DNA of 64,000 bases from contig DAIDIP010000018.1 in NCBI GenBank assembly GCA_027451745.1, forward strand, positions 1-64,000, written 5' to 3'. The notes beneath the pieces are model-generated. The model did no database searches. It was not told where the DNA came from and worked only from the letters and a program-made list of their open reading frames with translations. A program made the translations under genes and the position numbers. Positions 1 to 64,000 of the stretch are shown in pieces (the first letter of the stretch is position 1; each line of letters opens with the position of its first letter). The DNA is from Candidatus Melainabacteria bacterium. Its GTDB lineage: Bacteria; Cyanobacteriota; Vampirovibrionia; Obscuribacterales; Obscuribacteraceae.

Positions 1-69
1 ATCTCTATATGATTTTCCGGAGCCTACCGCCTAATTGCCTGTTTTTAAAAAGCTATTTTGCAGGATGGA

Positions 70-1014
70 CTAATTAGTCTGTACTTGGTTAATTGTGCTT
101 TCTGATTTTCTATAGTCTAACAATTGTTCCATTGCTTCAGCGTAGCCTTGATTGATAAATTGACGGGAGCGATTTGGATCTATTTCCAATAAAGTTGTGC
201 CAACTTGGCGATGTGGTTGAAAGACTTTTATAGATATTGTTTTACGTCCTCTAGACTCAACATTGCCTTCAGCAATTAAGCGGTTGTAGAGCTCGGCTGA
301 TTGAATTTCTTTTCTAGCAGATGCGTCCAAAACTATGTCTAAACAACGAGCTACTACCTCGAACATATTAGCGGGACAGACGTTAATTTGTTGTGGATGT
401 AGCAATACCATATAGATTTCATCAGCACCATGTTCAAGTGCGGCATGCATAGGTGTATTGCGAACCAATCCACCATCCACCCATAATCCTGCACCGTGTA
501 ATTGACGTGGTGGAAAAGCCATAGGTAAAGCACAAGTGGCCATTAATACGTCGACTAATTCACTGCTTGAGATAATGTCATCTGTTGTAATAAAACTTGT
601 TTGCAAGCTGCACAAATCGGTTGTACAAACGCCAAATTTAGTATGGCTTTCTTTTAGCTTATGCAGGGATACTTCTCTGCGTATCAATTCTTCCATAGGA
701 TGAGTGTCAAGAATACCAAGATGATGTCCTAAAACCATTTGACCAATATGGTTTGGTGATGGTAAATGATAAATGTCTTTGGCTCTCATGCTGCACCAGA
801 GTTCTTCGAGCTTACCAATATCACCTTGCGCTATCATTGCTGCATTTAAACCGCCAATACTGGTGCCAAATGCATAATCAAAAAATACGCCATGTTCTAA
901 TAATGCTTTAGCAACACCTACCTGATAGGCGCCGCGACCACCACCGCCAGGCAGTACCAATGCGCGCACAGGAGTAGTATTGTCTGGAGCCGATTTTTGA
1001 TTTTTTGTATCCAT
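70..1014 (-). CDS. Patatin-like phospholipase family protein
   Basis: A probable lipid acyl hydrolase of the patatin/RssA type (314 aa). Seen: a glycine-rich oxyanion-hole motif GGGGRG at residues 23-28, the nucleophile elbow GTSIGG at 50-55 with Ser52, and the DGG motif at 180-182, which supplies the Asp of the Ser-Asp dyad. There is no signal peptide, so the enzyme is probably cytoplasmic or membrane-peripheral. The family hydrolyses fatty acyl esters; the substrate cannot be read from the sequence. The gene is followed upstream by sucD on the same strand with a 130-nt gap, so co-transcription is uncertain. No clear Shine-Dalgarno sequence precedes the ATG. Family assignment is secure, physiological role is not. 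Confidence 0.9.
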   Translation of the reverse strand: MDTKNQKSAPDNTTPVRALVLPGGGGRGAYQVGVAKALLEHGVFFDYAFGTSIGGLNAAMIAQGDIGKLEELWCSMRAKDIYHLPSPNHIGQMVLGHHLGILDTHPMEELIRREVSLHKLKESHTKFGVCTTDLCSLQTSFITTDDIISSSELVDVLMATCALPMAFPPRQLHGAGLWVDGGLVRNTPMHAALEHGADEIYMVLLHPQQINVCPANMFEVVARCLDIVLDASARKEIQSAELYNRLIAEGNVESRGRKTISIKVFQPHRQVGTTLLEIDPNRSRQFINQGYAEAMEQLLDYRKSESTINQVQTN

Positions 1015-1144
1015 AATTATGTGAAAGCTTTTGTAGTCTTAATGACCTATACCCAAATAATAAGCCATATTTTCAAATTTGCCCATAATAAGCATACTGC
1101 TACAAAGCTTTTGCAGTAGATTATTTTATTTGATTTGCTTTGAT

Positions 1145-2023
1145 TTAATGACTGACTGGAGACAATATCTCGCTTAAGCAAATAGCGACTTGTTTAGGAG
1201 TCTTAGCGACTTTAACACCGGCAGAATTTAATGCTTCAATTTTTGATTGAGCCGTACCTTTGCCAGCGGATACTATAGCTCCGGCATGTCCCATTCGTTT
1301 GCCTGGTGGTGCGGTTTGACCGGCAATGAATGCTACTACTGGCTTTTTAATGTTTTGTTTTATAAATTCAGCTGCCTCTTCTTCGGCGCTTCCACCAATT
1401 TCGCCAATTAAAACAATAGCTTTAGTTTCAGGATCTTTTTCAAACAGAGCTAATACTTCTTGGTAGTCTAAACCTTTAATAGGATCTCCGCCTGTACCTA
1501 CGCAAGTTGACTGGCCAAGATTAGATTTGGTGAGGGCCAAAGCAATTTCATATGTTAGGGTACCGCTTTTACTGACCATGCCGACCGGACCAGCTTTAAA
1601 AAGCGATCCTGGTAATATGCCTATCAAGCATTGTTCTGGGGTGATAATGCCTGGGCAATTGGGGCCTATTAATTGAGCTTTGTGTTCTTTTACTTCTTGC
1701 ACGAGCTTAGCTGTATCAAGCGGCGGCATGCCTTCAGTAATTAAAACTAAAAGTTTTATACCAGCGGCTAGTGCTTCACTTGCTGCATCGTAAGCAAGGT
1801 ATGGGGGAACAAAAATTACTGAAGCATCGGCACCAGTTTTTTCGACAGCGGCTTTGACCGTATCATAAATTGGCACTCCATGAACATTCTCCCCGCCCTT
1901 GCCAGGTGTGACACCAGCAACTATTTTAGTGCCATAGTTGAGCATTAGCTTAGTGTGTGTGGCGCCCATTTTTCCTGTGGCGCCTTGTACGATTACTTTT
2001 GTGTTTTTATTGACTAGGATCAT
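1145..2023 (-). CDS. sucD: Succinate-CoA ligase alpha subunit
   Basis: Succinyl-CoA synthetase alpha subunit of the TCA cycle (292 aa, the usual length). With SucC it interconverts succinyl-CoA and succinate with nucleotide phosphorylation. Seen: an N-terminal CoA-binding Rossmann domain with GATGKMG near residues 14-20, the PNCPGII segment at 121-127, and the phospho-histidine region [12 protein letters not shown] with His246. It lies downstream of sucC on the same strand, separated by a GC-rich 120-nt spacer that carries a purine-rich leader element ending about 12 nt before this start. That spacer could separate or balance expression of the two subunits. The succinyl-CoA formed by the methylcitrate pathway genes at 52.6-56 kb would enter metabolism here. 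Confidence 0.97.
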
Positions 2024-2143
2024 TTTATATACGCTCCGTCGCTTTCAGCCTCTTCAGCTTCTCCGCTTGTCCCCGTTCGCTTCCACCGGCTCCTCGCCGC
2101 TGTTCGCTCTCTACTATTTCATTTCTTTCTGTATTCTATTTCA
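2024..2143 (-). repeat. GC-rich purine-rich leader between sucC and sucD
   Basis: On the minus (sense) strand this spacer is a run of GCGGAGAAG- and GCGAACGG-like words immediately upstream of the sucD ATG. Similar words occur in the leader of the IMPase-family gene at 11218-11270. It is much more GC-rich than its surroundings. It may be a diverged member of the dispersed leader family whose core is seen at 11270, 18394 and 63608. The similarity was judged by eye and is partial. Confidence 0.35.
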
Positions 2144-3274
2144 CTAGTGTGAACGACTGACTGCTTCTTGCACTGCTTCTTCTAAATCAGAAAATAATTT
2201 AATACCACTATTCGATAGGATTTGCTCAGCTAAGTCTTGATTGTTGCCTTGCAGACGAACAACCATTTGTCGCTTGGGATATTTTTTTATAAATTCAGTA
2301 AGCGCATGAGCTATTTCATCACAAGCAGTAATGCCGCCCAAAATATTGAGCAAAATTACTTTTACGTCTGGATTATCGTGGACTATTTCTAAAGCTGCCA
2401 AAGTTTTATCGCGACTCGCTCCCCCACCAACGTCTAAAAAATTAGCAGGTTCGCCGCCAAAATCTTTTACCATATCCATGGTGCCCATAACCAAGCCTGC
2501 ACCATTACATATAATGCCGATATTACCTTTGAGTTCTACTAGGTTTAGTCCGGTCAATTTGGATTTCTGTTCTCTTGATGTTAATCCATCTAAATGTTTT
2601 TCAAGCCAGCCTTTAAAATAAGGTTGTCTGTCTAAAGCATCGTCATTGACTATTATTTTTCCGTCCAAGGCAACGACTTCACCTGATTTTGTAATAATGA
2701 GAGGATTTATTTCGGCCAAATCTAAATCTCTTGAAACAAATAATTGATATAGCTTATTGGCAATGTCAGCTACTTTAACTAGAGCATTTCCTTTTAAATC
2801 TAAAGCAAATGCTAAATCTCTTGCTACATAACTATGATAAGGATACGGAATACGGCTTGTGACAACGTTATGCGATGACTCAATCTCGATGCCACCTTCA
2901 GCGCTAGCAATAAAAATTGCACAACCTTGATTACGATCAAGAGTGATTGCTAAATACAATTCTTGGGCAATGGCTAATTTAGGCTCTACAAGCAAACTTT
3001 GAGTTGGAAGATCATTTATTTTTAACTTTAGCAATTGGTCAGCAATTGCTTCTGCTTCACACATGTCTTTAGCAAACTTAATACCACCTGCTTTACCGCG
3101 GCCGCCAGATAATACCTGGCATTTAAGAGTTACAGGAAAATCTAGTTTGGCTTCTTTGATAGCTGCTGATAGCTTTATTTTGATTTCAGCGGCATTACTT
3201 ATTCTTGTTGATGGTGGTACCGGAATGCCAAAATTAGCAAACATTTCTTTTGCTTCGTATTCGTATAAATTCAA
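2144..3274 (-). CDS. sucC: Succinate-CoA ligase beta subunit
   Basis: ADP- or GDP-forming succinyl-CoA synthetase beta subunit (376 aa). Seen: the N-terminal MNLYEYEAKEMF start typical of SucC, an ATP-grasp fold with the glycine-rich GGRGKAGG segment near residues 53-60, AEINPL near 207 (a metal/ATP-binding region), and the C-terminal CoA-ligase region with GIICNGAGLVMGTMD and FLDVGGGA. The subunit pairs with SucD encoded just downstream. The partner order sucC-sucD is the usual one. The start matches the conserved N-terminus of the family. Confidence 0.96.
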   Translation of the reverse strand: MNLYEYEAKEMFANFGIPVPPSTRISNAAEIKIKLSAAIKEAKLDFPVTLKCQVLSGGRGKAGGIKFAKDMCEAEAIADQLLKLKINDLPTQSLLVEPKLAIAQELYLAITLDRNQGCAIFIASAEGGIEIESSHNVVTSRIPYPYHSYVARDLAFALDLKGNALVKVADIANKLYQLFVSRDLDLAEINPLIITKSGEVVALDGKIIVNDDALDRQPYFKGWLEKHLDGLTSREQKSKLTGLNLVELKGNIGIICNGAGLVMGTMDMVKDFGGEPANFLDVGGGASRDKTLAALEIVHDNPDVKVILLNILGGITACDEIAHALTEFIKKYPKRQMVVRLQGNNQDLAEQILSNSGIKLFSDLEEAVQEAVSRSH

Positions 3275-3573
3275 GTTTCTCCTCCTGCTAAATAATAATG
3301 AGCAATGCCAAGAGTTGGAAATTGATCATCTCCGTGAAGTTTTAGAACAAAACTTTGCTCTTAAGCCTTCAACATCAAAATATTGATAGTCTGCCAGTAT
3401 ACTAACAAAATTGAAAAGGAGCACTGCGAGTTGCTCTTGGCATGTTGATTGATTGCTTGGCTATATGGAATTAAACCAAATTAGTAAAGCGTTAGTGCCG
3501 CAAGGCGCGAGGTGCAGGACGCGCGCGAAGTGACTTAATAGATCAGTTACGGAGCGCTTAATAAGAGGGACAT
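3275..3573. other. Divergent intergenic region between sucC and the PFK gene
   Basis: About 300 nt between divergent genes. Positions 3290-3386 (+) can be read as an open frame ending in a plausible amphipathic peptide (LEIDHLREVLEQNFALKP) without a good start, possibly a coding relic. Positions 3490-3560 form a GC-rich leader (ggcgcgagg, gcgcgcgaag) ending in AAGAGGG, which serves as the PFK ribosome-binding site. No convincing promoter hexamers were identified. Confidence 0.35.
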
Positions 3574-4602
3574 ATGCGGATAGGTATTCTGACAGGGGGC
3601 GGAGACTGCCCAGGATTAAATGCTGTAATAAGAGCTGTCGTAAGACGGAGTGTCAGTAATTATGGTTCCGAAGTAGTTGGCTTTTTAGAAGGTTGGCGTG
3701 GACCAATTGAGAATATGGTTATGCCTCTTACTCTGCAAAGCACAGGGGGCTTAATTCAAAGAGGCGGTACTATACTCAGAACCTCGAGAACAAATCCTTT
3801 TAAAATAGAACGTGGTCCAGAACGAATTCTTGAATCGATGAAATCGAATCGCTTAGACGCTCTTGTGGCCATTGGTGGTGAAGATACTTGCGGTGTGGCT
3901 CACAAAATGCATCAACAACACAATTTAAATGTGGTTTGTGTTCCTAAGACTATTGATAACGATCTTAATGCCACTGATTTTACTTTTGGTTTTGATACAG
4001 CGGTAAATATTGTTATGGAAGCTATAGATCGCTTACATACAACAGCCGAAAGCCATAATCGTGTTCTTGTATGCGAAGTTATGGGTAGGCATGCTGGATG
4101 GATTGCTTGTTATGGTGGTATTGCTGGCGGTGCTGATCATATATTAGTGCCTGAGCTACCTGTTGACCTGAAAGAGATTGTTGAAGCAATTAAACAACGA
4201 CATGCGCGCGGGAAAGATTATTCAATTGTGGTTGTTGCTGAAGGGGCTAAATTGGGAGACCAAGAAGCTCTTAAAGATCAGGAATTGGATTCTTTTGGCC
4301 ATGTGAGATTAGGTGGTATTGGTGAGACATTAGCTAAGCTAATTGAAAAACATACTGGTTATGAAACACGAGCCATTGTTCTTGGACATATTCAACGCGG
4401 TGGTTCCCCTACTGCCTTTGATAGAGTTTTGGCGACAAGATTTGGTGTGGCGGCAGCAGACCTGGTACATGAGAAAAAGTTCGGACGTATGGTTGCTCTT
4501 CAAGGCAGTCTAATTAAAGATGTACCTGTCTCGGCTGGTGTGGATAGCCTTAAGACATTAGATATGGATGTTTACGAAGTAGCAAAAGTATTCTTTGGCT
4601 AA
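3574..4602 (+). CDS. pfkA: 6-phosphofructokinase, probable PPi-dependent type
   Basis: Phosphofructokinase of the group III (mixed-substrate) clade, 342 aa. It phosphorylates fructose 6-phosphate in glycolysis. Seen: GILTGGGDCPGLNA at the N-terminus, GGEDT at residues 101-105, PKTIDND at 124-130, MGRHAGWIA, and GHIQRGGSPTAFDR near the C-terminus. ATP-dependent enzymes carry Gly at the position of Asp104 (GGDGS/GGEGT). The Asp104 plus Lys125 combination is the known signature of pyrophosphate-using enzymes such as the Amycolatopsis type. I therefore infer a reversible PPi-PFK. The ATG is preceded by AAGAGGG at good spacing. The phosphoryl donor is a prediction; the PFK family assignment is certain. 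Confidence 0.93.
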   Translation: MRIGILTGGGDCPGLNAVIRAVVRRSVSNYGSEVVGFLEGWRGPIENMVMPLTLQSTGGLIQRGGTILRTSRTNPFKIERGPERILESMKSNRLDALVAIGGEDTCGVAHKMHQQHNLNVVCVPKTIDNDLNATDFTFGFDTAVNIVMEAIDRLHTTAESHNRVLVCEVMGRHAGWIACYGGIAGGADHILVPELPVDLKEIVEAIKQRHARGKDYSIVVVAEGAKLGDQEALKDQELDSFGHVRLGGIGETLAKLIEKHTGYETRAIVLGHIQRGGSPTAFDRVLATRFGVAAADLVHEKKFGRMVALQGSLIKDVPVSAGVDSLKTLDMDVYEVAKVFFG

Positions 4603-4634
4603 ATCGTCATTTTTCGGACATCTTAGGCTGGCAG

Positions 4635-5198
4635 CTAGGGTTGTTGTCGGGGACGAGCGGAGCCATTGTTCTCAAGAGATTTGTTTTCTTGTTTACTAAG
4701 CAAGAGCTTTTGTTGCTTTAGTGATTCCAGATATTCCACATGAGATTTATGGTTCTTTTGAATTTGAAGAATTATTTGATTATCTTTGCCTAAAAGTGGT
4801 TCGCCGTATTTGAGTATTTGTCCTTCCAGGTACAAATAGAAAGAATATCCTGCTATTAATTTACTGAATAGTTTTTCCGGATGTTCAGAGTCGTAAAGAT
4901 TTCGGACTGAGCTTGTTAAGCTGTTTTTTAAAGCACTTAATGAATCAGTTTGCTTTTCTGTGTTTTGCTTCTCTCTTTCGCCTTTATTAATACCAGGTAT
5001 ATTTTTAGACAGTCGCTCGAATTGTTTTTTGGCTGCGGCTATGTAATTATCTAGCAATACAGATTCGCTATTTCTAGTGTTGATGGTGATAGTATTGGCG
5101 TCATGATTTGGTTCGGCAGACAGAGCTTCTGGGGTTGAGGCGCAGAAGACACAGGCGAAAATGACTAAAATGACTTTGGATTTTAAATAATTATTCAT
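4635..5198 (-). CDS. Small secreted protein of unknown function
   Basis: A 187-aa protein that I do not recognise. Seen: a short basic start followed by a hydrophobic stretch (residues about 8-20) and a likely signal-peptidase site after ALSA near residue 28, so it is probably exported. The rest is hydrophilic and rich in Lys, Gln and Glu, with helical, possibly coiled-coil stretches around residues 45-75 and 145-180. The Gln/Arg-rich C-terminus is short. It converges on the PFK gene and diverges from miaB. There are no cysteine pairs or catalytic motifs to suggest an enzyme. Confidence 0.6.
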   Translation of the reverse strand: MNNYLKSKVILVIFACVFCASTPEALSAEPNHDANTITINTRNSESVLLDNYIAAAKKQFERLSKNIPGINKGEREKQNTEKQTDSLSALKNSLTSSVRNLYDSEHPEKLFSKLIAGYSFYLYLEGQILKYGEPLLGKDNQIILQIQKNHKSHVEYLESLKQQKLLLSKQENKSLENNGSARPRQQP

Positions 5199-5313
5199 AC
5201 TTTTATTATCTTATACAATTTTTGTCTCGGTTAGGCAGAATAAGACAACGATCGATATAAATTCAGCCATATATAATCTAAAATTAGGACCAATAAGTAT
5301 ATTTAACGGTGCT

Positions 5314-6702
5314 TTGGTAGTGGTTGCACAAGTTCAAAGTAAGGATAGTGTCGAGAAGCTCAATGTAGACAAAAAAGTCTATATTGAAACTTTCGGCTGT
5401 CAAATGAATAAAGCAGATTCGGAGAATATGCTTGGTTTGCTGCACGAAATAGGCTATGAGCAAACTGACAAGCTTAAAGAAGCACAGTTAATGATATTAA
5501 ATACTTGTGCTATTCGCGAGGGTGCTGAAGACAAAGTTTTCAGCTATCTTGGTCACTGGAACAAAATAAAGCAAGAAATGCCCAGTGCAATGATAGCCGT
5601 GGGTGGTTGTGTAGCACAGGACGCTGGACAAGCATTGCTTAAACGTGCTCCTTATGTGGATGTTGTTTTTGGTACACATAACTTGCAAAGACTGCCTGAG
5701 CTAGTCTTGCAGGCGCAAAAAACTAAGCAGCCGGCAGTAGAAATTTGGCAAGAATTGCCACCTGAACTACCGGAGTTGCCTGTAATTAGAAATAACGATA
5801 TTAGTGCGTGGGTGTCAATTATCTATGGGTGTGATTACAATTGCACTTATTGTATTGTTCCTTATGTGCGCGGGCGTGAGAAAAGCCGAACGCCACAGAC
5901 AATAGTGCGCGAAATAGAAGAATTGGGGCAAGCAGGGTATAAAGAAGTTACTTTACTTGGACAAAATGTCACTGCCTATGGACATGATTTAGATCCTGCT
6001 ATTCACTTAGGTGATCTTATTAGAATGGTCGATAAAGTGAAGGAAATTAAAAGAATTCGTTTTCTTACCGGACATCCTCGTGACTTGAGAGTAGAGATTA
6101 TAGATGCAGTTGCTGAGGTGGAAAGTGCATGCGAATACTTCCACGTGCCCATACAAGCTGGTGATGATCGTACTTTGCGTCGTATGGCCCGTGGTTATAA
6201 TGTGGATTTTTATAGAAAGTTAGTAGATAAAATTCGTACACGTATACCGGAGTCCGCAATTACATCGGATTTAATTGTTGGTTTTCCAGGTGAAACAGAA
6301 CAAGAATTTATGCGCACAGTTTCTCTTGTTGAAGAAATTGGTTTTGATGCTTGTAACACTGCTGCGTATTCACCACGTCCCCATACTCCTTCGGCTAGTT
6401 GGGAAGGGCAAGTGTCAGAGAATGAAAAATATGAACGTTTGCGTTTCTTGAATTCAGTAATAACTGAAGTTGCTCATAAATGTAATAAACAATATTTGGG
6501 TAAAATAGTGGAAGTTTTGGTTGAAGGAAAGAGCCAAAGGAATGACGCTCGGCTTTCAGGACGTACAAGAACTAATAAAATAGTAAACTTTGCTGGGACT
6601 GAAAGTTTAACAGGACAACTAGTAAATGTTTTGGTCGAGTCGGTAAACCCTTGGGCTATGAGAGGCGTTCTAAACGATCCACGCTATGTCACTAATTCTT
6701 GA
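5314..6702 (+). CDS. miaB: tRNA-2-methylthio-N6-dimethylallyladenosine synthase
   Basis: Radical-SAM methylthiotransferase that adds the ms2 group to i6A37 of tRNAs reading UNN codons (462 aa). Seen in order: the N-terminal methylthiotransferase domain with Cys29 (GCQMN), Cys65 and Cys99 for the auxiliary [4Fe-4S] cluster; the radical-SAM motif CDYNCTYC with Cys173, Cys177 and Cys180; and a C-terminal TRAM domain. The annotated first codon is TTG; a GTG lies two codons further on, and the conserved domain starts only near residue 20, so the start is uncertain. The stop overlaps the next gene by 17 nt, indicating translational coupling with tsaC. Confidence 0.95.
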   Translation: MVVVAQVQSKDSVEKLNVDKKVYIETFGCQMNKADSENMLGLLHEIGYEQTDKLKEAQLMILNTCAIREGAEDKVFSYLGHWNKIKQEMPSAMIAVGGCVAQDAGQALLKRAPYVDVVFGTHNLQRLPELVLQAQKTKQPAVEIWQELPPELPELPVIRNNDISAWVSIIYGCDYNCTYCIVPYVRGREKSRTPQTIVREIEELGQAGYKEVTLLGQNVTAYGHDLDPAIHLGDLIRMVDKVKEIKRIRFLTGHPRDLRVEIIDAVAEVESACEYFHVPIQAGDDRTLRRMARGYNVDFYRKLVDKIRTRIPESAITSDLIVGFPGETEQEFMRTVSLVEEIGFDACNTAAYSPRPHTPSASWEGQVSENEKYERLRFLNSVITEVAHKCNKQYLGKIVEVLVEGKSQRNDARLSGRTRTNKIVNFAGTESLTGQLVNVLVESVNPWAMRGVLNDPRYVTNS

Positions 6703-7753
6703 CCGATCAACAATTACTTTAGCTGCTGACCATTTACGAAAAGGAGAATTAGTCGCTTTTCCGACTGAAACTGTTTACGGGCTTGGAGCTGACGCTAACA
6801 ACGATAAAGCGCTGCAGAAACTTTATGTCTCTAAAGGTCGCCCGACTAATCATCCTGTAATAGTTCATTTAGCAAGTCTTGAACAAATGAACGATTGGTG
6901 TATTGAATTACCTGATTATGCACGCATATTAGCCAGACAGTTTTGGCCAGGGCCAATGACTTTGATAGTAAAAAAAGCAAAACATGTTTCCTCAATGGTT
7001 ACAGGTGGACAGGATACAGTTGGTTTGAGAGTTCCAGCACATCCGCTTGCCCTTGCTTTACTAAATGCATTTGGTGGGGGTATTGCTGCTCCGTCTGCTA
7101 ATAAGTATGGACGGGTTAGCTCTACTTGTGCTGAGCACGTTGCGGCTGAGTTTGGTGATGAGATTAGCATAGTTATAGATGGGGGTAGCTGCCCAATTGG
7201 TATTGAGTCGACTATAGTCGATGTTACTGGTCCTCGACCTCGGATACTGCGTCCTGGCATTATTCCGGAGCAAGATATTATTGAGTATTCTGGTCTAGCA
7301 CAAAATACTAATATTTCTGTAGGTTCTTCTTTGGCAGACAGGGTGAAAAATATCCGTGTGCCTGGTAGTGATAAAAGTCATTATGCACCCAGTACACCTA
7401 TGTTGCTTCTGGATAAATCAGCAATGCGAACATTTCTGGCGAACCACAATGCATCTACTAAGTCTGATCAATTGACTTATGCTGTACTGGCTTTAAGTGG
7501 TTGTGATCAGTTATTATCTACTGATCAATCTTCGACTCTGGATTCTATTAAAGATAATTTGCCAAAAGTTATTAGAAAATATATCCAAGCAAACATAGAT
7601 CCTAAAATTTATGCTAGAGAACTATACGCTAATTTGCGCAAGCTGGATCGGTTAGATGCTAATTATATTTTAGTTGAGAAAACACCAGAATCGAGTGATT
7701 GGTTGGCGATTTCAGATAGATTGAGACGAGCTGCGACACATTTGCATCAGTGA
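6686..7753 (+). CDS. tsaC: Threonylcarbamoyl-AMP synthase, Sua5 type
   Basis: Makes L-threonylcarbamoyladenylate from Thr, bicarbonate and ATP for t6A37 tRNA modification. At 355 aa it is the long Sua5 form: an N-terminal YrdC domain (FPTETVYGLGADA, KGRPTNHPVIVHL, FWPGPMT, VGLRVPAH) plus a C-terminal Sua5 domain following a YAP-containing linker near residue 233. The gene overlaps miaB, another A37-modification gene, so the pair forms a functional tRNA position-37 unit. The partner genes tsaB, tsaD and tsaE are not in this window. Confidence 0.95.
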   Translation: MSLILDRSTITLAADHLRKGELVAFPTETVYGLGADANNDKALQKLYVSKGRPTNHPVIVHLASLEQMNDWCIELPDYARILARQFWPGPMTLIVKKAKHVSSMVTGGQDTVGLRVPAHPLALALLNAFGGGIAAPSANKYGRVSSTCAEHVAAEFGDEISIVIDGGSCPIGIESTIVDVTGPRPRILRPGIIPEQDIIEYSGLAQNTNISVGSSLADRVKNIRVPGSDKSHYAPSTPMLLLDKSAMRTFLANHNASTKSDQLTYAVLALSGCDQLLSTDQSSTLDSIKDNLPKVIRKYIQANIDPKIYARELYANLRKLDRLDANYILVEKTPESSDWLAISDRLRRAATHLHQ

Positions 7754-8172
7754 TGTATAAGTATTTAAATTGGTTGTCTATTTTTATTGTTCTATTACTG
7801 ATGATAGCTTTTGCCGTCTGTCGGTTTGACTTATATCAAAATAGCTCAGCTCGAATGAAGGTGAATATTGAGCAAAGTCGCAATGTGTATGAATCTAAAA
7901 CGGATGCCAGGGTACTTAATGACCTTTTAACTCGTGATACGTATGGGAGCACAGAAGTGTATCCAATTACCTTACTAGTTATTTTTGGTGTTATGGGTTT
8001 TAGCGTTAATTTATTTTTTAGGGTAATATATTTATATTGCGAGTGGAGAGAAGGTAATGATATTAACTGGGGATGGCAAGCCTTTCTAACATTTGTTGTA
8101 CCTGCGGCTTATATAGTAGCTTTATTGGAAATTGTTGCTTTAGGCTCTTCCTTTAATAGTGGTTCGAATTAA
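7753..8172 (+). CDS. Small integral membrane protein, unknown function
   Basis: A 139-aa protein that I do not recognise. Three hydrophobic segments are visible: residues about 6-22, 74-98 and 110-132. A soluble stretch of about 45 residues containing a predicted helix lies between the first two. The ATG at 7753 overlaps the tsaC stop as TGATG; a GTG one codon earlier is the other possible start. The overlap indicates translation coupled to tsaC. No family motif is visible, and the tRNA-modification neighbourhood may be coincidental. Confidence 0.7.
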   Translation: MYKYLNWLSIFIVLLLMIAFAVCRFDLYQNSSARMKVNIEQSRNVYESKTDARVLNDLLTRDTYGSTEVYPITLLVIFGVMGFSVNLFFRVIYLYCEWREGNDINWGWQAFLTFVVPAAYIVALLEIVALGSSFNSGSN

Positions 8173-8198
8173 CGTTAGCAGCAGGAATTTGTTTGTTT

Positions 8199-11063
8199 TT
8201 ATATTGCTAAGTCCAGTGCTGTGATAGCTTGAAAGCAATCATTGCAAAGCTGTGGGTGTTCTTTGTTGGAACCAACGTCTAATGTATATTTCCAACAACG
8301 TACACATTTAGTACCGGCAGCCTTTAATACAGCTACTTTTATGTCATTCTCATCTAAGGAAGAAAGTACTTCTTCTTCTTGCTTATGAGAGCCGTTATTA
8401 TTCTCCACTAGTTCAACTTGAGAGGTAATGAAAAAGGCTGGTAAATCAGATTTGATTGTCTCTGCTTTCTTTGCCATTTTTTCTTCCCCGATAGAAATAT
8501 GAACTTGAGCTTCTAGCGAGCTACCTATTAGTCTAGCGGCACGAGCCTGTTCAAGTGCTTTAAGCACTACTGTTCTAAGAGCTAGCAAATCAGTCCAGAA
8601 TTCTTCTTTACTGTCATCAACGAACTCTTTTTTTACTTGAGGAAAATCATTGAGTAAAACACTTTCGTCTAAATTCCAGCTTTGTTTGATTGCCTCAGGT
8701 ATATGTGACCATATGTCTTCAGCCAAATGTGGCGTAACTGGTGCAAGTAATAGAGCAATTGCTTTGACTAATTCTGCTAGTACTGTTTGTACGGCACGTC
8801 TGCTTTCTGATTTAGGAGCAGCTGTATAGAGTCTATCTTTGACAATGTCAAAATAAAAGCTGGATAAATCAACAACACAGAAATTTTGTAAGACTTGATA
8901 GTATTTGAAAAATTCATAACGATCAAAATCTACACGCACGTCTTCTATGACCGTTTGTAGTCTATGTAAAATGAATTTATCAAGGTCTTTTAATTGCGTA
9001 TAGGGTACTTGATCCGTACTTGGGGTATAGTTGTACAAATTACCCAAGAGATAACGAGCGGTATTGCGCAACTTACGATAGATTTCGGCGATTTGAGTTA
9101 ACAGGTTTTTACCTATGGGCAGATCGTCGGTATAGTTGAGTGAAGCTACCCATAGTCTTAATACGTCAGCACCGTATTGGCTTATTACTGCTTCTGGTTC
9201 GACCATATTGCCAGATGACTTGGACATCTTTCTTCCGTGTTCGTCAACAAAGAAACCGTGTGTGAGTACAACTTTATATGGAGCTACACCTTTAGTAGCT
9301 ACGCTTGTAAGCAATGATGATTGAAACCAGCCTCTATGTTGGTCGCTACCCTCTAAATACATTTCACATGGGGTCCCTCTAAGTTCGGGGCGTTCGTCTA
9401 AGACGGCGGCATGGGTAGAACCAGAGTCAAACCATACATCCATAATGTCAGTTTCTTTGCGAAAGTCTTTGCTGTTGCATTTTTTGCATTTTGTATCTTT
9501 GGCTAAGAAATAATTAGCTTCTTCTTTCCACCAACTATCAGAACCTTCTTGGGCAAAAATATCAGCTACTCTATTGATACTTTCTAAAGTCATGAGTACA
9601 TGATTACAAGATTGGCAATAAAAAACAGGTATGGGAACGCCCCAGGCTCGCTGCCTGCTTATACACCAGTCAGAACGGTTTTCTACCATGTTATAAATGC
9701 GGTTGCGGCCTGATTCAGGTATCCATTTAACCGTGTCGATCGCTTCTAATGCTTTTTTGCGAAAACCATCAACTGAAGCAAACCATTGTTCTGTGGCGCG
9801 AAATATAAGCGGTTTTTTGCAACGCCAACAATGAGGATAGCTATGCTGTACTTTGCCTGCATGAACTAGAGAGCCATTGCTTTGCATAAGCTCAACAATT
9901 TGTGGAATTGCTTTGTCATATCTTTGGCCAGCAAATTGTTGAGCTTCGGCTGTGTAAATACCGCGTCCGTCAACTGGAGAAAGAACACCAAGTTTGTATT
10001 TTGCGCCTAGTTCAAAGTCTTCTGGACCGTGACCAGGAGCAATATGCACACAGCCTGTACCAGCTTCAGCTGTAACGTGGTCACCTAAAATAATTGGACT
10101 TGGTCTATCAAAAAATGGATGCTTAGTTTGGAGGTGTTCGAGATCTTTGCCAGAAAGTTTAGCGATGGTTTGTTTGTAATTTTCTGATAGTTTAGCATTG
10201 GTCAAAAAAGCATCTTTAAGTGAACTTGCTACTATGAGTATTTCACCTGATTTTAGTTCTAGCAATTCATATTCGAATTCAGGGTGAACAGCAATGGCTA
10301 AGTTAGACGGTAAAGTCCAAACAGTAGTGGTCCAGATGACAAAGAAAACATCTTTTGCTGGATCAAGTTTTTTATTGCTTAAATTGGCTAATTTTTCTTT
10401 TGATTCTTTATCTACTGCGAATTTGACATAGACATCTTCCGATGTATGCTCATGATATTCAATTTCTGCCTCAGCTAAAGCTGTTTCACAATTAGGACAC
10501 CAGCTGACTGATTTAAGTCCTTTATAGAGATAACCTTTAGCAGCCATTTGTCCAAAAACACGCAATTGTGCAGCTTCGAATTTACTATCCAAAGTTATAT
10601 ATGGGTGTGCCCAGTCACCCCAGACGCCTAAACGTTTAAAATTTGTTTCTTGTCCCTGTAAGTTTTTTAGGGCAAATTCGCGGCAACGTATTCTTAATTC
10701 AAGAGGAGTTAAAGCATTACGACCACCCTTAACATCTTTTACAACAGCTGTTTCAATTGGTAATCCGTGGCTATCGTATCCAGGCACATAAGGAGCATAG
10801 AAGCCATGCATTGCCTTGTATTTGGTAACTATGTCTTTAAGTATTTTGTTGAGTGCATGTCCTAAATGAATTTTACTTGAACTAAGATAAGGGGGACCAT
10901 CATGGAGAACAAACTTTTCACCATTTTTTCTTTTATCTAGATTGCGCTCGTAAACTTTGCTTGCTTGCCATTTAGATTGAATTTCAACTTCCCGCACTTG
11001 GCTATTTGCTTTCATTGGAAAATCAGTTTTGACTGGATTGATGCTATATGCCTTATCTGACAT
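8199..11063 (-). CDS. ileS: Isoleucine-tRNA ligase
   Basis: Class I aminoacyl-tRNA synthetase charging tRNA-Ile (954 aa). Seen: the HIGH-type motif HLGH at residues 66-69, preceded by the diagnostic DGPPY but with the less usual LSSSK spacer; the editing domain (CP1) with WTTTVWTLPSNLAI and [20 protein letters not shown] near residue 615; and an anticodon-binding C-terminal half. The C-terminus carries a zinc-binding CVRCW...CNDC pattern, as in bacterial IleS of the zinc-containing type. The product is full length. The gene converges on the tsaC operon, with only 26 nt between stops. Confidence 0.97.
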   Translation of the reverse strand: MSDKAYSINPVKTDFPMKANSQVREVEIQSKWQASKVYERNLDKRKNGEKFVLHDGPPYLSSSKIHLGHALNKILKDIVTKYKAMHGFYAPYVPGYDSHGLPIETAVVKDVKGGRNALTPLELRIRCREFALKNLQGQETNFKRLGVWGDWAHPYITLDSKFEAAQLRVFGQMAAKGYLYKGLKSVSWCPNCETALAEAEIEYHEHTSEDVYVKFAVDKESKEKLANLSNKKLDPAKDVFFVIWTTTVWTLPSNLAIAVHPEFEYELLELKSGEILIVASSLKDAFLTNAKLSENYKQTIAKLSGKDLEHLQTKHPFFDRPSPIILGDHVTAEAGTGCVHIAPGHGPEDFELGAKYKLGVLSPVDGRGIYTAEAQQFAGQRYDKAIPQIVELMQSNGSLVHAGKVQHSYPHCWRCKKPLIFRATEQWFASVDGFRKKALEAIDTVKWIPESGRNRIYNMVENRSDWCISRQRAWGVPIPVFYCQSCNHVLMTLESINRVADIFAQEGSDSWWKEEANYFLAKDTKCKKCNSKDFRKETDIMDVWFDSGSTHAAVLDERPELRGTPCEMYLEGSDQHRGWFQSSLLTSVATKGVAPYKVVLTHGFFVDEHGRKMSKSSGNMVEPEAVISQYGADVLRLWVASLNYTDDLPIGKNLLTQIAEIYRKLRNTARYLLGNLYNYTPSTDQVPYTQLKDLDKFILHRLQTVIEDVRVDFDRYEFFKYYQVLQNFCVVDLSSFYFDIVKDRLYTAAPKSESRRAVQTVLAELVKAIALLLAPVTPHLAEDIWSHIPEAIKQSWNLDESVLLNDFPQVKKEFVDDSKEEFWTDLLALRTVVLKALEQARAARLIGSSLEAQVHISIGEEKMAKKAETIKSDLPAFFITSQVELVENNNGSHKQEEEVLSSLDENDIKVAVLKAAGTKCVRCWKYTLDVGSNKEHPQLCNDCFQAITALDLAI

Positions 11064-11332
11064 TTATTTTTCCTACGCGTTTATATGCCAGCAAGCTGGC
11101 GTCCTTAATTATGTGATAAGAATATCGCTTGTCAGGCAACATAGTCAATTGACGCTTAGTTCTTGGTTTACTAAACTTATTTCAGAGTGGACGCATTGAG
11201 GCAGCGCTAAAATAAAGACAGGCGGAGAAGTGGAGCGAACGGCGACGGTGAGGCGGCGGAAGTGGAACGAAGTAAAATACGCGCGTTGAGGCGAGGGACG
11301 AAGCCGAGGCAGCGCTAAAAAAGAGGTTATTC
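11064..11332. other. Intergenic region with leader repeats between ileS and the IMPase gene
   Basis: Divergent region of 269 nt. Next to ileS is a small inverted repeat GCCAGC/GCTGGC (11087-11100). From 11191 the sequence becomes GC- and purine-rich. The 15-mer GAGGCAGCGCTAAAA occurs twice, at 11199-11213 and 11306-11320, bracketing a GCGGAGAAG/GCGAACGG-rich block. The second copy is part of the dispersed repeat annotated separately. AAGAGG upstream of the GTG start at 11333 is a plausible ribosome-binding site. Confidence 0.6.
11270..11317 (-). repeat. Dispersed leader repeat, copy B
   Basis: Read on the minus strand it begins GCGCTGCCTCGGCTTCGT and continues through CTCAACGCGCGTATT, matching copies at 18394-18450 and 63608-63661 over about 45 bp. 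Relative to the downstream plus-strand gene (start 11333) it sits in the 5' leader, about 15 nt before the start codon. Orientation with respect to the downstream gene is the same as in the 63608 copy. Confidence 0.75.
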
Positions 11333-12130
11333 GTGGATAAAACTAAAGAAGTGGCGGTGAGAGCTGCACGGGCAGCTGGTCAATTAATGCTGGAGCGTGT
11401 AGGTGATATAGGCAAAATTGACTATAAAGGTGCGTTCAATCTGGTAACGGATGTAGATAAAGCAGCTGAGCAAATAATAATCAAGATTTTACGCGAAGAG
11501 TTTCCTGATGATGCGATTTTAGCTGAAGAAAGCGGAGCTAGCCAAGGTAATAATAGTAATCGGCGTTGGTTTATTGATCCAATTGATGGGACAACAAATT
11601 TTGCTCACAGTTATCCACTATTCTGTGTATCTATTGGACTCGAAGAAGCGGGCAAATTAGTGTTGGGCGTAGTATTTAACCCTGTTGCTAACGAGCTGTT
11701 TTGGGCTCAAGATGGAAAAGGGGCATGGTTAAACAATACAGCAATACATGTATCAAAAGTGATTGCACTGGGAGAAAGTCTTTTGGCTACCGGCTTCCAT
11801 TCTGCAAGCAGGGCTACTGAGCCATCTAACAGAGAATTGTTTATGCACATTACTGATACTACTCATGGTGTGAGACGTGATGGCTCTGCGGCACTTGACC
11901 TGTGTTTTGTTGCATGTGGTCGCACGGAAGGGTTTTGGGAAAAACAAATATCTTTATGGGATATTGGAGCTGGTACAGTCATTGTGCGTGAAGCTGGTGG
12001 ACAAGTAACTGGCCCTAACGGTAAAGAATTTGATTTATCCAATATCAAAGTAGACATTGTAGCTACAAATGGATTGATTCATGATCAGTTAATTGGTGCT
12101 TTGACTGGAGCGCCGATTGCAAAAAGATAG
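11333..12130 (+). CDS. Inositol-1-monophosphatase family protein
   Basis: Mg-dependent phosphatase of the IMPase/SuhB/CysQ superfamily (265 aa). Seen: the metal-binding motifs AEESG (near residue 64), IDPIDGTTNF (about 79-88) and WDIGAGTVIVREAGG near the C-terminus. Such enzymes dephosphorylate inositol monophosphates, related sugar phosphates or PAP; the length and motifs fit SuhB best, but specificity cannot be decided. The start is GTG, preceded by AAGAGG. It is followed 29 nt later by the GH57 gene on the same strand, and the two may be co-transcribed. Confidence 0.92.
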   Translation: MDKTKEVAVRAARAAGQLMLERVGDIGKIDYKGAFNLVTDVDKAAEQIIIKILREEFPDDAILAEESGASQGNNSNRRWFIDPIDGTTNFAHSYPLFCVSIGLEEAGKLVLGVVFNPVANELFWAQDGKGAWLNNTAIHVSKVIALGESLLATGFHSASRATEPSNRELFMHITDTTHGVRRDGSAALDLCFVACGRTEGFWEKQISLWDIGAGTVIVREAGGQVTGPNGKEFDLSNIKVDIVATNGLIHDQLIGALTGAPIAKR

Positions 12131-12159
12131 ATTAGACAATTTGTAAAAGGCAGAAATTT

Positions 12160-13860
12160 ATGACTGAGCAATTATCTGTATGTTTTATGTGGCATATGCA
12201 TCAGCCATTGTATAAGGATCGTTTGACTGGTAAATATTTGCTGCCTTGGGTACGTCTTCACGCCATTAAAGATTATCTTGATATGGCAAAAGTTTTGGAA
12301 GCTTTTCCCAATATTAGACAAACTTTTAATTTGGTCCCTTCTTTAATAGAGCAGATTGAGGATTATGCTCACAATAATGCAGTAGATGAGCAGTTATTGT
12401 TGACTATCAAACCATGTGAAAACTATACGAAGGAAGATAAGCTGTATATTTTAGCCGAATCTTTTCACGCTAATTTGGAACGGCAAATTAAAGTACATGC
12501 ACCATATCTGGTGTTGTATTCAAAAATGCAAAAGTTGTTAAGCAAAAGTGATTTGTACGAAGATATTCTAGATCAATTTACCAATCAGGAATATGCAGAC
12601 ATGGCAACATGGATGAATTTATCTTGGTTCGATCCACTTTGGCAAAATAATATTGATGAGTTAAAACATTTGTTAATCCAAGGAGAGAATTATTCTTTAG
12701 AGCAACGTAAAAGAATAATTCAGATACAAAGGGAACTTATAGGACAAATCATTCCATATTATCGTAAGAAGCAAGAAGAAGGACAGATAGAGGTGACAAC
12801 AACACCCTATTATCATCCGATATTGCCCTTGCTAGTTGATACTAATGCAGCACGTTTAGCTAAACCTAACGTGATTTTGCCAAAGAAACTATTCTTTCAT
12901 AGAGAAGATGCTGTGCATCAAGTAAAAACGGGCCTTGGTTTATACGAAAAGACTATGGGACAGAAATCCAATGGCATGTGGCCCTCAGAAATGTCTATAA
13001 GCCCTTCGGCTTTAGAAATTATTGCTCAGAATGGAGTGAACTGGGTAATTGCTGATGAAGCACTTTTGTGTAAAACAACTGGTGATGTTATTTATAGAGA
13101 CGAGTTTGGTAATTTGAATAGTGCTGAAACTCTTTGTCAGCCATATGAAGTTTTTGTAGGTGATGAAAAGATTACTGTGTTTTTTAGAGAATTGGTGACT
13201 TCAAACGAGCTGAGTTTTTCTTACGGTAGCAGGGCTGCTGAAGAAGCAGCCTCTGCTTTATATATGAGACTAAAACATATTCAAAAACGGCTCTTAAATT
13301 GGGAAAGAGAAGGTGTGGTGGTAATTGCTCTTGATGGGGAGAATTGCTGGGAGACCTATGAAAAAGACGGGGCGCCATTTTTGCAAGAACTTTATACGCG
13401 ATTAGCTAAAGATAGTACGTTGAACGTTTGTACAATGAGCGACTATTTAGCGAGACATCCAGCCACATCTAAATTGGAAAAAATTGAAACAGGTTCATGG
13501 ATAAATGCTGATTTTCATATTTGGATTGGTGAACCTGAAAAGAATTATGCCTGGGATTTATTATGTACAACAAGGCAGTTTTTGTATGAAGAGCTAAAGA
13601 AAAGTAGTTATTCCGAAGAAACTAAAAAGGCGGCTTGGGAAGAAATATATGCAGCTGAAGGGAGCGATTGGTTCTGGTGGTTTGGCGAGCCTAATAATTC
13701 AGCCCATGACGCAATGTTTGACCAGCAGTTTAGGTTGAGACTGCAAAATGTCTATAAGATACTAGGAAAAGCCTATCCGAAGGAACTTGACGAAGCTGTG
13801 AGTGATGCAGTTCCAAAGCCGCAAGATGACCTGGTGGCTATTTTTGAAGGCAAAAAGTAG
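12160..13860 (+). CDS. Glycoside hydrolase family 57 protein
   Basis: A GH57 enzyme (566 aa), a family of alpha-glucan-active amylases, branching enzymes and 4-alpha-glucanotransferases. Seen: conserved region 1 as WHMHQP at residues 11-16; GMWPSE at 272-277 with Glu277 as the likely nucleophile; and VIALDGENCWE at 388-398 with Asp392 as a candidate acid/base. The C-terminal part contains an aromatic-rich EGSDWFWWFG segment. No signal peptide is present, so it probably acts on intracellular glycogen-like polymers. The exact activity is not predictable from motifs alone. Confidence 0.92.
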   Translation: MTEQLSVCFMWHMHQPLYKDRLTGKYLLPWVRLHAIKDYLDMAKVLEAFPNIRQTFNLVPSLIEQIEDYAHNNAVDEQLLLTIKPCENYTKEDKLYILAESFHANLERQIKVHAPYLVLYSKMQKLLSKSDLYEDILDQFTNQEYADMATWMNLSWFDPLWQNNIDELKHLLIQGENYSLEQRKRIIQIQRELIGQIIPYYRKKQEEGQIEVTTTPYYHPILPLLVDTNAARLAKPNVILPKKLFFHREDAVHQVKTGLGLYEKTMGQKSNGMWPSEMSISPSALEIIAQNGVNWVIADEALLCKTTGDVIYRDEFGNLNSAETLCQPYEVFVGDEKITVFFRELVTSNELSFSYGSRAAEEAASALYMRLKHIQKRLLNWEREGVVVIALDGENCWETYEKDGAPFLQELYTRLAKDSTLNVCTMSDYLARHPATSKLEKIETGSWINADFHIWIGEPEKNYAWDLLCTTRQFLYEELKKSSYSEETKKAAWEEIYAAEGSDWFWWFGEPNNSAHDAMFDQQFRLRLQNVYKILGKAYPKELDEAVSDAVPKPQDDLVAIFEGKK

Positions 13861-13964
13861 GCATTATTAACCCTGGTTAATTTATGGGAAAAATACGTAT
13901 TTTTCCGCAGACAAAATATGGCTTAAGCAGTAAATTATTAGCAAATCGACAGCAGGAGCAGGTT

Positions 13965-14369
13965 ATGTCGACAGGGTTTACTAATACTATAGACAATAGC
14001 ATCGTTATTCCAGCCGAACAGGCACCGCTGGGCTATGAGAACGTCAATACTCTTCAAGCAGCCTATACGGATGATTTTTCGACTCCTGAAGGACGGGACG
14101 AGATTAGGCGAGCTTTAATTAGTACTTCAGACAAGGCATATGAAGCAGAATCATTGTCTTATCTTCCTAATATAAGTATTGATGATGACATGCGAGAACG
14201 TGATGATTTAGAAAATGATATTGAAAAGCTTAATTATGATGAAATGGCTGATACTTCCTTGATCCAATCCTCTGTTTTCGAAAATGTTAAATACAGAGCT
14301 CGATTAGCTGAAGAAACGCTAGGCTATGATATTGCTTCTAAGCAAGAATTAGGGCTAAATCGAAACTAG
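13965..14369 (+). CDS. Small acidic protein of unknown function
   Basis: Not recognised. From the ATG at 13965 it is 134 aa, acidic and rich in Asp, Glu, Ser and Asn. I prefer this start over the upstream in-frame ATG at 13884 because AGGAG lies six nucleotides before it. The longer form would add 27 basic residues. There is no signal peptide, transmembrane segment or catalytic motif. It follows the GH57 gene by about 100 nt on the same strand and converges on the membrane-protein gene. It could be a small regulatory or structural protein. Confidence 0.55.
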   Translation: MSTGFTNTIDNSIVIPAEQAPLGYENVNTLQAAYTDDFSTPEGRDEIRRALISTSDKAYEAESLSYLPNISIDDDMRERDDLENDIEKLNYDEMADTSLIQSSVFENVKYRARLAEETLGYDIASKQELGLNRN

Positions 14370-14378
14370 TATTTCTAA

Positions 14379-15980
14379 TTAATCAGGCGTATTTGTAGTT
14401 TTGATAATTAGTACAGATGCTTGATCTTCAGCGGCAGTTTTCCAATTGTTGTCTCTTTTTAGTTCTTCAATGAGTCGGCTATTTTTTGGCAATAAAATCC
14501 AATTGATTTGGTATTTTTGCAGTAAAGATTGCCAGCCGGGATAGAGTTGAATTATTTTGCCGTAGTTTAAATAAAAATCTTGACCATAAAAATCAGCTCT
14601 ATCGTCAATGAAGACCGGATAATCAAGCTTGTATCTTATAACCCCGCCCCAATTATCTAAAGAAAAGCCATGATAAGGGTCTAAATGCAATTGTTTGATA
14701 GCTGTAAGTGTGGTATCCGGCTTGCTTTCTTTGTCAAAATCCGCTTGTAAATAAGTGCAGCAAAAAGCTTTACCACTATTAATAGCTATTAGAATCAGTG
14801 CGGCGGTGGTTATTATAGGAAGCAGGTGGTAAGAGCAGAGTCTTTCCATCTCTGTGAAATCGATATTTAAAATATTAGCTCTATTTATAAAGCCTTGCCA
14901 TGATGGTTTGAGCGCATTATAAATTGCACCACCATTTGAATCTAATTGAGTACTACTATATAAACGAGCAATAAAAGGCAAGGCTACGATGACGTAAAGA
15001 GCCATATTGCGTTGGGCGGATAAGCTTAAATGAGCGAAGACTATATAAACTAAAAGACTAGGAAGATTGATTTTTGTTTTAGTAATAACAAGACCGACGA
15101 TAGTAAGAGCAAAGAGCAATTCTAAGAATAACGGTTGTATAGCACCGTGAAATATTGGTGAGAGAAATTCGTCGGTGGCGGCGACGATCATATTGGTTTT
15201 GAATAAATAATTTGCCACATAGGAATATAAATGATAACCATATGGATTGCACAGGCTTGCCACCACATTTAACACTAAGAGAAAAGATAGAAATTTGATC
15301 CGATTTTTATCCTGGTCCGCGGCCTCAGTACTGGCTGGTTTTAAGAAGAAATATTTGCAGATGGATGAAGCTAAATAAATACCGATTAAAACAAAACCGA
15401 GTAAAAAAGCAGGATGTGTATTAGCCCAAAGCAACATATATAAACATAAAGCTGTGGCAAGCTTTTTCTTAGTAATAGCATTGTTATGAAAACGTTCAAG
15501 TAAAGTACTAAATATATAAACACCAAAAAATGTGAATATATGGGGTCGAGCTAGCCAATGTATGGCTGCAATTGCAGCGCCGATTATTGATAAAAATCCG
15601 GCAAAGGCAAAATTACAACCATTTTCGCGACATCGTCCATAAAGCAAAAAAACCAAGAATGCTATTGCACTGGCTACAACAACATTTAACAAATTAAGAC
15701 CACCAAGTTTTACTAAGACCGCCATTAATACATCAGACAGCCATTCATAAGCTACCCAGGCTTTGTTGGCAAAAGTGTAAGACATAATGTCCGTATGTGG
15801 AATATTATGGTGTTGAAGAATGTAATTACCAGTAACTAAATGCCAGCCTGTGGAGCCATCGGCTAAAAGCATATTTTCTTTTATAAACAAAATTAGCCAT
15901 AAAATGACCAGAAAAATTATATCTGCCAGATCTGGTAAAAAATATTGTTTCTTTTGAGGCGCGTTAGTAAGTTCGGTCAT
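14379..15980 (-). CDS. Polytopic membrane protein, possible lipid-linked-sugar glycosyltransferase
   Basis: A 533-aa integral membrane protein with roughly ten hydrophobic helices and a C-terminal soluble domain of about 110 residues. The N-terminal loop DGSTGWHLVTGNYI...HTDIMSYTF (residues 41-70), with an acidic residue and WHxxTG, is reminiscent of the first periplasmic loop of PMT/ArnT-like GT-C enzymes and of DUF-type relatives. I infer possible GT-C activity; this is not proven. The start overlaps the upstream glycosyltransferase gene by 17 nt, so the two are translationally coupled. A polyprenyl-phosphate sugar made by that GT2 enzyme would be a logical donor. Confidence 0.6.
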   Translation of the reverse strand: MTELTNAPQKKQYFLPDLADIIFLVILWLILFIKENMLLADGSTGWHLVTGNYILQHHNIPHTDIMSYTFANKAWVAYEWLSDVLMAVLVKLGGLNLLNVVVASAIAFLVFLLYGRCRENGCNFAFAGFLSIIGAAIAAIHWLARPHIFTFFGVYIFSTLLERFHNNAITKKKLATALCLYMLLWANTHPAFLLGFVLIGIYLASSICKYFFLKPASTEAADQDKNRIKFLSFLLVLNVVASLCNPYGYHLYSYVANYLFKTNMIVAATDEFLSPIFHGAIQPLFLELLFALTIVGLVITKTKINLPSLLVYIVFAHLSLSAQRNMALYVIVALPFIARLYSSTQLDSNGGAIYNALKPSWQGFINRANILNIDFTEMERLCSYHLLPIITTAALILIAINSGKAFCCTYLQADFDKESKPDTTLTAIKQLHLDPYHGFSLDNWGGVIRYKLDYPVFIDDRADFYGQDFYLNYGKIIQLYPGWQSLLQKYQINWILLPKNSRLIEELKRDNNWKTAAEDQASVLIIKTTNTPD

Positions 15981-16719
15981 TTATTTGAACTTGATTATTG
16001 GAGTATTTGCCTTGTTTAGCATTTAAAGATATTTTTAGTACCTCGGCAAGCATTTTAATCGAATCAATAAATACATTCACTTTTGATCCAAGTACATTGT
16101 TCCAATTTATACCCACTTCTTCTATTCGATATTTGTTTATGCGGGCAATATAGAGTATTTCTACATCGAAAGCATATCCGTTAATAGTAGCCAAGGAAAA
16201 AATGTTACGGGCTGCATCTTTTTTGAATAATTTAAAACCGCATTGAGTGTCGTAAATGCCCGGCAACAATAAAGACTGTACAACTTGATTGAATGTGTTT
16301 CCGATATGGGTTCTATAGGCTAAAGCATTTACAGTACGATTTGGATCTGGCTTTGCTCTAGAGCCAATAGCAATGTCTGCTCCCATTTGTATAGCGGCAT
16401 TTAGTCGATCGAATTCTGCAATTGGCGAACTGCCATCGGCATCATCAATTAGAATCAAATCGCTATTGGCTGCTAATACACCAGCCCTAACAGTATAGCC
16501 CTTTCCTCTATTGATTGGATTGGTAATCGTTCTAATTTGTGGATATCTAGTTGTATATCGTTCAATAAGCGTACTAGTATTATCAGTGCTACCATCATTG
16601 ACAATAAGAATTTCGAAATCTAAGTTTCTGCCTGCAAAAAAATTACATATAGAATCTAAAGTGGCAGGCAGCCGATGCTCTTCGTTATATGCTGGAATAA
16701 CTATTGATAAGTAAGACAA
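15964..16719 (-). CDS. Polyprenyl-phosphate-type family 2 glycosyltransferase
   Basis: GT-A-fold glycosyltransferase (251 aa) resembling dolichyl-phosphate beta-glucosyltransferases. Seen: IVIPAYNEE at residues 6-14, VNDGSTDNT at 40-48, the metal-binding DDADGS at 92-97 (DxD type), IGSRA, and DTQCGFKLF characteristic of this subgroup. No C-terminal transmembrane segments are seen, so it is probably peripheral. The product would be a polyprenyl-phosphate-linked sugar used on the outer face of the membrane. It overlaps the polytopic membrane protein downstream and lies 2 nt after a small unknown gene, forming a tight three-gene unit. Confidence 0.85.
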   Translation of the reverse strand: MSYLSIVIPAYNEEHRLPATLDSICNFFAGRNLDFEILIVNDGSTDNTSTLIERYTTRYPQIRTITNPINRGKGYTVRAGVLAANSDLILIDDADGSSPIAEFDRLNAAIQMGADIAIGSRAKPDPNRTVNALAYRTHIGNTFNQVVQSLLLPGIYDTQCGFKLFKKDAARNIFSLATINGYAFDVEILYIARINKYRIEEVGINWNNVLGSKVNVFIDSIKMLAEVLKISLNAKQGKYSNNQVQINDRTY

Positions 16720-16721
16720 GA

Positions 16722-17018
16722 CTAGTTCAAAGTGGCCTTTATTTCTGGTTCTACTATCGGTTTAGGACATTCAATGTTTTCTTGACCAATTGATTCAAGT
16801 GTTTCATTGCCGAGCAATTTTTTGAGTCTTATTTTTTGCAATTCGTAGGAACGATTATTTCTTTTGTACACTATGCCGATCCTTTCTAATTGTTTAATCG
16901 CATCTAGATGATCGACAGGGACTGCGCTTATAGCTACTGAACCTTGTTCATTTAACCAAGAAATAGTTGGATAAAGAACACCTAGGAGCTTGCGCATGGG
17001 TTGTTCTGAAACTGGCAT
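16722..17018 (-). CDS. Conserved-looking small protein in a glycosyltransferase operon
   Basis: A 98-aa soluble protein that I do not recognise. The middle part (residues about 20-70) has an alpha/beta pattern with hydrophobic VAISAVP and an amphipathic helix DHLDAIKQLERIG, somewhat like a small winged-helix or regulatory domain. The C-terminus is Lys- and Glu-rich. It lies 2 nt upstream of the glycosyltransferase and is probably first in that operon. No function can be assigned. Confidence 0.6.
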   Translation of the reverse strand: MPVSEQPMRKLLGVLYPTISWLNEQGSVAISAVPVDHLDAIKQLERIGIVYKRNNRSYELQKIRLKKLLGNETLESIGQENIECPKPIVEPEIKATLN

Positions 17019-17149
17019 TTAAAAAGATACCTCCGTACCAGGCTTAATTTTAACACTTCTTTTGATGTCAGGCAGTCACTTATATAAGTTAAGGAAAAAT
17101 CCAAGCTTATGTTTATTACATGTGACTATAAATTACATAAAAGAAATAA

Positions 17150-18265
17150 TTATTCGGTGGTACTGGCGGCGTTTAGCACCGTTTGTGTGATTGGTGGCAA
17201 TGCAGAAGTCATCGGAACAGCTGTAGTTTTAGCCTCTGCCAATTTGTCCACATGTGCCTTAAGCCAATCGTCTAATGTTTGCAAGATTTCTGTCCTTGGT
17301 TCACATTCTTCAAGCAAAGTATGTCCCCGTTTGTTAAACCATTTCACTGTTTGATCTTCTGAATTTAGACTTGAGACCAATTTAATGATCTTGTGAGCAT
17401 CCAATATTTTGTCTTCCTTACCCTGAAGTATAAGAACGGGGGTTGTTTTATTTATGAGTTTTGCTTGTTTATATACTGGACGAATTCCTTGGAAGCTTTC
17501 CCATATAGATTGTCCTTTTATTTGCTTATGAATTAGCGGATCACTCAACATAGCATTAGTAATAGCTGGGTCTTCAGAAGCATATGCCCTCATGTATGGT
17601 GCCAGATCTACAACTATGTCAGTCTTAATCAAGCTGACAAGCAAATTCATTCCACCGACTGTCGTTTTTGGCGTTATATTTACGCGTGTTTTTAAAGCTG
17701 GGTTCGATAAGATTATCCCGTCCACCACATCTGCCTTGTTCTGGGCTGTGGCTAGAGCGAGATTTGCCCCTAAGCTTTCACCCATGCAAATAATAGGCAA
17801 GTTTTTATAGGTGGATTTAATTGAGTCCAGAATATCAGCAAGATTTTCTAGTCCTTTAAAATAAGAAATAGAATCTTTTTGCCAGCGTCTTCCATAGCCA
17901 GGCAAGTCAGGAGCTAATACTATGAATCCTTCCTGTGCTAAATGATTAGCTAATTGATCATATACTTTGCCATGCAAAGTTAGTCCATGTATAGCCAAAA
18001 TGATAGCTTTTGGCTTTGTGTCAGCATCAGACCACTCATATAAGTAGTTGTAATGTTTACCGGCTAAGTCTACTTCATCTACTCTTACGACTTTACTATA
18101 AGAAGGCAATTGAGCCAGGAGAGATAAGCCTAAGGTTATAAAAAAAAGCTTGCTAATCGATTTCTTGGCAAGCTTTTGAAAATAGTTTTTGGCGGTAAAA
18201 AGAGTCAGCTTAGTGCTGATAGGCTTGGCAAAAGTAACAAAGTGTTTTATAAATCGATGACGCAT
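17150..18265 (-). CDS. Alpha/beta hydrolase, monoglyceride-lipase-like
   Basis: Serine hydrolase of the alpha/beta fold (371 aa) with a hydrophobic N-terminal segment at about residues 39-55, probably a signal anchor or signal peptide. Seen: HGLTLHG at 93-99 (oxyanion region), PDLPGYG near 119-125, the nucleophile elbow GESLGA with Ser164, a likely catalytic Asp in GKEDKILD and His in KRGHTLLEE. The order and spacing fit lysophospholipase or monoacylglycerol lipase relatives. The coding start contains an inverted repeat followed by a T run (see findings), so the true start may lie further in than the annotated ATG. It stands alone. Confidence 0.85.
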   Translation of the reverse strand: MRHRFIKHFVTFAKPISTKLTLFTAKNYFQKLAKKSISKLFFITLGLSLLAQLPSYSKVVRVDEVDLAGKHYNYLYEWSDADTKPKAIILAIHGLTLHGKVYDQLANHLAQEGFIVLAPDLPGYGRRWQKDSISYFKGLENLADILDSIKSTYKNLPIICMGESLGANLALATAQNKADVVDGIILSNPALKTRVNITPKTTVGGMNLLVSLIKTDIVVDLAPYMRAYASEDPAITNAMLSDPLIHKQIKGQSIWESFQGIRPVYKQAKLINKTTPVLILQGKEDKILDAHKIIKLVSSLNSEDQTVKWFNKRGHTLLEECEPRTEILQTLDDWLKAHVDKLAEAKTTAVPMTSALPPITQTVLNAASTTE

Positions 18266-18629
18266 GCAGAGCCCCTAAACCAGCACTGGTCGGTTTAAGA
18301 CGACATAGTTAAAAGTAATTCCCTAATTGAACTATCTTTTCTATACCAACTTAGAGAGGGTTTTCAAACGCATTTTGTCATTATTTCTATTTGTAGCGCT
18401 GCCTCGCCTGCGTCCCTTGGCTCAACGCGCGTATTCACGCTCTCGCTTTTACGCAGGCATACTTAATGCCGACGCGGCCTCTCTTCTATCGGCGCCCTGC
18501 GCTTTGCTATAATCCATTTTGTTCTCAATACGGGCGCTTAGTCGATGTCGAGTTGTCTAATCGCTTCCGCGCCTTGTTGGAGTCTCACCACTGTACGCTG
18601 TCTTACGAACCGGGTAACCTTATTTAAAA
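18266..18629. other. Intergenic region between the hydrolase and carB
   Basis: A divergent region of 364 nt. It holds copy A of the dispersed GC-rich repeat (18394-18450) and GC-rich flanking sequence up to about 18590. An open frame across 18327-18512 exists only because the repeat is GC-rich, and it has no protein-like composition. No convincing carB promoter or pyrimidine-responsive leader was recognised; carB has no obvious Shine-Dalgarno sequence. Confidence 0.5.
18394..18450 (+). repeat. Dispersed leader repeat, copy A
   Basis: Begins TAGCGCTGCCTCGCCTGCGT and contains CTCAACGCGCGTATT followed by CACGCT. It matches copies at 11270-11317 (opposite strand) and 63608-63661 over about 45 bp. 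In sense with the minus-strand hydrolase gene (start 18265) the repeat has the same relative orientation as the other two copies, at about 130 nt distance. Confidence 0.75.
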
Positions 18630-21600
18630 ATGCCAAAGCGAAAAGATATATCGAAAATTTTAGTTCTAGGAGCGGGTCCAATAACTATCGGACAAGCCTG
18701 TGAATTTGACTATTCAGGTAGTCAAGCCTGCAAAGCATTGAAGGACGAGGGTTATAAGGTTGTTTTAGTCAATTCCAATCCGGCCACAATAATGACGGAT
18801 CCCGAACTGGCGGTGGCCACTTATGTGGAACCAGTAACAGCGGATGTTGTTAAAGCGGTAATTGCTAAAGAAAGACCTCAAGCATTATTGCCTACAATGG
18901 GTGGGCAAACAGCTTTGAATGTAGCTGTTGAATTAGCTGAATCTGGGGTGCTTGCCCAATATGGTGTTGAACTCATTGGGGCAAAAGTTGAGGCTATTAA
19001 ATTAGCTGAAGATAGAGAATTGTTCAAAAGAACAATGCTTGAAATTGGATTGGATGTGCCAAATTCTGGTATTGCCCGCAATCTTTCGGAAATAAAAGAA
19101 ATAGCGATCAAAATAGGTTTTCCTATAATCATTCGTCCAGCTTTTACACTTGGTGGCGCTGGTGGTGGCATAGCTTACAATCAAGAAGAATTAGATAATA
19201 TAGCTAGTAATGGCTTAAATATGAGTCCAGTGCATGAGATATTGCTTGAAGAAAGTGTTCTAGGCTGGAAAGAAATAGAATTGGAAGTCGTTCGTGATTG
19301 TATTGATAACGTTGTTATTATTTGTTCAATCGAAAATTTTGATCCGATGGGTGTACACACTGGAGACTCAATTACTGTTGCCCCTATACAAACTTTAAGC
19401 GATAAAGAATATCAACGGTTGCGCGATGCATCTATAAAAATTATTCGTGCCATAGGTGTTGATACTGGCGGTTCTAATATTCAATTTGGTGTAAATCCAT
19501 TAACTGGACGTATTGTTGTTATTGAAATGAATCCTCGTGTTTCGAGATCATCTGCTTTAGCTAGTAAAGCAACCGGTTATCCAATCGCTAAAATTGCTGC
19601 AAAACTGGCTGTAGGTTTCACTCTGGATGAAATAGCTAACGATATTACAAAGACCACACCGGCTTCATTTGAACCAACATTAGACTATGTGGTGACAAAG
19701 ATTCCGCGCTTCAATTTTGAAAGATTTCGAGGAGCCGACACTACCCTAACCACACAAATGAAATCCGTTGGGGAAGTGATGGCGGTTGGACGAACTTTTC
19801 AGGAGTCTACACAAAAAGCATTGCGGGGGCTTGAATTGGGGCTAGCTGGTTTCGTAAGAGTTCCAGCGCGAGCCAAAGCTGATGTTAATGAATGGCGACG
19901 TCGTCTTTCAATACCGAGTCATCACAGACTTACCGATATATATGGAGCACTTGCTGCTGGTATTACGCCTAATGAAATACAAGAATTAACTAACATTGAT
20001 CCTTGGTTTATAGACAATTTGGTTGAATTATATGACAAGAGCGATTGGATTGAAAAAAATATCAAAGATCCAACAAAATTAGAAAAGGATCTACTTTTGC
20101 TGCTTAAACGCATGGGTTTTGGTGACAAACAACTAGCTAATCTTATTGGTTGTAGTGAAGACGATATTTTTGCCTTGCGGCAGAAATATAATTTGGCACC
20201 ATCATATAAGATGATTGATACTTGTGCAGCTGAGTTTGCTGCTAGTACGCCATATTTGTATTCAACATATGAAGAGGAATCCGAAGTACCACCAGCGACT
20301 AATCCGCGTGTTTTAATTCTTGGTGGTGGACCTAATCGTATAGGACAAGGTATTGAATTTGATTATTGTTGTGTTCATGCCAGCCTTGCTTTAAGAGAGT
20401 TGAACTACGAAGCAGTTATGGTTAACTCTAACCCTGAAACTGTATCAACTGACTATGATGTATCGAGCAGATTATATTTTGAACCACTTACGCTTGAAGA
20501 TGTCACAAATATAGCCCTTATAGAAAAACCAACAGGCATTATTGTTCAATTAGGTGGACAAACGCCGCTTAAATTAGCACGCGGTCTAGAAACTCGAGGA
20601 TTTAAGATTCTGGGTACTAGTACGGATTCTATTGATAGAGCTGAAGATAGAGCCCGCTTCAATGAATTAGCCAATCAATTAAATCTTAAACAGCCAGCCG
20701 GTGCTATAGCAAGTACTCCGGAAGAAGCTTTTGCTATTGCGCAAAAAGTTGGTTATCCAGTCCTTGTGCGACCAAGTTATGTTTTGGGTGGTCGGGCTAT
20801 GGAAATAATTTATTCTAAAGAAGAATTACAACGCTGGCTATCCATGGGATTTTCTCAGCAAGAAGGAATGTCTATTTTGATTGACCAATTTTTGGAGAAT
20901 GCAATAGAAATCGACGTGGATGCAGTGAGTGATGGTACTACTACAATTATTGCCGGCATAATGGAACACGTTGAACAAGCTGGTATCCATTCTGGCGATA
21001 GTACTTGTGTATTGCCTACACAAACTATTCCATTGAATATTGTCGAAGAAATTAGAGAAGCTACTCTTGCATTGGCAAAAGAATTAAAAGTAATTGGCTT
21101 GATGAATATACAATTTGCTCTGCAGGGTAAAGAGCTTTATATCCTTGAAGTGAATCCACGAGCTAGTCGTACTATTCCATTTGTTTCTAAAGCAACAGGT
21201 GTGCCTTGGGCAAAGATAGCCGCTTACGTAATAGTTGGTAAGACTTTGTCTGAGTTGGGTATAACACCGCGTTTGATACCACCGCATGTGGCTGTCAAAT
21301 CGGTCGTGATTCCTTTTAGCCGATTTAGTGGGGCTGAGATTAGCCTTGGACCAGAGATGCGTTCTACTGGCGAAGTTATGGGTATTGCCTCTCAATTTGG
21401 TCTAGCTTTTGCTAAAGCACAATTGGGAGCCGGGCACAAATTACCTGTAAAGGGACGTACGTTTATTTCTGTGTCTGACTGGTATAAGAGCGATATAGTT
21501 CCCATAGCACAATCGTTATATCAAATTGGTTTTGAAATAGTTGCTACAAGAGGAACAGCTGCAGCAATAAGATCCGCTGGTATACCAGTTATTGTTGTTA

Positions 21601-21914
21601 ATAAAGTTTCTGAAGGCAGACCAAATTTGGTTGATCGCATAAAGAATGGCGACATAAATTTGGTTATTAATATTCCGTCTAGTCGTACAGCACGCGAAGA
21701 TGATCAACTTATACGTCGTGCGGCGATAAGTTACGATGTACCAGTGGTAACTACTGTTGCAGGGGCTAAAGCTACTGCCTCAGCAATAGGAGCCTTGCAA
21801 AGCGGACCTTTGGCCGTTCACAGTTTGCAGGAATATCACGAAAAAATATCAGTAACTGAAGACACAAGTCGCAAACGTACACAAAATACAGCTGACTTTA
21901 ACGTACATTTTTAG
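18630..21914 (+). CDS. carB: Carbamoyl-phosphate synthase large subunit
   Basis: Makes carbamoyl phosphate from bicarbonate, ATP and ammonia passed on by CarA, for pyrimidine and arginine synthesis (1094 aa). Two homologous halves are visible, each opening with a preATP-grasp motif ([18 protein letters not shown] near residue 14; [16 protein letters not shown] near 560) and each carrying an ATP-grasp domain ([20 protein letters not shown] and [20 protein letters not shown]). The C-terminal MGS-like allosteric domain (about 950-1070) contains ATRGTAAAI. carA is not adjacent. The gene is intact and full length. Confidence 0.97.
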
Positions 21915-21959
21915 TTGCTCATATAATTGTCTGGTGAAAAATACTTTTGGATAAGCTAA

Positions 21960-22820
21960 ATGACTGCAAAGAAAGAACGTGGTAAAAGACGCAAGTCAAG
22001 TACTGACATTGAAAGTGAAAGCCCAACAGGTTCTGCTTTAAAAGCGGATAAGTCTGCCGACGATAATGAGGCTGGATTTTCTAAGCCTTGGGTATTGGCT
22101 TTGGCAAATTATATTGACCATACCTTATTGCAACCAGGAGCGACTACCGATGATATAGTTCGACTTTGTTCGGAAGCCGCTCAGTATAAATTTTTTGCTG
22201 TTTGTGTGAATCCTGTCCATGTCAAGCGTGCTGTTAGAGAACTTTCTTCAACGCAGGTTACGGTTGCGACAACCATAGGATTTCCATTGGGAGCCGACCT
22301 TACTGATATAAAGATTGCTCAAACACAACGAGCTCTATTCGAAGGAGCAGAAGAATTTGATATGGTCATTAATATCGGTGCTCTTAGAGAACGTGACAGT
22401 AATTATGTTTTATCAGAACTTCAGGCTATTGTAAGAGCTGCTAGAGATTGTCCAGTTAAAGTAATAATTGAATGTGACTTACTAACAGAAGAAGAAAAGA
22501 TATTAGCTACTCAACTTTGTGCAAAAGCTGGAGCGACGATGGTAAAAACTTCTACCGGTTTTGTGAAAGATAGCAAAGGTGCTACTGTTGAGGACATTGT
22601 GCTTCTAAAGAAAACTATTGATAACCTTGTTGCCAGTGGTGGAAAAGAACTTAAAATTAAAGCCAGTGGCGGAATTAGAGACTATAATCAAGCGATGGCA
22701 TTAATTGAAGCAGGTGCGGCAAGACTTGGTACTTCGGCTGGCATCAATATATTAAAAGAAGCTAGACACAAGGGTAGTAAGTCCAAAATTGCAAAAGGTA
22801 TTCTATCCGAAGTATCTTAG
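21960..22820 (+). CDS. deoC: Deoxyribose-phosphate aldolase
   Basis: Class I aldolase cleaving 2-deoxyribose 5-phosphate to glyceraldehyde 3-phosphate and acetaldehyde (286 aa). Seen: IDHTLLQPGAT near residue 52, TTIGFPLGA near 104, DMVINIGAL with Asp134, the Schiff-base lysine Lys196 in VKTSTGF, and KASGGIRD with its proton-relay Lys. The core starts only near residue 45; the N-terminal extension is Lys/Ser-rich and apparently disordered, which is longer than in typical DeoC. It follows carB by 45 nt on the same strand, so nucleotide-related co-expression is plausible. Confidence 0.95.
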   Translation: MTAKKERGKRRKSSTDIESESPTGSALKADKSADDNEAGFSKPWVLALANYIDHTLLQPGATTDDIVRLCSEAAQYKFFAVCVNPVHVKRAVRELSSTQVTVATTIGFPLGADLTDIKIAQTQRALFEGAEEFDMVINIGALRERDSNYVLSELQAIVRAARDCPVKVIIECDLLTEEEKILATQLCAKAGATMVKTSTGFVKDSKGATVEDIVLLKKTIDNLVASGGKELKIKASGGIRDYNQAMALIEAGAARLGTSAGINILKEARHKGSKSKIAKGILSEVS

Positions 22821-22885
22821 ACTGTAGTTTGGTAGTGGTATTAAATACGGTATTGATTCTAAAAGCGGAGGCGTAAATAAGGAAA

Positions 22886-23959
22886 GTGAATAAACAAATC
22901 AGATCGGGAGCATTAATAGCAATTATGTTTCTTTTGGTAACTGTAATTGCTCCAGCACAAAGTGCAGTACAAAGTTCGCAACCAGATCAAGAATTACTCG
23001 ACAATGCTGCTTTCAAAAAGGGCGAAGAACTATATTCACATCTCAAATTAAAAGAAGCCGTGGAACAATATCGTGAAGCAGCGCGCCAATTGCCTAATAA
23101 TGCTAAAGTTTATGAAAGACTTGGTGCGGCCTTGGCTGGTATCGAAGATTATGAAGCTGCTATAACTGAAGAGCAAACAGCCCTCAAGCTTGATCCAAAA
23201 TATTTTTTGCCACACGTTATTCTTGGTCAAATATATTCAAATCAAGATAAAACTGAAATTGCTCTTGATGAATTTAAGCAAGCTGTAGCACTTAAACCGA
23301 CTAGTTTTCGTGCTCTTTTGGATCTAGGTTATGCCTATACACATTTAGGCAAACTTGATGAAGCAATTGCTACTTATAAAAAGGCTATGGAAATAAAACC
23401 AGAAGATCCTACACCTCATTTAAATTTGGGTGTAGTTTATTCGCAAAAACAAGAATATGACATGGCTATAAAAGAAGAAGAAAAGGCTATCGAAATAAAT
23501 AAAAATATTCCGGAAGCTTATATAAATCTTGGTAATGCTTATGCTGACACGGATAAAACTGATAAAGCTATTGAGCAATACAAAAAGGCTTTGAAATTGG
23601 CACCGTCCCATCCAAATGCGATTAGTTCTTTAGGCTGGATGTATGAAAAACAAGATGAATATAAATCGGCGGTAATTGAACAAAGAAAGGCTCTAAAGAT
23701 TTGTCCTGGTTTTAGCCCTGCTCATAGACGTTTAGCTGCTTCTTTAGAAAAACTTGGTCAAATGTCTGAAGCTAAAACAGAATTTGAAGAGGCTTTAAAG
23801 TTAACACCTCAAGACGTTACAGCTATAGTCCAATATGCTGCTTTGCTAGAGAAAACTGGAAAAACGGCAGAAGCTATGGAGCAGTATAAAAAGGCATTGA
23901 CTATAAATCCTGAAGTGCAAGAAGCTAAGGATGGAATAGCGCGTTTAAGCAAAAAATAG
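22886..23959 (+). CDS. Exported TPR-repeat protein
   Basis: A 357-aa protein with an N-terminal signal peptide (hydrophobic residues about 8-26, likely cleavage after the PAQSA region) followed by about nine consecutive tetratricopeptide repeats from residue 40 to the end. Repeats show the standard pattern (for example AYxNLGNAYADTDKTDKAIEQYKKAL and AHRRLAASLEKLGQMSEAKTEFEEAL). TPRs scaffold protein-protein contacts, so the likely role is in envelope assembly or secretion; partners are unknown. The first codon is GTG, with GGAGG about 20 nt and AAGGAAA just upstream. It is the gene immediately before the 24-31 kb locus. Confidence 0.88.
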   Translation: MNKQIRSGALIAIMFLLVTVIAPAQSAVQSSQPDQELLDNAAFKKGEELYSHLKLKEAVEQYREAARQLPNNAKVYERLGAALAGIEDYEAAITEEQTALKLDPKYFLPHVILGQIYSNQDKTEIALDEFKQAVALKPTSFRALLDLGYAYTHLGKLDEAIATYKKAMEIKPEDPTPHLNLGVVYSQKQEYDMAIKEEEKAIEINKNIPEAYINLGNAYADTDKTDKAIEQYKKALKLAPSHPNAISSLGWMYEKQDEYKSAVIEQRKALKICPGFSPAHRRLAASLEKLGQMSEAKTEFEEALKLTPQDVTAIVQYAALLEKTGKTAEAMEQYKKALTINPEVQEAKDGIARLSKK

Positions 23960-24034
23960 CGAGCTTAGACAGGTTTTAATAAAATAGTGATTAAAGGGGG
24001 GAACTACGCAATTAACGGCGAGTTTCCCTCTAAG

Positions 24035-24062
24035 CTCACATGGTTCTCACAATAAACTCACA
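24035..24062 (+). promoter_or_regulatory. Three CTCACA direct repeats at exact 11-bp spacing
   Basis: CTCACA occurs at 24035, 24046 and 24057, that is with one helical turn between units. Direct repeats of this period are the binding-site format of OmpR/PhoB-family response regulators. They lie 103 nt upstream of the CAP-protein ATG. A matching element, including the same TAAGCTCACA decamer, precedes the convergent operon at 31390-31419. The repeats are seen in the sequence; binding of an OmpR-family regulator is inferred. Confidence 0.6.
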
Positions 24063-24165
24063 ATCTTTGTTTAAGCTCTTAGAGTGGCCCAAAGTGTAGC
24101 TACAGCGGGATTTTTCACAAAAATGTTCTCATTTAATAAGCTCAAGATAGACAAAAGTGGGTTTT

Positions 24166-25137
24166 ATGTCCGATTCGCCCAAGAATAATCCAGAATCTCC
24201 AATTGCTGTATCTGCTGCTTTGGCGAAAATGCAGGCTGATTCGGGCGTGCCTGCTAAATCTACATCGGATTCTGCTTTTAAAAGCTTTCTTAGCACAAGT
24301 ACAACTTTAACTACTTTTATCGATGGGGTTAATCGTCCATCTATTGAGGGAATGTCTAAAAACTCTAATTCTGGTGCTCTGCAGGATGTTTTTAGCAATA
24401 ACAATACAAGAAGCGCATCATCTTTTGCTACTCAGCTAGAGGCACAGTTAAGAGATGAAAATCGAGGACAAATTCAAGTTCCTAATGTTTACAACCAGGT
24501 GGACAATAGATATCAACCAGTATCAAGAACAGAAATAACAACTGGTACGCCAGCTCAAACATTGTCGGGCAATATTGCAAAGCCAGAAGTTCAGATTGCG
24601 AAGGTTGAACACGTTAACCGACCAATTACATTTGCGCCGATCCAAAGACCTAAACCAGTAGACACAAAGCGGACGGACAATAAATCAGAAACTGAAAAAG
24701 TTGAGGGTAAGGAGAAAGATAAAGACTCCTCTTCAAAATCCGACTATGAAAAATGGAAAGAAACACATAAAGGTAAATTGACCGAGTTTGAAAGTAAGTT
24801 TGCTTATTTGGTGGATGATTTCAGAGCTAATCCAACGAAATATAAAAGCTGGTACGGGGCCGCCAATAAACGTACCAAACCTGTGCGTGACCTCAAACCT
24901 TCAGACCGTATGAGCGAGGATGCTAGTATCAATACAAAAAGGATGGCAAGTAGAGGTGTTGGCCATTGGGGTCCGTCTGGAAATGAAATTGCGTCTGTGG
25001 GTGCCACAACTCCTGAAGGAGCCTTAAAGCAATTTCTGAATTCGCCAGATCATCGAGAAATAATGGAAGGAAGTAACTTTAGACGGTTTGGTGTTTCTAA
25101 AATTGGTAGTCGGCTAACAATGCGCTTTTCGTCGTAA
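24166..25137 (+). CDS. CAP/SCP-domain protein with disordered N-terminal module
   Basis: A 323-aa protein. Residues 1-200 are Ser/Asn/Lys-rich and probably unstructured. The C-terminal part (about 210-323) reads as a CAP (SCP/PR-1) domain: a helix with LVDDFRANP, H267 in GVGHWG, GNEIASVG, and SPDHREIM with H296 before a final beta strand. CAP domains are usually extracellular, yet there is no signal peptide. The ATG at 24166 is preferred over GTG 24157 because it aligns with the paralogous start of the next gene. The first ~170 residues resemble the next protein (SPIAVSAALA/SPVAVSPAVA, SFATQLEAQLR/SFARQLEANLR, ITFAPIQR/ITFAPIVR). First gene of a three-gene operon. Confidence 0.75.
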   Translation: MSDSPKNNPESPIAVSAALAKMQADSGVPAKSTSDSAFKSFLSTSTTLTTFIDGVNRPSIEGMSKNSNSGALQDVFSNNNTRSASSFATQLEAQLRDENRGQIQVPNVYNQVDNRYQPVSRTEITTGTPAQTLSGNIAKPEVQIAKVEHVNRPITFAPIQRPKPVDTKRTDNKSETEKVEGKEKDKDSSSKSDYEKWKETHKGKLTEFESKFAYLVDDFRANPTKYKSWYGAANKRTKPVRDLKPSDRMSEDASINTKRMASRGVGHWGPSGNEIASVGATTPEGALKQFLNSPDHREIMEGSNFRRFGVSKIGSRLTMRFSS

Positions 25138-25157
25138 ATATCAACAGAGTGGTTAGG

Positions 25158-26216
25158 ATGACTGAAATAAATAAAGACAAACATGATTCTCCAGTAGCAG
25201 TATCGCCTGCTGTGGCTGAAGCTCATGGTCTTTTATTGAAAAAAGGTCCTAATAGTGGACGTTTTTCGAGCGCAAAAATGTTTGGTGCTGCTATCTCTAC
25301 CCTCACAACAGCTTTTGATGGAGCTAATCCTCTCCAAGTAGAAGAGTCTTCGCAAGCAGAAGTTGGATTGAAAAATACAGTCCCGCCCAGCAGCTCTGCA
25401 AGCTCAAGCTTTGGTCGAGATGGTAATGGCAGTCCGAGGAGTTCTTCGAGCTTTGCTAGACAGTTAGAAGCTAATTTGCGAAATAATGAAATAGGCATTG
25501 CAAATGTCCCTAAACCAATTGAGCGGTCACAAATTGTAACTGAAAAACAATCTGGACAGGTGAAAAATGTTGATCAGTCAAATCAACCGTCTCAACCAGG
25601 TAATACTGCTCCGAGGAGAGAAATAACCTTTGCACCAATAGTAAGAGCTCCTGAAAAAGTGCTGGTTAAGCCCAACGATAAAAACTCAAACAAAGACACT
25701 AAAGCTCTTGATGTGGAACGAGAAAAAAAGTTACCTGAGATTCGTAAAGTGTCTACAGTAGCCGATATCGAAAAAGCGCGAGAGGAAGCAGCCAGATTGG
25801 GTGTTCCTTTAGTGGTTAAATTTGGAGCTAGTTGGTGTGGACCTTGCAACAATTTGAATCGCGATGTTTTTTCTGGACTTGAAAAAAATGATAAATCATC
25901 CGCTGTTTTTGCTCATATTGATATAGATAAAACACCTGATGGTGGACGTGCTATTGCTAAAGCTTTGGGTATAGAAAAAGATGGAGGGGTACCTCAAGTA
26001 AATGTTTTAGCTATTAATAAAGCTACCAATAAGTTTACTGAGGTGTTCCATAGAAGTGGCTATGGTGGAAATGGCTCGCAATATAAATCAGCTCTTGTGA
26101 GCAAATTGAATCTTTTGCCAGCAGAATATGTGGTAGCGCATAGACAAGAAATTCTTGAGGGGCTGAAAGGAAAATCCAGTCCGACTCCTAACGGCAACAA
26201 TAGACGCAGACGTTAA
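25158..26216 (+). CDS. Thioredoxin-fold protein with disordered N-terminal module
   Basis: A 352-aa protein. The N-terminal ~165 residues form the same low-complexity module as the preceding CAP protein. A thioredoxin-like domain follows at about 200-325, with VVKFGASWCGPC containing the redox pair Cys227 and Cys230 and a cis-Pro in GGVPQVNVL. It is a thiol-disulfide reductase or isomerase candidate. The C-terminus ends in a basic NNRRRR tail. The ATG at 25158 lies 20 nt after the previous stop. The shared leader suggests both proteins go to the same place or bind the same partner, with swapped C-terminal payloads. Function beyond thiol chemistry is unknown. Confidence 0.8.
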   Translation: MTEINKDKHDSPVAVSPAVAEAHGLLLKKGPNSGRFSSAKMFGAAISTLTTAFDGANPLQVEESSQAEVGLKNTVPPSSSASSSFGRDGNGSPRSSSSFARQLEANLRNNEIGIANVPKPIERSQIVTEKQSGQVKNVDQSNQPSQPGNTAPRREITFAPIVRAPEKVLVKPNDKNSNKDTKALDVEREKKLPEIRKVSTVADIEKAREEAARLGVPLVVKFGASWCGPCNNLNRDVFSGLEKNDKSSAVFAHIDIDKTPDGGRAIAKALGIEKDGGVPQVNVLAINKATNKFTEVFHRSGYGGNGSQYKSALVSKLNLLPAEYVVAHRQEILEGLKGKSSPTPNGNNRRRR

Positions 26217-26228
26217 TAATGGTGCATT

Positions 26229-28610
26229 ATGGGTGACATAGACAATCAAAAAGTAAGTGATAAGCATAGTCGACTTAATGATTCGGATCGTGGTGGTAGC
26301 GGCAAACCAGATGAGACAAATGCACTTTTAATTGAGGCTAATAGGTTGCGTGATCGTCAACAGCAAGGGCATAAGCCACTGGAACTTGCTTTTAATGAAC
26401 CTCAGCATCAGCAAGATACAACTGCGAAGACTAAGCCAAGCCAAAGTGATGTACAAGGTAATATGCGTAACGCGGTTGGAGCTTATGTGAAAACCGATGC
26501 TTCTGGTAATGTTGAATTTTTGCATCGTAAGGACAATTCACGCATTACCCCACAGTGGGAAATTGATCAACAAGGACAAAAGACGCGGATGCTAGGCTTT
26601 GAAGAAACTAGCGCTGGTGGTAAAGCGAGCCGCATGTGGACTCGTGAAGGGGATAAATTTGTTTGTTCTGGGACTGACGGCAAGAAAGAAACATTACAAG
26701 GCATGGAATTTGATAAAACAAATAATGGCAATATTAAATATGTCAAGGATGGACAAACTTTTACTGTGAGAGGAAATGGAGAGGTTTTACCAACAGGACC
26801 TAATAATCCAACTTATGGTTTTGATGAGCAGGGGCGTATTACAACTGTTACACCTACATTGGATGATTGGAATAAAGGTGCTGCGTCAATGGCTTTTTCG
26901 TATGCAGATGCTAAAAGTGAAAAATTGGCTACTGTATCAGAGTTAAGAAAAGGTACAAGAGTTACTAATCATCAAGCAGTTGCTGGAGAAACTATTACTG
27001 CTAGGGGTGACTATGAGCGTTCAGCATCAATTAAATTACCGGCCAAGGATAAGGATGGCAATACAAAAATTACTGAATTGAAAGTTACTAGGACTCATTA
27101 TGCCGGCACTACAGATGACTTTGATAAACAAGTTAGTGAACCTTTTAAAAATAAAGAGGATAAAGAAGTATCTAAAGCTATATTCGATGGCAAAAATAAT
27201 TTTATTGGTGTGCAAGCACTGGATAGAAATGGCAAAGTATCTAAGGAATATCGCAAAGATGCAAGCGGCAATGTCACTGAGCTTGATTTTGCAAACAAAG
27301 ATGTAACGCTCTGGAGCAGAGGAGCAAATAATATTTTTACTGGTAAAAAAGTGCAAGAAAATGGTGTGACTGTAGATAAGCCGGTAGGTATGCGAGGGAA
27401 TTTTGAATTTAATAACGAGGCTACCACTAGTTATATAGACGAAAAAGGCAGAAGGCATGTTGAGTATGCTAGTGGCAAGAAAGAAAGTCTTGAGATATTG
27501 CCTGATCCAAGTAAAACTTCAGAAAAAAATAAAACATCTGAATTACCGTCATATGTAATAAAGGATGAAAATGGGCGAATTTTAAAATCTGGCATGATCA
27601 CAAATAACGGTCCTGATTTAAATAATTATCTTTCTTATAAGTATTCGGACGAAAAGACAGCCGATGGTAAAGCAATTGTGACTGGCGTAGATATGACTTA
27701 TAAAGGAAAGACCAAAAATGTTTGGTCTTCTGACATAGCAAAAGAAGCAAAAATACTTCCAGATGGACAATTGGAATATAAGGCTAGTGACACGCAAAGA
27801 GTGGTTGTTAAGCCTGATTTGAGTATTAGCAAATTTGATAAGGCAACTGACGGTGGTCCTGATTTACTGACCGAAAAAAGTTTTCCAGATGGTTCAGTAC
27901 GTACGATTAATTACGGAGAGCCACCCAATCGTTGTCACCCGCAGTCTATTTCCAGTAAAACAAGTCTTCCTAATGGTGAATCTATTACAAGAACTTTTAA
28001 TGCGGAGCCTGTGGATGAAAAATCCCAAACACAATACCCGTTGAAAGCCTGGGCTTTAAGCGAAGAAAAATTTTCAGCGGACGGAACGAAAATAGAAGAT
28101 GGTAAACCAAAATCCCCAGCCATTTGCTTGGAAGTTTTTGATAATGGGGATTTTGAAGCAACATCCAATACGCCGTCAAATAAAAACAGGTATTTATTCC
28201 CCGCACGAGGCATGAATACTTTTCCTGATGGTGTACCGGTTCCTCCGCCTGGTCCAGATGGGCGCTTAGCCAGAGCCATTCAAGCGTTTGATTCCCTCTA
28301 TTCTGAAAGTCAATTGAAAAAAGATCTTGAAACTTTGCCAGAACAAAGTAGCGTGAACGGTGTTGTGGTAATTAAAAAATATGCAGCAAAATCACCTGAA
28401 TTGGTTACCGAATTGGGGCAAAAGCATTTGGCAAAACTTTTGCAAGACGAATTAAAAATTACTGCTACCGAACCACCTCCTCCGCAAAATAATTTGGGCC
28501 CACAGAAATTGTTTGAGATTGCTGCCGCCATGGCCTATGAGCGCGAATTAGGTGCTGCTTTGCTCGAGGGCAAAAAAGAATTGGATCGACTAAGAGCTGG
28601 CAAAAAGTAA
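26229..28610 (+). CDS. Large Rhs/YD-repeat-like protein
   Basis: A 793-aa hydrophilic protein rich in Asp, Gly, Lys and Asn. Residues 1-80 are Gln/Ser-rich and probably disordered. From about 85 to 640 there are repeated short beta-hairpin-like units of the form DxxGNVxxL, DEQGRITTV, DEKGRRHVEYASGKKE and DENGRILKSG, resembling degenerate Rhs/YD repeats that build beta shells. The C-terminal ~120 residues are helical and lack a recognisable toxin domain. No signal peptide is seen. It starts 12 nt after the thioredoxin-fold gene, so it is the third gene of that operon. It may be a shell, scaffold or adhesin; the exact family is not recognised. Confidence 0.65.
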   Translation: MGDIDNQKVSDKHSRLNDSDRGGSGKPDETNALLIEANRLRDRQQQGHKPLELAFNEPQHQQDTTAKTKPSQSDVQGNMRNAVGAYVKTDASGNVEFLHRKDNSRITPQWEIDQQGQKTRMLGFEETSAGGKASRMWTREGDKFVCSGTDGKKETLQGMEFDKTNNGNIKYVKDGQTFTVRGNGEVLPTGPNNPTYGFDEQGRITTVTPTLDDWNKGAASMAFSYADAKSEKLATVSELRKGTRVTNHQAVAGETITARGDYERSASIKLPAKDKDGNTKITELKVTRTHYAGTTDDFDKQVSEPFKNKEDKEVSKAIFDGKNNFIGVQALDRNGKVSKEYRKDASGNVTELDFANKDVTLWSRGANNIFTGKKVQENGVTVDKPVGMRGNFEFNNEATTSYIDEKGRRHVEYASGKKESLEILPDPSKTSEKNKTSELPSYVIKDENGRILKSGMITNNGPDLNNYLSYKYSDEKTADGKAIVTGVDMTYKGKTKNVWSSDIAKEAKILPDGQLEYKASDTQRVVVKPDLSISKFDKATDGGPDLLTEKSFPDGSVRTINYGEPPNRCHPQSISSKTSLPNGESITRTFNAEPVDEKSQTQYPLKAWALSEEKFSADGTKIEDGKPKSPAICLEVFDNGDFEATSNTPSNKNRYLFPARGMNTFPDGVPVPPPGPDGRLARAIQAFDSLYSESQLKKDLETLPEQSSVNGVVVIKKYAAKSPELVTELGQKHLAKLLQDELKITATEPPPPQNNLGPQKLFEIAAAMAYERELGAALLEGKKELDRLRAGKK

Positions 28611-28656
28611 GAAGTGAAAGAGTCGGACAAATCATGATACTGCCCATTACGTTGGT

Positions 28657-29931
28657 TTAACCAATTGTTTTCCAAGCGCCTTCTCTAAACCCGCTCCAAG
28701 TATTATCTTGTTTTTCTTGTAAGACTAGCTTTCCATTTTGTCTTATTACTCTAGCAATACTTGTTTGACAGTGAGCACCGCCCATGGTGATATCCAAATC
28801 TGCGCCATTAGAAACTGTTTTACCATCGCTCCATACCGCATGAACTTTATCACGGGTTAATCTTTTGATGCCTTTTCCTAAGTTAACAGCGTCAGTACCG
28901 CCATAGCTTTTATCTAAATGTTTCAATTTATAAGTGCATCTGAGTGCCGCTGTACCTAGCATATGTGAAGTTCTATCTTGACCTGAAGCGGCATTCATAT
29001 CGAAATTATCAAAATGGCCACGATATTCTCTAGTTCTTATAAGTTTACTGCCAACACGTGCTAATTCTTGAGGAGCTTTAGTTGCTGTATAAATGAGACC
29101 AGCATGTAGGGCACAAGAACCGATTTGTCCTTGATTGAGTTTATGCGTTGGATCGCTAACAGCTTTTATTAACCCAACAAGTCTCGAATTAACCTCGTGT
29201 TGATTGTATCCAGATTGTTTGTATGCATCGGGGCTAGCTATTACTTTAGTGTATTGATTTATACAGTCAGCCATATTTTTATCAGAAACATATTGCACTT
29301 TTTTATTATGCAACTTTGAATATTCAGCTTTATTATGATTAGCTGTAATCATCATGTTGATATATTTTTCAGCGGTGTGAACATCACCACCATGTGCTTT
29401 GAATTTTGTTAAAAAGTCTTCTTTAGCTGTTTGAAGATCTGTACTATAGCCATTAATGCGGTCAATTATTCTGGCAAATTTAATTTCTTTGTCAGAATAG
29501 AATTTAATTTCTTTGGGTGCATTTTGCGAAGGGTCGCCGTATTTTGGAATATCGCGGCTGAGTCTTTCAGTATTTTCCATTCCGCCATATTTGGGAATAT
29601 TTTGATTGAGCAATTTAGCATATAAATTTTCTTTGGATGTATCTCCATAAGGACTAGTCATGGATAGCGATTTAAGTGTTGGGTATGCTGTTTCTAGGGA
29701 AGGATTATTGTAAAGAGCAGAAATAGCATCTCCTGGCTGACTTGATCTGGCCAAAGAGGTGCTCGAGTCTTCCCAAGCACCCTTTGTATTATTGTTATTA
29801 GGACCAGATAATTCTCCTACTGCTTGTTCTTGAAGTATTTTAGTGCTTGATGATGCGTCAGAGCTATTAGAACGATCATTGCTGTCGTTGCGTTTTATTG
29901 GCTTATCTGTAACTCTATCGCTCCCAGGCAT
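28657..29931 (-). CDS. Calpain-like cysteine protease candidate
   Basis: A 424-aa protein. Residues 1-150 are Ser/Asn-rich and disordered. The C-terminal half has QGQIGSC at 267-273 followed by ALHAG, which resembles the active-site motif QGxxGxC of calpain-type papain-fold proteases. His387 in GGAHCQTS and Asn410 in EKQDNTW lie where the His and Asn of the triad would be expected. I infer a possible cysteine protease with Cys273; overall similarity is short. There is no signal peptide. An AAAGGAGG sequence lies upstream of the ATG. It is the second gene of the minus-strand operon, 42 nt after the EF-hand gene, and converges on the Rhs-like gene. Confidence 0.6.
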   Translation of the reverse strand: MPGSDRVTDKPIKRNDSNDRSNSSDASSSTKILQEQAVGELSGPNNNNTKGAWEDSSTSLARSSQPGDAISALYNNPSLETAYPTLKSLSMTSPYGDTSKENLYAKLLNQNIPKYGGMENTERLSRDIPKYGDPSQNAPKEIKFYSDKEIKFARIIDRINGYSTDLQTAKEDFLTKFKAHGGDVHTAEKYINMMITANHNKAEYSKLHNKKVQYVSDKNMADCINQYTKVIASPDAYKQSGYNQHEVNSRLVGLIKAVSDPTHKLNQGQIGSCALHAGLIYTATKAPQELARVGSKLIRTREYRGHFDNFDMNAASGQDRTSHMLGTAALRCTYKLKHLDKSYGGTDAVNLGKGIKRLTRDKVHAVWSDGKTVSNGADLDITMGGAHCQTSIARVIRQNGKLVLQEKQDNTWSGFREGAWKTIG

Positions 29932-29973
29932 TTAACCTTCATCCTCCTTTAAAAGCAGTTGGATACTGTGATA

Positions 29974-31269
29974 CTAGAACGAATGTCTGCCATTAACCAA
30001 TCTATTTAGAATAGGTTTGATTTTGGCCTGGAGTGCTTGTTCTTCTGCAGCAGATTTTGGTGCAGAGTCATTGGCATTAATGCCAGCAGCTTTCAATTCT
30101 TGAGAAATAACGAGATTCTTGATAGCAGTTTGAGCGCCGTTATTGAAGACACTGTTTACATGAGACGATTGAGCATTATCTCCTTGTTGTACTAGTGTAT
30201 CTAAATTGCTCATTCCTTGAACATTGCTCAAGCTTTTCTTGAAATCAGCCATTCCTGGATCATCTCCAATTCTGCTGTTTAACTCTTCTTGTGCTTTACC
30301 ATAATTTGGATCGTTTTCCATTTCTTTTTGCATTGCTGCTGCTTCCTCAGCATCTATTTTGCCATCTCCATTTTTATCAGCATTAGCCGCATATCTGGAA
30401 TAGAGACCTTGCATCATCGAACCTTGCCATACATTGATAGCATAATTAGCAAAGTTGGCGTTATTCATGCCGCCATTATGATCAAGTTGGTTCGCGGTGT
30501 AATCATGAGCAGTTATGACTGAAGATTGTTCTTGAGGGTTATTATTGACCTCGGTGTTAGGATCATTGTTTTCACCGCTGTCTCCATTTTCATTTCCTTC
30601 TTCTTTTTCATCATCGGCTGGGTCGCCACCGCCACCTCCGCCGCCGCGACCACCACCGCCACAATTAGGTGCATTGTCTTCAGGCTCGTCTCCACTATTC
30701 TCAGAAGGATCATCATCTGAATCCGATGCGGAATTAGATTTGGTAGTTAATGCTTTAACCACATCTTCTGATACATTAAAAGTAGCTTTTTTACCAATTT
30801 GCGATGGTATTTTGCCTTGTTCTGCTTCTTGTTTGGCTAAACTAAGCTCGTTGCGAATATTATTTGGATCAGCTTTTGCAGCTTCATCAACCCAAACTCT
30901 GCATTGACCGTTTTCAATTGCTTTACCGGTCCATTCGTGCTTACCATCTTTATTAATGATCAAATTGGCTTCGCTTTCACTAGAAGCTGAGGTCATTGTC
31001 AATTTAGGTATTTCGGCTTGAGCATCACCTTGAAGAGCACTAGTAGCTGCGACTGCTCCTGCATCTCCGCTAGAGAAAGTCAATCCTCCGTCGCTTACGC
31101 TGCCGGCAGGAAATCCTCCGCCTACTGGGCTAAAAACTGCTCCACCACTAAATCCTCCACTGCTCCAAACTTGTTGGGCCGCTGCTTGCTCGAAGCCTCC
31201 TGTTGAGAAACCTTGACTTGCTCCTGCGTCTCCACCTGCTCTTGCTGCTCCTGGTGCATCTCCGGCCAT
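29974..31269 (-). CDS. EF-hand protein with Gly-rich and acidic low-complexity regions
   Basis: A 431-aa protein of unknown function. Residues 1-80 are Gly/Ala/Ser/Phe-rich. Residues about 180-250 are an acidic and glycine-rich linker that includes a poly-Gly tract at 204-215. A canonical EF-hand loop spans 298-309 (Asp298, Asn300, Asp302, Gly303, Ile305, Asp306, Glu309), so Ca2+ binding is expected. The remainder is helical. No signal peptide is present. A good AGGAGA ribosome-binding site precedes the ATG. It is the first gene of the operon that ends with the protease candidate, and the operator copy lies 120 nt upstream. A calcium-responsive partner of the protease is conceivable but only inferred. 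Confidence 0.7.
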   Translation of the reverse strand: MAGDAPGAARAGGDAGASQGFSTGGFEQAAAQQVWSSGGFSGGAVFSPVGGGFPAGSVSDGGLTFSSGDAGAVAATSALQGDAQAEIPKLTMTSASSESEANLIINKDGKHEWTGKAIENGQCRVWVDEAAKADPNNIRNELSLAKQEAEQGKIPSQIGKKATFNVSEDVVKALTTKSNSASDSDDDPSENSGDEPEDNAPNCGGGGRGGGGGGGDPADDEKEEGNENGDSGENNDPNTEVNNNPQEQSSVITAHDYTANQLDHNGGMNNANFANYAINVWQGSMMQGLYSRYAANADKNGDGKIDAEEAAAMQKEMENDPNYGKAQEELNSRIGDDPGMADFKKSLSNVQGMSNLDTLVQQGDNAQSSHVNSVFNNGAQTAIKNLVISQELKAAGINANDSAPKSAAEEQALQAKIKPILNRLVNGRHSF

Positions 31270-31389
31270 GATATGTATCTCCTGTTAATTTAATATATTG
31301 GTAATTACTTTGAATTTTCTGAGGCTTTTGCTCTCGTTTATAAAAAAGTCTGAATGTTTCTCTGGAACTGACTTGCGACTGTAATATCG

Positions 31390-31417
31390 TATGAAAACTT
31401 TGTGAGATAGTTGTGAG
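31390..31417 (-). promoter_or_regulatory. Second copy of the 11-bp-period CTCACA operator
   Basis: On the minus strand the units are CTCACA (31417-31412), CTCACA (31406-31401) and a degenerate TTCATA (31395-31390), again with 11-bp period and again led by TAAG. The element lies 120 nt upstream of the EF-hand gene ATG, close to the 103 nt seen for the matching element at 24035. AT-rich sequence (CGATATTACAG) follows and may hold the -10 region. Confidence 0.58.
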
Positions 31418-31505
31418 CTTACCTTTAGATATAGAGGTTTGACCATACGGTTTCTCCCATATTTAGATTAAACGCGTCTTTATTAGCCAGTTTTGGACTA
31501 TGTGG

Positions 31506-31740
31506 TCATATATATGAGGATTGATGGAAATTTCTAGAAGGTAATGCCTGGGATACTGTTGTTAGAGCCGGTAATGGTTTAGCGTGGGCGGCAATTATAT
31601 TGATTACACCCCCATCTATTTGTAATTGTCCTGAAAGTGTGACAAAGCTTTCTTCTAGGGATAAGATCGTCTTTATCCCATTGAATAATAGTGCGATCGG
31701 GCACAGCTACTGGTTCAAATTGATGCCTTACTGTCAGCTT
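31506..31740 (-). pseudogene. Relic of an error-prone DNA polymerase III alpha subunit (DnaE2/ImuC type)
   Basis: Immediately downstream of ychF on the minus strand, one frame reads EPVAVPDRTIIQWDKDDL, matching the conserved PxRTVIQWDKDDL region of DnaE2-type polymerases. It then changes frame and continues EESFVTLSGQLQIDGGVINIIA and LPSRNFH before a TGA at 31506-31508. That is the OB-fold/C-terminal end of the same family (GxVxHVVAxR, PSRDFH). The central several hundred codons are missing between the two blocks. This is a decayed gene with a large internal deletion and a frameshift. Family recognition is by motif; no intact copy is in the window. Confidence 0.72.
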
Positions 31741-32840
31741 TAAACATTGAAACGAAAATGGACAACATCACCATCTGCCATTAGATATTCTTTGCCTTCT
31801 AAACGCATCAAGCCTTTTTCTTTAGCTGATTTTTCCGAACCAGACGTAATGTAATCATCATAACCAATTACTTCTGCTTTAATAAAGCCGCGTTCAAAAT
31901 CAGTGTGAATAACACCAGCACATTGTGGCGCAGTATAGCCATTTTGAAACGTCCAAGCACGCACTTCTTTTTCACCAGCGGTAAAGTAAGTTTTTAGTCC
32001 TAATAAATCAAATGCACAACGTATTAGATTATTCACGCCTGAATCAGTTACACCCAAGCTTTCTAAATAACTAGCTCTTTCAGCCGGATCAAGAACAGAA
32101 AGCTCGGATTCAATCTGAGCAGAAATAACCACAACGGGCCTATCTTCTTCTTGAGCTTTTTTCTTGAGTGCCACCACATATTTGTTTTCATCTGGTTTAG
32201 CTAATTGTTCTTCGGTTACATTAGCGACATATACCAATGGCTTGGTAGACAAAAACTGGAGCTGCGGAAGAATCATTTTTTCTTCAGCAGTAAATATAGA
32301 AAGATCTACAGCTTGCACTTTGTCCAAGAAAGGCATTACTTTCTCTATAATGGCTACTTCAACAGCTGCACGTTTATCACCTTGCTTTTTTAGCTTTTGC
32401 AATCTTTCCAAACGCTTAGCTGCAGATGCTTGATCGGCAAGCGCTAATTCAATATGTATTGTGTCCACATCACGAATAGGATCAATGGCCCCATCTACGT
32501 GAGTAATATTTTCATCTTCAAAGCAACGTACAACGTGGACTATGGCATCTACTTCTCGGATATGAGATAAAAATTGATTGCCTAATCCTTCGCCTTTGCT
32601 AGCGCCGCGCACTAAGCCAGCAATGTCAACAAACTCAATTGTAGTTGGAATTATTTGTTGTGCTTTGACAATTGAATTTAGCTCATTCAGCCGCTGATCA
32701 GGCACTTTGACAATGCCTGAATTAGGCTCAATTGTACAGAATGGATAATTGGCACTTTCAGCTTGATAAGAAGCAGTTAATGCATTGAATAATGTAGATT
32801 TACCGACGTTGGGAAGCCCAACAAGACCCACTTTGAGCAT
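31740..32840 (-). CDS. ychF: Redox-regulated ATPase YchF (Obg-family)
   Basis: P-loop NTPase of the Obg/YchF group (366 aa, the usual length). It prefers ATP, binds ribosomes and is linked to oxidative-stress control. Seen: Walker A GLPNVGKST at residues 8-16, the switch region NYPFCTIEPNSG, DIAGLVRGASKGEGLGN, NVTEEQL in the region replacing the G4 specificity motif, and a C-terminal TGS domain (TYFTAGEKEVRAWTF onward). The gene is intact but is flanked on both sides by relics of other genes. Confidence 0.96.
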   Translation of the reverse strand: MLKVGLVGLPNVGKSTLFNALTASYQAESANYPFCTIEPNSGIVKVPDQRLNELNSIVKAQQIIPTTIEFVDIAGLVRGASKGEGLGNQFLSHIREVDAIVHVVRCFEDENITHVDGAIDPIRDVDTIHIELALADQASAAKRLERLQKLKKQGDKRAAVEVAIIEKVMPFLDKVQAVDLSIFTAEEKMILPQLQFLSTKPLVYVANVTEEQLAKPDENKYVVALKKKAQEEDRPVVVISAQIESELSVLDPAERASYLESLGVTDSGVNNLIRCAFDLLGLKTYFTAGEKEVRAWTFQNGYTAPQCAGVIHTDFERGFIKAEVIGYDDYITSGSEKSAKEKGLMRLEGKEYLMADGDVVHFRFNV

Positions 32841-32971
32841 AGAGCCTCATAAACTAGGATACCAAACAAACAATTTGTTCAATAAAATCATAGCAGTCCC
32901 CTGCCACGAAAGTCATATGGCTATTTAGCACTGTGACATTGCTTTAAAAAAGACATTTAACCTAGTTTTAC

Positions 32972-33364
32972 CTAATAAAGCTTTGCGCTGTGCAACTGTA
33001 AGCGGTTTGAATTGTTTACCGGTTGTTTGGTAGCAGATTTATAATCGCGCCCATCAATTTTTGGCATCAAAAAGACTTTGTCGCGGTAACCGCCTTGCAA
33101 AGCTTTACCCATCCGTTTTTCACTTTCACCATCATGATAATTCCAACAATTGTCCATAAAATTGATACCGCAATCTATAGCAGTACGAACAATTTGAATA
33201 TCTTCGGCTTCGTCTGCTATTCCTATATGATAGCCATCAAGACCTATGATAGAAATTTTTCTCCGGTTTTGCCTAATGTTCTATATTGTATATGTCCTGC
33301 ATTAGCAGCAAATGCATTTGGTAAACGAGAAAAAATTGATCCAGCTATAGCAGATATTATATAG
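32972..33364 (-). pseudogene. Truncated, frameshifted aldo/keto reductase
   Basis: Read on the minus strand: a hydrophobic segment (ISAIAGSIF...NAFAANA, possibly part of a Tat or Sec signal), then RTLGKTGEK, a frameshift near the AAAAATTT run around 33257, then GLDGYHIG, DCGINFMDNCWNYHDGESE, MGKALQG, YRDKVFLMPKIDGR. This is the N-terminal third of an aldo/keto reductase, including the catalytic Asp and Tyr (DNCWNYHDGESE, i.e. the DTA.xYG region variant). The conserved rest of the barrel, about 200 residues, is absent and the frame ends at 32972. It is not functional as an enzyme. Confidence 0.78.
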
Positions 33365-33403
33365 GATACAATAATATAGTCAGTTATCTAAATATATCCG
33401 CGC

Positions 33404-35026
33404 ATGATAATTCGAACAAAATATCAAATAATAGCCTCAATTATACTCTCCTTAATATGGCTATTATCTTGTGTGCCCGTTCTATCAATTGGAGAGGTGC
33501 AAAAAATTCGCATAGCGCTTTTTCTTGATAAAGGCGCACATGCCAGACCGCAAGTATTTGACGTTCTTTCAAATGATCAATCTGTTCACGCAGAAATTAT
33601 AAACGGCAACGATATACGTAATGACTGTCTTAAACATTTTGATGCTTTATTCATGCCCGGTGGTTCGGGTAAAAAAGAAGCACTCAGCCTGGAATCGGAT
33701 GGAAAAGATGCTGTACGTAAATTTGTCAAAGATGGTGGCATTTATGTAGGTGTTTGTGCAGGTTGTTATTTGGCTTCTTGCGCTCGTCCTGAATATTTAG
33801 GACTCATTCCAGCAACCACTGTCGACAAAGAGCATTGGAGAAGAGGTAAAGCAAATCTTCCAATTCAGTTTACAGATTTGGGCATGAAAATATTTGGGAT
33901 GAATGAACCAAATACAAATGTTGTTTATCATAATGGTCCGGTTTTAAAAATATATAGAGATTATCAAAACCAAGTAGTTCCTTTATGCTATTTTCGTGGT
34001 GAAGCCGTGGCGAATGGCGGCACTCCTGGCTTAATGATTAATGCACCGGCAGTAGTACTATGCAGATACGGCAGTGGTTTAGTACTTGGTATAAGCCCTC
34101 ATCCAGAAGGCACTCCAGGTCTCACAACTATAGAACTTAATGCAATACATTGGCTTTTCAATAATCGTGCTCAGTCAACTTTTATTACTAATAGAACAGT
34201 TTTGTCTAAAACAATTATTACCGAGCCACCGTATTCTACTGCACACACCTCAGATCATTCAACTGAGCCACAGTCCAAATCCGAGCGATCAGTATCTACA
34301 CAATCCCTATCCAGCCGATACAATAAAACTTTGTCGCAAGAAATATACAATAAGGCAGAAGACATTTTTGAACATGTTACTAGTTCTCATTACGAGCATC
34401 TGCACGATAGAGCAAATGACCAGGTACAACACAATGGAAATGCGTATAGCGCCACTACTGATTGTTCAGGATTTATTAGTTACGTAATAAATTCTGTCGC
34501 TCCAAATCATTATGCTCCCATCTATGAAATGTCAGGGCGCACTTATCCCCATGCCAAAACTTATGCTACATTTTTTAGAGAATTACCAAATGATGTCTCA
34601 GAAGAAGGTTGGCTAAAAATTTGTAGTTACAAAGACTTACATCGAGGTGACATAATTGCCTGGCAAAGAATAGTCGAACCGAATGAAAATCATTATAGCG
34701 GTAGTGGACATGTAATGATCGTCATCGATCCGCCTACAAGCCCTGTTACTGATATATTGCATGGAATCAACGTAAGATATACAGAGGTTTTTGTGTTAGA
34801 CAGTTCTTCAGTAGAACATTTTCCGCCCCAGCAATTACCACCGTTGACTCATCAAAGCTCTCGAGACGGAATAGGAAGAGGCATTATTCGTCTTATGCTT
34901 GATGAACAAGATAATGTTATAGGTTTTTGGGAAGGTACCTTTTCTCACGAAAAAAATAAAGCCATCCAAAATCCAAGTTATACAAATAAAATTGGTTTTG
35001 CTAGACTGATTTCGCTAATACATTAA
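33404..35026 (+). CDS. Exported fusion: BPL_N-type amidotransferase-like domain plus NlpC/P60-like domain
   Basis: A 540-aa protein with an N-terminal signal peptide or anchor (hydrophobic 8-27). Domain 1 (about 34-255) resembles the class I glutamine-amidotransferase-like BPL_N domain: MPGGSG at 84-88, the nucleophile elbow GVCAGC with Cys118, and SPHPEG with His233 and Glu235. After a Ser/Thr-rich linker (260-310), domain 2 (about 310-540) looks like an NlpC/P60-type papain-fold hydrolase: TDCSGF with Cys354, GDIIAWQR, and SGHVMIVID with His436. Such C-terminal domains usually cut peptidoglycan peptides. The combination on one chain is unusual; the substrate of domain 1 is unknown. Confidence 0.78.
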   Translation: MIIRTKYQIIASIILSLIWLLSCVPVLSIGEVQKIRIALFLDKGAHARPQVFDVLSNDQSVHAEIINGNDIRNDCLKHFDALFMPGGSGKKEALSLESDGKDAVRKFVKDGGIYVGVCAGCYLASCARPEYLGLIPATTVDKEHWRRGKANLPIQFTDLGMKIFGMNEPNTNVVYHNGPVLKIYRDYQNQVVPLCYFRGEAVANGGTPGLMINAPAVVLCRYGSGLVLGISPHPEGTPGLTTIELNAIHWLFNNRAQSTFITNRTVLSKTIITEPPYSTAHTSDHSTEPQSKSERSVSTQSLSSRYNKTLSQEIYNKAEDIFEHVTSSHYEHLHDRANDQVQHNGNAYSATTDCSGFISYVINSVAPNHYAPIYEMSGRTYPHAKTYATFFRELPNDVSEEGWLKICSYKDLHRGDIIAWQRIVEPNENHYSGSGHVMIVIDPPTSPVTDILHGINVRYTEVFVLDSSSVEHFPPQQLPPLTHQSSRDGIGRGIIRLMLDEQDNVIGFWEGTFSHEKNKAIQNPSYTNKIGFARLISLIH

Positions 35027-35054
35027 AACACTGAAGTATTTATTGTCTGGCATA

Positions 35055-35075
35055 CACAGTAAATAATTTACTGTG
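35055..35075. terminator. Inverted repeat between convergent genes
   Basis: CACAGTAAA and TTTACTGTG form a perfect 9-bp dyad with a TAA loop, between the fusion-protein gene and the MFS gene, overlapping the latter's stop codon. It lacks a long T run on either strand, so its role as a bidirectional terminator is only tentative. Confidence 0.35.
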
Positions 35076-36315
35076 CCCCTTCTTTATACAAAGTAGTCAA
35101 ATGCAATTTGCGCAGTTTAGGTGCTTTAAAGGCAGTTATCAATACAACAAGCAGGGTCATGCAACCACCAAAAACAACGGAAGGCACAAGTCCCATAATT
35201 TTTGCTGTCATACCAGATTCAAATTCACCTATTTCATTAGACGAACCAATAAACATACTGTTTACTGCGGCAACTCTACCTTTCATATGTGGTGGGGTTG
35301 CAAGTTGAAAAATAGTGGTTCTAAGCCACACACTTACTCCATCCAATGCACCGCTCAATGCTAGCAATATCAAAGAAAAACAAAGACTTGTACTCAGACC
35401 AAAAGAAATCATACATATACCAAATCCTGATACAGCTGCAAGTAATGCGATACCTGCATCTTTGGCTATTGGTCTATGAGTTAGAATCATTGATGTTAAA
35501 CATGCACCAAGAGGTGGAGCGGCTCTGAGTATTCCCAGTACTTGCGGACCACAATGAAAAACTTCAGAAGTAAAAATCGGCAGTAACGCCACTGCACCAC
35601 CAAATAGAACAGCGAACAAATCTAAAGCCATAGCACCTAAAACAATCTGGTTAGAGAAAACAAAGTGAAGCCCCTCTTTAATATTTTCGAACACACTTAC
35701 GCTTTCTCTTGCAGCAAATACTGTTCGAGATTTGATCAAAACAAAGAAAGCAAAAGCTACAACAAGGAAAATAGTAGAAAAAAAATAAGTTTTAGCAGCA
35801 GCAAAATAAATGTATAAAAAACCACCTAAACATGGCCCCGCTACAGCAGACGCTTGCCAAATAGTTGTATTCCAAGCGATAGCATTGCCGTAATGTTTGC
35901 GTGGCACAATATCAGACATTATGCCAAATACAGCCGGTGCATAAAATCCTCTTGCCAGACCAGAAAGAGCCATTAAACAATAAATTACACCCACCAAAAC
36001 AGGAATACTCTCAACACTTGCAGATGCAACAGTTAGAAAAATAGAACTGACGATTAAAAGGAATGTTGCATATAAAGCAATTATTCGACGATCAATAATA
36101 TCGGCAATATGTCCAGCATACAAAGCAATGCCTATAGCCGGAAAAGCTTCAGATAGCCCCACTAAGCCTAAAGACAATGGGTCTTTGGTTAGGGCATAAA
36201 TCTGCCAGCCGACAGCCACGCCTTGAATTTGCAAAGCAATATTCACTGCCAAGCGTGCTGCAATAAAATAACGAAAATCACTTATTTTAAGAGAACTATA
36301 AGCACTGCTTGTCAC
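35068..36315 (-). CDS. MFS transporter, EntS/MFS_3-like
   Basis: Major facilitator superfamily permease (415 aa) with about twelve hydrophobic segments. The start FRYFIAARLAVNIALQIQGVAVGWQIY and the loop GHIADIIDRR near residue 68 (the GxxxDRxGRR-type signature between TM2 and TM3) match the MFS_3 group, which includes the enterobactin exporter EntS and many drug exporters. Substrate and direction are unknown; export is more likely from the subgroup. It stands alone, converging on the fusion-protein gene. Confidence 0.88.
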   Translation of the reverse strand: MTSSAYSSLKISDFRYFIAARLAVNIALQIQGVAVGWQIYALTKDPLSLGLVGLSEAFPAIGIALYAGHIADIIDRRIIALYATFLLIVSSIFLTVASASVESIPVLVGVIYCLMALSGLARGFYAPAVFGIMSDIVPRKHYGNAIAWNTTIWQASAVAGPCLGGFLYIYFAAAKTYFFSTIFLVVAFAFFVLIKSRTVFAARESVSVFENIKEGLHFVFSNQIVLGAMALDLFAVLFGGAVALLPIFTSEVFHCGPQVLGILRAAPPLGACLTSMILTHRPIAKDAGIALLAAVSGFGICMISFGLSTSLCFSLILLALSGALDGVSVWLRTTIFQLATPPHMKGRVAAVNSMFIGSSNEIGEFESGMTAKIMGLVPSVVFGGCMTLLVVLITAFKAPKLRKLHLTTLYKEGAQ

Positions 36316-36426
36316 AAATTACCGAACACTTTAATAAAGGCCTAAGAATCTTGCTAAAATACACATTTTTATAAGTTTACGATATCCTGACAGGACATAT
36401 CCATTACCAATCATAATTCATTCATT

Positions 36427-36849
36427 ATGCTTAGAATTAACAACTATATTCAAATACCTTTGACCGAAATCGAATTCAGTTATGCACGCAGTGGCGGTCC
36501 TGGCGGGCAAAACGTTAATAAGGTCAATAGCAAGGCAGTATTACGATGGCCAGTTTTATCTAGTAACAGCCTGCCTTATGACGTCAAAAACAGATTTTTG
36601 ACAAAGTTTGCTAATCGTGTAACAACTGATGGCGACTTAATTGTAAGCAGTCAAAAATCTCGCGACCAAATAAGTAATGCTGAAGACTGCTTAGCCAAAC
36701 TACAAGAAATGGTTTTAAGTGTAGCAAGCCCTCCCGTTCCGCGTCGACCGACCAAACCAACTAAAGCGTCAAAAGTGCGTCGAATAAAAACCAAAAGCGA
36801 ACACTCACAAAAGAAAAGTCTGCGCCGCAAGCCAACAATCAATGATTAA
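36427..36849 (+). CDS. arfB: Alternative ribosome-rescue factor ArfB (YaeJ-like)
   Basis: Codon-independent peptidyl-tRNA hydrolase that frees ribosomes stalled at mRNA ends (140 aa, the usual length). Seen: a class I release-factor GGQ domain with SGGPGGQNVNKV (GGQ at residues 26-28), no codon-recognition domain, and a Lys/Arg-rich C-terminal tail (about 100-137) that in ArfB occupies the empty mRNA channel. It is divergent from the MFS gene with about 110 nt between. Confidence 0.94.
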   Translation: MLRINNYIQIPLTEIEFSYARSGGPGGQNVNKVNSKAVLRWPVLSSNSLPYDVKNRFLTKFANRVTTDGDLIVSSQKSRDQISNAEDCLAKLQEMVLSVASPPVPRRPTKPTKASKVRRIKTKSEHSQKKSLRRKPTIND

Positions 36850-37083
36850 TTGCTAAATTAAGTCTTTGACCTAAATCCGCCAAGTATTTTCATAACAGTT
36901 AGATGGAAACTATAGGCACTAGTCATAGATTAGAAAAGTTGCCAAGACAACTTGGGCTAGTCGAAAAGCGCAGACATTGTTTATACAACAAGGTAAGTCA
37001 GTCATTGTGATCCTCTACTTGGACTTTGCTAAAATTTAAATATTACGATGCTATTACTATGAGATCAATTTTTATTAGTAAAG

Positions 37084-39660
37084 ATGTTAAAACAAAACAA
37101 TTCCACCATCAATATACACACCTGGTTGTGCCTGTGTATGTTCCTGTCCGGTTTCAGTGCGCTTATTTATGAGATTAGTTGGCTGAGGCTAATGTCTCTA
37201 ACTTTAGGCAGTACAGCTTATGCTACAAGTTGCGCATTGGCAATATTCCTGTTGGGCTTGGCCGTAGGAGCATATCTTGGCGGCAAAGAAATAGATATTT
37301 TAAAATACCGTCCATTAAAAGCATACGGTCTGGTAGAAGTTTGCATCGGAATTAGCTCTCTTGCAATAAGTCCTTTGTTGATTGCAGCACCAAAATTGAT
37401 ACTTGCTGCTACAGCCAATGCTCCAAGTGCAAACTTGAACTATGTATTGCTCATTGCCCTCTTTAGTTGCCTGATTATGCTTATTCCGACAATTTTTATG
37501 GGTGCTACGCTTCCTATTGTGCTAAAGCAAATAGGTGAATACGCTTCACCCAAACGATCCTTTGCTTTTATTTACGGACTGAACACGTTAGGGGCAGTAT
37601 TCGGTAGTCTTGCAGCCGCCTTCATAGGCTTTAGTTATTTGGGCATTCAGAATACCATTTTAGCGGCAATTATTATCAATCTTTTCATTGGAACAGTAAG
37701 CTTTTTGTTTGCTAAACAGTTTACTTTACCTGGATCTAGCCAAAGTAAGACAGATCTACAAGCTTTTCCTCTGCCCGAAGACAATGTTGGCGATCAAACA
37801 CAAACATTTCCGTTGGCAACAATCTGTTTATTGGCTTTTTCTAGCGGCTATGCTTCCCTCACCTTTGAAGTGGTTTGGGTCCGACTATTACGCTTTTTTG
37901 AAAATTCATTGACCTATACATTCACAATAATGATAAGCACATTTCTTCTTGGATTATGCTTAGGCAGTTTTATTTATGAACGATTCATTGAGCATAAAGA
38001 TAAAACTATAGAAGAGAAATTACTGAGATTTGCTAATCTACAGTATCTGGCAGCAATTGCTAGTAGCGGTTGTTTAATTGGCATTCCAATATGTTTGATG
38101 ATAAACATGCATATCGGACAAAACCATGGCAGCGTATTTGCAGAGCCATTATTTGCTTTTTCGATGCTCTTTTTAAACGGTGCAGTATGTATACTGCTAC
38201 CTGCGACACTACTTGGTCTTCTTTTTCCATTATTAGGCAGTATTGCCGCTTCAACAAAACGTACAGAGTTTGCCTCCAAGGTAGGGATAGTATATGCAGC
38301 CAATACTATTGGTTGTGTGCTAGGAGCTGTAGTATCAGGTTTGATACTAATTCCACGTTTCGGTTCTTATGATACATTTCAATTAGCTGTTTTATTCTCT
38401 GTAGCTTGCGCTGCTTGGGCAATATCCAAAAATCCTCATTTAGACAAAACAAAAAAATTAGCAATAACCATAATACCTGTTTTAATAGCGACAGCCTTCT
38501 ATCTATTTGTCAAATTGCCGTTCTACCACTTCTTCCACACTGAAGGTAAAGACAAAATTTTGTTCTATGGCGAAGACAATGTCGGCACAATGTTTATTAT
38601 TTATTTTCCTGGTAATGAACCGGTAGAAAATTTAAGACAAATTGTTGTGAATGGCTCCTGCCTAGCTACAACAGTTATGCCCAGCAGACGATATATGCGC
38701 CTACTTGGACATTTGCCAGCTCTTATACATCCAAAACCGAACAAAGCATTGATTGCTTGCTACGGCACAGGAACCACAGCCGGCTCTCTCTCCATATATC
38801 CGGATATCAAACAATTAGACATCGTTGAACTATCACCAATGATAATCAAAAATGCCTATTTATTTGCTGACACAAATCATATGGTTCTCGAAAATCCTAA
38901 AACTAAAGTTCATATAGAAGACGCGCGCAACTATCTGCTGCGGCATATAGAAAAATATGATCTCATTTCGATGGAACCACCGCCACCAATAGAAGCTGGT
39001 ATTGTTAATCTCTACACTACAGAATTTTATCAATTAATAAGCCAACGCTTAAACGATGATGGCATTTATGCTCAATGGGTGCCAATGCACGAACCACCAG
39101 CTAAACTGTGGAAAATGATGATAAAATCGGCCGTGGAAGTTTTTCCCCATGTGAGCATTTGGTTGCCAACTTCAGGCGAAGCCATATTATTAGCCTCAAA
39201 GTCACCAATAACATTTAATATAGAGCAAGCTAGAAAAAAAATAGCCGAATCAAAGATTATACAAGATAGTCTTAAGGACGTTGGCTTTACCGATGCAGAG
39301 TCAATTCTGAGCACTTATATAGTTTCAGACAAACAATTACAAAATCTGCTTGGAGAACTACCGCCTGTAACAGATAACAAGCCAGCACTAGAATTTTTTC
39401 TGCCATACCTGGGACCGTTTTTGACGGATGATCAACTTATTAAGCAAGGCAGCTCAGACATTACTGAAATAGTACCTGATCGTTCTAACCTTAATAGGCA
39501 ATCCCTCGAACGTCACCGAAATGCTTTGCTCCTTTCTTTTACTCCCATTAAGCATTTCTCAAACGAAAAGAAAAAAGCTCTTTTTGATCAAATTGACATT
39601 CTTGAGCCAAATAATAATATGTATCGCTTTTTACGCTTAGTCAATCTGCAAAAGCGTTAG
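37084..39660 (+). CDS. Membrane-fused spermidine-synthase-like protein
   Basis: An 858-aa protein with about fourteen transmembrane segments in residues 10-485 and a C-terminal SAM-binding spermidine-synthase-like domain (about 495-770). Seen: GFSALIYEISWLRLM at the start, typical of the fused MFS/spermidine synthase family; motif I as ACYGTGTTAG; an acidic ribose-binding segment DIVELSP; EDARNYL; and SMEPPPP where classical spermidine synthases have a catalytic Asp in a DxxDP-type motif. Loss of that Asp makes ordinary polyamine synthesis doubtful. The role of these membrane fusions is not established. It is monocistronic as far as can be seen. Confidence 0.85.
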   Translation: MLKQNNSTINIHTWLCLCMFLSGFSALIYEISWLRLMSLTLGSTAYATSCALAIFLLGLAVGAYLGGKEIDILKYRPLKAYGLVEVCIGISSLAISPLLIAAPKLILAATANAPSANLNYVLLIALFSCLIMLIPTIFMGATLPIVLKQIGEYASPKRSFAFIYGLNTLGAVFGSLAAAFIGFSYLGIQNTILAAIIINLFIGTVSFLFAKQFTLPGSSQSKTDLQAFPLPEDNVGDQTQTFPLATICLLAFSSGYASLTFEVVWVRLLRFFENSLTYTFTIMISTFLLGLCLGSFIYERFIEHKDKTIEEKLLRFANLQYLAAIASSGCLIGIPICLMINMHIGQNHGSVFAEPLFAFSMLFLNGAVCILLPATLLGLLFPLLGSIAASTKRTEFASKVGIVYAANTIGCVLGAVVSGLILIPRFGSYDTFQLAVLFSVACAAWAISKNPHLDKTKKLAITIIPVLIATAFYLFVKLPFYHFFHTEGKDKILFYGEDNVGTMFIIYFPGNEPVENLRQIVVNGSCLATTVMPSRRYMRLLGHLPALIHPKPNKALIACYGTGTTAGSLSIYPDIKQLDIVELSPMIIKNAYLFADTNHMVLENPKTKVHIEDARNYLLRHIEKYDLISMEPPPPIEAGIVNLYTTEFYQLISQRLNDDGIYAQWVPMHEPPAKLWKMMIKSAVEVFPHVSIWLPTSGEAILLASKSPITFNIEQARKKIAESKIIQDSLKDVGFTDAESILSTYIVSDKQLQNLLGELPPVTDNKPALEFFLPYLGPFLTDDQLIKQGSSDITEIVPDRSNLNRQSLERHRNALLLSFTPIKHFSNEKKKALFDQIDILEPNNNMYRFLRLVNLQKR

Positions 39661-39795
39661 TGCTCATCAATAGATCATGTTTTCATTTATTACTGCTCAA
39701 ATTAAGTCTTATCTTTAAAGTTGCCAACAAATTTCACAACGTCTACACTTATATTTGAGAACATAGGAATAGTCAGAAAACCTGCGAGGAAAACC

Positions 39796-40332
39796 ATGCC
39801 GAAAGTTTTTATATCTCGGGCCTCTGCATTAGTAATTCTTTTAATGTGCTCCCCTGCAGCAATAGCTAAATGGGGCACATTTAAAATAACAGATGACAGC
39901 GGTGATGAAGTTATGGTTCACCATGGTCTTTTTGGCAAAAAAACCGTTGTCAAAGACCGTAACGGTGATGGATTCTCCCACAGTCGCAGTATTTTTGGCT
40001 TAACCAAAGATACGCAAGCAGGGGCTTTAGGTAATGACATACATGTGCATAAAGGTCTTTTCGGATTTGGTAAAACCGAAGGGCAAGATATGCTTGGAGA
40101 TACTGTCAATTCAAAAAGCAACCCCCTGTTCCGCAATACTAATATTGATTTAAGCGGAGCCAATAATATGGTAAGCAAGTTTTTTGGCAAGCATAAACCC
40201 GTAGTACCAAATAACTTTAGTCCGCCTGTGCCGCAATCAGAGTCCCTCCCTTCTGCAAGCAGCAATCCTCCTGCTCCGCTAGCGGACCCAAATGCATTTG
40301 CTTCGCCAACAAATTCTCCTGTTTTGCACTAG
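39796..40332 (+). CDS. Small secreted protein with HxGLFG repeats
   Basis: A 178-aa secreted protein. The ATG at 39796 is chosen because GAGGA lies six nucleotides before it and it opens a clean signal peptide (MPKVFISR, then a hydrophobic core, cleavage near AIAK). An in-frame TTG at 39721 would hide it. The mature part has three to four imperfect repeats of about 22 residues centred on HHGLFGKK, SRSIFGLTK, HKGLFGFGK and NPLFRN. The C-terminus is Pro/Ser-rich. Not recognised as a known family. Repeats could form small beta hairpins or binding motifs. Confidence 0.6.
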   Translation: MPKVFISRASALVILLMCSPAAIAKWGTFKITDDSGDEVMVHHGLFGKKTVVKDRNGDGFSHSRSIFGLTKDTQAGALGNDIHVHKGLFGFGKTEGQDMLGDTVNSKSNPLFRNTNIDLSGANNMVSKFFGKHKPVVPNNFSPPVPQSESLPSASSNPPAPLADPNAFASPTNSPVLH

Positions 40333-40625
40333 ATCACATTTTTTCTTGACGCGATAAAAACTATTTGTACTTTTTCCAAAGTAGCTAACCCTTCAGCAAC
40401 AGCTTTATTGACTTTACCATCAGCCTTAACAGAAATTTCGTTTCCGGGCTTCAGATCACCAAGCTTCACAGGGCTATCATTCAGAGTAATAATACAGTCA
40501 GGCGTCAGTCTTTATTTAAAGGGTTTGCCTGAGTTTGTATCATTGGCGACAGTTATGTTCAGTGACCCATTCGTCAAGTCAACAAGTTTTTACCTTTCGC
40601 GTGACAAATACTAATTTGTTTGTCG
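40329..40625 (-). pseudogene. Decayed gene of unknown family (minus strand)
   Basis: The minus strand reads KLVFVTRKVKT, a frameshift, LVDLTNGSLNITVANDT, GKPFK, an in-frame TAA, then TPDCIITLNDSPVKLGDLK, PGNEISVKADGKVNKAVAEG and LATLEKVQIVFIASRK before a TAG at 40329-40331. The composition is clearly protein-like, interrupted by one stop and at least one frame change. I do not recognise the family. A short beta-rich domain repeated in a longer ancestor is a possibility. Confidence 0.5.
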
Positions 40626-40631
40626 GTTCAG

Positions 40632-40818
40632 TGGTTAGTTTACCGGCTGGTGCTTTTGCTATGTTGGACACTTTGCGTATTCAGGTGCAAGGTGAGCTCA
40701 ATCGCCACAAGCTAATGAAGGCTGGTTTACATCTAAGCTAAATTGTTGCTGCTCGCCTAAAAGAATTGGATGATATGAAAGCCAGATTAAACGCGGTTGG
40801 CAGCACTAAGCTGAGATA
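40632..40818 (+). pseudogene. Possible second coding relic (plus strand)
   Basis: One plus frame reads SLPAGAFAMLDTLRIQVQGE and LNRHKLMKAGLHLS, then a TAA, then AARLKELDDMKARLNAVG to a TAG at 40816. It overlaps the 3' end of the histidine kinase gene. The helical pattern faintly resembles the C-terminal helices of TolC-family proteins, but the match is too short to name. It may instead be chance reading of non-coding sequence. Confidence 0.25.
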
Positions 40819-42055
40819 GTTTACTTTCTTTATCTGACGCAATTGGCAATGTAATAAAAAAGGTACTGCCTTTATTGGGAGAACTTTCTGCTCGCACATT
40901 TCCGTTGTGGACTTCCACTATAGCTTTAACTATAGATAAACCTAAACCAGTGCCACCGTCTTTTTTGGACCTTGCCTGATCTACTCTATAAAAACGATCA
41001 AAAATTCGAGACAAGCTTTTTATTGGTATGCCGCAACCAGTATCACGAATTGCTATACAAACGCCATTATCATTTCTGAACCCATAAACATATATATGTC
41101 CATCTGCACCGGTATAGTGCAATGCATTTTCAATCACATTACTAAAGACTTCAATTAGCGAATCGGGATCAGCAAGTACGGTTACATCCGGCAGATTGTA
41201 TATTTGTAAATCTACTCCTTGTCCTTGAGCTTTCTGGGAAAAATCGTGAACCACGTCTGTCACCAAATGTGCCAGATTTACAGGAATAAAGTGCATGGAT
41301 ATGCTAGGCTGTTCCATTTTTGCCAACAACAAGAGTCTTTGCGCCAAATTTTTTAGTGTGCTGCTTGCTCTTTGTATTATTCGCAGCACATCGGTTGGTA
41401 ATTGTTTTTCTTGTAGCTCCGCCTCAATTGTTTGAATACTATTCTCTATTAAGGCTACTGGTGTATTCAACTCATGACCAGCATCATCAATGAACGTACG
41501 CAATGTATCCAGAGATTTGACAATAGGAGCCACCGCTCTGCCAGAATAAAACCACCCAAACACTGCCAAAAGCAAGACTAACGGTATGCCACGGATAAGT
41601 TGATCTGAGATAAACGCAGATGTGATCTGGTCAATCGACTGGAAGGACAATTGTGTTTGCACAAAGCAACCGGCCGGTAAATTAATATAATGAGAATAGA
41701 CAGACAAGCGACCATTGTCGTCAACACCATCGATTCTGCCATTCACTAATTTTTTTATTCCGGCTGGACCATAGGACTCAAACATTGTTTTATCAGCACC
41801 AAAAAGTTGAATCGTATTTTCGTATGGAATATTTCTTTCAATCGCAACATGCATCCAGTTTGATAGTGTAGGTTTTCCATCTACATAATCAACCGCTGGA
41901 GCAATACTTTCACAAATATGTCTAAGATTATTTTCTGTCGAAGAGATAAGACGGTTATTTAACATCCAGTAAGCAGCTGATGCATCCAAAATATAGGCTG
42001 CTATAACCAAAAAAATAAACCACAAAGTTAGCCTAATACGAAGGCGATTAATCAT
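40787..42055 (-). CDS. Sensor histidine kinase
   Basis: Membrane sensor kinase of 422 aa. Seen: TM1 at about residues 9-31, a periplasmic sensor region of about 120 residues, TM2 at about 155-171, a HisKA box with GHELNTP and phospho-acceptor His194, an N box (IENALHY), a G1 box DTGCGIP, an F region (FDRFYRVDQ) and a G2 box GGTGLGLSIVKA. It overlaps the response-regulator gene by 4 nt and is translated after it. The stimulus is unknown. The HELNTP variant of the H box (Asn for Arg) is slightly unusual. Confidence 0.94.
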   Translation of the reverse strand: MINRLRIRLTLWFIFLVIAAYILDASAAYWMLNNRLISSTENNLRHICESIAPAVDYVDGKPTLSNWMHVAIERNIPYENTIQLFGADKTMFESYGPAGIKKLVNGRIDGVDDNGRLSVYSHYINLPAGCFVQTQLSFQSIDQITSAFISDQLIRGIPLVLLLAVFGWFYSGRAVAPIVKSLDTLRTFIDDAGHELNTPVALIENSIQTIEAELQEKQLPTDVLRIIQRASSTLKNLAQRLLLLAKMEQPSISMHFIPVNLAHLVTDVVHDFSQKAQGQGVDLQIYNLPDVTVLADPDSLIEVFSNVIENALHYTGADGHIYVYGFRNDNGVCIAIRDTGCGIPIKSLSRIFDRFYRVDQARSKKDGGTGLGLSIVKAIVEVHNGNVRAESSPNKGSTFFITLPIASDKESKLSQLSAANRV

Positions 42056-42777
42056 GAGAGTGCTGTTACCAAAGATTCAGGAGGATCAAAACGATACCCA
42101 AAACCATAGATGCTGGCAATAAAAGAAGGTTTACCAGGTGCGTCTAGTTTACGCCTCAATCTATTAATATGACCACGTACTGTGTCGTGCATAGCTTCGC
42201 TCTCAAGTCCCCAAACATAATCTAATAAATCTTTAGAACAGAACACTTGTTTGGGATGTCTTATTAGGAACTCCAATAATTGAAATTCTTTTGGCGCTAG
42301 ATGTATGGGCTTATTTGACTTAGTTACTCTATGCTCAGCAAAATAAATACAAACATCGTCCATGACATAATATTCATTATTGGTAATTCTGCCACGCCGC
42401 AACAATGCATTTATCCGAGCAGATAATTCTTTTAAGTGAAAGGGCTTTGTTAAATAGTCATCCGCGCCAACTCTAAAAGCAATGTCTTTATCATCAATTG
42501 AGCCACGCGCTGTTAACATTAATATCGGCGTATCACCAGCTTGTTCACGATATGCCTGACAAATCTCAATGCCACTGCAGCCTGGAAGCATAATATCTAA
42601 AATAATGACTTCATGTTGATGCTTATTAACCCTGAGATAAGCCAGCGCTTCATCTCCATCGGTAATAACATCAACACTATGTTCTTGTCTCTTAAGCCAA
42701 TTGCTCACTAGATGCACCATATCTGGCTCATCTTCAACGAGCAAGACTTTAGCTACGTTACTTTTGCCTAAGTTCAT
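42052..42777 (-). CDS. OmpR/PhoB-family response regulator
   Basis: Response regulator of 241 aa from the ATG at 42777; an in-frame TTG at 42816 would add 13 residues ahead of the conserved VLLVEDEPDM start. Receiver domain: acidic pair in VEDEPD, phospho-acceptor Asp61 in IILDIMLPG, LTARG, and KPF with the conserved Lys. The C-terminal winged-helix domain contains LAPKEFQLLEFLIRH and VRGHINRLRRKLD. It pairs with the adjacent kinase. Members of this family bind tandem direct repeats of about 11 bp, so it is one of two candidates in this window for the CTCACA and CTTACA arrays. Confidence 0.94.
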   Translation of the reverse strand: MNLGKSNVAKVLLVEDEPDMVHLVSNWLKRQEHSVDVITDGDEALAYLRVNKHQHEVIILDIMLPGCSGIEICQAYREQAGDTPILMLTARGSIDDKDIAFRVGADDYLTKPFHLKELSARINALLRRGRITNNEYYVMDDVCIYFAEHRVTKSNKPIHLAPKEFQLLEFLIRHPKQVFCSKDLLDYVWGLESEAMHDTVRGHINRLRRKLDAPGKPSFIASIYGFGYRFDPPESLVTALS

Positions 42778-42996
42778 AAATGTATGCCATTCTTTTATCA
42801 ATTTAAGCGATATCAATACGCTTTTGAGTATAGATCAATTTATTAGCGAAAGAACACCTATTTCAATATGTAAAGGGGGGGTAACCTTATAGCAACTTCA
42901 TCTACTATATATGAGCTAAATAATAGAATTCCTAAATACGAAAACCAAGCGGTCTGTCTTATGGTACAAATTTAACAGCATTAAAAGGGTAAAAAA

Positions 42997-43443
42997 ATGG
43001 GTATTAAAGAACAAATTTCAGCCGATTTAAAGGAAGCCATGAAGGTTAGAGATCAAACTCTTCTCGATACTCTGCGCTCAATTAAATCAGCTATCACCTA
43101 CAAAGAAGTAGAATCAGGCGATGATTTAAAAGAAGATGAAATTCTAGCTGTAATTCAAAAGCAGGTAAAGCAAAGGAACGATTCTATTGCTGAATACACA
43201 AAAGCTAATAGAGCTGAATTAGTTGAAAAGGAACAGAAAGAAAAAGATATTCTAAGTAAATATTTGCCAGCACAAAAATCTGAAGCAGAAGTGCGTGATA
43301 CCGTTCGTAGTATCATAGCCGGAATATCGCCGACAGATTGCAATCAAGGCAATATTATGAAATTAGTAATGCCACAACTGAAAGGATTGGCTGATGGCAA
43401 TTTAGTGAGACAAATTGTCAGCGAAGAGATCAAAAATACATAA
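42997..43443 (+). CDS. GatB/YqeY domain protein
   Basis: A 148-aa protein made entirely of the YqeY domain, which is related to the tRNA-binding tail of the GatB amidotransferase subunit. Seen: an N-terminal helical half with LKEAMKVRDQTLLDTLRSIKSAI, QVKQRNDSIAEY, and a C-terminal helical subdomain ending GLADGNLVRQIVSEEI. Its biochemical role in bacteria is unclear, with tRNA-dependent amidation suggested. It is followed 11 nt later by the alcohol dehydrogenase gene, suggesting one transcript. Confidence 0.92.
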   Translation: MGIKEQISADLKEAMKVRDQTLLDTLRSIKSAITYKEVESGDDLKEDEILAVIQKQVKQRNDSIAEYTKANRAELVEKEQKEKDILSKYLPAQKSEAEVRDTVRSIIAGISPTDCNQGNIMKLVMPQLKGLADGNLVRQIVSEEIKNT

Positions 43444-43454
43444 AGGAAAATTTT

Positions 43455-44468
43455 ATGACTACAATGCGCGCAGCACAAGTTAACAAGCCTGGCGGTCCAT
43501 TGGAATTAGTAACAAGACCAATACCTAAACCAGAATCAGGAGAAGTATTAGTTAAAGTTGAAGCTTGCGGTGTTTGCCATAGCGATTCATTAACTAAAGA
43601 AGGACATTTTCCGGGAATAACTTATCCACGTATCCCCGGACATGAAATTGCTGGCAAAATAGAAGAAGTTGGGCCAAGCGTACTTGGTTGGTGTAAAGGA
43701 CAACGTGTAGGTATTGGATGGTATGGGGGACACTGCGGCTATTGTTTGCCTTGCAGACACGGAGACTTTATCTTGTGCCAACAGGGCAAAATAACTGGAG
43801 TTACACGCGATGGTGGGTATGCTGAATATGTTGTCGCATCAGCTCAAGCTTTAGCCTCAATACCCGATGAATTATCAGCAATAGAAGCAGGCCCATTATT
43901 GTGTGCTGGAATTACAACCTTTAATTCTTTGCGTAATAGCGGCGCTCGCTCTGGTGATCTAGTGGCAATTTTGGGCATTGGCGGGCTAGGACATCTGGCT
44001 GTACAGTACGCTGCAAAAATGGGCTTCAATACTGTAGCTATTGCCAGAGGCAAAGACAAAGAAGAATTAGCCAAAAAATTAGGCGCTAAATCTTATATTG
44101 ATAGTTCATCGCAAGATGTGGCAGCGGAACTAAAAAAACAAAATGGCGCCAAAGTAATACTTGCTACAGTAACTAACGCAGACGCTATGTCTCAAGCTAT
44201 GGGTGGTTTGGGAGTCAACGGAACTTTTGTTATATTGGGTGCAGCAGCCGAGCCAATTAGCGTGTCTGGTCTGCAATTACTCATGAACCGACAATCTGTG
44301 CAAGGATGGCCATCTGGTACTGCCGTAGATTCAGAAGAAACCCTAGCTTTTAGCATTCTTGGTGATATTCGTTCAATGAACGAAGAATTTAGCTTAGATA
44401 AAGCAGCTGAAGCATATGACAGAATGATGAGCGGCAAAGCTAGATTTAGAGTAGTGCTCAAGGTCTAA
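43455..44468 (+). CDS. Zinc-dependent alcohol dehydrogenase
   Basis: Medium-chain dehydrogenase/reductase (337 aa). Seen: catalytic zinc ligands Cys41 (CGVCHSD) and His63 (PGHEIAG), structural zinc cysteines at 94, 97, 100 and 108 (CGYCLPC...C), and the NAD(P) Rossmann motif GIGGLGH. The pattern is close to AdhA/AdhT-type alcohol dehydrogenases that interconvert primary alcohols and aldehydes. The cosubstrate is probably NAD but not certain. AAAGGAAA precedes the ATG. It lies downstream of the YqeY gene on the same transcript. Confidence 0.93.
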   Translation: MTTMRAAQVNKPGGPLELVTRPIPKPESGEVLVKVEACGVCHSDSLTKEGHFPGITYPRIPGHEIAGKIEEVGPSVLGWCKGQRVGIGWYGGHCGYCLPCRHGDFILCQQGKITGVTRDGGYAEYVVASAQALASIPDELSAIEAGPLLCAGITTFNSLRNSGARSGDLVAILGIGGLGHLAVQYAAKMGFNTVAIARGKDKEELAKKLGAKSYIDSSSQDVAAELKKQNGAKVILATVTNADAMSQAMGGLGVNGTFVILGAAAEPISVSGLQLLMNRQSVQGWPSGTAVDSEETLAFSILGDIRSMNEEFSLDKAAEAYDRMMSGKARFRVVLKV

Positions 44469-44554
44469 AACAATAATTCCAAAAATGAAAAACTAAACAC
44501 TAGCCTTTAATGGAATAGTATGTTATTTTTTCAAAAAGGTATTTGGCTTGACAA

Positions 44555-44713
44555 TATAATGACTTTCACTCAAACAACACAAAAACAGATTTGGTGGCAA
44601 CTTGGAACAAATAAGGTCCAAGCTTGTGTCATACAGATAAATTCAGCCTAGATACTATATCAACATATCGTCACTGAAGCCGCAAGCTGTTTCAAATAAG
44701 CTTGCGGCTTTTT
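44555..44713 (+). ncRNA. Putative small RNA or structured leader upstream of trpS
   Basis: A TATAAT at 44555-44560 is followed by a non-coding stretch that ends in a strong intrinsic terminator at 44678-44713. The transcript would be about 145 nt. Nested pairing is visible: ACACAA (44577-44582) with TTGTGT (44624-44629) enclosing CTTGGA (44601-44606) with TCCAAG (44617-44622). It could be an independent small RNA or an attenuated trpS leader. No -35 at proper distance was found and no known Rfam-type motif was recognised. Confidence 0.4.
44678..44713 (+). terminator. Rho-independent terminator upstream of trpS
   Basis: A perfect 11-bp stem AGCCGCAAGCT / AGCTTGCGGCT, extendable by two weak pairs, with a 10-nt loop, is followed by TTTTT. 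It ends the adh transcript, or the putative small RNA, 28 nt before the trpS ATG. Confidence 0.9.
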
Positions 44714-44741
44714 CTATTCATCTATATGAGGTTAAAATAAA

Positions 44742-45791
44742 ATGTCTACAACTACAGCAAAAGAAGTTATTCTCACCGGCGATCGTCCGACTGGACCGCT
44801 CCACCTGGGTCATTATGTAGGATCACTACGTCAGCGAGTAGAATTACAAAATCGATACGAGCAATTTATTATTATTGCCGATGCTCAAGCTCTTACCGAT
44901 AACGCAAGCAATCCAGAAAAAATTCGTCAAAATATTTTGGAAGTTACTTTGGATTATCTAGCTATTGGCATAGATCCTAAAATTACAACAATATTCATTC
45001 AATCACTAGTCCCAGAATTGGCTGAATTAACCATGTACTATCTAAACCTTGTCTCGGTCGCTCGCCTGCAATTAAATCCAACCGTAAAGGATGAAATTAA
45101 ACAACGCCAATTTGGCGGTGGTGTTCCAGCTGGATTTTTTTGTTATCCTGTCAGCCAGGCAGCTGATATAACTGCCTTCAAAGCTAATTTTATTCCTGTT
45201 GGGGCGGACCAAATACCTGTGATTGAGCAGAGCGCTGAAATCGTCCGTAATTTTAATCGCACTTACAATTGTACTGTTCTAGTCGAGCCTAAAGCGCTGC
45301 TCTCAAACTTTAGCCGTCTTCCAGGCACAGACGGTAAGGGCAAAATGAGTAAATCATCGGGTAACGCTATCTATTTGTGTGATAATGCCGACACTATTAA
45401 AAATAAAGTCAAAAGCATGTACACTGACCCAACACACTTGAAAGTATCCGATCCTGGTCGCATAGAGGGAAATGCTGTTTTTATATACTTAGATGCCTTT
45501 GATGACGACAAAAAAGCTTTAAGTGAATTGAAGGAACATTATCAACGTGGAGGACTTGCAGACACCACTGTCAAAAACAGGTTAACTGATGTTCTTATCC
45601 ACAAATTAAGCCCGATAGCGACTCAACGGAAAGAATATGCTAAAGACCTAGCTCAAATAATGGCGATTTTAAAGAAAGGAACAGAAGAAGCTAAAGAAGT
45701 TGCAGCCAAGACTCTGTGCGAGGTGAAAAATGCTATGCAGATAAACTATTTCAGCCACCCAATAAAGATAGACCCTACCTTTAATAGTTGA
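44742..45791 (+). CDS. trpS: Tryptophan-tRNA ligase
   Basis: Class Ic aminoacyl-tRNA synthetase charging tRNA-Trp (349 aa). Seen: [18 protein letters not shown] with the HIGH-type HLGH, the tryptophan/ATP-binding region [13 protein letters not shown], and the KMSKS loop as [10 protein letters not shown]. The N-terminus and length fit the longer TrpS type (TrpS2-like). Its leader contains a strong terminator just upstream, raising the possibility of attenuation, although a T-box is not recognisable. Confidence 0.95.
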
Positions 45792-45926
45792 GCATTGGTA
45801 TTCGCTGCCATAGTATTTGGGAATAGCAATGACAGACAGATTTAAAAATATAGCTAAGAAATAGCGCATAATACCTTTCTTTGTTATCTAAACGATAGTT
45901 TTATCTGGTCTAGAGGCGAATTGTTA

Positions 45927-45958
45927 TTGACAATGGCTTTTTTAGTTATAATTAAAAT
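45927..45958 (+). promoter_or_regulatory. Promoter-like sequence upstream of leuA
   Basis: TTGACA (45927-45932) and TATAAT (45947-45952) are perfect hexamers but only 14 nt apart; TAAAAT at 45953 gives 20 nt. Neither spacing is ideal, yet the region, 62-94 nt upstream of the leuA ATG, is the best promoter candidate for the leucine cluster. No leucine-codon-rich leader peptide was seen. Confidence 0.4.
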
Positions 45959-46020
45959 TAGGAAACTAATTATAGAAACTGTTCTCAAACAGCGATTCTG
46001 ATCTCAAAAGAGCGAAATCC

Positions 46021-47637
46021 ATGACTGATAGCAAGACTAATAATCGCGTAAAAATATTTGATACGACATTAAGAGACGGACAGCAATGCCCTGGCGCTGG
46101 TATGAGCTTTGAACGCAATTTGGAATATGCTCGCCTTGCTTGTGAGCTTCGGGTAGACGTACTAGAGGCCGGTTTTCCTTCTGCTAGCCAGCTTGATTTT
46201 GAAATTGTTTATACTATTGCTAAAGAAATTACACATGCTAGCTATAAGCCTGTCATTGCCGCCTTATGTCAAATGCGCGAGCAACAAGTTATACGTACTA
46301 TCGAATCTCTCGCCCCGCTTACTTCTCTCAAGCTAGCGCGCCTACATGTATATTTGCCTGTTGATCCACAATTGATGCCTGCGTCCTTGGGGGAATTAGC
46401 TAACAATAAGTCGCAATTAATTGCAGACTTGCATAAACTTGTAAAACTTGCCGTTGATGCAGGTTGTGAAGTAGAATTTAGCCCCGAAGGCTACTCACGC
46501 ATGCATGAAAATTTCGATTTTACAACGGACCTTATTCGGGCAGCCGTAGAAGCCGGCGCAACAATTATAAACTGCCCCGATACTATAGGTGGTGCTTGTG
46601 AAATTGAGGGTAGTGAGTATTTTGTCGAAAACATGAAAAAACATGCTCAAATTATCAAAAAAGAATTTCCTAAGCACGAGATAACTTGGTCAGTGCATTG
46701 TCATAACGATTTTGGTTTAGCAGTCCAGAATACTATTAACGCAGTGTTCAATGGTCCAGCTAGACAAATTGAGGGCTGTATTAATGGTGTTGGTGAGCGA
46801 GCTGGTAACGCTGCTCTTGAACAATGCATTATGCTCATCAAACAATTTGGCTCGCAAGCAAATACCAAAGAGCCTTTTTATACGACAATAGCCACGGAGA
46901 AATTGCAAGCTATTTCAGATTTTGTCAACAAGTATATGCTGCCTAGACAACCGCATGGACCAGTAACTTGCGATAATGCAGCAAAACATTCTTCTGGAGG
47001 ACATACCAATGCGATTTTGAAAAATCCTCTAGCTTATCAACCTTTTGATCCTAAAGATGTCGGCAAAGAAGTTACATTTTTGTTTGGCCCTATGAGTGGT
47101 AGTAATCATGCAAAGTCAATCATTGAAAGTTTCGACTATCTGTGCACCGAAGACGAAAAGGCAAAAATTGCCCAATACATAAAAGACTACTATTCACAAC
47201 GTCGCAAAGGAATTACAGATAAAGAGCTATTACATGCTTATTTTGAATACCGAAAACCAATCAAGATAGAAGGCATTGATTACGAGCAAAAGAATAATCA
47301 AGGAAAAATCACTTTGCACGGGCAGTTTTTTGAAAACCATGGCACAATTGAACAAGATTTTTTCGAGCCTAATTCTGGTCTTACAGCAGTAAAAAATATG
47401 CTAGAAAAAAAACTTGGCGACTTGCAAATTCTTCATCAAGAAAACCGCTCCGAGATTGTCAATGCCTACCCCTCTAATAGTGTACGCATGATAATTATAG
47501 ATAATGACAAACGCCAATTTGAAGGCACAGGTGAGGATGAGGATATAACAATTGCATCCATTTATGCCTTGATAGATGCAGCTAATCATGCATATATAGA
47601 AAGACATTTTTCTGCCCATCAGTTAAATAAAATATAG
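46021..47637 (+). CDS. leuA: 2-isopropylmalate synthase
   Basis: First committed step of leucine biosynthesis: acetyl-CoA plus 2-oxoisovalerate to 2-isopropylmalate (538 aa). Seen: TTLRDGQQCPGAGMS near residue 16 (DRE-TIM metal/substrate loop), PDTIGGACE, the catalytic metal-binding HCHNDFG, and NGVGERAGN. The C-terminal LeuA dimerisation/regulatory domain (about 410-525) is present, so leucine feedback is possible. It is the first gene of leuACDB. GQQCPG instead of the more common GEQSPG is a natural variant of this motif. Confidence 0.95.
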   Translation: MTDSKTNNRVKIFDTTLRDGQQCPGAGMSFERNLEYARLACELRVDVLEAGFPSASQLDFEIVYTIAKEITHASYKPVIAALCQMREQQVIRTIESLAPLTSLKLARLHVYLPVDPQLMPASLGELANNKSQLIADLHKLVKLAVDAGCEVEFSPEGYSRMHENFDFTTDLIRAAVEAGATIINCPDTIGGACEIEGSEYFVENMKKHAQIIKKEFPKHEITWSVHCHNDFGLAVQNTINAVFNGPARQIEGCINGVGERAGNAALEQCIMLIKQFGSQANTKEPFYTTIATEKLQAISDFVNKYMLPRQPHGPVTCDNAAKHSSGGHTNAILKNPLAYQPFDPKDVGKEVTFLFGPMSGSNHAKSIIESFDYLCTEDEKAKIAQYIKDYYSQRRKGITDKELLHAYFEYRKPIKIEGIDYEQKNNQGKITLHGQFFENHGTIEQDFFEPNSGLTAVKNMLEKKLGDLQILHQENRSEIVNAYPSNSVRMIIIDNDKRQFEGTGEDEDITIASIYALIDAANHAYIERHFSAHQLNKI

Positions 47638-47670
47638 ACGTCCGACCAAGATAGTCCAAACTTTGAGAAA

Positions 47671-47700
47671 TTGTCCCTAATTCGCCGCTGGCGCTATAAT
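47671..47700 (+). promoter_or_regulatory. Internal promoter candidate before leuC
   Basis: TTGTCC (47671-47676) and TATAAT (47695-47700) are separated by 18 nt and lie 29 nt upstream of the leuC ATG. This would allow leuCDB expression independent of leuA. Confidence 0.5.
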
Positions 47701-47729
47701 ATATTCTGACAGTCTAGTGATTTATAAAC

Positions 47730-49136
47730 ATGGGCAATACAGATACAAAAAGTATTTTTGAAAAAATTTGGCAGTCGCATGTCGTTAAACAAATAGAAGG
47801 GCATCCTGCTGTTTTTGTCATCGATTTAATGCTCATCCATGAAGTTACTTCTGCTCAAGCCTTTAAAACTTTAGAAGAAAAAGGTTTACCTGTTTTTGAC
47901 TCTAGCAAATTATTAGCAACAATAGACCATAGCATACCTACACGCGCTAATCGTTGGGAAATATTTGACGAAGCAGCCAAGATACAAGTAGAAACGCTTA
48001 GACAGAACTGCAAAAAATACAATATTCCTTTTAGAGATTTCAATCAAGGACAAGGCATTGTCCATGTCATTGGTCCTGAACTAGGACTTACACAACCTGG
48101 TATGACTATTGTTTGTGGTGATTCACACACTTCAACTCATGGAGCCTTTGGTGCTTTAGCTTTTGGCATTGGTACATCCGAAGTTGGACATGTATTGGCT
48201 ACTGGCTGCTTATTGCAACAAAAACCTAAATCTATGAAAGTGGAATTCCGCGGACATTTTCGCAAAGGTGTTTTTGCTAAAGATGCCATATTGGCTCTTA
48301 TTGGCAAAATTGGTATTGGCGGAGCCAACGGTCATGTCATCGAATACACTGGCCAAGCTATTGATGCTATGTCTATGGAAGAGCGCATGACAGTGTGCAA
48401 TATGAGCATAGAATGCGGAGCAAGAGCTGGACTAATTGCACCTGACAAAACTACTTTTGCTTACCTTAAAGATCGTCCTCATGCACCCAAAGGCGAGCAA
48501 TGGTCCAAAGCGATCGAATACTGGCAGTCTCTAAAAAGCGATAACAATTGCAAATACGACCGTGAAGTAATCATTGATTTAGATAAATTGCATCCGGTAG
48601 TAACCTGGGGTACCAACCCAGGGCAAGCTATACAAATTACAGAATCAGTACCTAAACTCGCTAATTTGCCAGATAGCGAACAAGCAGTAAGCAAAGCTGC
48701 TCTTGCCTATACTCATCTTTCTGAAGGCACAAAAATTGAAGGCACTCCTATTGACTGGGCTTTTGTAGGATCATGCACAAATGGCCGCATAGAAGACTTG
48801 CGCATAGTAGCAAAAGTATTGGCAGGACATCATATTCATCCTCAAGTAACAATGTACATTGTGCCTGGTTCTGAGGCTGTGCTCGAACAAGTTAAACAAG
48901 AACATTTAGACAAAGTTTTTGCTGAAGCAGGAGCACAATTGCGTATGCCGGGATGTTCTATGTGCTTAGGAATGAACGACGATAAAGTTCCCGAAGGCAA
49001 AAGATGCGTTAGCTCATCCAATAGAAATTTTCAAGGCAGACAAGGACCTGGCAGTATTACACATTTAGCCTCACCGGCAACCGTTGCAGCAAGTGCCATT
49101 GCTGGCAAATTGACTTCACCAGAGCAGTATTTTTAA
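47730..49136 (+). CDS. leuC: 3-isopropylmalate dehydratase large subunit
   Basis: Aconitase-family [4Fe-4S] enzyme that isomerises 2- to 3-isopropylmalate together with LeuD (468 aa). Seen: CGDSHTSTHGAFGALAFGIGTSE, the cluster cysteines in VGSCTNGR and PGCSMCLGMN, and RNFQGRQG. Length matches bacterial LeuC. It is separated from leuD by 14 nt. Confidence 0.97.
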   Translation: MGNTDTKSIFEKIWQSHVVKQIEGHPAVFVIDLMLIHEVTSAQAFKTLEEKGLPVFDSSKLLATIDHSIPTRANRWEIFDEAAKIQVETLRQNCKKYNIPFRDFNQGQGIVHVIGPELGLTQPGMTIVCGDSHTSTHGAFGALAFGIGTSEVGHVLATGCLLQQKPKSMKVEFRGHFRKGVFAKDAILALIGKIGIGGANGHVIEYTGQAIDAMSMEERMTVCNMSIECGARAGLIAPDKTTFAYLKDRPHAPKGEQWSKAIEYWQSLKSDNNCKYDREVIIDLDKLHPVVTWGTNPGQAIQITESVPKLANLPDSEQAVSKAALAYTHLSEGTKIEGTPIDWAFVGSCTNGRIEDLRIVAKVLAGHHIHPQVTMYIVPGSEAVLEQVKQEHLDKVFAEAGAQLRMPGCSMCLGMNDDKVPEGKRCVSSSNRNFQGRQGPGSITHLASPATVAASAIAGKLTSPEQYF

Positions 49137-49150
49137 TTCGAGAAATATTT

Positions 49151-49753
49151 ATGGAAAAGTTTAAATCACTAACAGCTAAAGTCATGCCGATACCACTTAC
49201 AGATATCGACACCGATATGATCATTCCCGCTCAATTCCTTACCAGCGTCAGTAAAGAAGGTTACGGTGAAAATCTTTTTCGTCGTTTGCGCGATAAAGAC
49301 CCCCAATTTCCGCTCAACCAAACCAAATATAAAGACGCAGCAATAATGCTTACCGATAACAATTTTGGTTGCGGTTCTTCTCGCGAACATGCTGTTTGGG
49401 CAATTTTAAGTGCTGGTTTTAAAGTTGTAATCTCTAAATCTTTTGCCGATATATTCTTTAGCAATAGCGCTAAAAATGGCTTGGTTTTGGTAACACTGCC
49501 CGAGCAAATTGTGGATGAATTACTCGCCGAGGCGCAAAAGCATGAGCTTACTTTGACCATAGATTTAGAAGCCGAAGAAGTGCGCAAAGTAAATGGCACA
49601 GTATATAAATTTAAATATGATCCATTCAGACGTCATTGCATTCTAAATGGACTCGATGACATAGACTATATATTGTCTATGAAAAACGAAATTGCTCAGT
49701 TTAGAAAAACTCAAATGACAAAACCAGTGGCGTCCACATTCGCTAACAACTAA
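49151..49753 (+). CDS. leuD: 3-isopropylmalate dehydratase small subunit
   Basis: Swivel-domain subunit that completes the LeuCD isomerase (200 aa). Seen: DIDTDMIIPAQFL near the start, NFGCGSSREHAVWA, and the substrate-contact loop following it. It lies between leuC and leuB with gaps of 14 and 13 nt, so it is clearly in the same transcript. Confidence 0.97.
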   Translation: MEKFKSLTAKVMPIPLTDIDTDMIIPAQFLTSVSKEGYGENLFRRLRDKDPQFPLNQTKYKDAAIMLTDNNFGCGSSREHAVWAILSAGFKVVISKSFADIFFSNSAKNGLVLVTLPEQIVDELLAEAQKHELTLTIDLEAEEVRKVNGTVYKFKYDPFRRHCILNGLDDIDYILSMKNEIAQFRKTQMTKPVASTFANN

Positions 49754-49766
49754 AGAGACTATAACA

Positions 49767-50864
49767 ATGAAAAAACATATTGCAGTACTTCCAGGAGACG
49801 GAATTGGTCCAGAAGTAATGACTCAGGCTCTCCGTGTGCTGGAGACAATAGCTTATAAATTCAATCACGAATTTATTGTCAATCGAGCTTTAGTTGGCGG
49901 AGCTGCATATGATGAATACAAGTCACACTTTCCTGAAGAAACCAAACGAATTTGCGAACATTGTGATGCTATTTTATTTGGCTCTGTTGGCGGACCAGTG
50001 TCTGATCAGCATTTAGACAAATGGAAAAACTGTGAAGCTAATTCTATTTTGTCACTGCGCAAACTATTTAAATTTAGCGCCAATCTAAGACCGGTGCGCA
50101 TACTTCCAGAACTGCAGGGGGTTTCACCACTCAAAGCACAAACAATCAAGACCGGCGTAGACATGATAATAGTGCGTGAATTGCTTGGCGATTCTTATTT
50201 TGGCGAACATAAACAATTTACTGACAACAGAAATATGAGAATAGCTTCGGATCTTTCCGTATATTCAGAAGATCAAATTGCAAATGTTGCTCATACGGCC
50301 TTTCGTCTTGCTAGAGCCAGACAAAAGAAAGTCACTTCGGTTGATAAAGCAAATGTGCTTAGTACTTCTAAGCTTTGGCGTACTGTTGTAAAAGAAATCG
50401 GTCAAGAACATCCAGATATTCAGCTAGAAGAAATGCTCGTTGATAATTGCGCTATGCAATTAGTCATAAATCCTTCGCAATTCGATATTATTCTTACCAC
50501 TAATATGTTCGGGGACATACTTTCCGATACCGCCGCAGTATTACCAGGCTCATTGGGACTTCTAGCATCAGCAAGCTTGAATGATAAGGGCTTTGGTCTT
50601 TTTGAACCCCCAGGCGGTTCAGCCCCAGATATAGCTGGCAAAGGAATTGCAAATCCAATCGCTCAAATAAACAGTTTAGCTATGTTATTACGTTTATCTT
50701 TTGACTTGGAAAAAGAAGCAAAATTAATAGAAAATGCTATTGAAGGAGCATTAAAAGATGGCTATCGCACCCAAGACATTTATCATCAATCAGAATCAAC
50801 CCAAACACAATTAGTAGGCACAAAAGAAATGGCCGATCAAATACTTAAAAGAATAAGCGTATAA
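49767..50864 (+). CDS. leuB: 3-isopropylmalate dehydrogenase
   Basis: NAD-dependent beta-decarboxylating dehydrogenase giving 2-oxoisocaproate (365 aa). Seen: LPGDGIGPEV near the start, ILSLRKLFKFSANLRPVR with substrate-binding arginines, VDKANVL, and NMFGDILSDTAAVLPGSLGLLASASL ending the metal-binding site; GSAPDIAGKGIANP completes the NAD site. It is the last gene of leuACDB; the final transamination enzyme is elsewhere. Confidence 0.97.
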   Translation: MKKHIAVLPGDGIGPEVMTQALRVLETIAYKFNHEFIVNRALVGGAAYDEYKSHFPEETKRICEHCDAILFGSVGGPVSDQHLDKWKNCEANSILSLRKLFKFSANLRPVRILPELQGVSPLKAQTIKTGVDMIIVRELLGDSYFGEHKQFTDNRNMRIASDLSVYSEDQIANVAHTAFRLARARQKKVTSVDKANVLSTSKLWRTVVKEIGQEHPDIQLEEMLVDNCAMQLVINPSQFDIILTTNMFGDILSDTAAVLPGSLGLLASASLNDKGFGLFEPPGGSAPDIAGKGIANPIAQINSLAMLLRLSFDLEKEAKLIENAIEGALKDGYRTQDIYHQSESTQTQLVGTKEMADQILKRISV

Positions 50865-50898
50865 TGTTTGCCGTCTCCCCAATTAGTTAGTAAGCTTT

Positions 50899-51894
50899 AT
50901 GTTTGTCAAGCGAGAAATAAGCCCTTCTATAATCTTCTATTTTTCTTGGCGCACAATCTTATTTTCGGCAGTATTGAGCACAATAGTTTTCGTTCTTTTT
51001 GAATACTATAATTGTCGCAGTGTCGCCATACCGTTTTTACCTGTTGCCACAATAGGTACTGCTGTAGCATTTTATGTTGGCTTCAAAAATAATTCTTCTT
51101 ATGACCGTTTATGGGAAGGAAGAAAAGTTTGGGGCGAAATAGTCAATACAAGTCGTTCTATTACTGCTTATTTATTAGCCATAGTGAGACAAAAGGACGA
51201 TCCTGTTATCAACGACACTATTAAAAGATTTGTTTACCGACAAATTGCCTATGTCAATATGATTCGCATATATTTGCGCAGACGCAATGTTTGGGATGAA
51301 AATCATCTTTATACCCAACTGGCCTCTCGTTGCTTTCCTTGCAAAAGTTTTGAACAAGATGCTCAAGACACTTTGCGCGAATTATGTCCGAATGAAGCCG
51401 AAAAATTACTAACGAAAGAAAATATAGCCAAAGAATTAGTCAGCAACCAAATGCAAACATTAACCTGGTTCAAAACCAAAAATGTTATAGACGATTACGA
51501 ACACTCAGATCTAATGCGTTTATGCAATGATATGTTCAATCATCAAGGGAAAGCTGAACGTCTAAAATCTTTTCCTTTTCCTCGTCAGTATGCTTATTTT
51601 AGCGAAGTATTCGTGGCAATTTTTATTTGCTTATTACCATTCGGCATGATTGGTGAATTTGCTAAACTCAATGAAAGTTTAGTATGGCTAACAATTCCTT
51701 TTTCGGTTCTCATTTCTTGGATTTTTGACACAATGGAAAAGATTGGCGACACCAGTGAAAACCCTTTTGAAAATGGTATTCACGATGTACCTATGACAGC
51801 TATTTGTCGAACCATAGAAATAAATCTACGTGAATTACTCGACGAAGAACACCTACCGGAAGCAGTAGAAGCAATAGACCACGTATTGATGTAA
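50899..51894 (+). CDS. Bestrophin family (UPF0187) membrane protein
   Basis: A 331-aa integral membrane protein of the bacterial bestrophin family, relatives of eukaryotic chloride channels and usually anion or cation channels. Seen: an N-terminal TM pair, GFKNNSSYDRLWEGRKVWG (the conserved N-terminal bestrophin signature) near residue 62, and a second TM group at about 235-285 with LPFGMIGEF and FDTMEKIGDTSENPFE, matching the acidic cluster near the pore. It lies 34 nt downstream of leuB and may be read through from it. Ion selectivity is unknown. Confidence 0.9.
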   Translation: MFVKREISPSIIFYFSWRTILFSAVLSTIVFVLFEYYNCRSVAIPFLPVATIGTAVAFYVGFKNNSSYDRLWEGRKVWGEIVNTSRSITAYLLAIVRQKDDPVINDTIKRFVYRQIAYVNMIRIYLRRRNVWDENHLYTQLASRCFPCKSFEQDAQDTLRELCPNEAEKLLTKENIAKELVSNQMQTLTWFKTKNVIDDYEHSDLMRLCNDMFNHQGKAERLKSFPFPRQYAYFSEVFVAIFICLLPFGMIGEFAKLNESLVWLTIPFSVLISWIFDTMEKIGDTSENPFENGIHDVPMTAICRTIEINLRELLDEEHLPEAVEAIDHVLM

Positions 51895-51898
51895 ATAT

Positions 51899-52588
51899 TT
51901 AACTCTTGACCAAATCATTTGCCCGCCACAAATACCAAGATGCAACTGTGCGATAAGGTCGCCAACGTTCCCCGTAGGCTAATAATTCTTTTGGCTTAGG
52001 CAATTCATCATGCCCATAAGTAAGAGCAAACCCTTTACGCACACCATAATCATGAATAGGTAAAACATCCGGCCGTCCCAACCTGAAAATGAGCATCATT
52101 TCTACTGTCCAGCTACCAATGCCATGAATAGTAATTAGACGTTCAATAATTTCTTCATTGCTCATTTTATGCAATTCTTTTGCATTCGGCACCAGCCCTT
52201 CAATTGCTTTACTGGCTAAATCTTTCATTGAAGCAAGTTTTGATCTGGATAATCCAGCACCACGCAAAGACTCATCTGAAATAGCAAATACTTCGTGCGG
52301 ACATAGAAATTCTGGTGAATTAAACAAAGCCATCACACGACCAAATATTGTTGCTGCAGCTTTGCCAGTCAATTGTTGATAAGCAATTGATTCAGCCAAA
52401 GCATGAAAAGGTCTGTCTATAGGCTCAAGCTCCAAAGTACATGGACCTACCTTTTTAATGAGTTTAGCTAACTTCTTATCCTTCGCTGACAATTCTTTTA
52501 TAGCCAAAGTTACATCAAAGCTCAGTTTTCTAGCTTTGCCGCTTTTGGGTCGCCTAGTATTTGTTTTTTTAAGAATTACTTTTGGCAT
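51899..52588 (-). CDS. DNA-3-methyladenine glycosylase, AlkA/HhH-GPD type
   Basis: Base-excision repair glycosylase removing alkylated bases (229 aa). Seen: a HhH-GPD fold with [14 protein letters not shown] near residue 65, the helix-hairpin-helix [14 protein letters not shown] near 153-165, and the catalytic Asp180 in [11 protein letters not shown]. It lacks the N-terminal domain of E. coli AlkA, as do many short relatives. A Lys/Arg-rich N-terminus may aid DNA binding. Its start overlaps the end of prpD by 20 nt, so it is translated with the propionate operon, an odd partnership. Confidence 0.9.
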
Positions 52589-54017
52589 TTATAATAAATA
52601 AATCCATAAATTGATTTACTGGCAATGCTGACAATTTGTCAGCATTATCGAAAAGACTTATTATCTGTTCTTTTTGCTTTCCGCTAAATTGTGTACCGAT
52701 ATTGTTTTCAAACTTTTCTTTTAAAGCAGGAATCGCTTCTCGGCGACGGTGTCTATGCCCAAGCGGATATTCGACTTCTACTTTATCTGTTTTACTACCA
52801 TCTTTAAAAAATACTTGCACCGCATTAGCGATTGAGCGTTTATCAGGATCAAGATAATCTTTGCTATATTGTTTGTTTTCAAGGCAATGCATTTTGTCTC
52901 TCAGCTTATCGATACGCGGATCTGATGCTACTTCATCTTCGTAATGGTCTGCAGTTAATTTGCCAAAAATTAATCCAATTGCAGTCATATACTGAATGCA
53001 ATGATCCCTATCAGCTGGATTTTTTAAAGGACCCTTTTTGTCTATAATTCTTAAGGCTGATTCATGGGTTGTAATTTCAATTTTCTCAATATCATTTAGT
53101 TTGTCTTTTACCAATGGATGAAGTCTGATTGCACATTCCACAGCAGTTTGGGCATGAAATTCTGCTGGAAAAGCTACTTTGAATAATACATTTTCCATTA
53201 CATAAGAATCGAAGGCACGACTCAATTTAAGTGACTGTCCTTTAAAGAGAACATCATAAAAACCCCAAGTTTTTGCACTCAATGCACTTGGATAACCCAT
53301 TTCACCTTTTTTAGCCATAAAAGCCAATTGCACACCCCGAGCGGTAGCGTCTCCTGCTGCCCAAGATTTACGCGAGCCAGTATTTGGTGCATGTCTATAA
53401 GTTCGCAATGCTTGACCATCGATCCAAGCATTTGAGATAGCATTTAGCATTTGGTCTTTTTTACAGCCAATCATTTTAGACACAACCGCAGTAGTCGCTA
53501 CTTTGACCAACAATACATGATCTAAGCCGACTCTATTAAAACTATTCTCTAATGCCAAAACACCTTGAATCTCGTGTGCTTTTATCATACTGGTAAGAAT
53601 ATCTTCAATTAACAATGGCTCTTTGCCTTCTCCAGCAGCAATATTGCTCAGATAATCCGCAACAGCAAGAATGCCTCCTAAATTATCTGAAGGATGTCCC
53701 CATTCGGCTGCCAGCCATGTATCGTTAAAGTCCAACCAGCGAATGAGACTGCCGATATTGAAGGCTCCAGTAATTGGGTCCAAGATATAATTGCTTCCTG
53801 GTACTCGGCAACCATTTGGCACGATTGTTCCAGGCACAACCGGTCCTAATAATTTTATGCACTCAGTGAAATTATGAGCTAAAATCGCACAGCCAAAGCT
53901 ATCCATTAAACAATAACGAGCCGTTTGGTAAGCTTCATTTTTATCTAATAGCGAATAGCTATCTACATAGCTTGCTATAGCTTCTATTGGCTCATCAAAT
54001 CTGCTTAGAGTGCTCAT
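52569..54017 (-). CDS. prpD: 2-methylcitrate dehydratase
   Basis: MmgE/PrpD family protein (482 aa) that dehydrates 2-methylcitrate to 2-methyl-cis-aconitate in propionate degradation. Seen: [24 protein letters not shown] (a conserved active-site region) near residue 102, KAHEIQG, and a C-terminal domain with YPLGHRHRR. The PrpD type needs no iron-sulfur cluster. It overlaps prpC by 4 nt. The family name is certain; methylcitrate specificity is supported by the adjacent prpC and prpB. Confidence 0.95.
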
Positions 54018-55150
54018 CTTTTTTCAATAGGTAACCATTGTAATGGTTCTGGACCAGTATACTCAGCCGTAGGTCTTATCAGTTTATTGTTACTGCGCTG
54101 CTCAATTATATGTGCTGCCCAACCTGCTGTACGAGCAATAACAAAAATTGGCGTGAACATTTTTGTTGGGATACCCAAAAGATTATAGGCAGAAGCACTA
54201 TAAAAATCTGCGTTCGGGAAAAGTTTTTTCTCATCCCACATTATTCTTTCAATTCTTTCAGATATATCAAACAAGGTCATATCGCCAGCGGTTTCAGATA
54301 ATGTTTTAGACCAGTTTTTTATAATGGCATTGCGTGGATCACAATTTGTATAAACACGATGGCCAAATCCCATAATTAGTTTTTTCTGGGCGAGCATTTC
54401 TTTCAAACCTTTTTCAGCTTCATCTGGACTTTCAAATTTCTCGATGAGCTCCATCGCTGCTTCATTTGCCCCACCATGCAACGGTCCGCGCAAAGTACCA
54501 ATAGCAGACGTTATGGCTGAATAAAAATCAGATAAAGTAGCCGTCGTCACTCGAGCTGCAAAAGTAGAAGCCGCAAATTCATGTTCTGCATATAAAATCA
54601 TTGAGGCATCCAAACAACGTGTTTGATCAGGAGATGATTTTTTCCCATGAAGAAGATGTAAAAAATGTCCGGCGATATTCTCGGCGTCGGCCTCAACTTC
54701 TATTCGTTTACCAGATTGACTATAGTGATACCAGTACATCAGCATTGAACTGAATGATGCTAGAAGTTTATTGGCGATAAGGATTTGGTCATTTTTAGTA
54801 TTTTCTGGAAAAATAGACCCTAAAGCTGAACAGCCTGTGCGCAAAACATCCATTGGATGTGCATCTTTTGGCAATTGTTCCAGAATGACTTTTAAAGCCG
54901 GAGGCAATCCTCTTAATGTAATCAATTCAGCTTCGTATTTCTTTAGCTCGTTCTTCGTTGGCAGCTTGCCATAAATAAGCAAATAAGCAACTTCTTCAAA
55001 AGAAGCTTTTACTGCCAAGTCTTCTATTGAATAACCTCTATAGGTAAGCCCAGCTCCTGCTTTACCAACTGTGCAAATAGCCGTTTGACCAGCCACTACA
55101 CCGGCTAAACCACCTGTTTTTTTAGTAGCAGTAGTACTTTCTACAGTCAT
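54014..55150 (-). CDS. prpC: 2-methylcitrate synthase (citrate synthase family)
   Basis: Condenses propionyl-CoA with oxaloacetate (378 aa, the type II short form). Seen: [13 protein letters not shown] near residue 36, [10 protein letters not shown] with the catalytic His, [13 protein letters not shown] with a second active-site His, and a late Asp region [13 protein letters not shown]. The protein alone could be an ordinary citrate synthase. Its position between prpB and prpD, with 4-nt overlaps to both, makes methylcitrate synthase the better call. Confidence 0.93.
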
Positions 55151-56061
55151 TTTATTTCCTTTTTATTATCCGCTTTCTTTTTTTCTTCCGAGAACAATTT
55201 ATCTAATTTTTTCTCGTATTCTTCATAGCCTAAAAATTTATACAATTCGGCACGTGTTTGCATAGTATCAAGAATACTTTTTTGACTGCCAGATTTTTTA
55301 ATTGTTTTGTATACATTCAAAGCCGCTGCATTCATTGCTCTAAATGCTGACAGAGGATATAACACTAAGCTAACACCGGCTGTCTTTAACTCATCAATTG
55401 TAAATAATGGCGTTTGTCCAAATTCAGTTATATTCGCCAGTACAGGCACATTCAGCGCTTTAGAAAATTCTTTATACTGATTTATTTCTGTTACTGCTTC
55501 AGCAAAAATCATATCTGCCCCAGCAGTTACATATGCTTTTGCTCTTTTTATTGCAGCTGCAATCCCTTCACTGGCTAAAGCGTCTGTACGCGCCATAATA
55601 ACAAAGTCTGGATCTGTTTTGGCATCGACAGCAACCTTTATACGGTCTACCATTTCTTCTGTGGGCACAATAGCTTTATTTGGTCTATGACCGCAGCGTT
55701 TAGCGCTTACTTGATCTTCAATGTGAATTGCTGCTGCCCCAGCTTTGATCATTTCTCTTACAGTACGAGCAATATTGAAAGCGCTACCAAAACCGGTGTC
55801 TGCATCCACTAGAACAGGTAATTCTGTAACGCCGGTTATGCGCCTGACATCTTGCAGCACATCATTTAAGGTGGTAATCCCTAAGTCGGGTATGCCAAAC
55901 GACGCATTAGCGACGCCTGCCCCCGATATATATAAACAACGGAAGCCGATCTTTTGGGCCATTATGGCTGAGTATGCATTAATTGTGCCAACCACTTGTA
56001 AGGGTTTTTCTTCTTGCAGAGCTTTTTTTAATTTGGCACCGGCGGACACAGATAGACTCAT
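55147..56061 (-). CDS. prpB: 2-methylisocitrate lyase
   Basis: Cleaves 2-methylisocitrate to pyruvate and succinate (304 aa). Seen: [11 protein letters not shown] near the start, [24 protein letters not shown] with metal-binding Asp, and the catalytic KRCGH loop that marks this subgroup of the isocitrate-lyase superfamily. I chose ATG 56061 because [15 protein letters not shown] aligns with the normal PrpB N-terminus; TTG 56082 and ATG 56079 lie upstream in frame. First gene of the prpBCD unit. No prpR regulator and no aconitase-type isomerase are adjacent. Confidence 0.94.
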
Positions 56062-56138
56062 ACTGGCAACAACCCACATCAATCAGCTTATAAGCGAGGT
56101 CGAGATTATGATATCACGCTGCTCATTTTGACATAACC

Positions 56139-57314
56139 TTAAACATTCTGACCTGCTGCATATCCAGATGCCCATGCCCACTGAAAATTGTATCCACCAA
56201 GCCAACCAGTAACGTCTATAACTTCTCCAATAAAATAAAGACCAGGTACAGTTTTCACTTCCATTGATTGTGACGATAATGCGTTTGTATCCACACCGCC
56301 CTTGGTGACTTCAGCCTTTTTAAAACCAACAGTATTCTCGGGCACTATTTGCCAATCCATCAAAGACTGACAAAGAGTATTAAGCTCTTTTTCTGATACT
56401 TCAGAAAGGTTGCCTTTAAATGAATGCAACTGACAAAATTCCTCGGCAAAACGCTTAGGTAAGATTTCGGACAAAACGTTTTTGATAAGAGTCTTTGCTT
56501 TTTCCTTACGCTTTGCTGTTAAAAAACTACGAATATCCAAATCAGGAACCAAATTAATATGCAAAGTTTTGCCTTTTTCCCAATACAAGGAAGCTTGCAA
56601 ACTCGCCGGACCGCTCAATCCAGCATGAGTAAACAAAATATTTTCTCTAAAAGAAATACTATTACAAGACACAATAGTGTCCATTGACACACCGGTCAAA
56701 TTCTTAAATAGAGAGAGATCGCTCTTGCTAAACGTAAAACCATCAAGGGCAGGTCTAGGAGCAATCACAGACAAACTAAATTGACGAGCAACATCATAGC
56801 CATAGCCAGTAGCTCCTATTTGAGGAATAGATAAACCTCCAGTGGCTATAACCAGTGATTCGCACTCTATTGTGTCCTTGCTAGTTTCAATTATAAAATG
56901 ATCGTTTTTGATTATTCGGCGCGCTTTAACACCAAGACTAAATTGGACATTCGCTTTATTACACTCACCAATCAACATATTTACGATCTCTTTAGCGGAA
57001 TTATCGCAAAATAATTGACCTAATTTCTTTTCGTGAAATTTGATTTTGTGTTTCTGAACCAGACTTATAAAATCTTGCGGCGTATATCTGGCTAAAGCCG
57101 ATTTGCAAAAATGCGGATTTTTGGAAACAAAAGATTTTGGCGATGCGTTTATGTTGGTAAAGTTGCAACGTCCCCCGCCTGAAATGAGAATTTTGCGACC
57201 GATTGTTTCACTATGGTCTACAAGTATTACTTTTCTGCCGCGTTTACCTGCTTCAATAGCGCACATTAGCCCGGCCGCACCTGCGCCTATAATCAGAACA
57301 TCACATACTTGCAT
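56139..57314 (-). CDS. FAD-dependent oxidoreductase, HI0933/BaiN-like
   Basis: Flavoprotein of the HI0933-like family (391 aa). Seen: the dinucleotide-binding motif GAGAAGLM at residues 10-17, GRKILISGGGRCNFTN near 38-53 (a family hallmark), LVIATGG, and the C-terminal FAD-contact segment GYNFQWAWASGYAAG. Relatives include BaiN, which reduces bile-acid intermediates, and many uncharacterised enzymes; the substrate here is unknown. It lies about 80 nt upstream of prpB on the same strand but is not obviously part of that operon. Confidence 0.9.
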   Translation of the reverse strand: MQVCDVLIIGAGAAGLMCAIEAGKRGRKVILVDHSETIGRKILISGGGRCNFTNINASPKSFVSKNPHFCKSALARYTPQDFISLVQKHKIKFHEKKLGQLFCDNSAKEIVNMLIGECNKANVQFSLGVKARRIIKNDHFIIETSKDTIECESLVIATGGLSIPQIGATGYGYDVARQFSLSVIAPRPALDGFTFSKSDLSLFKNLTGVSMDTIVSCNSISFRENILFTHAGLSGPASLQASLYWEKGKTLHINLVPDLDIRSFLTAKRKEKAKTLIKNVLSEILPKRFAEEFCQLHSFKGNLSEVSEKELNTLCQSLMDWQIVPENTVGFKKAEVTKGGVDTNALSSQSMEVKTVPGLYFIGEVIDVTGWLGGYNFQWAWASGYAAGQNV

Positions 57315-57331
57315 AATTTAAGACTACAACA

Positions 57332-58474
57332 TCATTTACTATTGTCAGACACAGGAGTTGTGGCTTTTTGCAAAACAACCAAATGAGGCTGCTTAAGTAC
57401 GCTCGTATAGCCATCTTGGTTAATAGTTCCATTGCGATGCATACTAGCAATAAAATTAGCAGGCAATTCATGCCCAATACCAGACACAGTCATATCAATG
57501 ATGTCCTGTTTATCAAATTGGATAAGATCACCCAGTAAGCGTCCAGGACAACCAAGACGCTCAAAATGTCCATGAGCCATCGCCGAAGCATTTAATCTGC
57601 CGTCATTCATAACCATAAAGATTCTCGTTTTTTCTGCCTGGCTAACTATATGTTTATTGTGCTTTAAGTATGCTCGGGCATCCACATCAGGCTGGGATAA
57701 AACAATTTCTTTGTACTTAGGCAACTCAACACCGTTATAGCCTCTTTGATAGCGCCTGACTAAGGCAGTGTCAATAAAAGTACCGCCCATACTATGTCCT
57801 ATCAATATAGTTTTTGCGATTGGCACATACTTAGCCACTGAATCTAAAAAGCCACAAAAATCATCGTAAGTTTGTTCGGCTAAAGTTTCATTTTCAAGAT
57901 AATGAGTAAAACCTATTGGCGATACCCAATCATATACAACTACCGGGATTTGCATTTGTGCTGCTAACTTGGCTGCCCTCTCCATAGTTTTTTTGAAAGT
58001 AGCACAACACCCATGTATAAATAAAACAGCTTCATCACTTTTGGTTATCCCCCTGTAATTATCAAAGGCATTCACCACCTCAGTAACCGCCAATTCTCTA
58101 TCTGGTACTTTATACAAATTATCTTTTGGCATCATCAGCTTTTGGCCTTCTGCTAAAGGCTTATCTAAATGGATAGTACGCCATCCCATTTTGTTCATTG
58201 CTTCTTTTGTAACAACAACATCACTTGGATAAGGAACAGCTATATTTTTAACGCCGAAAAACAGACCGCGATTATTTTTTTGCTCTATATAATCAATATC
58301 TTTAGGATTGGCACCCCGGGCACGATTAGTAGCATAAAAAATAGGCACGACTAACCAGTCGCGTACATCAACATCTGTATCTTTTGCTGGTGCTAATCCC
58401 ATCAATGTAGAACAAGCGCTCAACAAAAAACAGGTCAATATGGCCAATATACTTGTTGATTTTCTATTCTTCAC
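57332..58474 (-). CDS. Lipoprotein with DUF900-type alpha/beta hydrolase domain
   Basis: A probable lipid-anchored hydrolase (380 aa from GTG 58474). The signal peptide KNRKSTSILAILTCFLLSAC carries an LSAC lipobox. The domain then opens VPIFYATNRARG, typical of DUF900 proteins, and continues with LFIHGCCATF, VVYDWVSPIG and the nucleophile elbow GHSMGG; a late GHEL supplies the likely His. An in-frame TTG at 58522 lies inside the T run of the terminator at 58521-58561, so I prefer an internal start; TTG 58480 is another option. The gene sits directly downstream of that terminator, and read-through would control it. Substrate unknown. Confidence 0.82.
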   Translation of the reverse strand: MKNRKSTSILAILTCFLLSACSTLMGLAPAKDTDVDVRDWLVVPIFYATNRARGANPKDIDYIEQKNNRGLFFGVKNIAVPYPSDVVVTKEAMNKMGWRTIHLDKPLAEGQKLMMPKDNLYKVPDRELAVTEVVNAFDNYRGITKSDEAVLFIHGCCATFKKTMERAAKLAAQMQIPVVVYDWVSPIGFTHYLENETLAEQTYDDFCGFLDSVAKYVPIAKTILIGHSMGGTFIDTALVRRYQRGYNGVELPKYKEIVLSQPDVDARAYLKHNKHIVSQAEKTRIFMVMNDGRLNASAMAHGHFERLGCPGRLLGDLIQFDKQDIIDMTVSGIGHELPANFIASMHRNGTINQDGYTSVLKQPHLVVLQKATTPVSDNSK

Positions 58475-58520
58475 TTTCAAGTTTTCACTAATTTCAATTT
58501 TTCGATTATATAAAAAAGCC

Positions 58521-58561
58521 AAAACAAAAATACCACCTAGATCAAGTCTACGGTGGTATTT
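58521..58561 (-). terminator. Rho-independent terminator of a minus-strand transcript
   Basis: On the minus strand, stem AAATACCACC / GGTGGTATTT (58561-58552 and 58537-58528) with a 14-nt loop is followed by TTTTTGTTTT. It ends the putative ncRNA at 58526-58735 and immediately precedes the lipoprotein gene. Confidence 0.85.
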
Positions 58562-58735
58562 AAGCTACTGTCTGACTGCCCCTTGCGACATGGGCTCAGT
58601 ATTTTCATATGCTTCAGTCAGTCCTTCACATATGACGGGATTTTGCTACAGTTTCTGGTTAGCGCCAACCTAGTGTTTCCACTTATCCCCTCGGCTCATA
58701 GTTCTTAACTGTTTTGTAAGAACTCACCGCTTATG
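58526..58735 (-). ncRNA. Putative structured non-coding RNA
   Basis: A region of about 200 nt without open frame and with dense pairing. Visible elements, minus strand 5' to 3': a closing TAAGC (58733-58729) that pairs with GCTTA (58565-58561); a hairpin AGTTCTTA/TAAGAACT (arms 58724-58717 and 58707-58700); AGTG-GAAA-CACT with a GNRA-type loop; GGTT/AACC; CTGACTG/CAGTCAG; then the terminator. TATACT at 58746-58741 is a -10 candidate; no good -35. A TGAGCCGA word recalls 6S RNA, but identity is unproven. It may be a 6S-like RNA, another small RNA, or a leader of the lipoprotein gene. Confidence 0.5.
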
Positions 58736-58967
58736 TAATTAGTATAGCAATCCAAATTGATAGTGCTAGTACCCCATAACACATTTAAAGATTATCTATA
58801 GCATAAATCTGAAACGCAGCAATCAAGCCATAAGTAAGTGTTCAGTTGCATTAACAAGTGCTGGGACTGCAAAACTTATCGAGCTAATTACAATCAAATA
58901 TCCAATACATATCGAATGCAGCTGCAAATAAATGCATGGCAGATAGGTTCATCTAAAATTGATTGCT
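58736..58967. other. Non-coding stretch between the ncRNA and the HAD gene
   Basis: About 230 nt with no open frame of note, AT-rich with TACCCC and CAAATATCC-like words. Apart from the -10 candidate for the ncRNA, I see no repeat, hairpin or gene. The HAD gene stop lies at its right end and no terminator is evident for it. Confidence 0.4.
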
Positions 58968-59723
58968 TTAACTGAATATGCCTTTATTGGCTAATATAGA
59001 ATTTATATCTAAAAAATTATCAAACGATAAGTGATCGATATCTTTTGCGCCACAATATTGAGCTAATTTCTTTTTGGCAAATACAAAGTCAGCCTTATTT
59101 GACCAACAGAAATCACTTTTACTATCACCAATAACAATTTTGTATGCGTTCTTATCGGTGATTTTTGAAACTTTGGCTGGCTCCAGCAAAGTGCATTTAC
59201 ACGCAATACTATGAGCTATTTGGCATATGCCTCTTTCTTTATCTTTAGGAAATTCAAGAGCCCAACCATTGTTTGACTCAATCAAATGATATGACCAAAT
59301 ACCATCTACTTGTATATACTCTCTATCTAAAATATATTTCAACACCCTATCGATACCACTGCTTCCTATGTACAAAGGTACGTTATGGCTTCTGCACTGA
59401 GCGACAAAATCTTTAAAATAAGGATCGATCTTTATTTGATCTAAAACACCGGTAATTCTTTTCCAATCACCTTGGATAAGAGCAATCTGCTCACTCATAC
59501 ACTGACAGTCATCAATTTCGCCATTTACCCACTGCTCTTCGATAACTTTCCATTGCGGCAATGCAAGTTCTTCTAAAAGAACATCAGTAACATCAGTTGT
59601 TGTCACTGTGCCATCAAAATCACAAAATACTATCGGTTGCCTTTTAGGAACCTTAGAGGTTATATCGATTAAATTATCTCGATATATATTTTGAATATCG
59701 TCTTTTATTAATGTGTTTTGCAT
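58968..59723 (-). CDS. HAD-family phosphatase, MtnX-like
   Basis: HAD subfamily IB phosphatase (251 aa). Seen: motif I DFDGTVT with nucleophile Asp35 and Asp37, motif II Ser in IGSSGID, and motif III/IV IGDSKSDFCW. The nearest named relatives are MtnX (2-hydroxy-3-keto-5-methylthiopentenyl-1-phosphate phosphatase) and phosphoserine-phosphatase-like enzymes; no methionine-salvage genes are nearby, so specificity is open. The start overlaps the end of the aminotransferase gene by 16 nt, so the two form a coupled pair and may act on one pathway. Confidence 0.82.
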   Translation of the reverse strand: MQNTLIKDDIQNIYRDNLIDITSKVPKRQPIVFCDFDGTVTTTDVTDVLLEELALPQWKVIEEQWVNGEIDDCQCMSEQIALIQGDWKRITGVLDQIKIDPYFKDFVAQCRSHNVPLYIGSSGIDRVLKYILDREYIQVDGIWSYHLIESNNGWALEFPKDKERGICQIAHSIACKCTLLEPAKVSKITDKNAYKIVIGDSKSDFCWSNKADFVFAKKKLAQYCGAKDIDHLSFDNFLDINSILANKGIFS

Positions 59724-61270
59724 TCGCTTATCAACAAATCTAGGGAATCACAAGCCAGGTCTATTTCTTCATACGAAATCTCTAAAGAAGGTGCCAAGGT
59801 AACTGCATTCTTATAATATCCGCCGATGTCAAGCACTAATCCCATTTTCTTGCCGTTGACATTGAGATTGCCTTCTAAACCACGTTGGAACATTTTGTCC
59901 GCTAATTCGCGGCTAGGTGTAAATCCATCTTTCTCACACATTTCGACACGCAATGCTAAGCCTAGTCCATTAACATCGCCCATTTCTGGATGACGCTTTT
60001 GCAAATCTTTCAGGCGATTTAAGAAATATGCGCCTTTTTCATTCACTGTTTTTTCGTAATTGCCTTCTTCGAATATTTTCATAACCTCTAGGGCAGTCGT
60101 AGTGCCTAGACTATTAGATGAAAAAGTTGAATGGGTGGAACCAGGTCCAAATTTATCTGGACTAATTAATTCTTCTTTTGCCCATATACCAGACAAAGGA
60201 TTCATACCGTTTGTTAAAGCTTTGGCAAAAACCATAATGTCAGGTTTGATATTAAAATTTTCTGCAGCCCACAATTTTCCTGTACGGAATAAGCCCATTT
60301 GAATTTCATCATCAATTAGAAGAATTCCACGTTCTTTGCAGAGCTTGGCTAAGCGCTCAAAATATCCTTTGGGAGGTATTACATAACCACCTGTAGCTTG
60401 AACAGGCTCTATAACAAAAGCACCAAATTCTGATTTATTTGTTTTTGGGTTCCAAGCCCCTGTATATTCGTGCTCAAATTTTCTTTCAATTTGCTGTACA
60501 CAATAAAGCTCACAAGATTCCACTTTCTTGCCATAAGGACAACGGAAGCAATAAGGGAACGGCACAAACTCAGCTCTATCGCCAAATTCACCATAATTTT
60601 CTCTATATCTATAGGATGAGGTTATTGAACTAACTGCCAATGTACGTCCGTGGTAACCACCTTCAAAAGCATATTGTCTGCTTTTGCCAGTTGTTTTGCG
60701 TACTAACTTCAATGCATCTTCTACAGCTTGGGAACCGCCCACATTAAAGTGAACGCGCCCTTTTTCACCAAATGCTCGCTTTGCTGAATTGGCTATTTTT
60801 GCAGATAACTCAATTTTTTCTTTGTGCAAATACTGACACGCCAGTTGAGGCAAGGTATCTATTTGCTTCTTCAATGCATTATTTACACGAGTATTGTTAT
60901 AGCCCAGATTTACAGCCGAATACCACATTTGCAAATCAAGGTAAGGGGTGTCATAAGTGTCATACAAATAACTACCCGAGCAATGAGCAAAGATTTTTGG
61001 TCGTTTTGCATAATGAACAGTGTCGCCATAAGAACAAACTTCTGATTCTAAAGCCAGCAACCGTTCTTCTGCCTGAGCAATCGACTCAAAAGTTTTGTCA
61101 GCTACAGAATCCACCGATGGTAGCTCAACCACCCCAATATTTGTTTGGGCAGCCAAATCATCTAAACCTTCACTACCATTTCCTGAAATAGGAGTTGATT
61201 TAAGGCTAACCACATTTTCGCTGGCAAAAGATTCTTTGCCACTATTTAAAAGTGATTTTTCAACTACCAC
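59708..61270 (-). CDS. Class III PLP-dependent aminotransferase
   Basis: Omega-amino-acid type aminotransferase (520 aa). The first ~70 residues are Ser-rich and not part of the fold. Seen: GGSQAVEDALKLVRKTTG (phosphate-binding region), EGGYHGRT, IDDEIQMGL with Asp321, and the PLP-binding lysine Lys350 in AKALTNGMNPLSG. A cysteine cluster at 241, 244, 253 and 257 (CFRCPYG...CELYC) recurs in a subset of this family and may hold metal. GTG start, preceded by GAGAGG. Substrate unknown; GABA/ornithine-type and sugar-amine-type are both possible. An array of CTTACA-like repeats lies upstream. Confidence 0.9.
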   Translation of the reverse strand: MVVEKSLLNSGKESFASENVVSLKSTPISGNGSEGLDDLAAQTNIGVVELPSVDSVADKTFESIAQAEERLLALESEVCSYGDTVHYAKRPKIFAHCSGSYLYDTYDTPYLDLQMWYSAVNLGYNNTRVNNALKKQIDTLPQLACQYLHKEKIELSAKIANSAKRAFGEKGRVHFNVGGSQAVEDALKLVRKTTGKSRQYAFEGGYHGRTLAVSSITSSYRYRENYGEFGDRAEFVPFPYCFRCPYGKKVESCELYCVQQIERKFEHEYTGAWNPKTNKSEFGAFVIEPVQATGGYVIPPKGYFERLAKLCKERGILLIDDEIQMGLFRTGKLWAAENFNIKPDIMVFAKALTNGMNPLSGIWAKEELISPDKFGPGSTHSTFSSNSLGTTTALEVMKIFEEGNYEKTVNEKGAYFLNRLKDLQKRHPEMGDVNGLGLALRVEMCEKDGFTPSRELADKMFQRGLEGNLNVNGKKMGLVLDIGGYYKNAVTLAPSLEISYEEIDLACDSLDLLISECKTH

Positions 61271-61329
61271 TATGCTGACCTCTCGATAACAATCATCTAC
61301 TTACAACAAAAACACCTTACACAAACAAA

Positions 61330-61367
61330 CTTTCAATAAACTTACAAAAGCTTGCGCCAAGCTTACA
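61330..61367 (-). promoter_or_regulatory. CTTACA-like direct repeats with ~11-bp period
   Basis: On the plus strand CTTTCA (61330), CTTACA (61341), CTTGCG (61351) and CTTACA (61362) follow at 11, 10 and 11 bp. Two further CTTACA words occur at 61300 and 61316 out of phase. The array lies about 60-100 nt upstream of the aminotransferase start and next to a two-component system. The layout is like PmrA/PhoP-type boxes of OmpR-family regulators. Binding is inferred. Confidence 0.42.
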
Positions 61368-61500
61368 TAGCAAGACCTCATCGCTCAAGACAGCCACAGC
61401 TGCCGAAAATACGATAGTCGGAAAATATTTGTACTTACTTTGCGACTACATAAAGCCGCATAAAGAATGCATATTCGGCAGACATAATACCTAAAGGATT

Positions 61501-62934
61501 TTACTTGCTGATACTTACAGGAAAACGAACATTAGTTATCGTTCCTATTCCATTTTCACCGGTATCTATCCACACCTTGGCATCATGAGCCTGCACAATT
61601 TCTTTAACTATGGCTAAGCCCAAACCACTGCCTGGAACATTATTTCCTAAAACTCTATAAAACCTTTCAAATACTTTTTCTCTTTCAGGCAGTGGTATGC
61701 CAGGTCCATTATCTTCAACTGATAGATCAACAGCATTGAGAGATTTTGCCTGCTCCTCAGATGCATCAATCACAGCCAATTTGACAGTTACTTTGCCACC
61801 AGGCTGGGTATAGCGAATGGCATTATCTACTAAATTAGTTACTAACTCGCGAATACTACTTTTATCGCCTTTAACTATCGCAGCTTCCTCACAACCTTCA
61901 AAACCCAGATCAATATCTTTGCTCACTGCAGCAGGAACAAGATCTGAGGTGGCTTCCTTTATAACCGGATTAAGATCAACATCAGTTTGTTTAATAAGCC
62001 ACGCACTGGCTGGTTCTAACTTAGCTAATGAAAGTAATTGATTCACTAGGCGTGTAACGTTATCAACGCTATTATTTACTTGCTTAAGAATGTTCCCTAA
62101 ATCGCTTTTGTCTTCAGATCTGATCCCCAATTCAATTTGTGTTTTGAGACCAGCTAACGGCGTACGTAATTGATGAGCCGCATTAGCAACAAAACGGTGT
62201 TGAGACTCTATATCTTCATTTAATCGGGTTAGCAAATCATCAATTGCTGATACAAGTGGCTGAATTTCGACAGGAGCTCTCACTTCTTTTACCGGTCGCA
62301 AATCCCATGGATTTCGTTTAGCAATTGCTTGTCGAACAGATTCTAAAGGAGCCAAACCCCGAGCAACACCAAACCAAATAGCAAAAGTGGCTAAACTAAT
62401 AACACATAGTTGGGGAACAACAACTGCCCCTAAAATTTCATTGATCAATGCCTGTCTTTTTAACACTGTCTCAGCTACATATATGGTCGCTTTTCTGTTT
62501 GGCTGATCAGGAACAGCCGTTCGCATACATGCAATACGAACATCTGTATGATTTATTCTGCCATCGTAAAAGCGACTGATGCCTCGAAAGGGCTTCGTAA
62601 GAAGGCGGCTGACTGATGGGAAAAAATCGGCATCTCCGCCTATAAGTTTGCCCTGATCATCAAAAGCAAGATAGTAAGACTTATCTACCTTGTCCTCTTT
62701 AAAGATCTCCAAAGCAGCTGGAGGCAAATCTAAAACAATCTGTCCTTCTTCTATCCGCAAACGATTGGCTAATTCTCGCGCACTTTCTGAAAGCGCAGCA
62801 TCATAGGCATCAGTTGTAATTTGGATAGCAATAATATAACTAACTATTCCACTAACCAAACACAAGGTAAAAATTGGAATTAGCAACCAACCTAATAGTT
62901 GTTTTCTTATTGAACTTGTGTTTTTTTTCTTCAC
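61501..62934 (-). CDS. Sensor histidine kinase, QseC/TctE-like
   Basis: Membrane kinase (477 aa). Seen: TM1 at about residues 13-37, a periplasmic region of about 130 residues, TM2 at about 166-189, a HAMP-like linker, the H box HRFVANAAHQLRTPLAG with His254, N box (VDNAIRYTQPGG), G1 DNGPGIP, F box (FERFYR) and G2 GSGLGLAIVKE. Layout is that of QseC, PmrB and TctE kinases; the signal is unknown. The gene overlaps its response regulator by 4 nt. No gene lies between it and the aminotransferase. Confidence 0.95.
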   Translation of the reverse strand: MKKKNTSSIRKQLLGWLLIPIFTLCLVSGIVSYIIAIQITTDAYDAALSESARELANRLRIEEGQIVLDLPPAALEIFKEDKVDKSYYLAFDDQGKLIGGDADFFPSVSRLLTKPFRGISRFYDGRINHTDVRIACMRTAVPDQPNRKATIYVAETVLKRQALINEILGAVVVPQLCVISLATFAIWFGVARGLAPLESVRQAIAKRNPWDLRPVKEVRAPVEIQPLVSAIDDLLTRLNEDIESQHRFVANAAHQLRTPLAGLKTQIELGIRSEDKSDLGNILKQVNNSVDNVTRLVNQLLSLAKLEPASAWLIKQTDVDLNPVIKEATSDLVPAAVSKDIDLGFEGCEEAAIVKGDKSSIRELVTNLVDNAIRYTQPGGKVTVKLAVIDASEEQAKSLNAVDLSVEDNGPGIPLPEREKVFERFYRVLGNNVPGSGLGLAIVKEIVQAHDAKVWIDTGENGIGTITNVRFPVSISK

Positions 62935-63599
62935 GATGTAACGTCTAATAAATAGCCTAATCCACGAATAGTACGAATACTTACACCAGCTATTTCAAGT
63001 TTTTTTCTTAAACGGTGAATATTAACTTCGATTGCATTATGACTAACATCTTCATCCCAGTTATACATATGCTCAATTAATTGCTCTTTGCTAATAACTT
63101 TGCCAGAACGCAACATCAAAAATTCTAAAAGAGCTAATTCTTTAGCAAATAACTCTAATGGCACCCCGTTTACAAAAGCACGATGCCCTGCCACATCAAA
63201 TTTTAATTGTCCCAGCACTAGTTCGTCTTCTTTTACTTGACTAGTGCGTCGCAGCAAAGCTCTCACTCTTGCCTCTAATTCCGGTAAATCAAATGGTTTA
63301 GTTATGTAATCATCTGCCCCCAAATCTAAGCCATGCACACGGTCATTGAGTCCATCTCTAGCAGTTACTATTAATATGGGTACAACTTTATTTTGTGTCC
63401 GAACACTTTGTAAAACTCTTAGTCCATCAAGCTTGGGCAATCCAAGATCCAATATAAGCAAATCATACTCAGACTTCAAAGCAGCCTGCTGTGCGGTCAT
63501 ACCGTCACCATAAACTTCTACAGCATAGCCACGCTGTTGCAGGGCCTTAGAAATACCATCTGACAAAACTGCATCATCTTCTGCAAGTAAAATGTTCAT
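62931..63599 (-). CDS. OmpR-family response regulator, QseB/PmrA-like
   Basis: Response regulator of 222 aa, typical length for the QseB/TctD/PmrA group. Seen: receiver domain with AEDD at residues 6-9, phospho-acceptor Asp51 in LILDLGLP, VTARDGLNDRV, and Lys in TKPFDLPEL. The winged-helix domain has FAKELALLEFLM and HNAIEVNIHRLRKKLE. It is co-translated with the kinase downstream. PmrA-type members bind CTTAAG-N5-CTTAAG, so the CTTACA array at 61330-61367 is a natural candidate target. A dispersed repeat copy fills the leader directly upstream. Confidence 0.95.
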   Translation of the reverse strand: MNILLAEDDAVLSDGISKALQQRGYAVEVYGDGMTAQQAALKSEYDLLILDLGLPKLDGLRVLQSVRTQNKVVPILIVTARDGLNDRVHGLDLGADDYITKPFDLPELEARVRALLRRTSQVKEDELVLGQLKFDVAGHRAFVNGVPLELFAKELALLEFLMLRSGKVISKEQLIEHMYNWDEDVSHNAIEVNIHRLRKKLEIAGVSIRTIRGLGYLLDVTS

Positions 63600-63607
63600 A
63601 TTTATAT

Positions 63608-63661
63608 GCGCTGCCTCGCCTTCGCTTCGCTTGTCTCAACGCGTGTATTTACGCTCGCTTT
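63608..63661 (+). repeat. Dispersed leader repeat, copy C
   Basis: Starts GCGCTGCCTCGCCTTCGCTT and contains TCTCAACGCGTGTATTTACG, matching copies at 18394 and 11270. In sense with the minus-strand response regulator it occupies the 5' leader, ending 8 nt before its ATG, where a ribosome-binding site would be. No Shine-Dalgarno sequence is visible there. Confidence 0.72.
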
Positions 63662-63683
63662 AGATCCTTTCAAAATACAAGTA

Positions 63684-63703
63684 TTCAAGATAATAATCTT
63701 GAA
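63684..63703. promoter_or_regulatory. Perfect palindrome between divergent response regulator and fabV
   Basis: TTCAAGAT and ATCTTGAA form an 8-bp dyad with AATA between. It lies just upstream of a TATAAT at 63709-63714 on the plus strand, so it would cover the -35 region of a fabV promoter. A dimeric repressor site is inferred. The fabV ATG is at 63787. Confidence 0.45.
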
Positions 63704-63786
63704 AGAAATATAATCGTTGACAGAAAGACAAAAATTGGAAATGATTGCTAACTGTTTGTCCCTCCACAATGGTTAAAAACATATTT

Positions 63787-64000
63787 ATGAGTACAGCTAC
63801 AGCAACTGTTATTAAGCCACGCATCCGCGGTTTTATTTGTGTCACATCCCATCCAACCGGCTGCGCTGTCCATGTGCAAGAACAAATTGATTATGTTAAA
63901 AAACTAGGACCAATAAAAGATGGTCCTAAAAACGTTTTGGTAATTGGGGCATCCACAGGTTATGGGCTAGCCTCCCGTATTTCTCTTGCTTTTGGTTGTC
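63787..64000 (+). CDS. fabV: Trans-2-enoyl-CoA/ACP reductase (FabV), partial
   Basis: The first 71 codons of a FabV/TER-type enoyl reductase, cut by the window end. Seen: [16 protein letters not shown] (an N-terminal signature of this family), [10 protein letters not shown], and the NADH-binding [16 protein letters not shown] with the unusually placed Rossmann glycines. FabV reduces the enoyl intermediate in fatty-acid synthesis or trans-2-enoyl-CoA in fermentation, and FabV enzymes are typically triclosan-insensitive. The ATG fits the family N-terminus. The catalytic Tyr lies outside the window. Confidence 0.9.

What the first reader, a model, noticed from the sequence alone, without database searches (positions are those of the whole stretch)
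24035..31417. Unusual five-gene locus: two convergent operons under a shared operator
Seen: a plus-strand operon (CAP domain, thioredoxin fold, Rhs/YD-like) and a minus-strand operon (EF-hand protein, calpain-like protease candidate) converge with a 46-nt gap, and both are preceded by the same direct-repeat element at 103 and 120 nt from the first ATG. All proteins begin with Ser/Asn/Gly-rich disordered stretches and lack signal peptides. Known: CAP, calpain and EF-hand modules often act in secreted or calcium-linked contexts. Inferred: these genes form one co-regulated system, perhaps a calcium-responsive protease with a shell-like Rhs protein and redox/CAP effectors. I know of no described system with this set.
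Basis: partly seen in the sequence, partly recalled or inferred. Interest (0 to 1): 0.72.

Follow-up and report, generated by a model that had tools for sequence, protein, structure and literature searches.

The report
Shared promoter driving modular protease genes
Two gene clusters in an uncultured, non-photosynthetic relative of cyanobacteria are switched by the same promoter element, which recurs across its whole family and often drives large modular proteins, several carrying a papain-like protease, so the locus is one part of an undescribed, probably two-component-controlled gene network and not a self-contained five-gene system.

Summary
Five genes lie in two convergent operons (46-nt gap), with the same direct repeat before each. 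The repeat is CTCACA-N5-CTCACA. In 9 of 15 genomic dyads found without asking for it, a TAnnnT -10 box starts exactly 15 bp after the second copy begins, the layout of an OmpR/PhoB-type activator site.

The element is a family-wide promoter: 114 hits in 36 genomes of one Obscuribacterales family versus 4 for the reversed control, and none in 24 genomes of other families. It precedes large Ser/Asn/Gly-rich proteins without signal peptides, orthologous genes in three genera, and Tad-pilus-like genes.

The minus operon is a conserved pair: a partner protein (431 aa) plus a papain-like cysteine protease (424 aa; Cys273-His387-Asn410), found together in related loci wherever the contig shows it, often beside a two-component system. 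The plus operon is mostly specific to this genome; its CAP and thioredoxin proteins share a duplicated N-terminus. Relatives fuse the 793-aa Rhs-like module to the protease or to CAP.

The calcium idea fails: the EF-hand is not conserved. "Five genes, one system" is only partly right. Regulator, export route and targets are unknown.

The parts
24035..24062 (+). operator of the plus operon: three CTCACA copies at 11-bp steps
24072..24077 (+). inferred -10 box TAAGCT, 15 bp after the start of the last CTCACA
24157..25137 (+). CAP-domain protein, 326 aa (ATG at 24166); N-terminal ~170 aa homologous to the next gene's
25149..26216 (+). thioredoxin-fold protein, 355 aa, CGPC at residues 230-233, same N-terminal module
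26229..28610 (+). 793-aa Rhs/YD-like protein; region ~65-264 recurs in modular proteins of the family
28657..29931 (-). 424-aa papain/calpain-like cysteine protease: Gln267, Cys273, His387, Asn410
29974..31269 (-). 431-aa partner protein of the protease (Gly/Asp-rich middle, helical C-terminus; single EF-hand-like loop near 297-309 not shared by relatives)
31386..31391 (-). inferred -10 box TACGAT of the minus operon (also TACGAT in G020)
31401..31417 (-). operator of the minus operon: two exact CTCACA copies; weak third copy TTCATA at 31390-31395

Best explanation
The two operons belong to a lineage-specific regulon of Obscuribacterales. A response regulator of the OmpR/PhoB type binds CTCACA-N5-CTCACA direct repeats in place of a -35 box, 9 bp upstream of a TAnnnT -10 box, and activates transcription. 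The promoter element is shown; the kind of protein that binds it is inferred. The genes encode modular proteins with low-complexity N-termini, Rhs/YD-like beta modules and, in many members, a C-terminal papain-like cysteine protease (shown by sequence). The conserved unit in the window is the partner + protease pair; the CAP/thioredoxin/Rhs-like operon is a recent addition beside it under the same control. I infer that the proteins act at or outside the cell surface as protease-armed effectors or surface-remodelling factors, leaving by a route without a cleavable signal peptide, with the 431-aa partner as dedicated cofactor, chaperone or inhibitor. Step confidences: promoter element 0.95; OmpR/PhoB-type regulator 0.8; papain-like protease 0.85; partner works with the protease 0.8; surface or exported role 0.4.
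For: Promoter: 114 vs 4 control hits in 36 family genomes, 0 vs 3 in 24 others; TAnnnT at one fixed offset in 9 of 15 dyads found without requiring it; footprints conserved with orthologous genes: a methyltransferase in three genomes, the 571/689-aa protease-domain protein in two species, the partner operon here and in G020. Regulator type: 11-bp direct repeats replacing the -35 box match the pho-box layout (PMC4971064); same-subfamily response regulators lie within 5 kb of 9 of 72 sites, some directly upstream, and beside the protease pair in six loci and G012. Protease: Gln/Cys/His/Asn in order in all complete relatives; models built without the window sequence hit 424 aa at E 1.4e-17 and 431 aa at 2.4e-8; a relative modelled at pLDDT 72 puts Cys at the start of a helix and His/Asn on following strands. 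Modules: protease core in regulon members of other genera; 793-like module in proteins with the protease core or CAP.
Against: No binding or expression data exist. Most relatives' partner/protease pair lacks this operator, so its co-regulation is shown only here and in one other genus. Downstream genes in other genera are heterogeneous, so several paralogous regulators may share similar sites. No export system is linked to these proteins: the VirB4 genes found look like conjugative elements. The Foldseek search returned the beta region, not a papain fold.
Confidence: 0.55

Rival explanations
1. The regulon is an intracellular stress or housekeeping response: the proteins lack signal peptides because they stay in the cytoplasm, where the protease and its partner act in regulated proteolysis.
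For: No signal peptide or membrane helix in any of the five proteins; the CAP protein has no Cys and the thioredoxin-like protein only its CGPC pair; the best conserved regulon gene is a methyltransferase; bacterial calpain homologues vary in architecture and only some are secreted or membrane-associated (PMC4631099).
Against: CAP and Rhs-like modules are mostly extracytoplasmic in known proteins (own knowledge); the same element precedes TadG-like pilus genes in four genomes and proteins with signal peptides.
Confidence: 0.3
2. They are polymorphic-toxin-like effectors: Rhs-like carrier plus papain-like toxin domain, with the partner as immunity or adaptor protein, used against neighbouring cells.
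For: RHS_repeat in relatives, C-terminal papain-like domains, papain-like toxin domains on RHS carriers are known (PMC3482391), variable C-terminal domain behind a shared N-terminus in the CAP/thioredoxin genes.
Against: The partner is long, Gly-rich and upstream of the protease, unlike typical immunity genes; no delivery system is linked to the loci; the Rhs-like module is short and the window's 793-aa protein has no recognisable catalytic domain.
Confidence: 0.25
3. One reading: a calcium-responsive protease system of exactly these five genes.
For: Canonical-looking EF-hand loop in the 431-aa protein; protease motif.
Against: EF-hand below Pfam cut-off and absent from all relatives of the partner; gene set not conserved.
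Confidence: 0.05
4. The operator is the Pho box of this lineage and the genes belong to the phosphate-starvation response.
For: Same 11-bp direct-repeat layout as the pho box.
Against: No PBP_like_2 (PstS-type) gene in this genome, while the control search finds it in 13 of 14 known genomes; no phosphate gene noticed next to a site in this genome.
Confidence: 0.05

Closest known systems
OmpR/PhoB-family response regulator promoters (pho box)
   Same: Tandem direct repeats at 11-bp period that take the place of the -35 box close to a sigma70-type -10 box
   Different: Different half-site (CTCACA), different gene set, no PstS-type gene in the genome; found in this family and not in the other families of the class examined
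Bacterial calpains (peptidase C2) and papain-like clan CA peptidases
   Same: Gln-Cys-His-Asn order, Cys at the start of a helix, multidomain architecture
   Different: No match to any curated C2 profile; weak matches are to C10 and C39; N-terminal Rhs/YD-like region and helical linker in relatives; conserved upstream partner protein
Rhs/YD polymorphic toxin proteins with papain-like domains
   Same: YD/RHS-type repeats followed by a papain-like domain, modular swapping of C-terminal domains
   Different: No known delivery marker, no clear immunity gene, low-complexity N-termini, placed under a shared two-component-type promoter
EF-hand / calcium-regulated calpain
   Same: One EF-hand-like loop in the partner protein of this genome
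   Different: Not conserved in relatives; no second EF-hand

Membership tests
OmpR/PhoB-type activator promoter | tandem direct repeats at one helical turn (11 bp) | tested here: met
OmpR/PhoB-type activator promoter | fixed short distance to a -10 box, no -35 box | tested here: met
   TAnnnT at offset 15 in 9 of 15 dyads
OmpR/PhoB-type activator promoter | bound by a phosphorylated response regulator | not testable with these tools
   adjacent regulators only
Pho regulon | controls Pst phosphate transport | tested here: not met
   no PBP_like_2 (PF12849) match in the genome
Calpain, peptidase family C2 | Cys-His-Asn triad with upstream Gln | tested here: met
   window and complete relatives
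Calpain, peptidase family C2 | match to a curated Peptidase_C2 profile | tested here: not met
   only sub-threshold C10 and StiP; 793-like relatives C39_2
Calpain, peptidase family C2 | calcium dependence (protease-core sites, EF-hands) | tested here: inconclusive
   EF-hand in partner not conserved; core sites not examined
Papain-like fold (clan CA) | Cys at N-terminus of a helix, His and Asn on later strands | tested here: met
   model of relative L119, pLDDT 72; window's own model too poor
Papain-like fold (clan CA) | structural match to a solved papain-like enzyme | tested here: inconclusive
   Foldseek hits only the beta region; no meaningful sequence hit in PDB
Rhs/YD repeat proteins | RHS/YD repeats above curated cut-off | tested here: inconclusive
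   window 793 aa below cut-off; 5 of 8 family members match at E<=0.1, best E 2.3e-16
Polymorphic toxin system | immunity gene directly after the toxin gene | tested here: inconclusive
   conserved partner lies upstream; no constant small gene downstream
Polymorphic toxin system | dedicated export or delivery system | tested here: inconclusive
   only VirB4 looked for; two conjugation-type T4SS loci found, not linked to these genes
EF-hand calcium protein | EF-hand above cut-off and conserved in orthologues | tested here: not met
   16.8 vs 25.4 bits; 1 of 15 members

The most novel reading that the evidence does not exclude
A whole bacterial family runs an undescribed, two-component-controlled arsenal of modular Rhs-like/papain-like-protease proteins, exported without signal peptides and with dedicated partner proteins, with dozens of paralogous response regulators sharing one type of operator.
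Probability: 0.25. Interest if true: 0.75.

Novelty: new variant of a known kind. Interest (0 to 1): 0.5.

Why it matters
It gives a readable regulatory code for Obscuribacterales, non-photosynthetic relatives of cyanobacteria that are almost unknown physiologically, and links many large proteins with no annotation to one promoter. It also adds a protease family with a conserved partner to the sparse record of calpain/papain-like enzymes in bacteria, and makes specific predictions that can be tested in laboratory hosts.

Tried and rejected
Calcium-responsive system: rejected, EF-hand not conserved. Pho regulon: rejected, no PstS-type gene. Anti-phage defence: no PADLOC match. T4SS effectors: VirB4 genes belong to conjugation-type loci with ArdC-like and integrase-like neighbours (gene calls read by eye). 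Finding the regulator by phylogenetic profile: the regulator subfamily is in all 60 genomes, in many copies in most of this family, so uninformative. Idea that the 793-aa C-terminus is the protease linker without its catalytic domain: profile-profile alignment hinted at it, direct tests did not support it; dropped. Structure of the window's 424-aa protein: pLDDT 44, unusable. Literature searches for Obscuribacter with two-component/response regulator, and Obscuribacterales with calpain, returned nothing.

Full report
What is there. The window is part of a 3.0-Mb, 96% complete genome bin. Its closest named relatives in the public collection are Candidatus Obscuribacterales/Obscuribacter metagenome bins, a non-photosynthetic branch near cyanobacteria.

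The operator is a promoter element, and it is not private to this locus. CTCACA-N5-CTCACA occurs seven times exactly and eight more times with one mismatch in the genome, against 2 for the reversed pattern. In these 15 dyads, found without asking for anything downstream, TAnnnT starts 15 bp after the start of the second copy in 9 cases; no other offset has more than 2. The plus promoter carries three copies at 11-bp steps, the last one correctly placed to its -10 box. With the -10 box included, the pattern gives 10 hits in this genome and 104 in 35 relatives of the same family, against 4 for the reversed control, and none in 24 genomes of other families of the class (control 3). This is the layout of the pho box, which in E. 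coli sits near the -10 box in place of the -35 box (PMC4971064). I infer an OmpR/PhoB-type response regulator. That subfamily is hugely expanded here: 14 copies in this genome, and 47, the number scored, in many relatives. In 9 of 72 sites examined a member lies within 5 kb, in some cases directly upstream of the site.

What the element controls. In this genome: a 1029/516-aa operon, a 387/1158/2504-aa operon, and genes of 142, 1321, 264, 262+1169, 571 and 1160 aa, besides the two window operons. Most begin with Ser/Asn/Gln/Pro-rich stretches, and none of the large ones has a Pfam match except the 1160-aa protein (CAP). Three promoters are conserved with their orthologous genes: the 264-aa methyltransferase in this genome, G001 and G020; the 571/689-aa protein in two species; and the partner/protease operon here and in G020:C66, where even the -10 sequence TACGAT is the same. 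In other genera the downstream genes are more mixed and include TadG-like pilus genes in four genomes.

The minus operon is a conserved pair. A scan of one genome per species for the 424-aa family returned 18 Obscuribacterales loci and one short match in Archangium. Wherever the contig reaches, the partner lies directly upstream. Models built without the window sequences recover the window's 424-aa protein at E 1.4e-17 and the 431-aa protein at 2.4e-8. The position also looks old: the pair sits near carB-deoC-TPR in G020 and near ychF in three other loci, the two flanks it has in the window. In six loci the next gene is a response regulator, with a histidine kinase close by; in G012 a divergent regulator, a 793-like protein, the partner, the protease and a histidine kinase stand in a row.

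The protease. Asn-Gln-Gly-x-x-Gly-[Ser/Thr]-Cys, Gly-(x)-His and Asn-x-Trp appear in this order in the window protein (Gln267, Cys273, His387, Asn410) and in all complete relatives. A relative modelled with fair confidence has Cys at the start of a helix and His and Asn on later strands, as papain-like enzymes have. No curated calpain profile matches; the weak matches are to C10, StiP and C39. I therefore call it papain-like (clan CA), similar to calpain, not a calpain. The protease core also occurs in regulon members elsewhere: this genome's 571-aa protein, 2614-, 844- and 689-aa proteins of G001, and proteins in G024, G007, G033 and G015.

The plus operon. The CAP and thioredoxin proteins share about 170 N-terminal residues, found nowhere else in 36 genomes beyond one marginal hit: most simply a recent tandem duplication with different C-terminal domains. 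The 793-aa protein shares its ~65-264 region with modular proteins: this genome's CAP-bearing 1160-aa protein, G001's 2614-aa protein with a C-terminal protease core, and others. Such fusions argue that the Rhs-like, CAP and protease parts act in one process. RHS_repeat is significant in relatives.

What it does. Shown: the promoter element, the pair, the catalytic motif, the modular build. Inferred: control by a response regulator; action at or beyond the cell surface, because CAP and Rhs-like modules and Tad-like genes point there. The missing signal peptides leave an intracellular role open. The only secretion marker tested, VirB4, leads to two conjugation-type loci elsewhere in the genome. 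Calcium control is not supported.

Limits. All genomes are draft bins; G001, the only same-genus relative, is 71% complete, so absences there mean little. Site counts use one fixed pattern. Annotation of neighbours such as carB, deoC and Tad genes is partly by recognition of familiar sequences by eye. No expression data were available.

Noticed in passing
window 58561-58700 (-): Rfam poplar-1 RNA (RF03041), 127.8 bits against a gathering score of 110.5: a full-length match to this RNA family.
   Followed up: no
window 40787-42816 (-) and 61501-63599 (-): Two further response regulator + histidine kinase pairs related to the subfamily proposed to bind the operator.
   Followed up: no
L033 (G000:C10:1-20000): A stretch of very large unannotated proteins (1029, 516, 387, 1158, 2504 aa) under CTCACA-type sites, next to a transposase-like ORF at the contig edge.
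   Followed up: partly
L139, L143, L155, L156 (G026, G011): CTCACA-type sites precede short proteins or N-termini with LPKLKxLKN or VGG-type motifs that look like peptide-leader sequences.
   Followed up: no
L079, L089, L127, L151: The same promoter element precedes TadG-like membrane proteins in four genomes (identification by eye).
   Followed up: partly
L169, L171 (G000:C1): Two near-duplicate conjugation-type T4SS modules with ArdC-like genes in one genome.
   Followed up: partly
whole genome G000: No PBP_like_2 (PstS-type) protein found in a 96% complete genome, although 13 of 14 control genomes have one.
   Followed up: no
relatives of family f1: Extreme expansion of one OmpR-type response regulator subfamily, at least 47 copies in many genomes.
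   Followed up: partly
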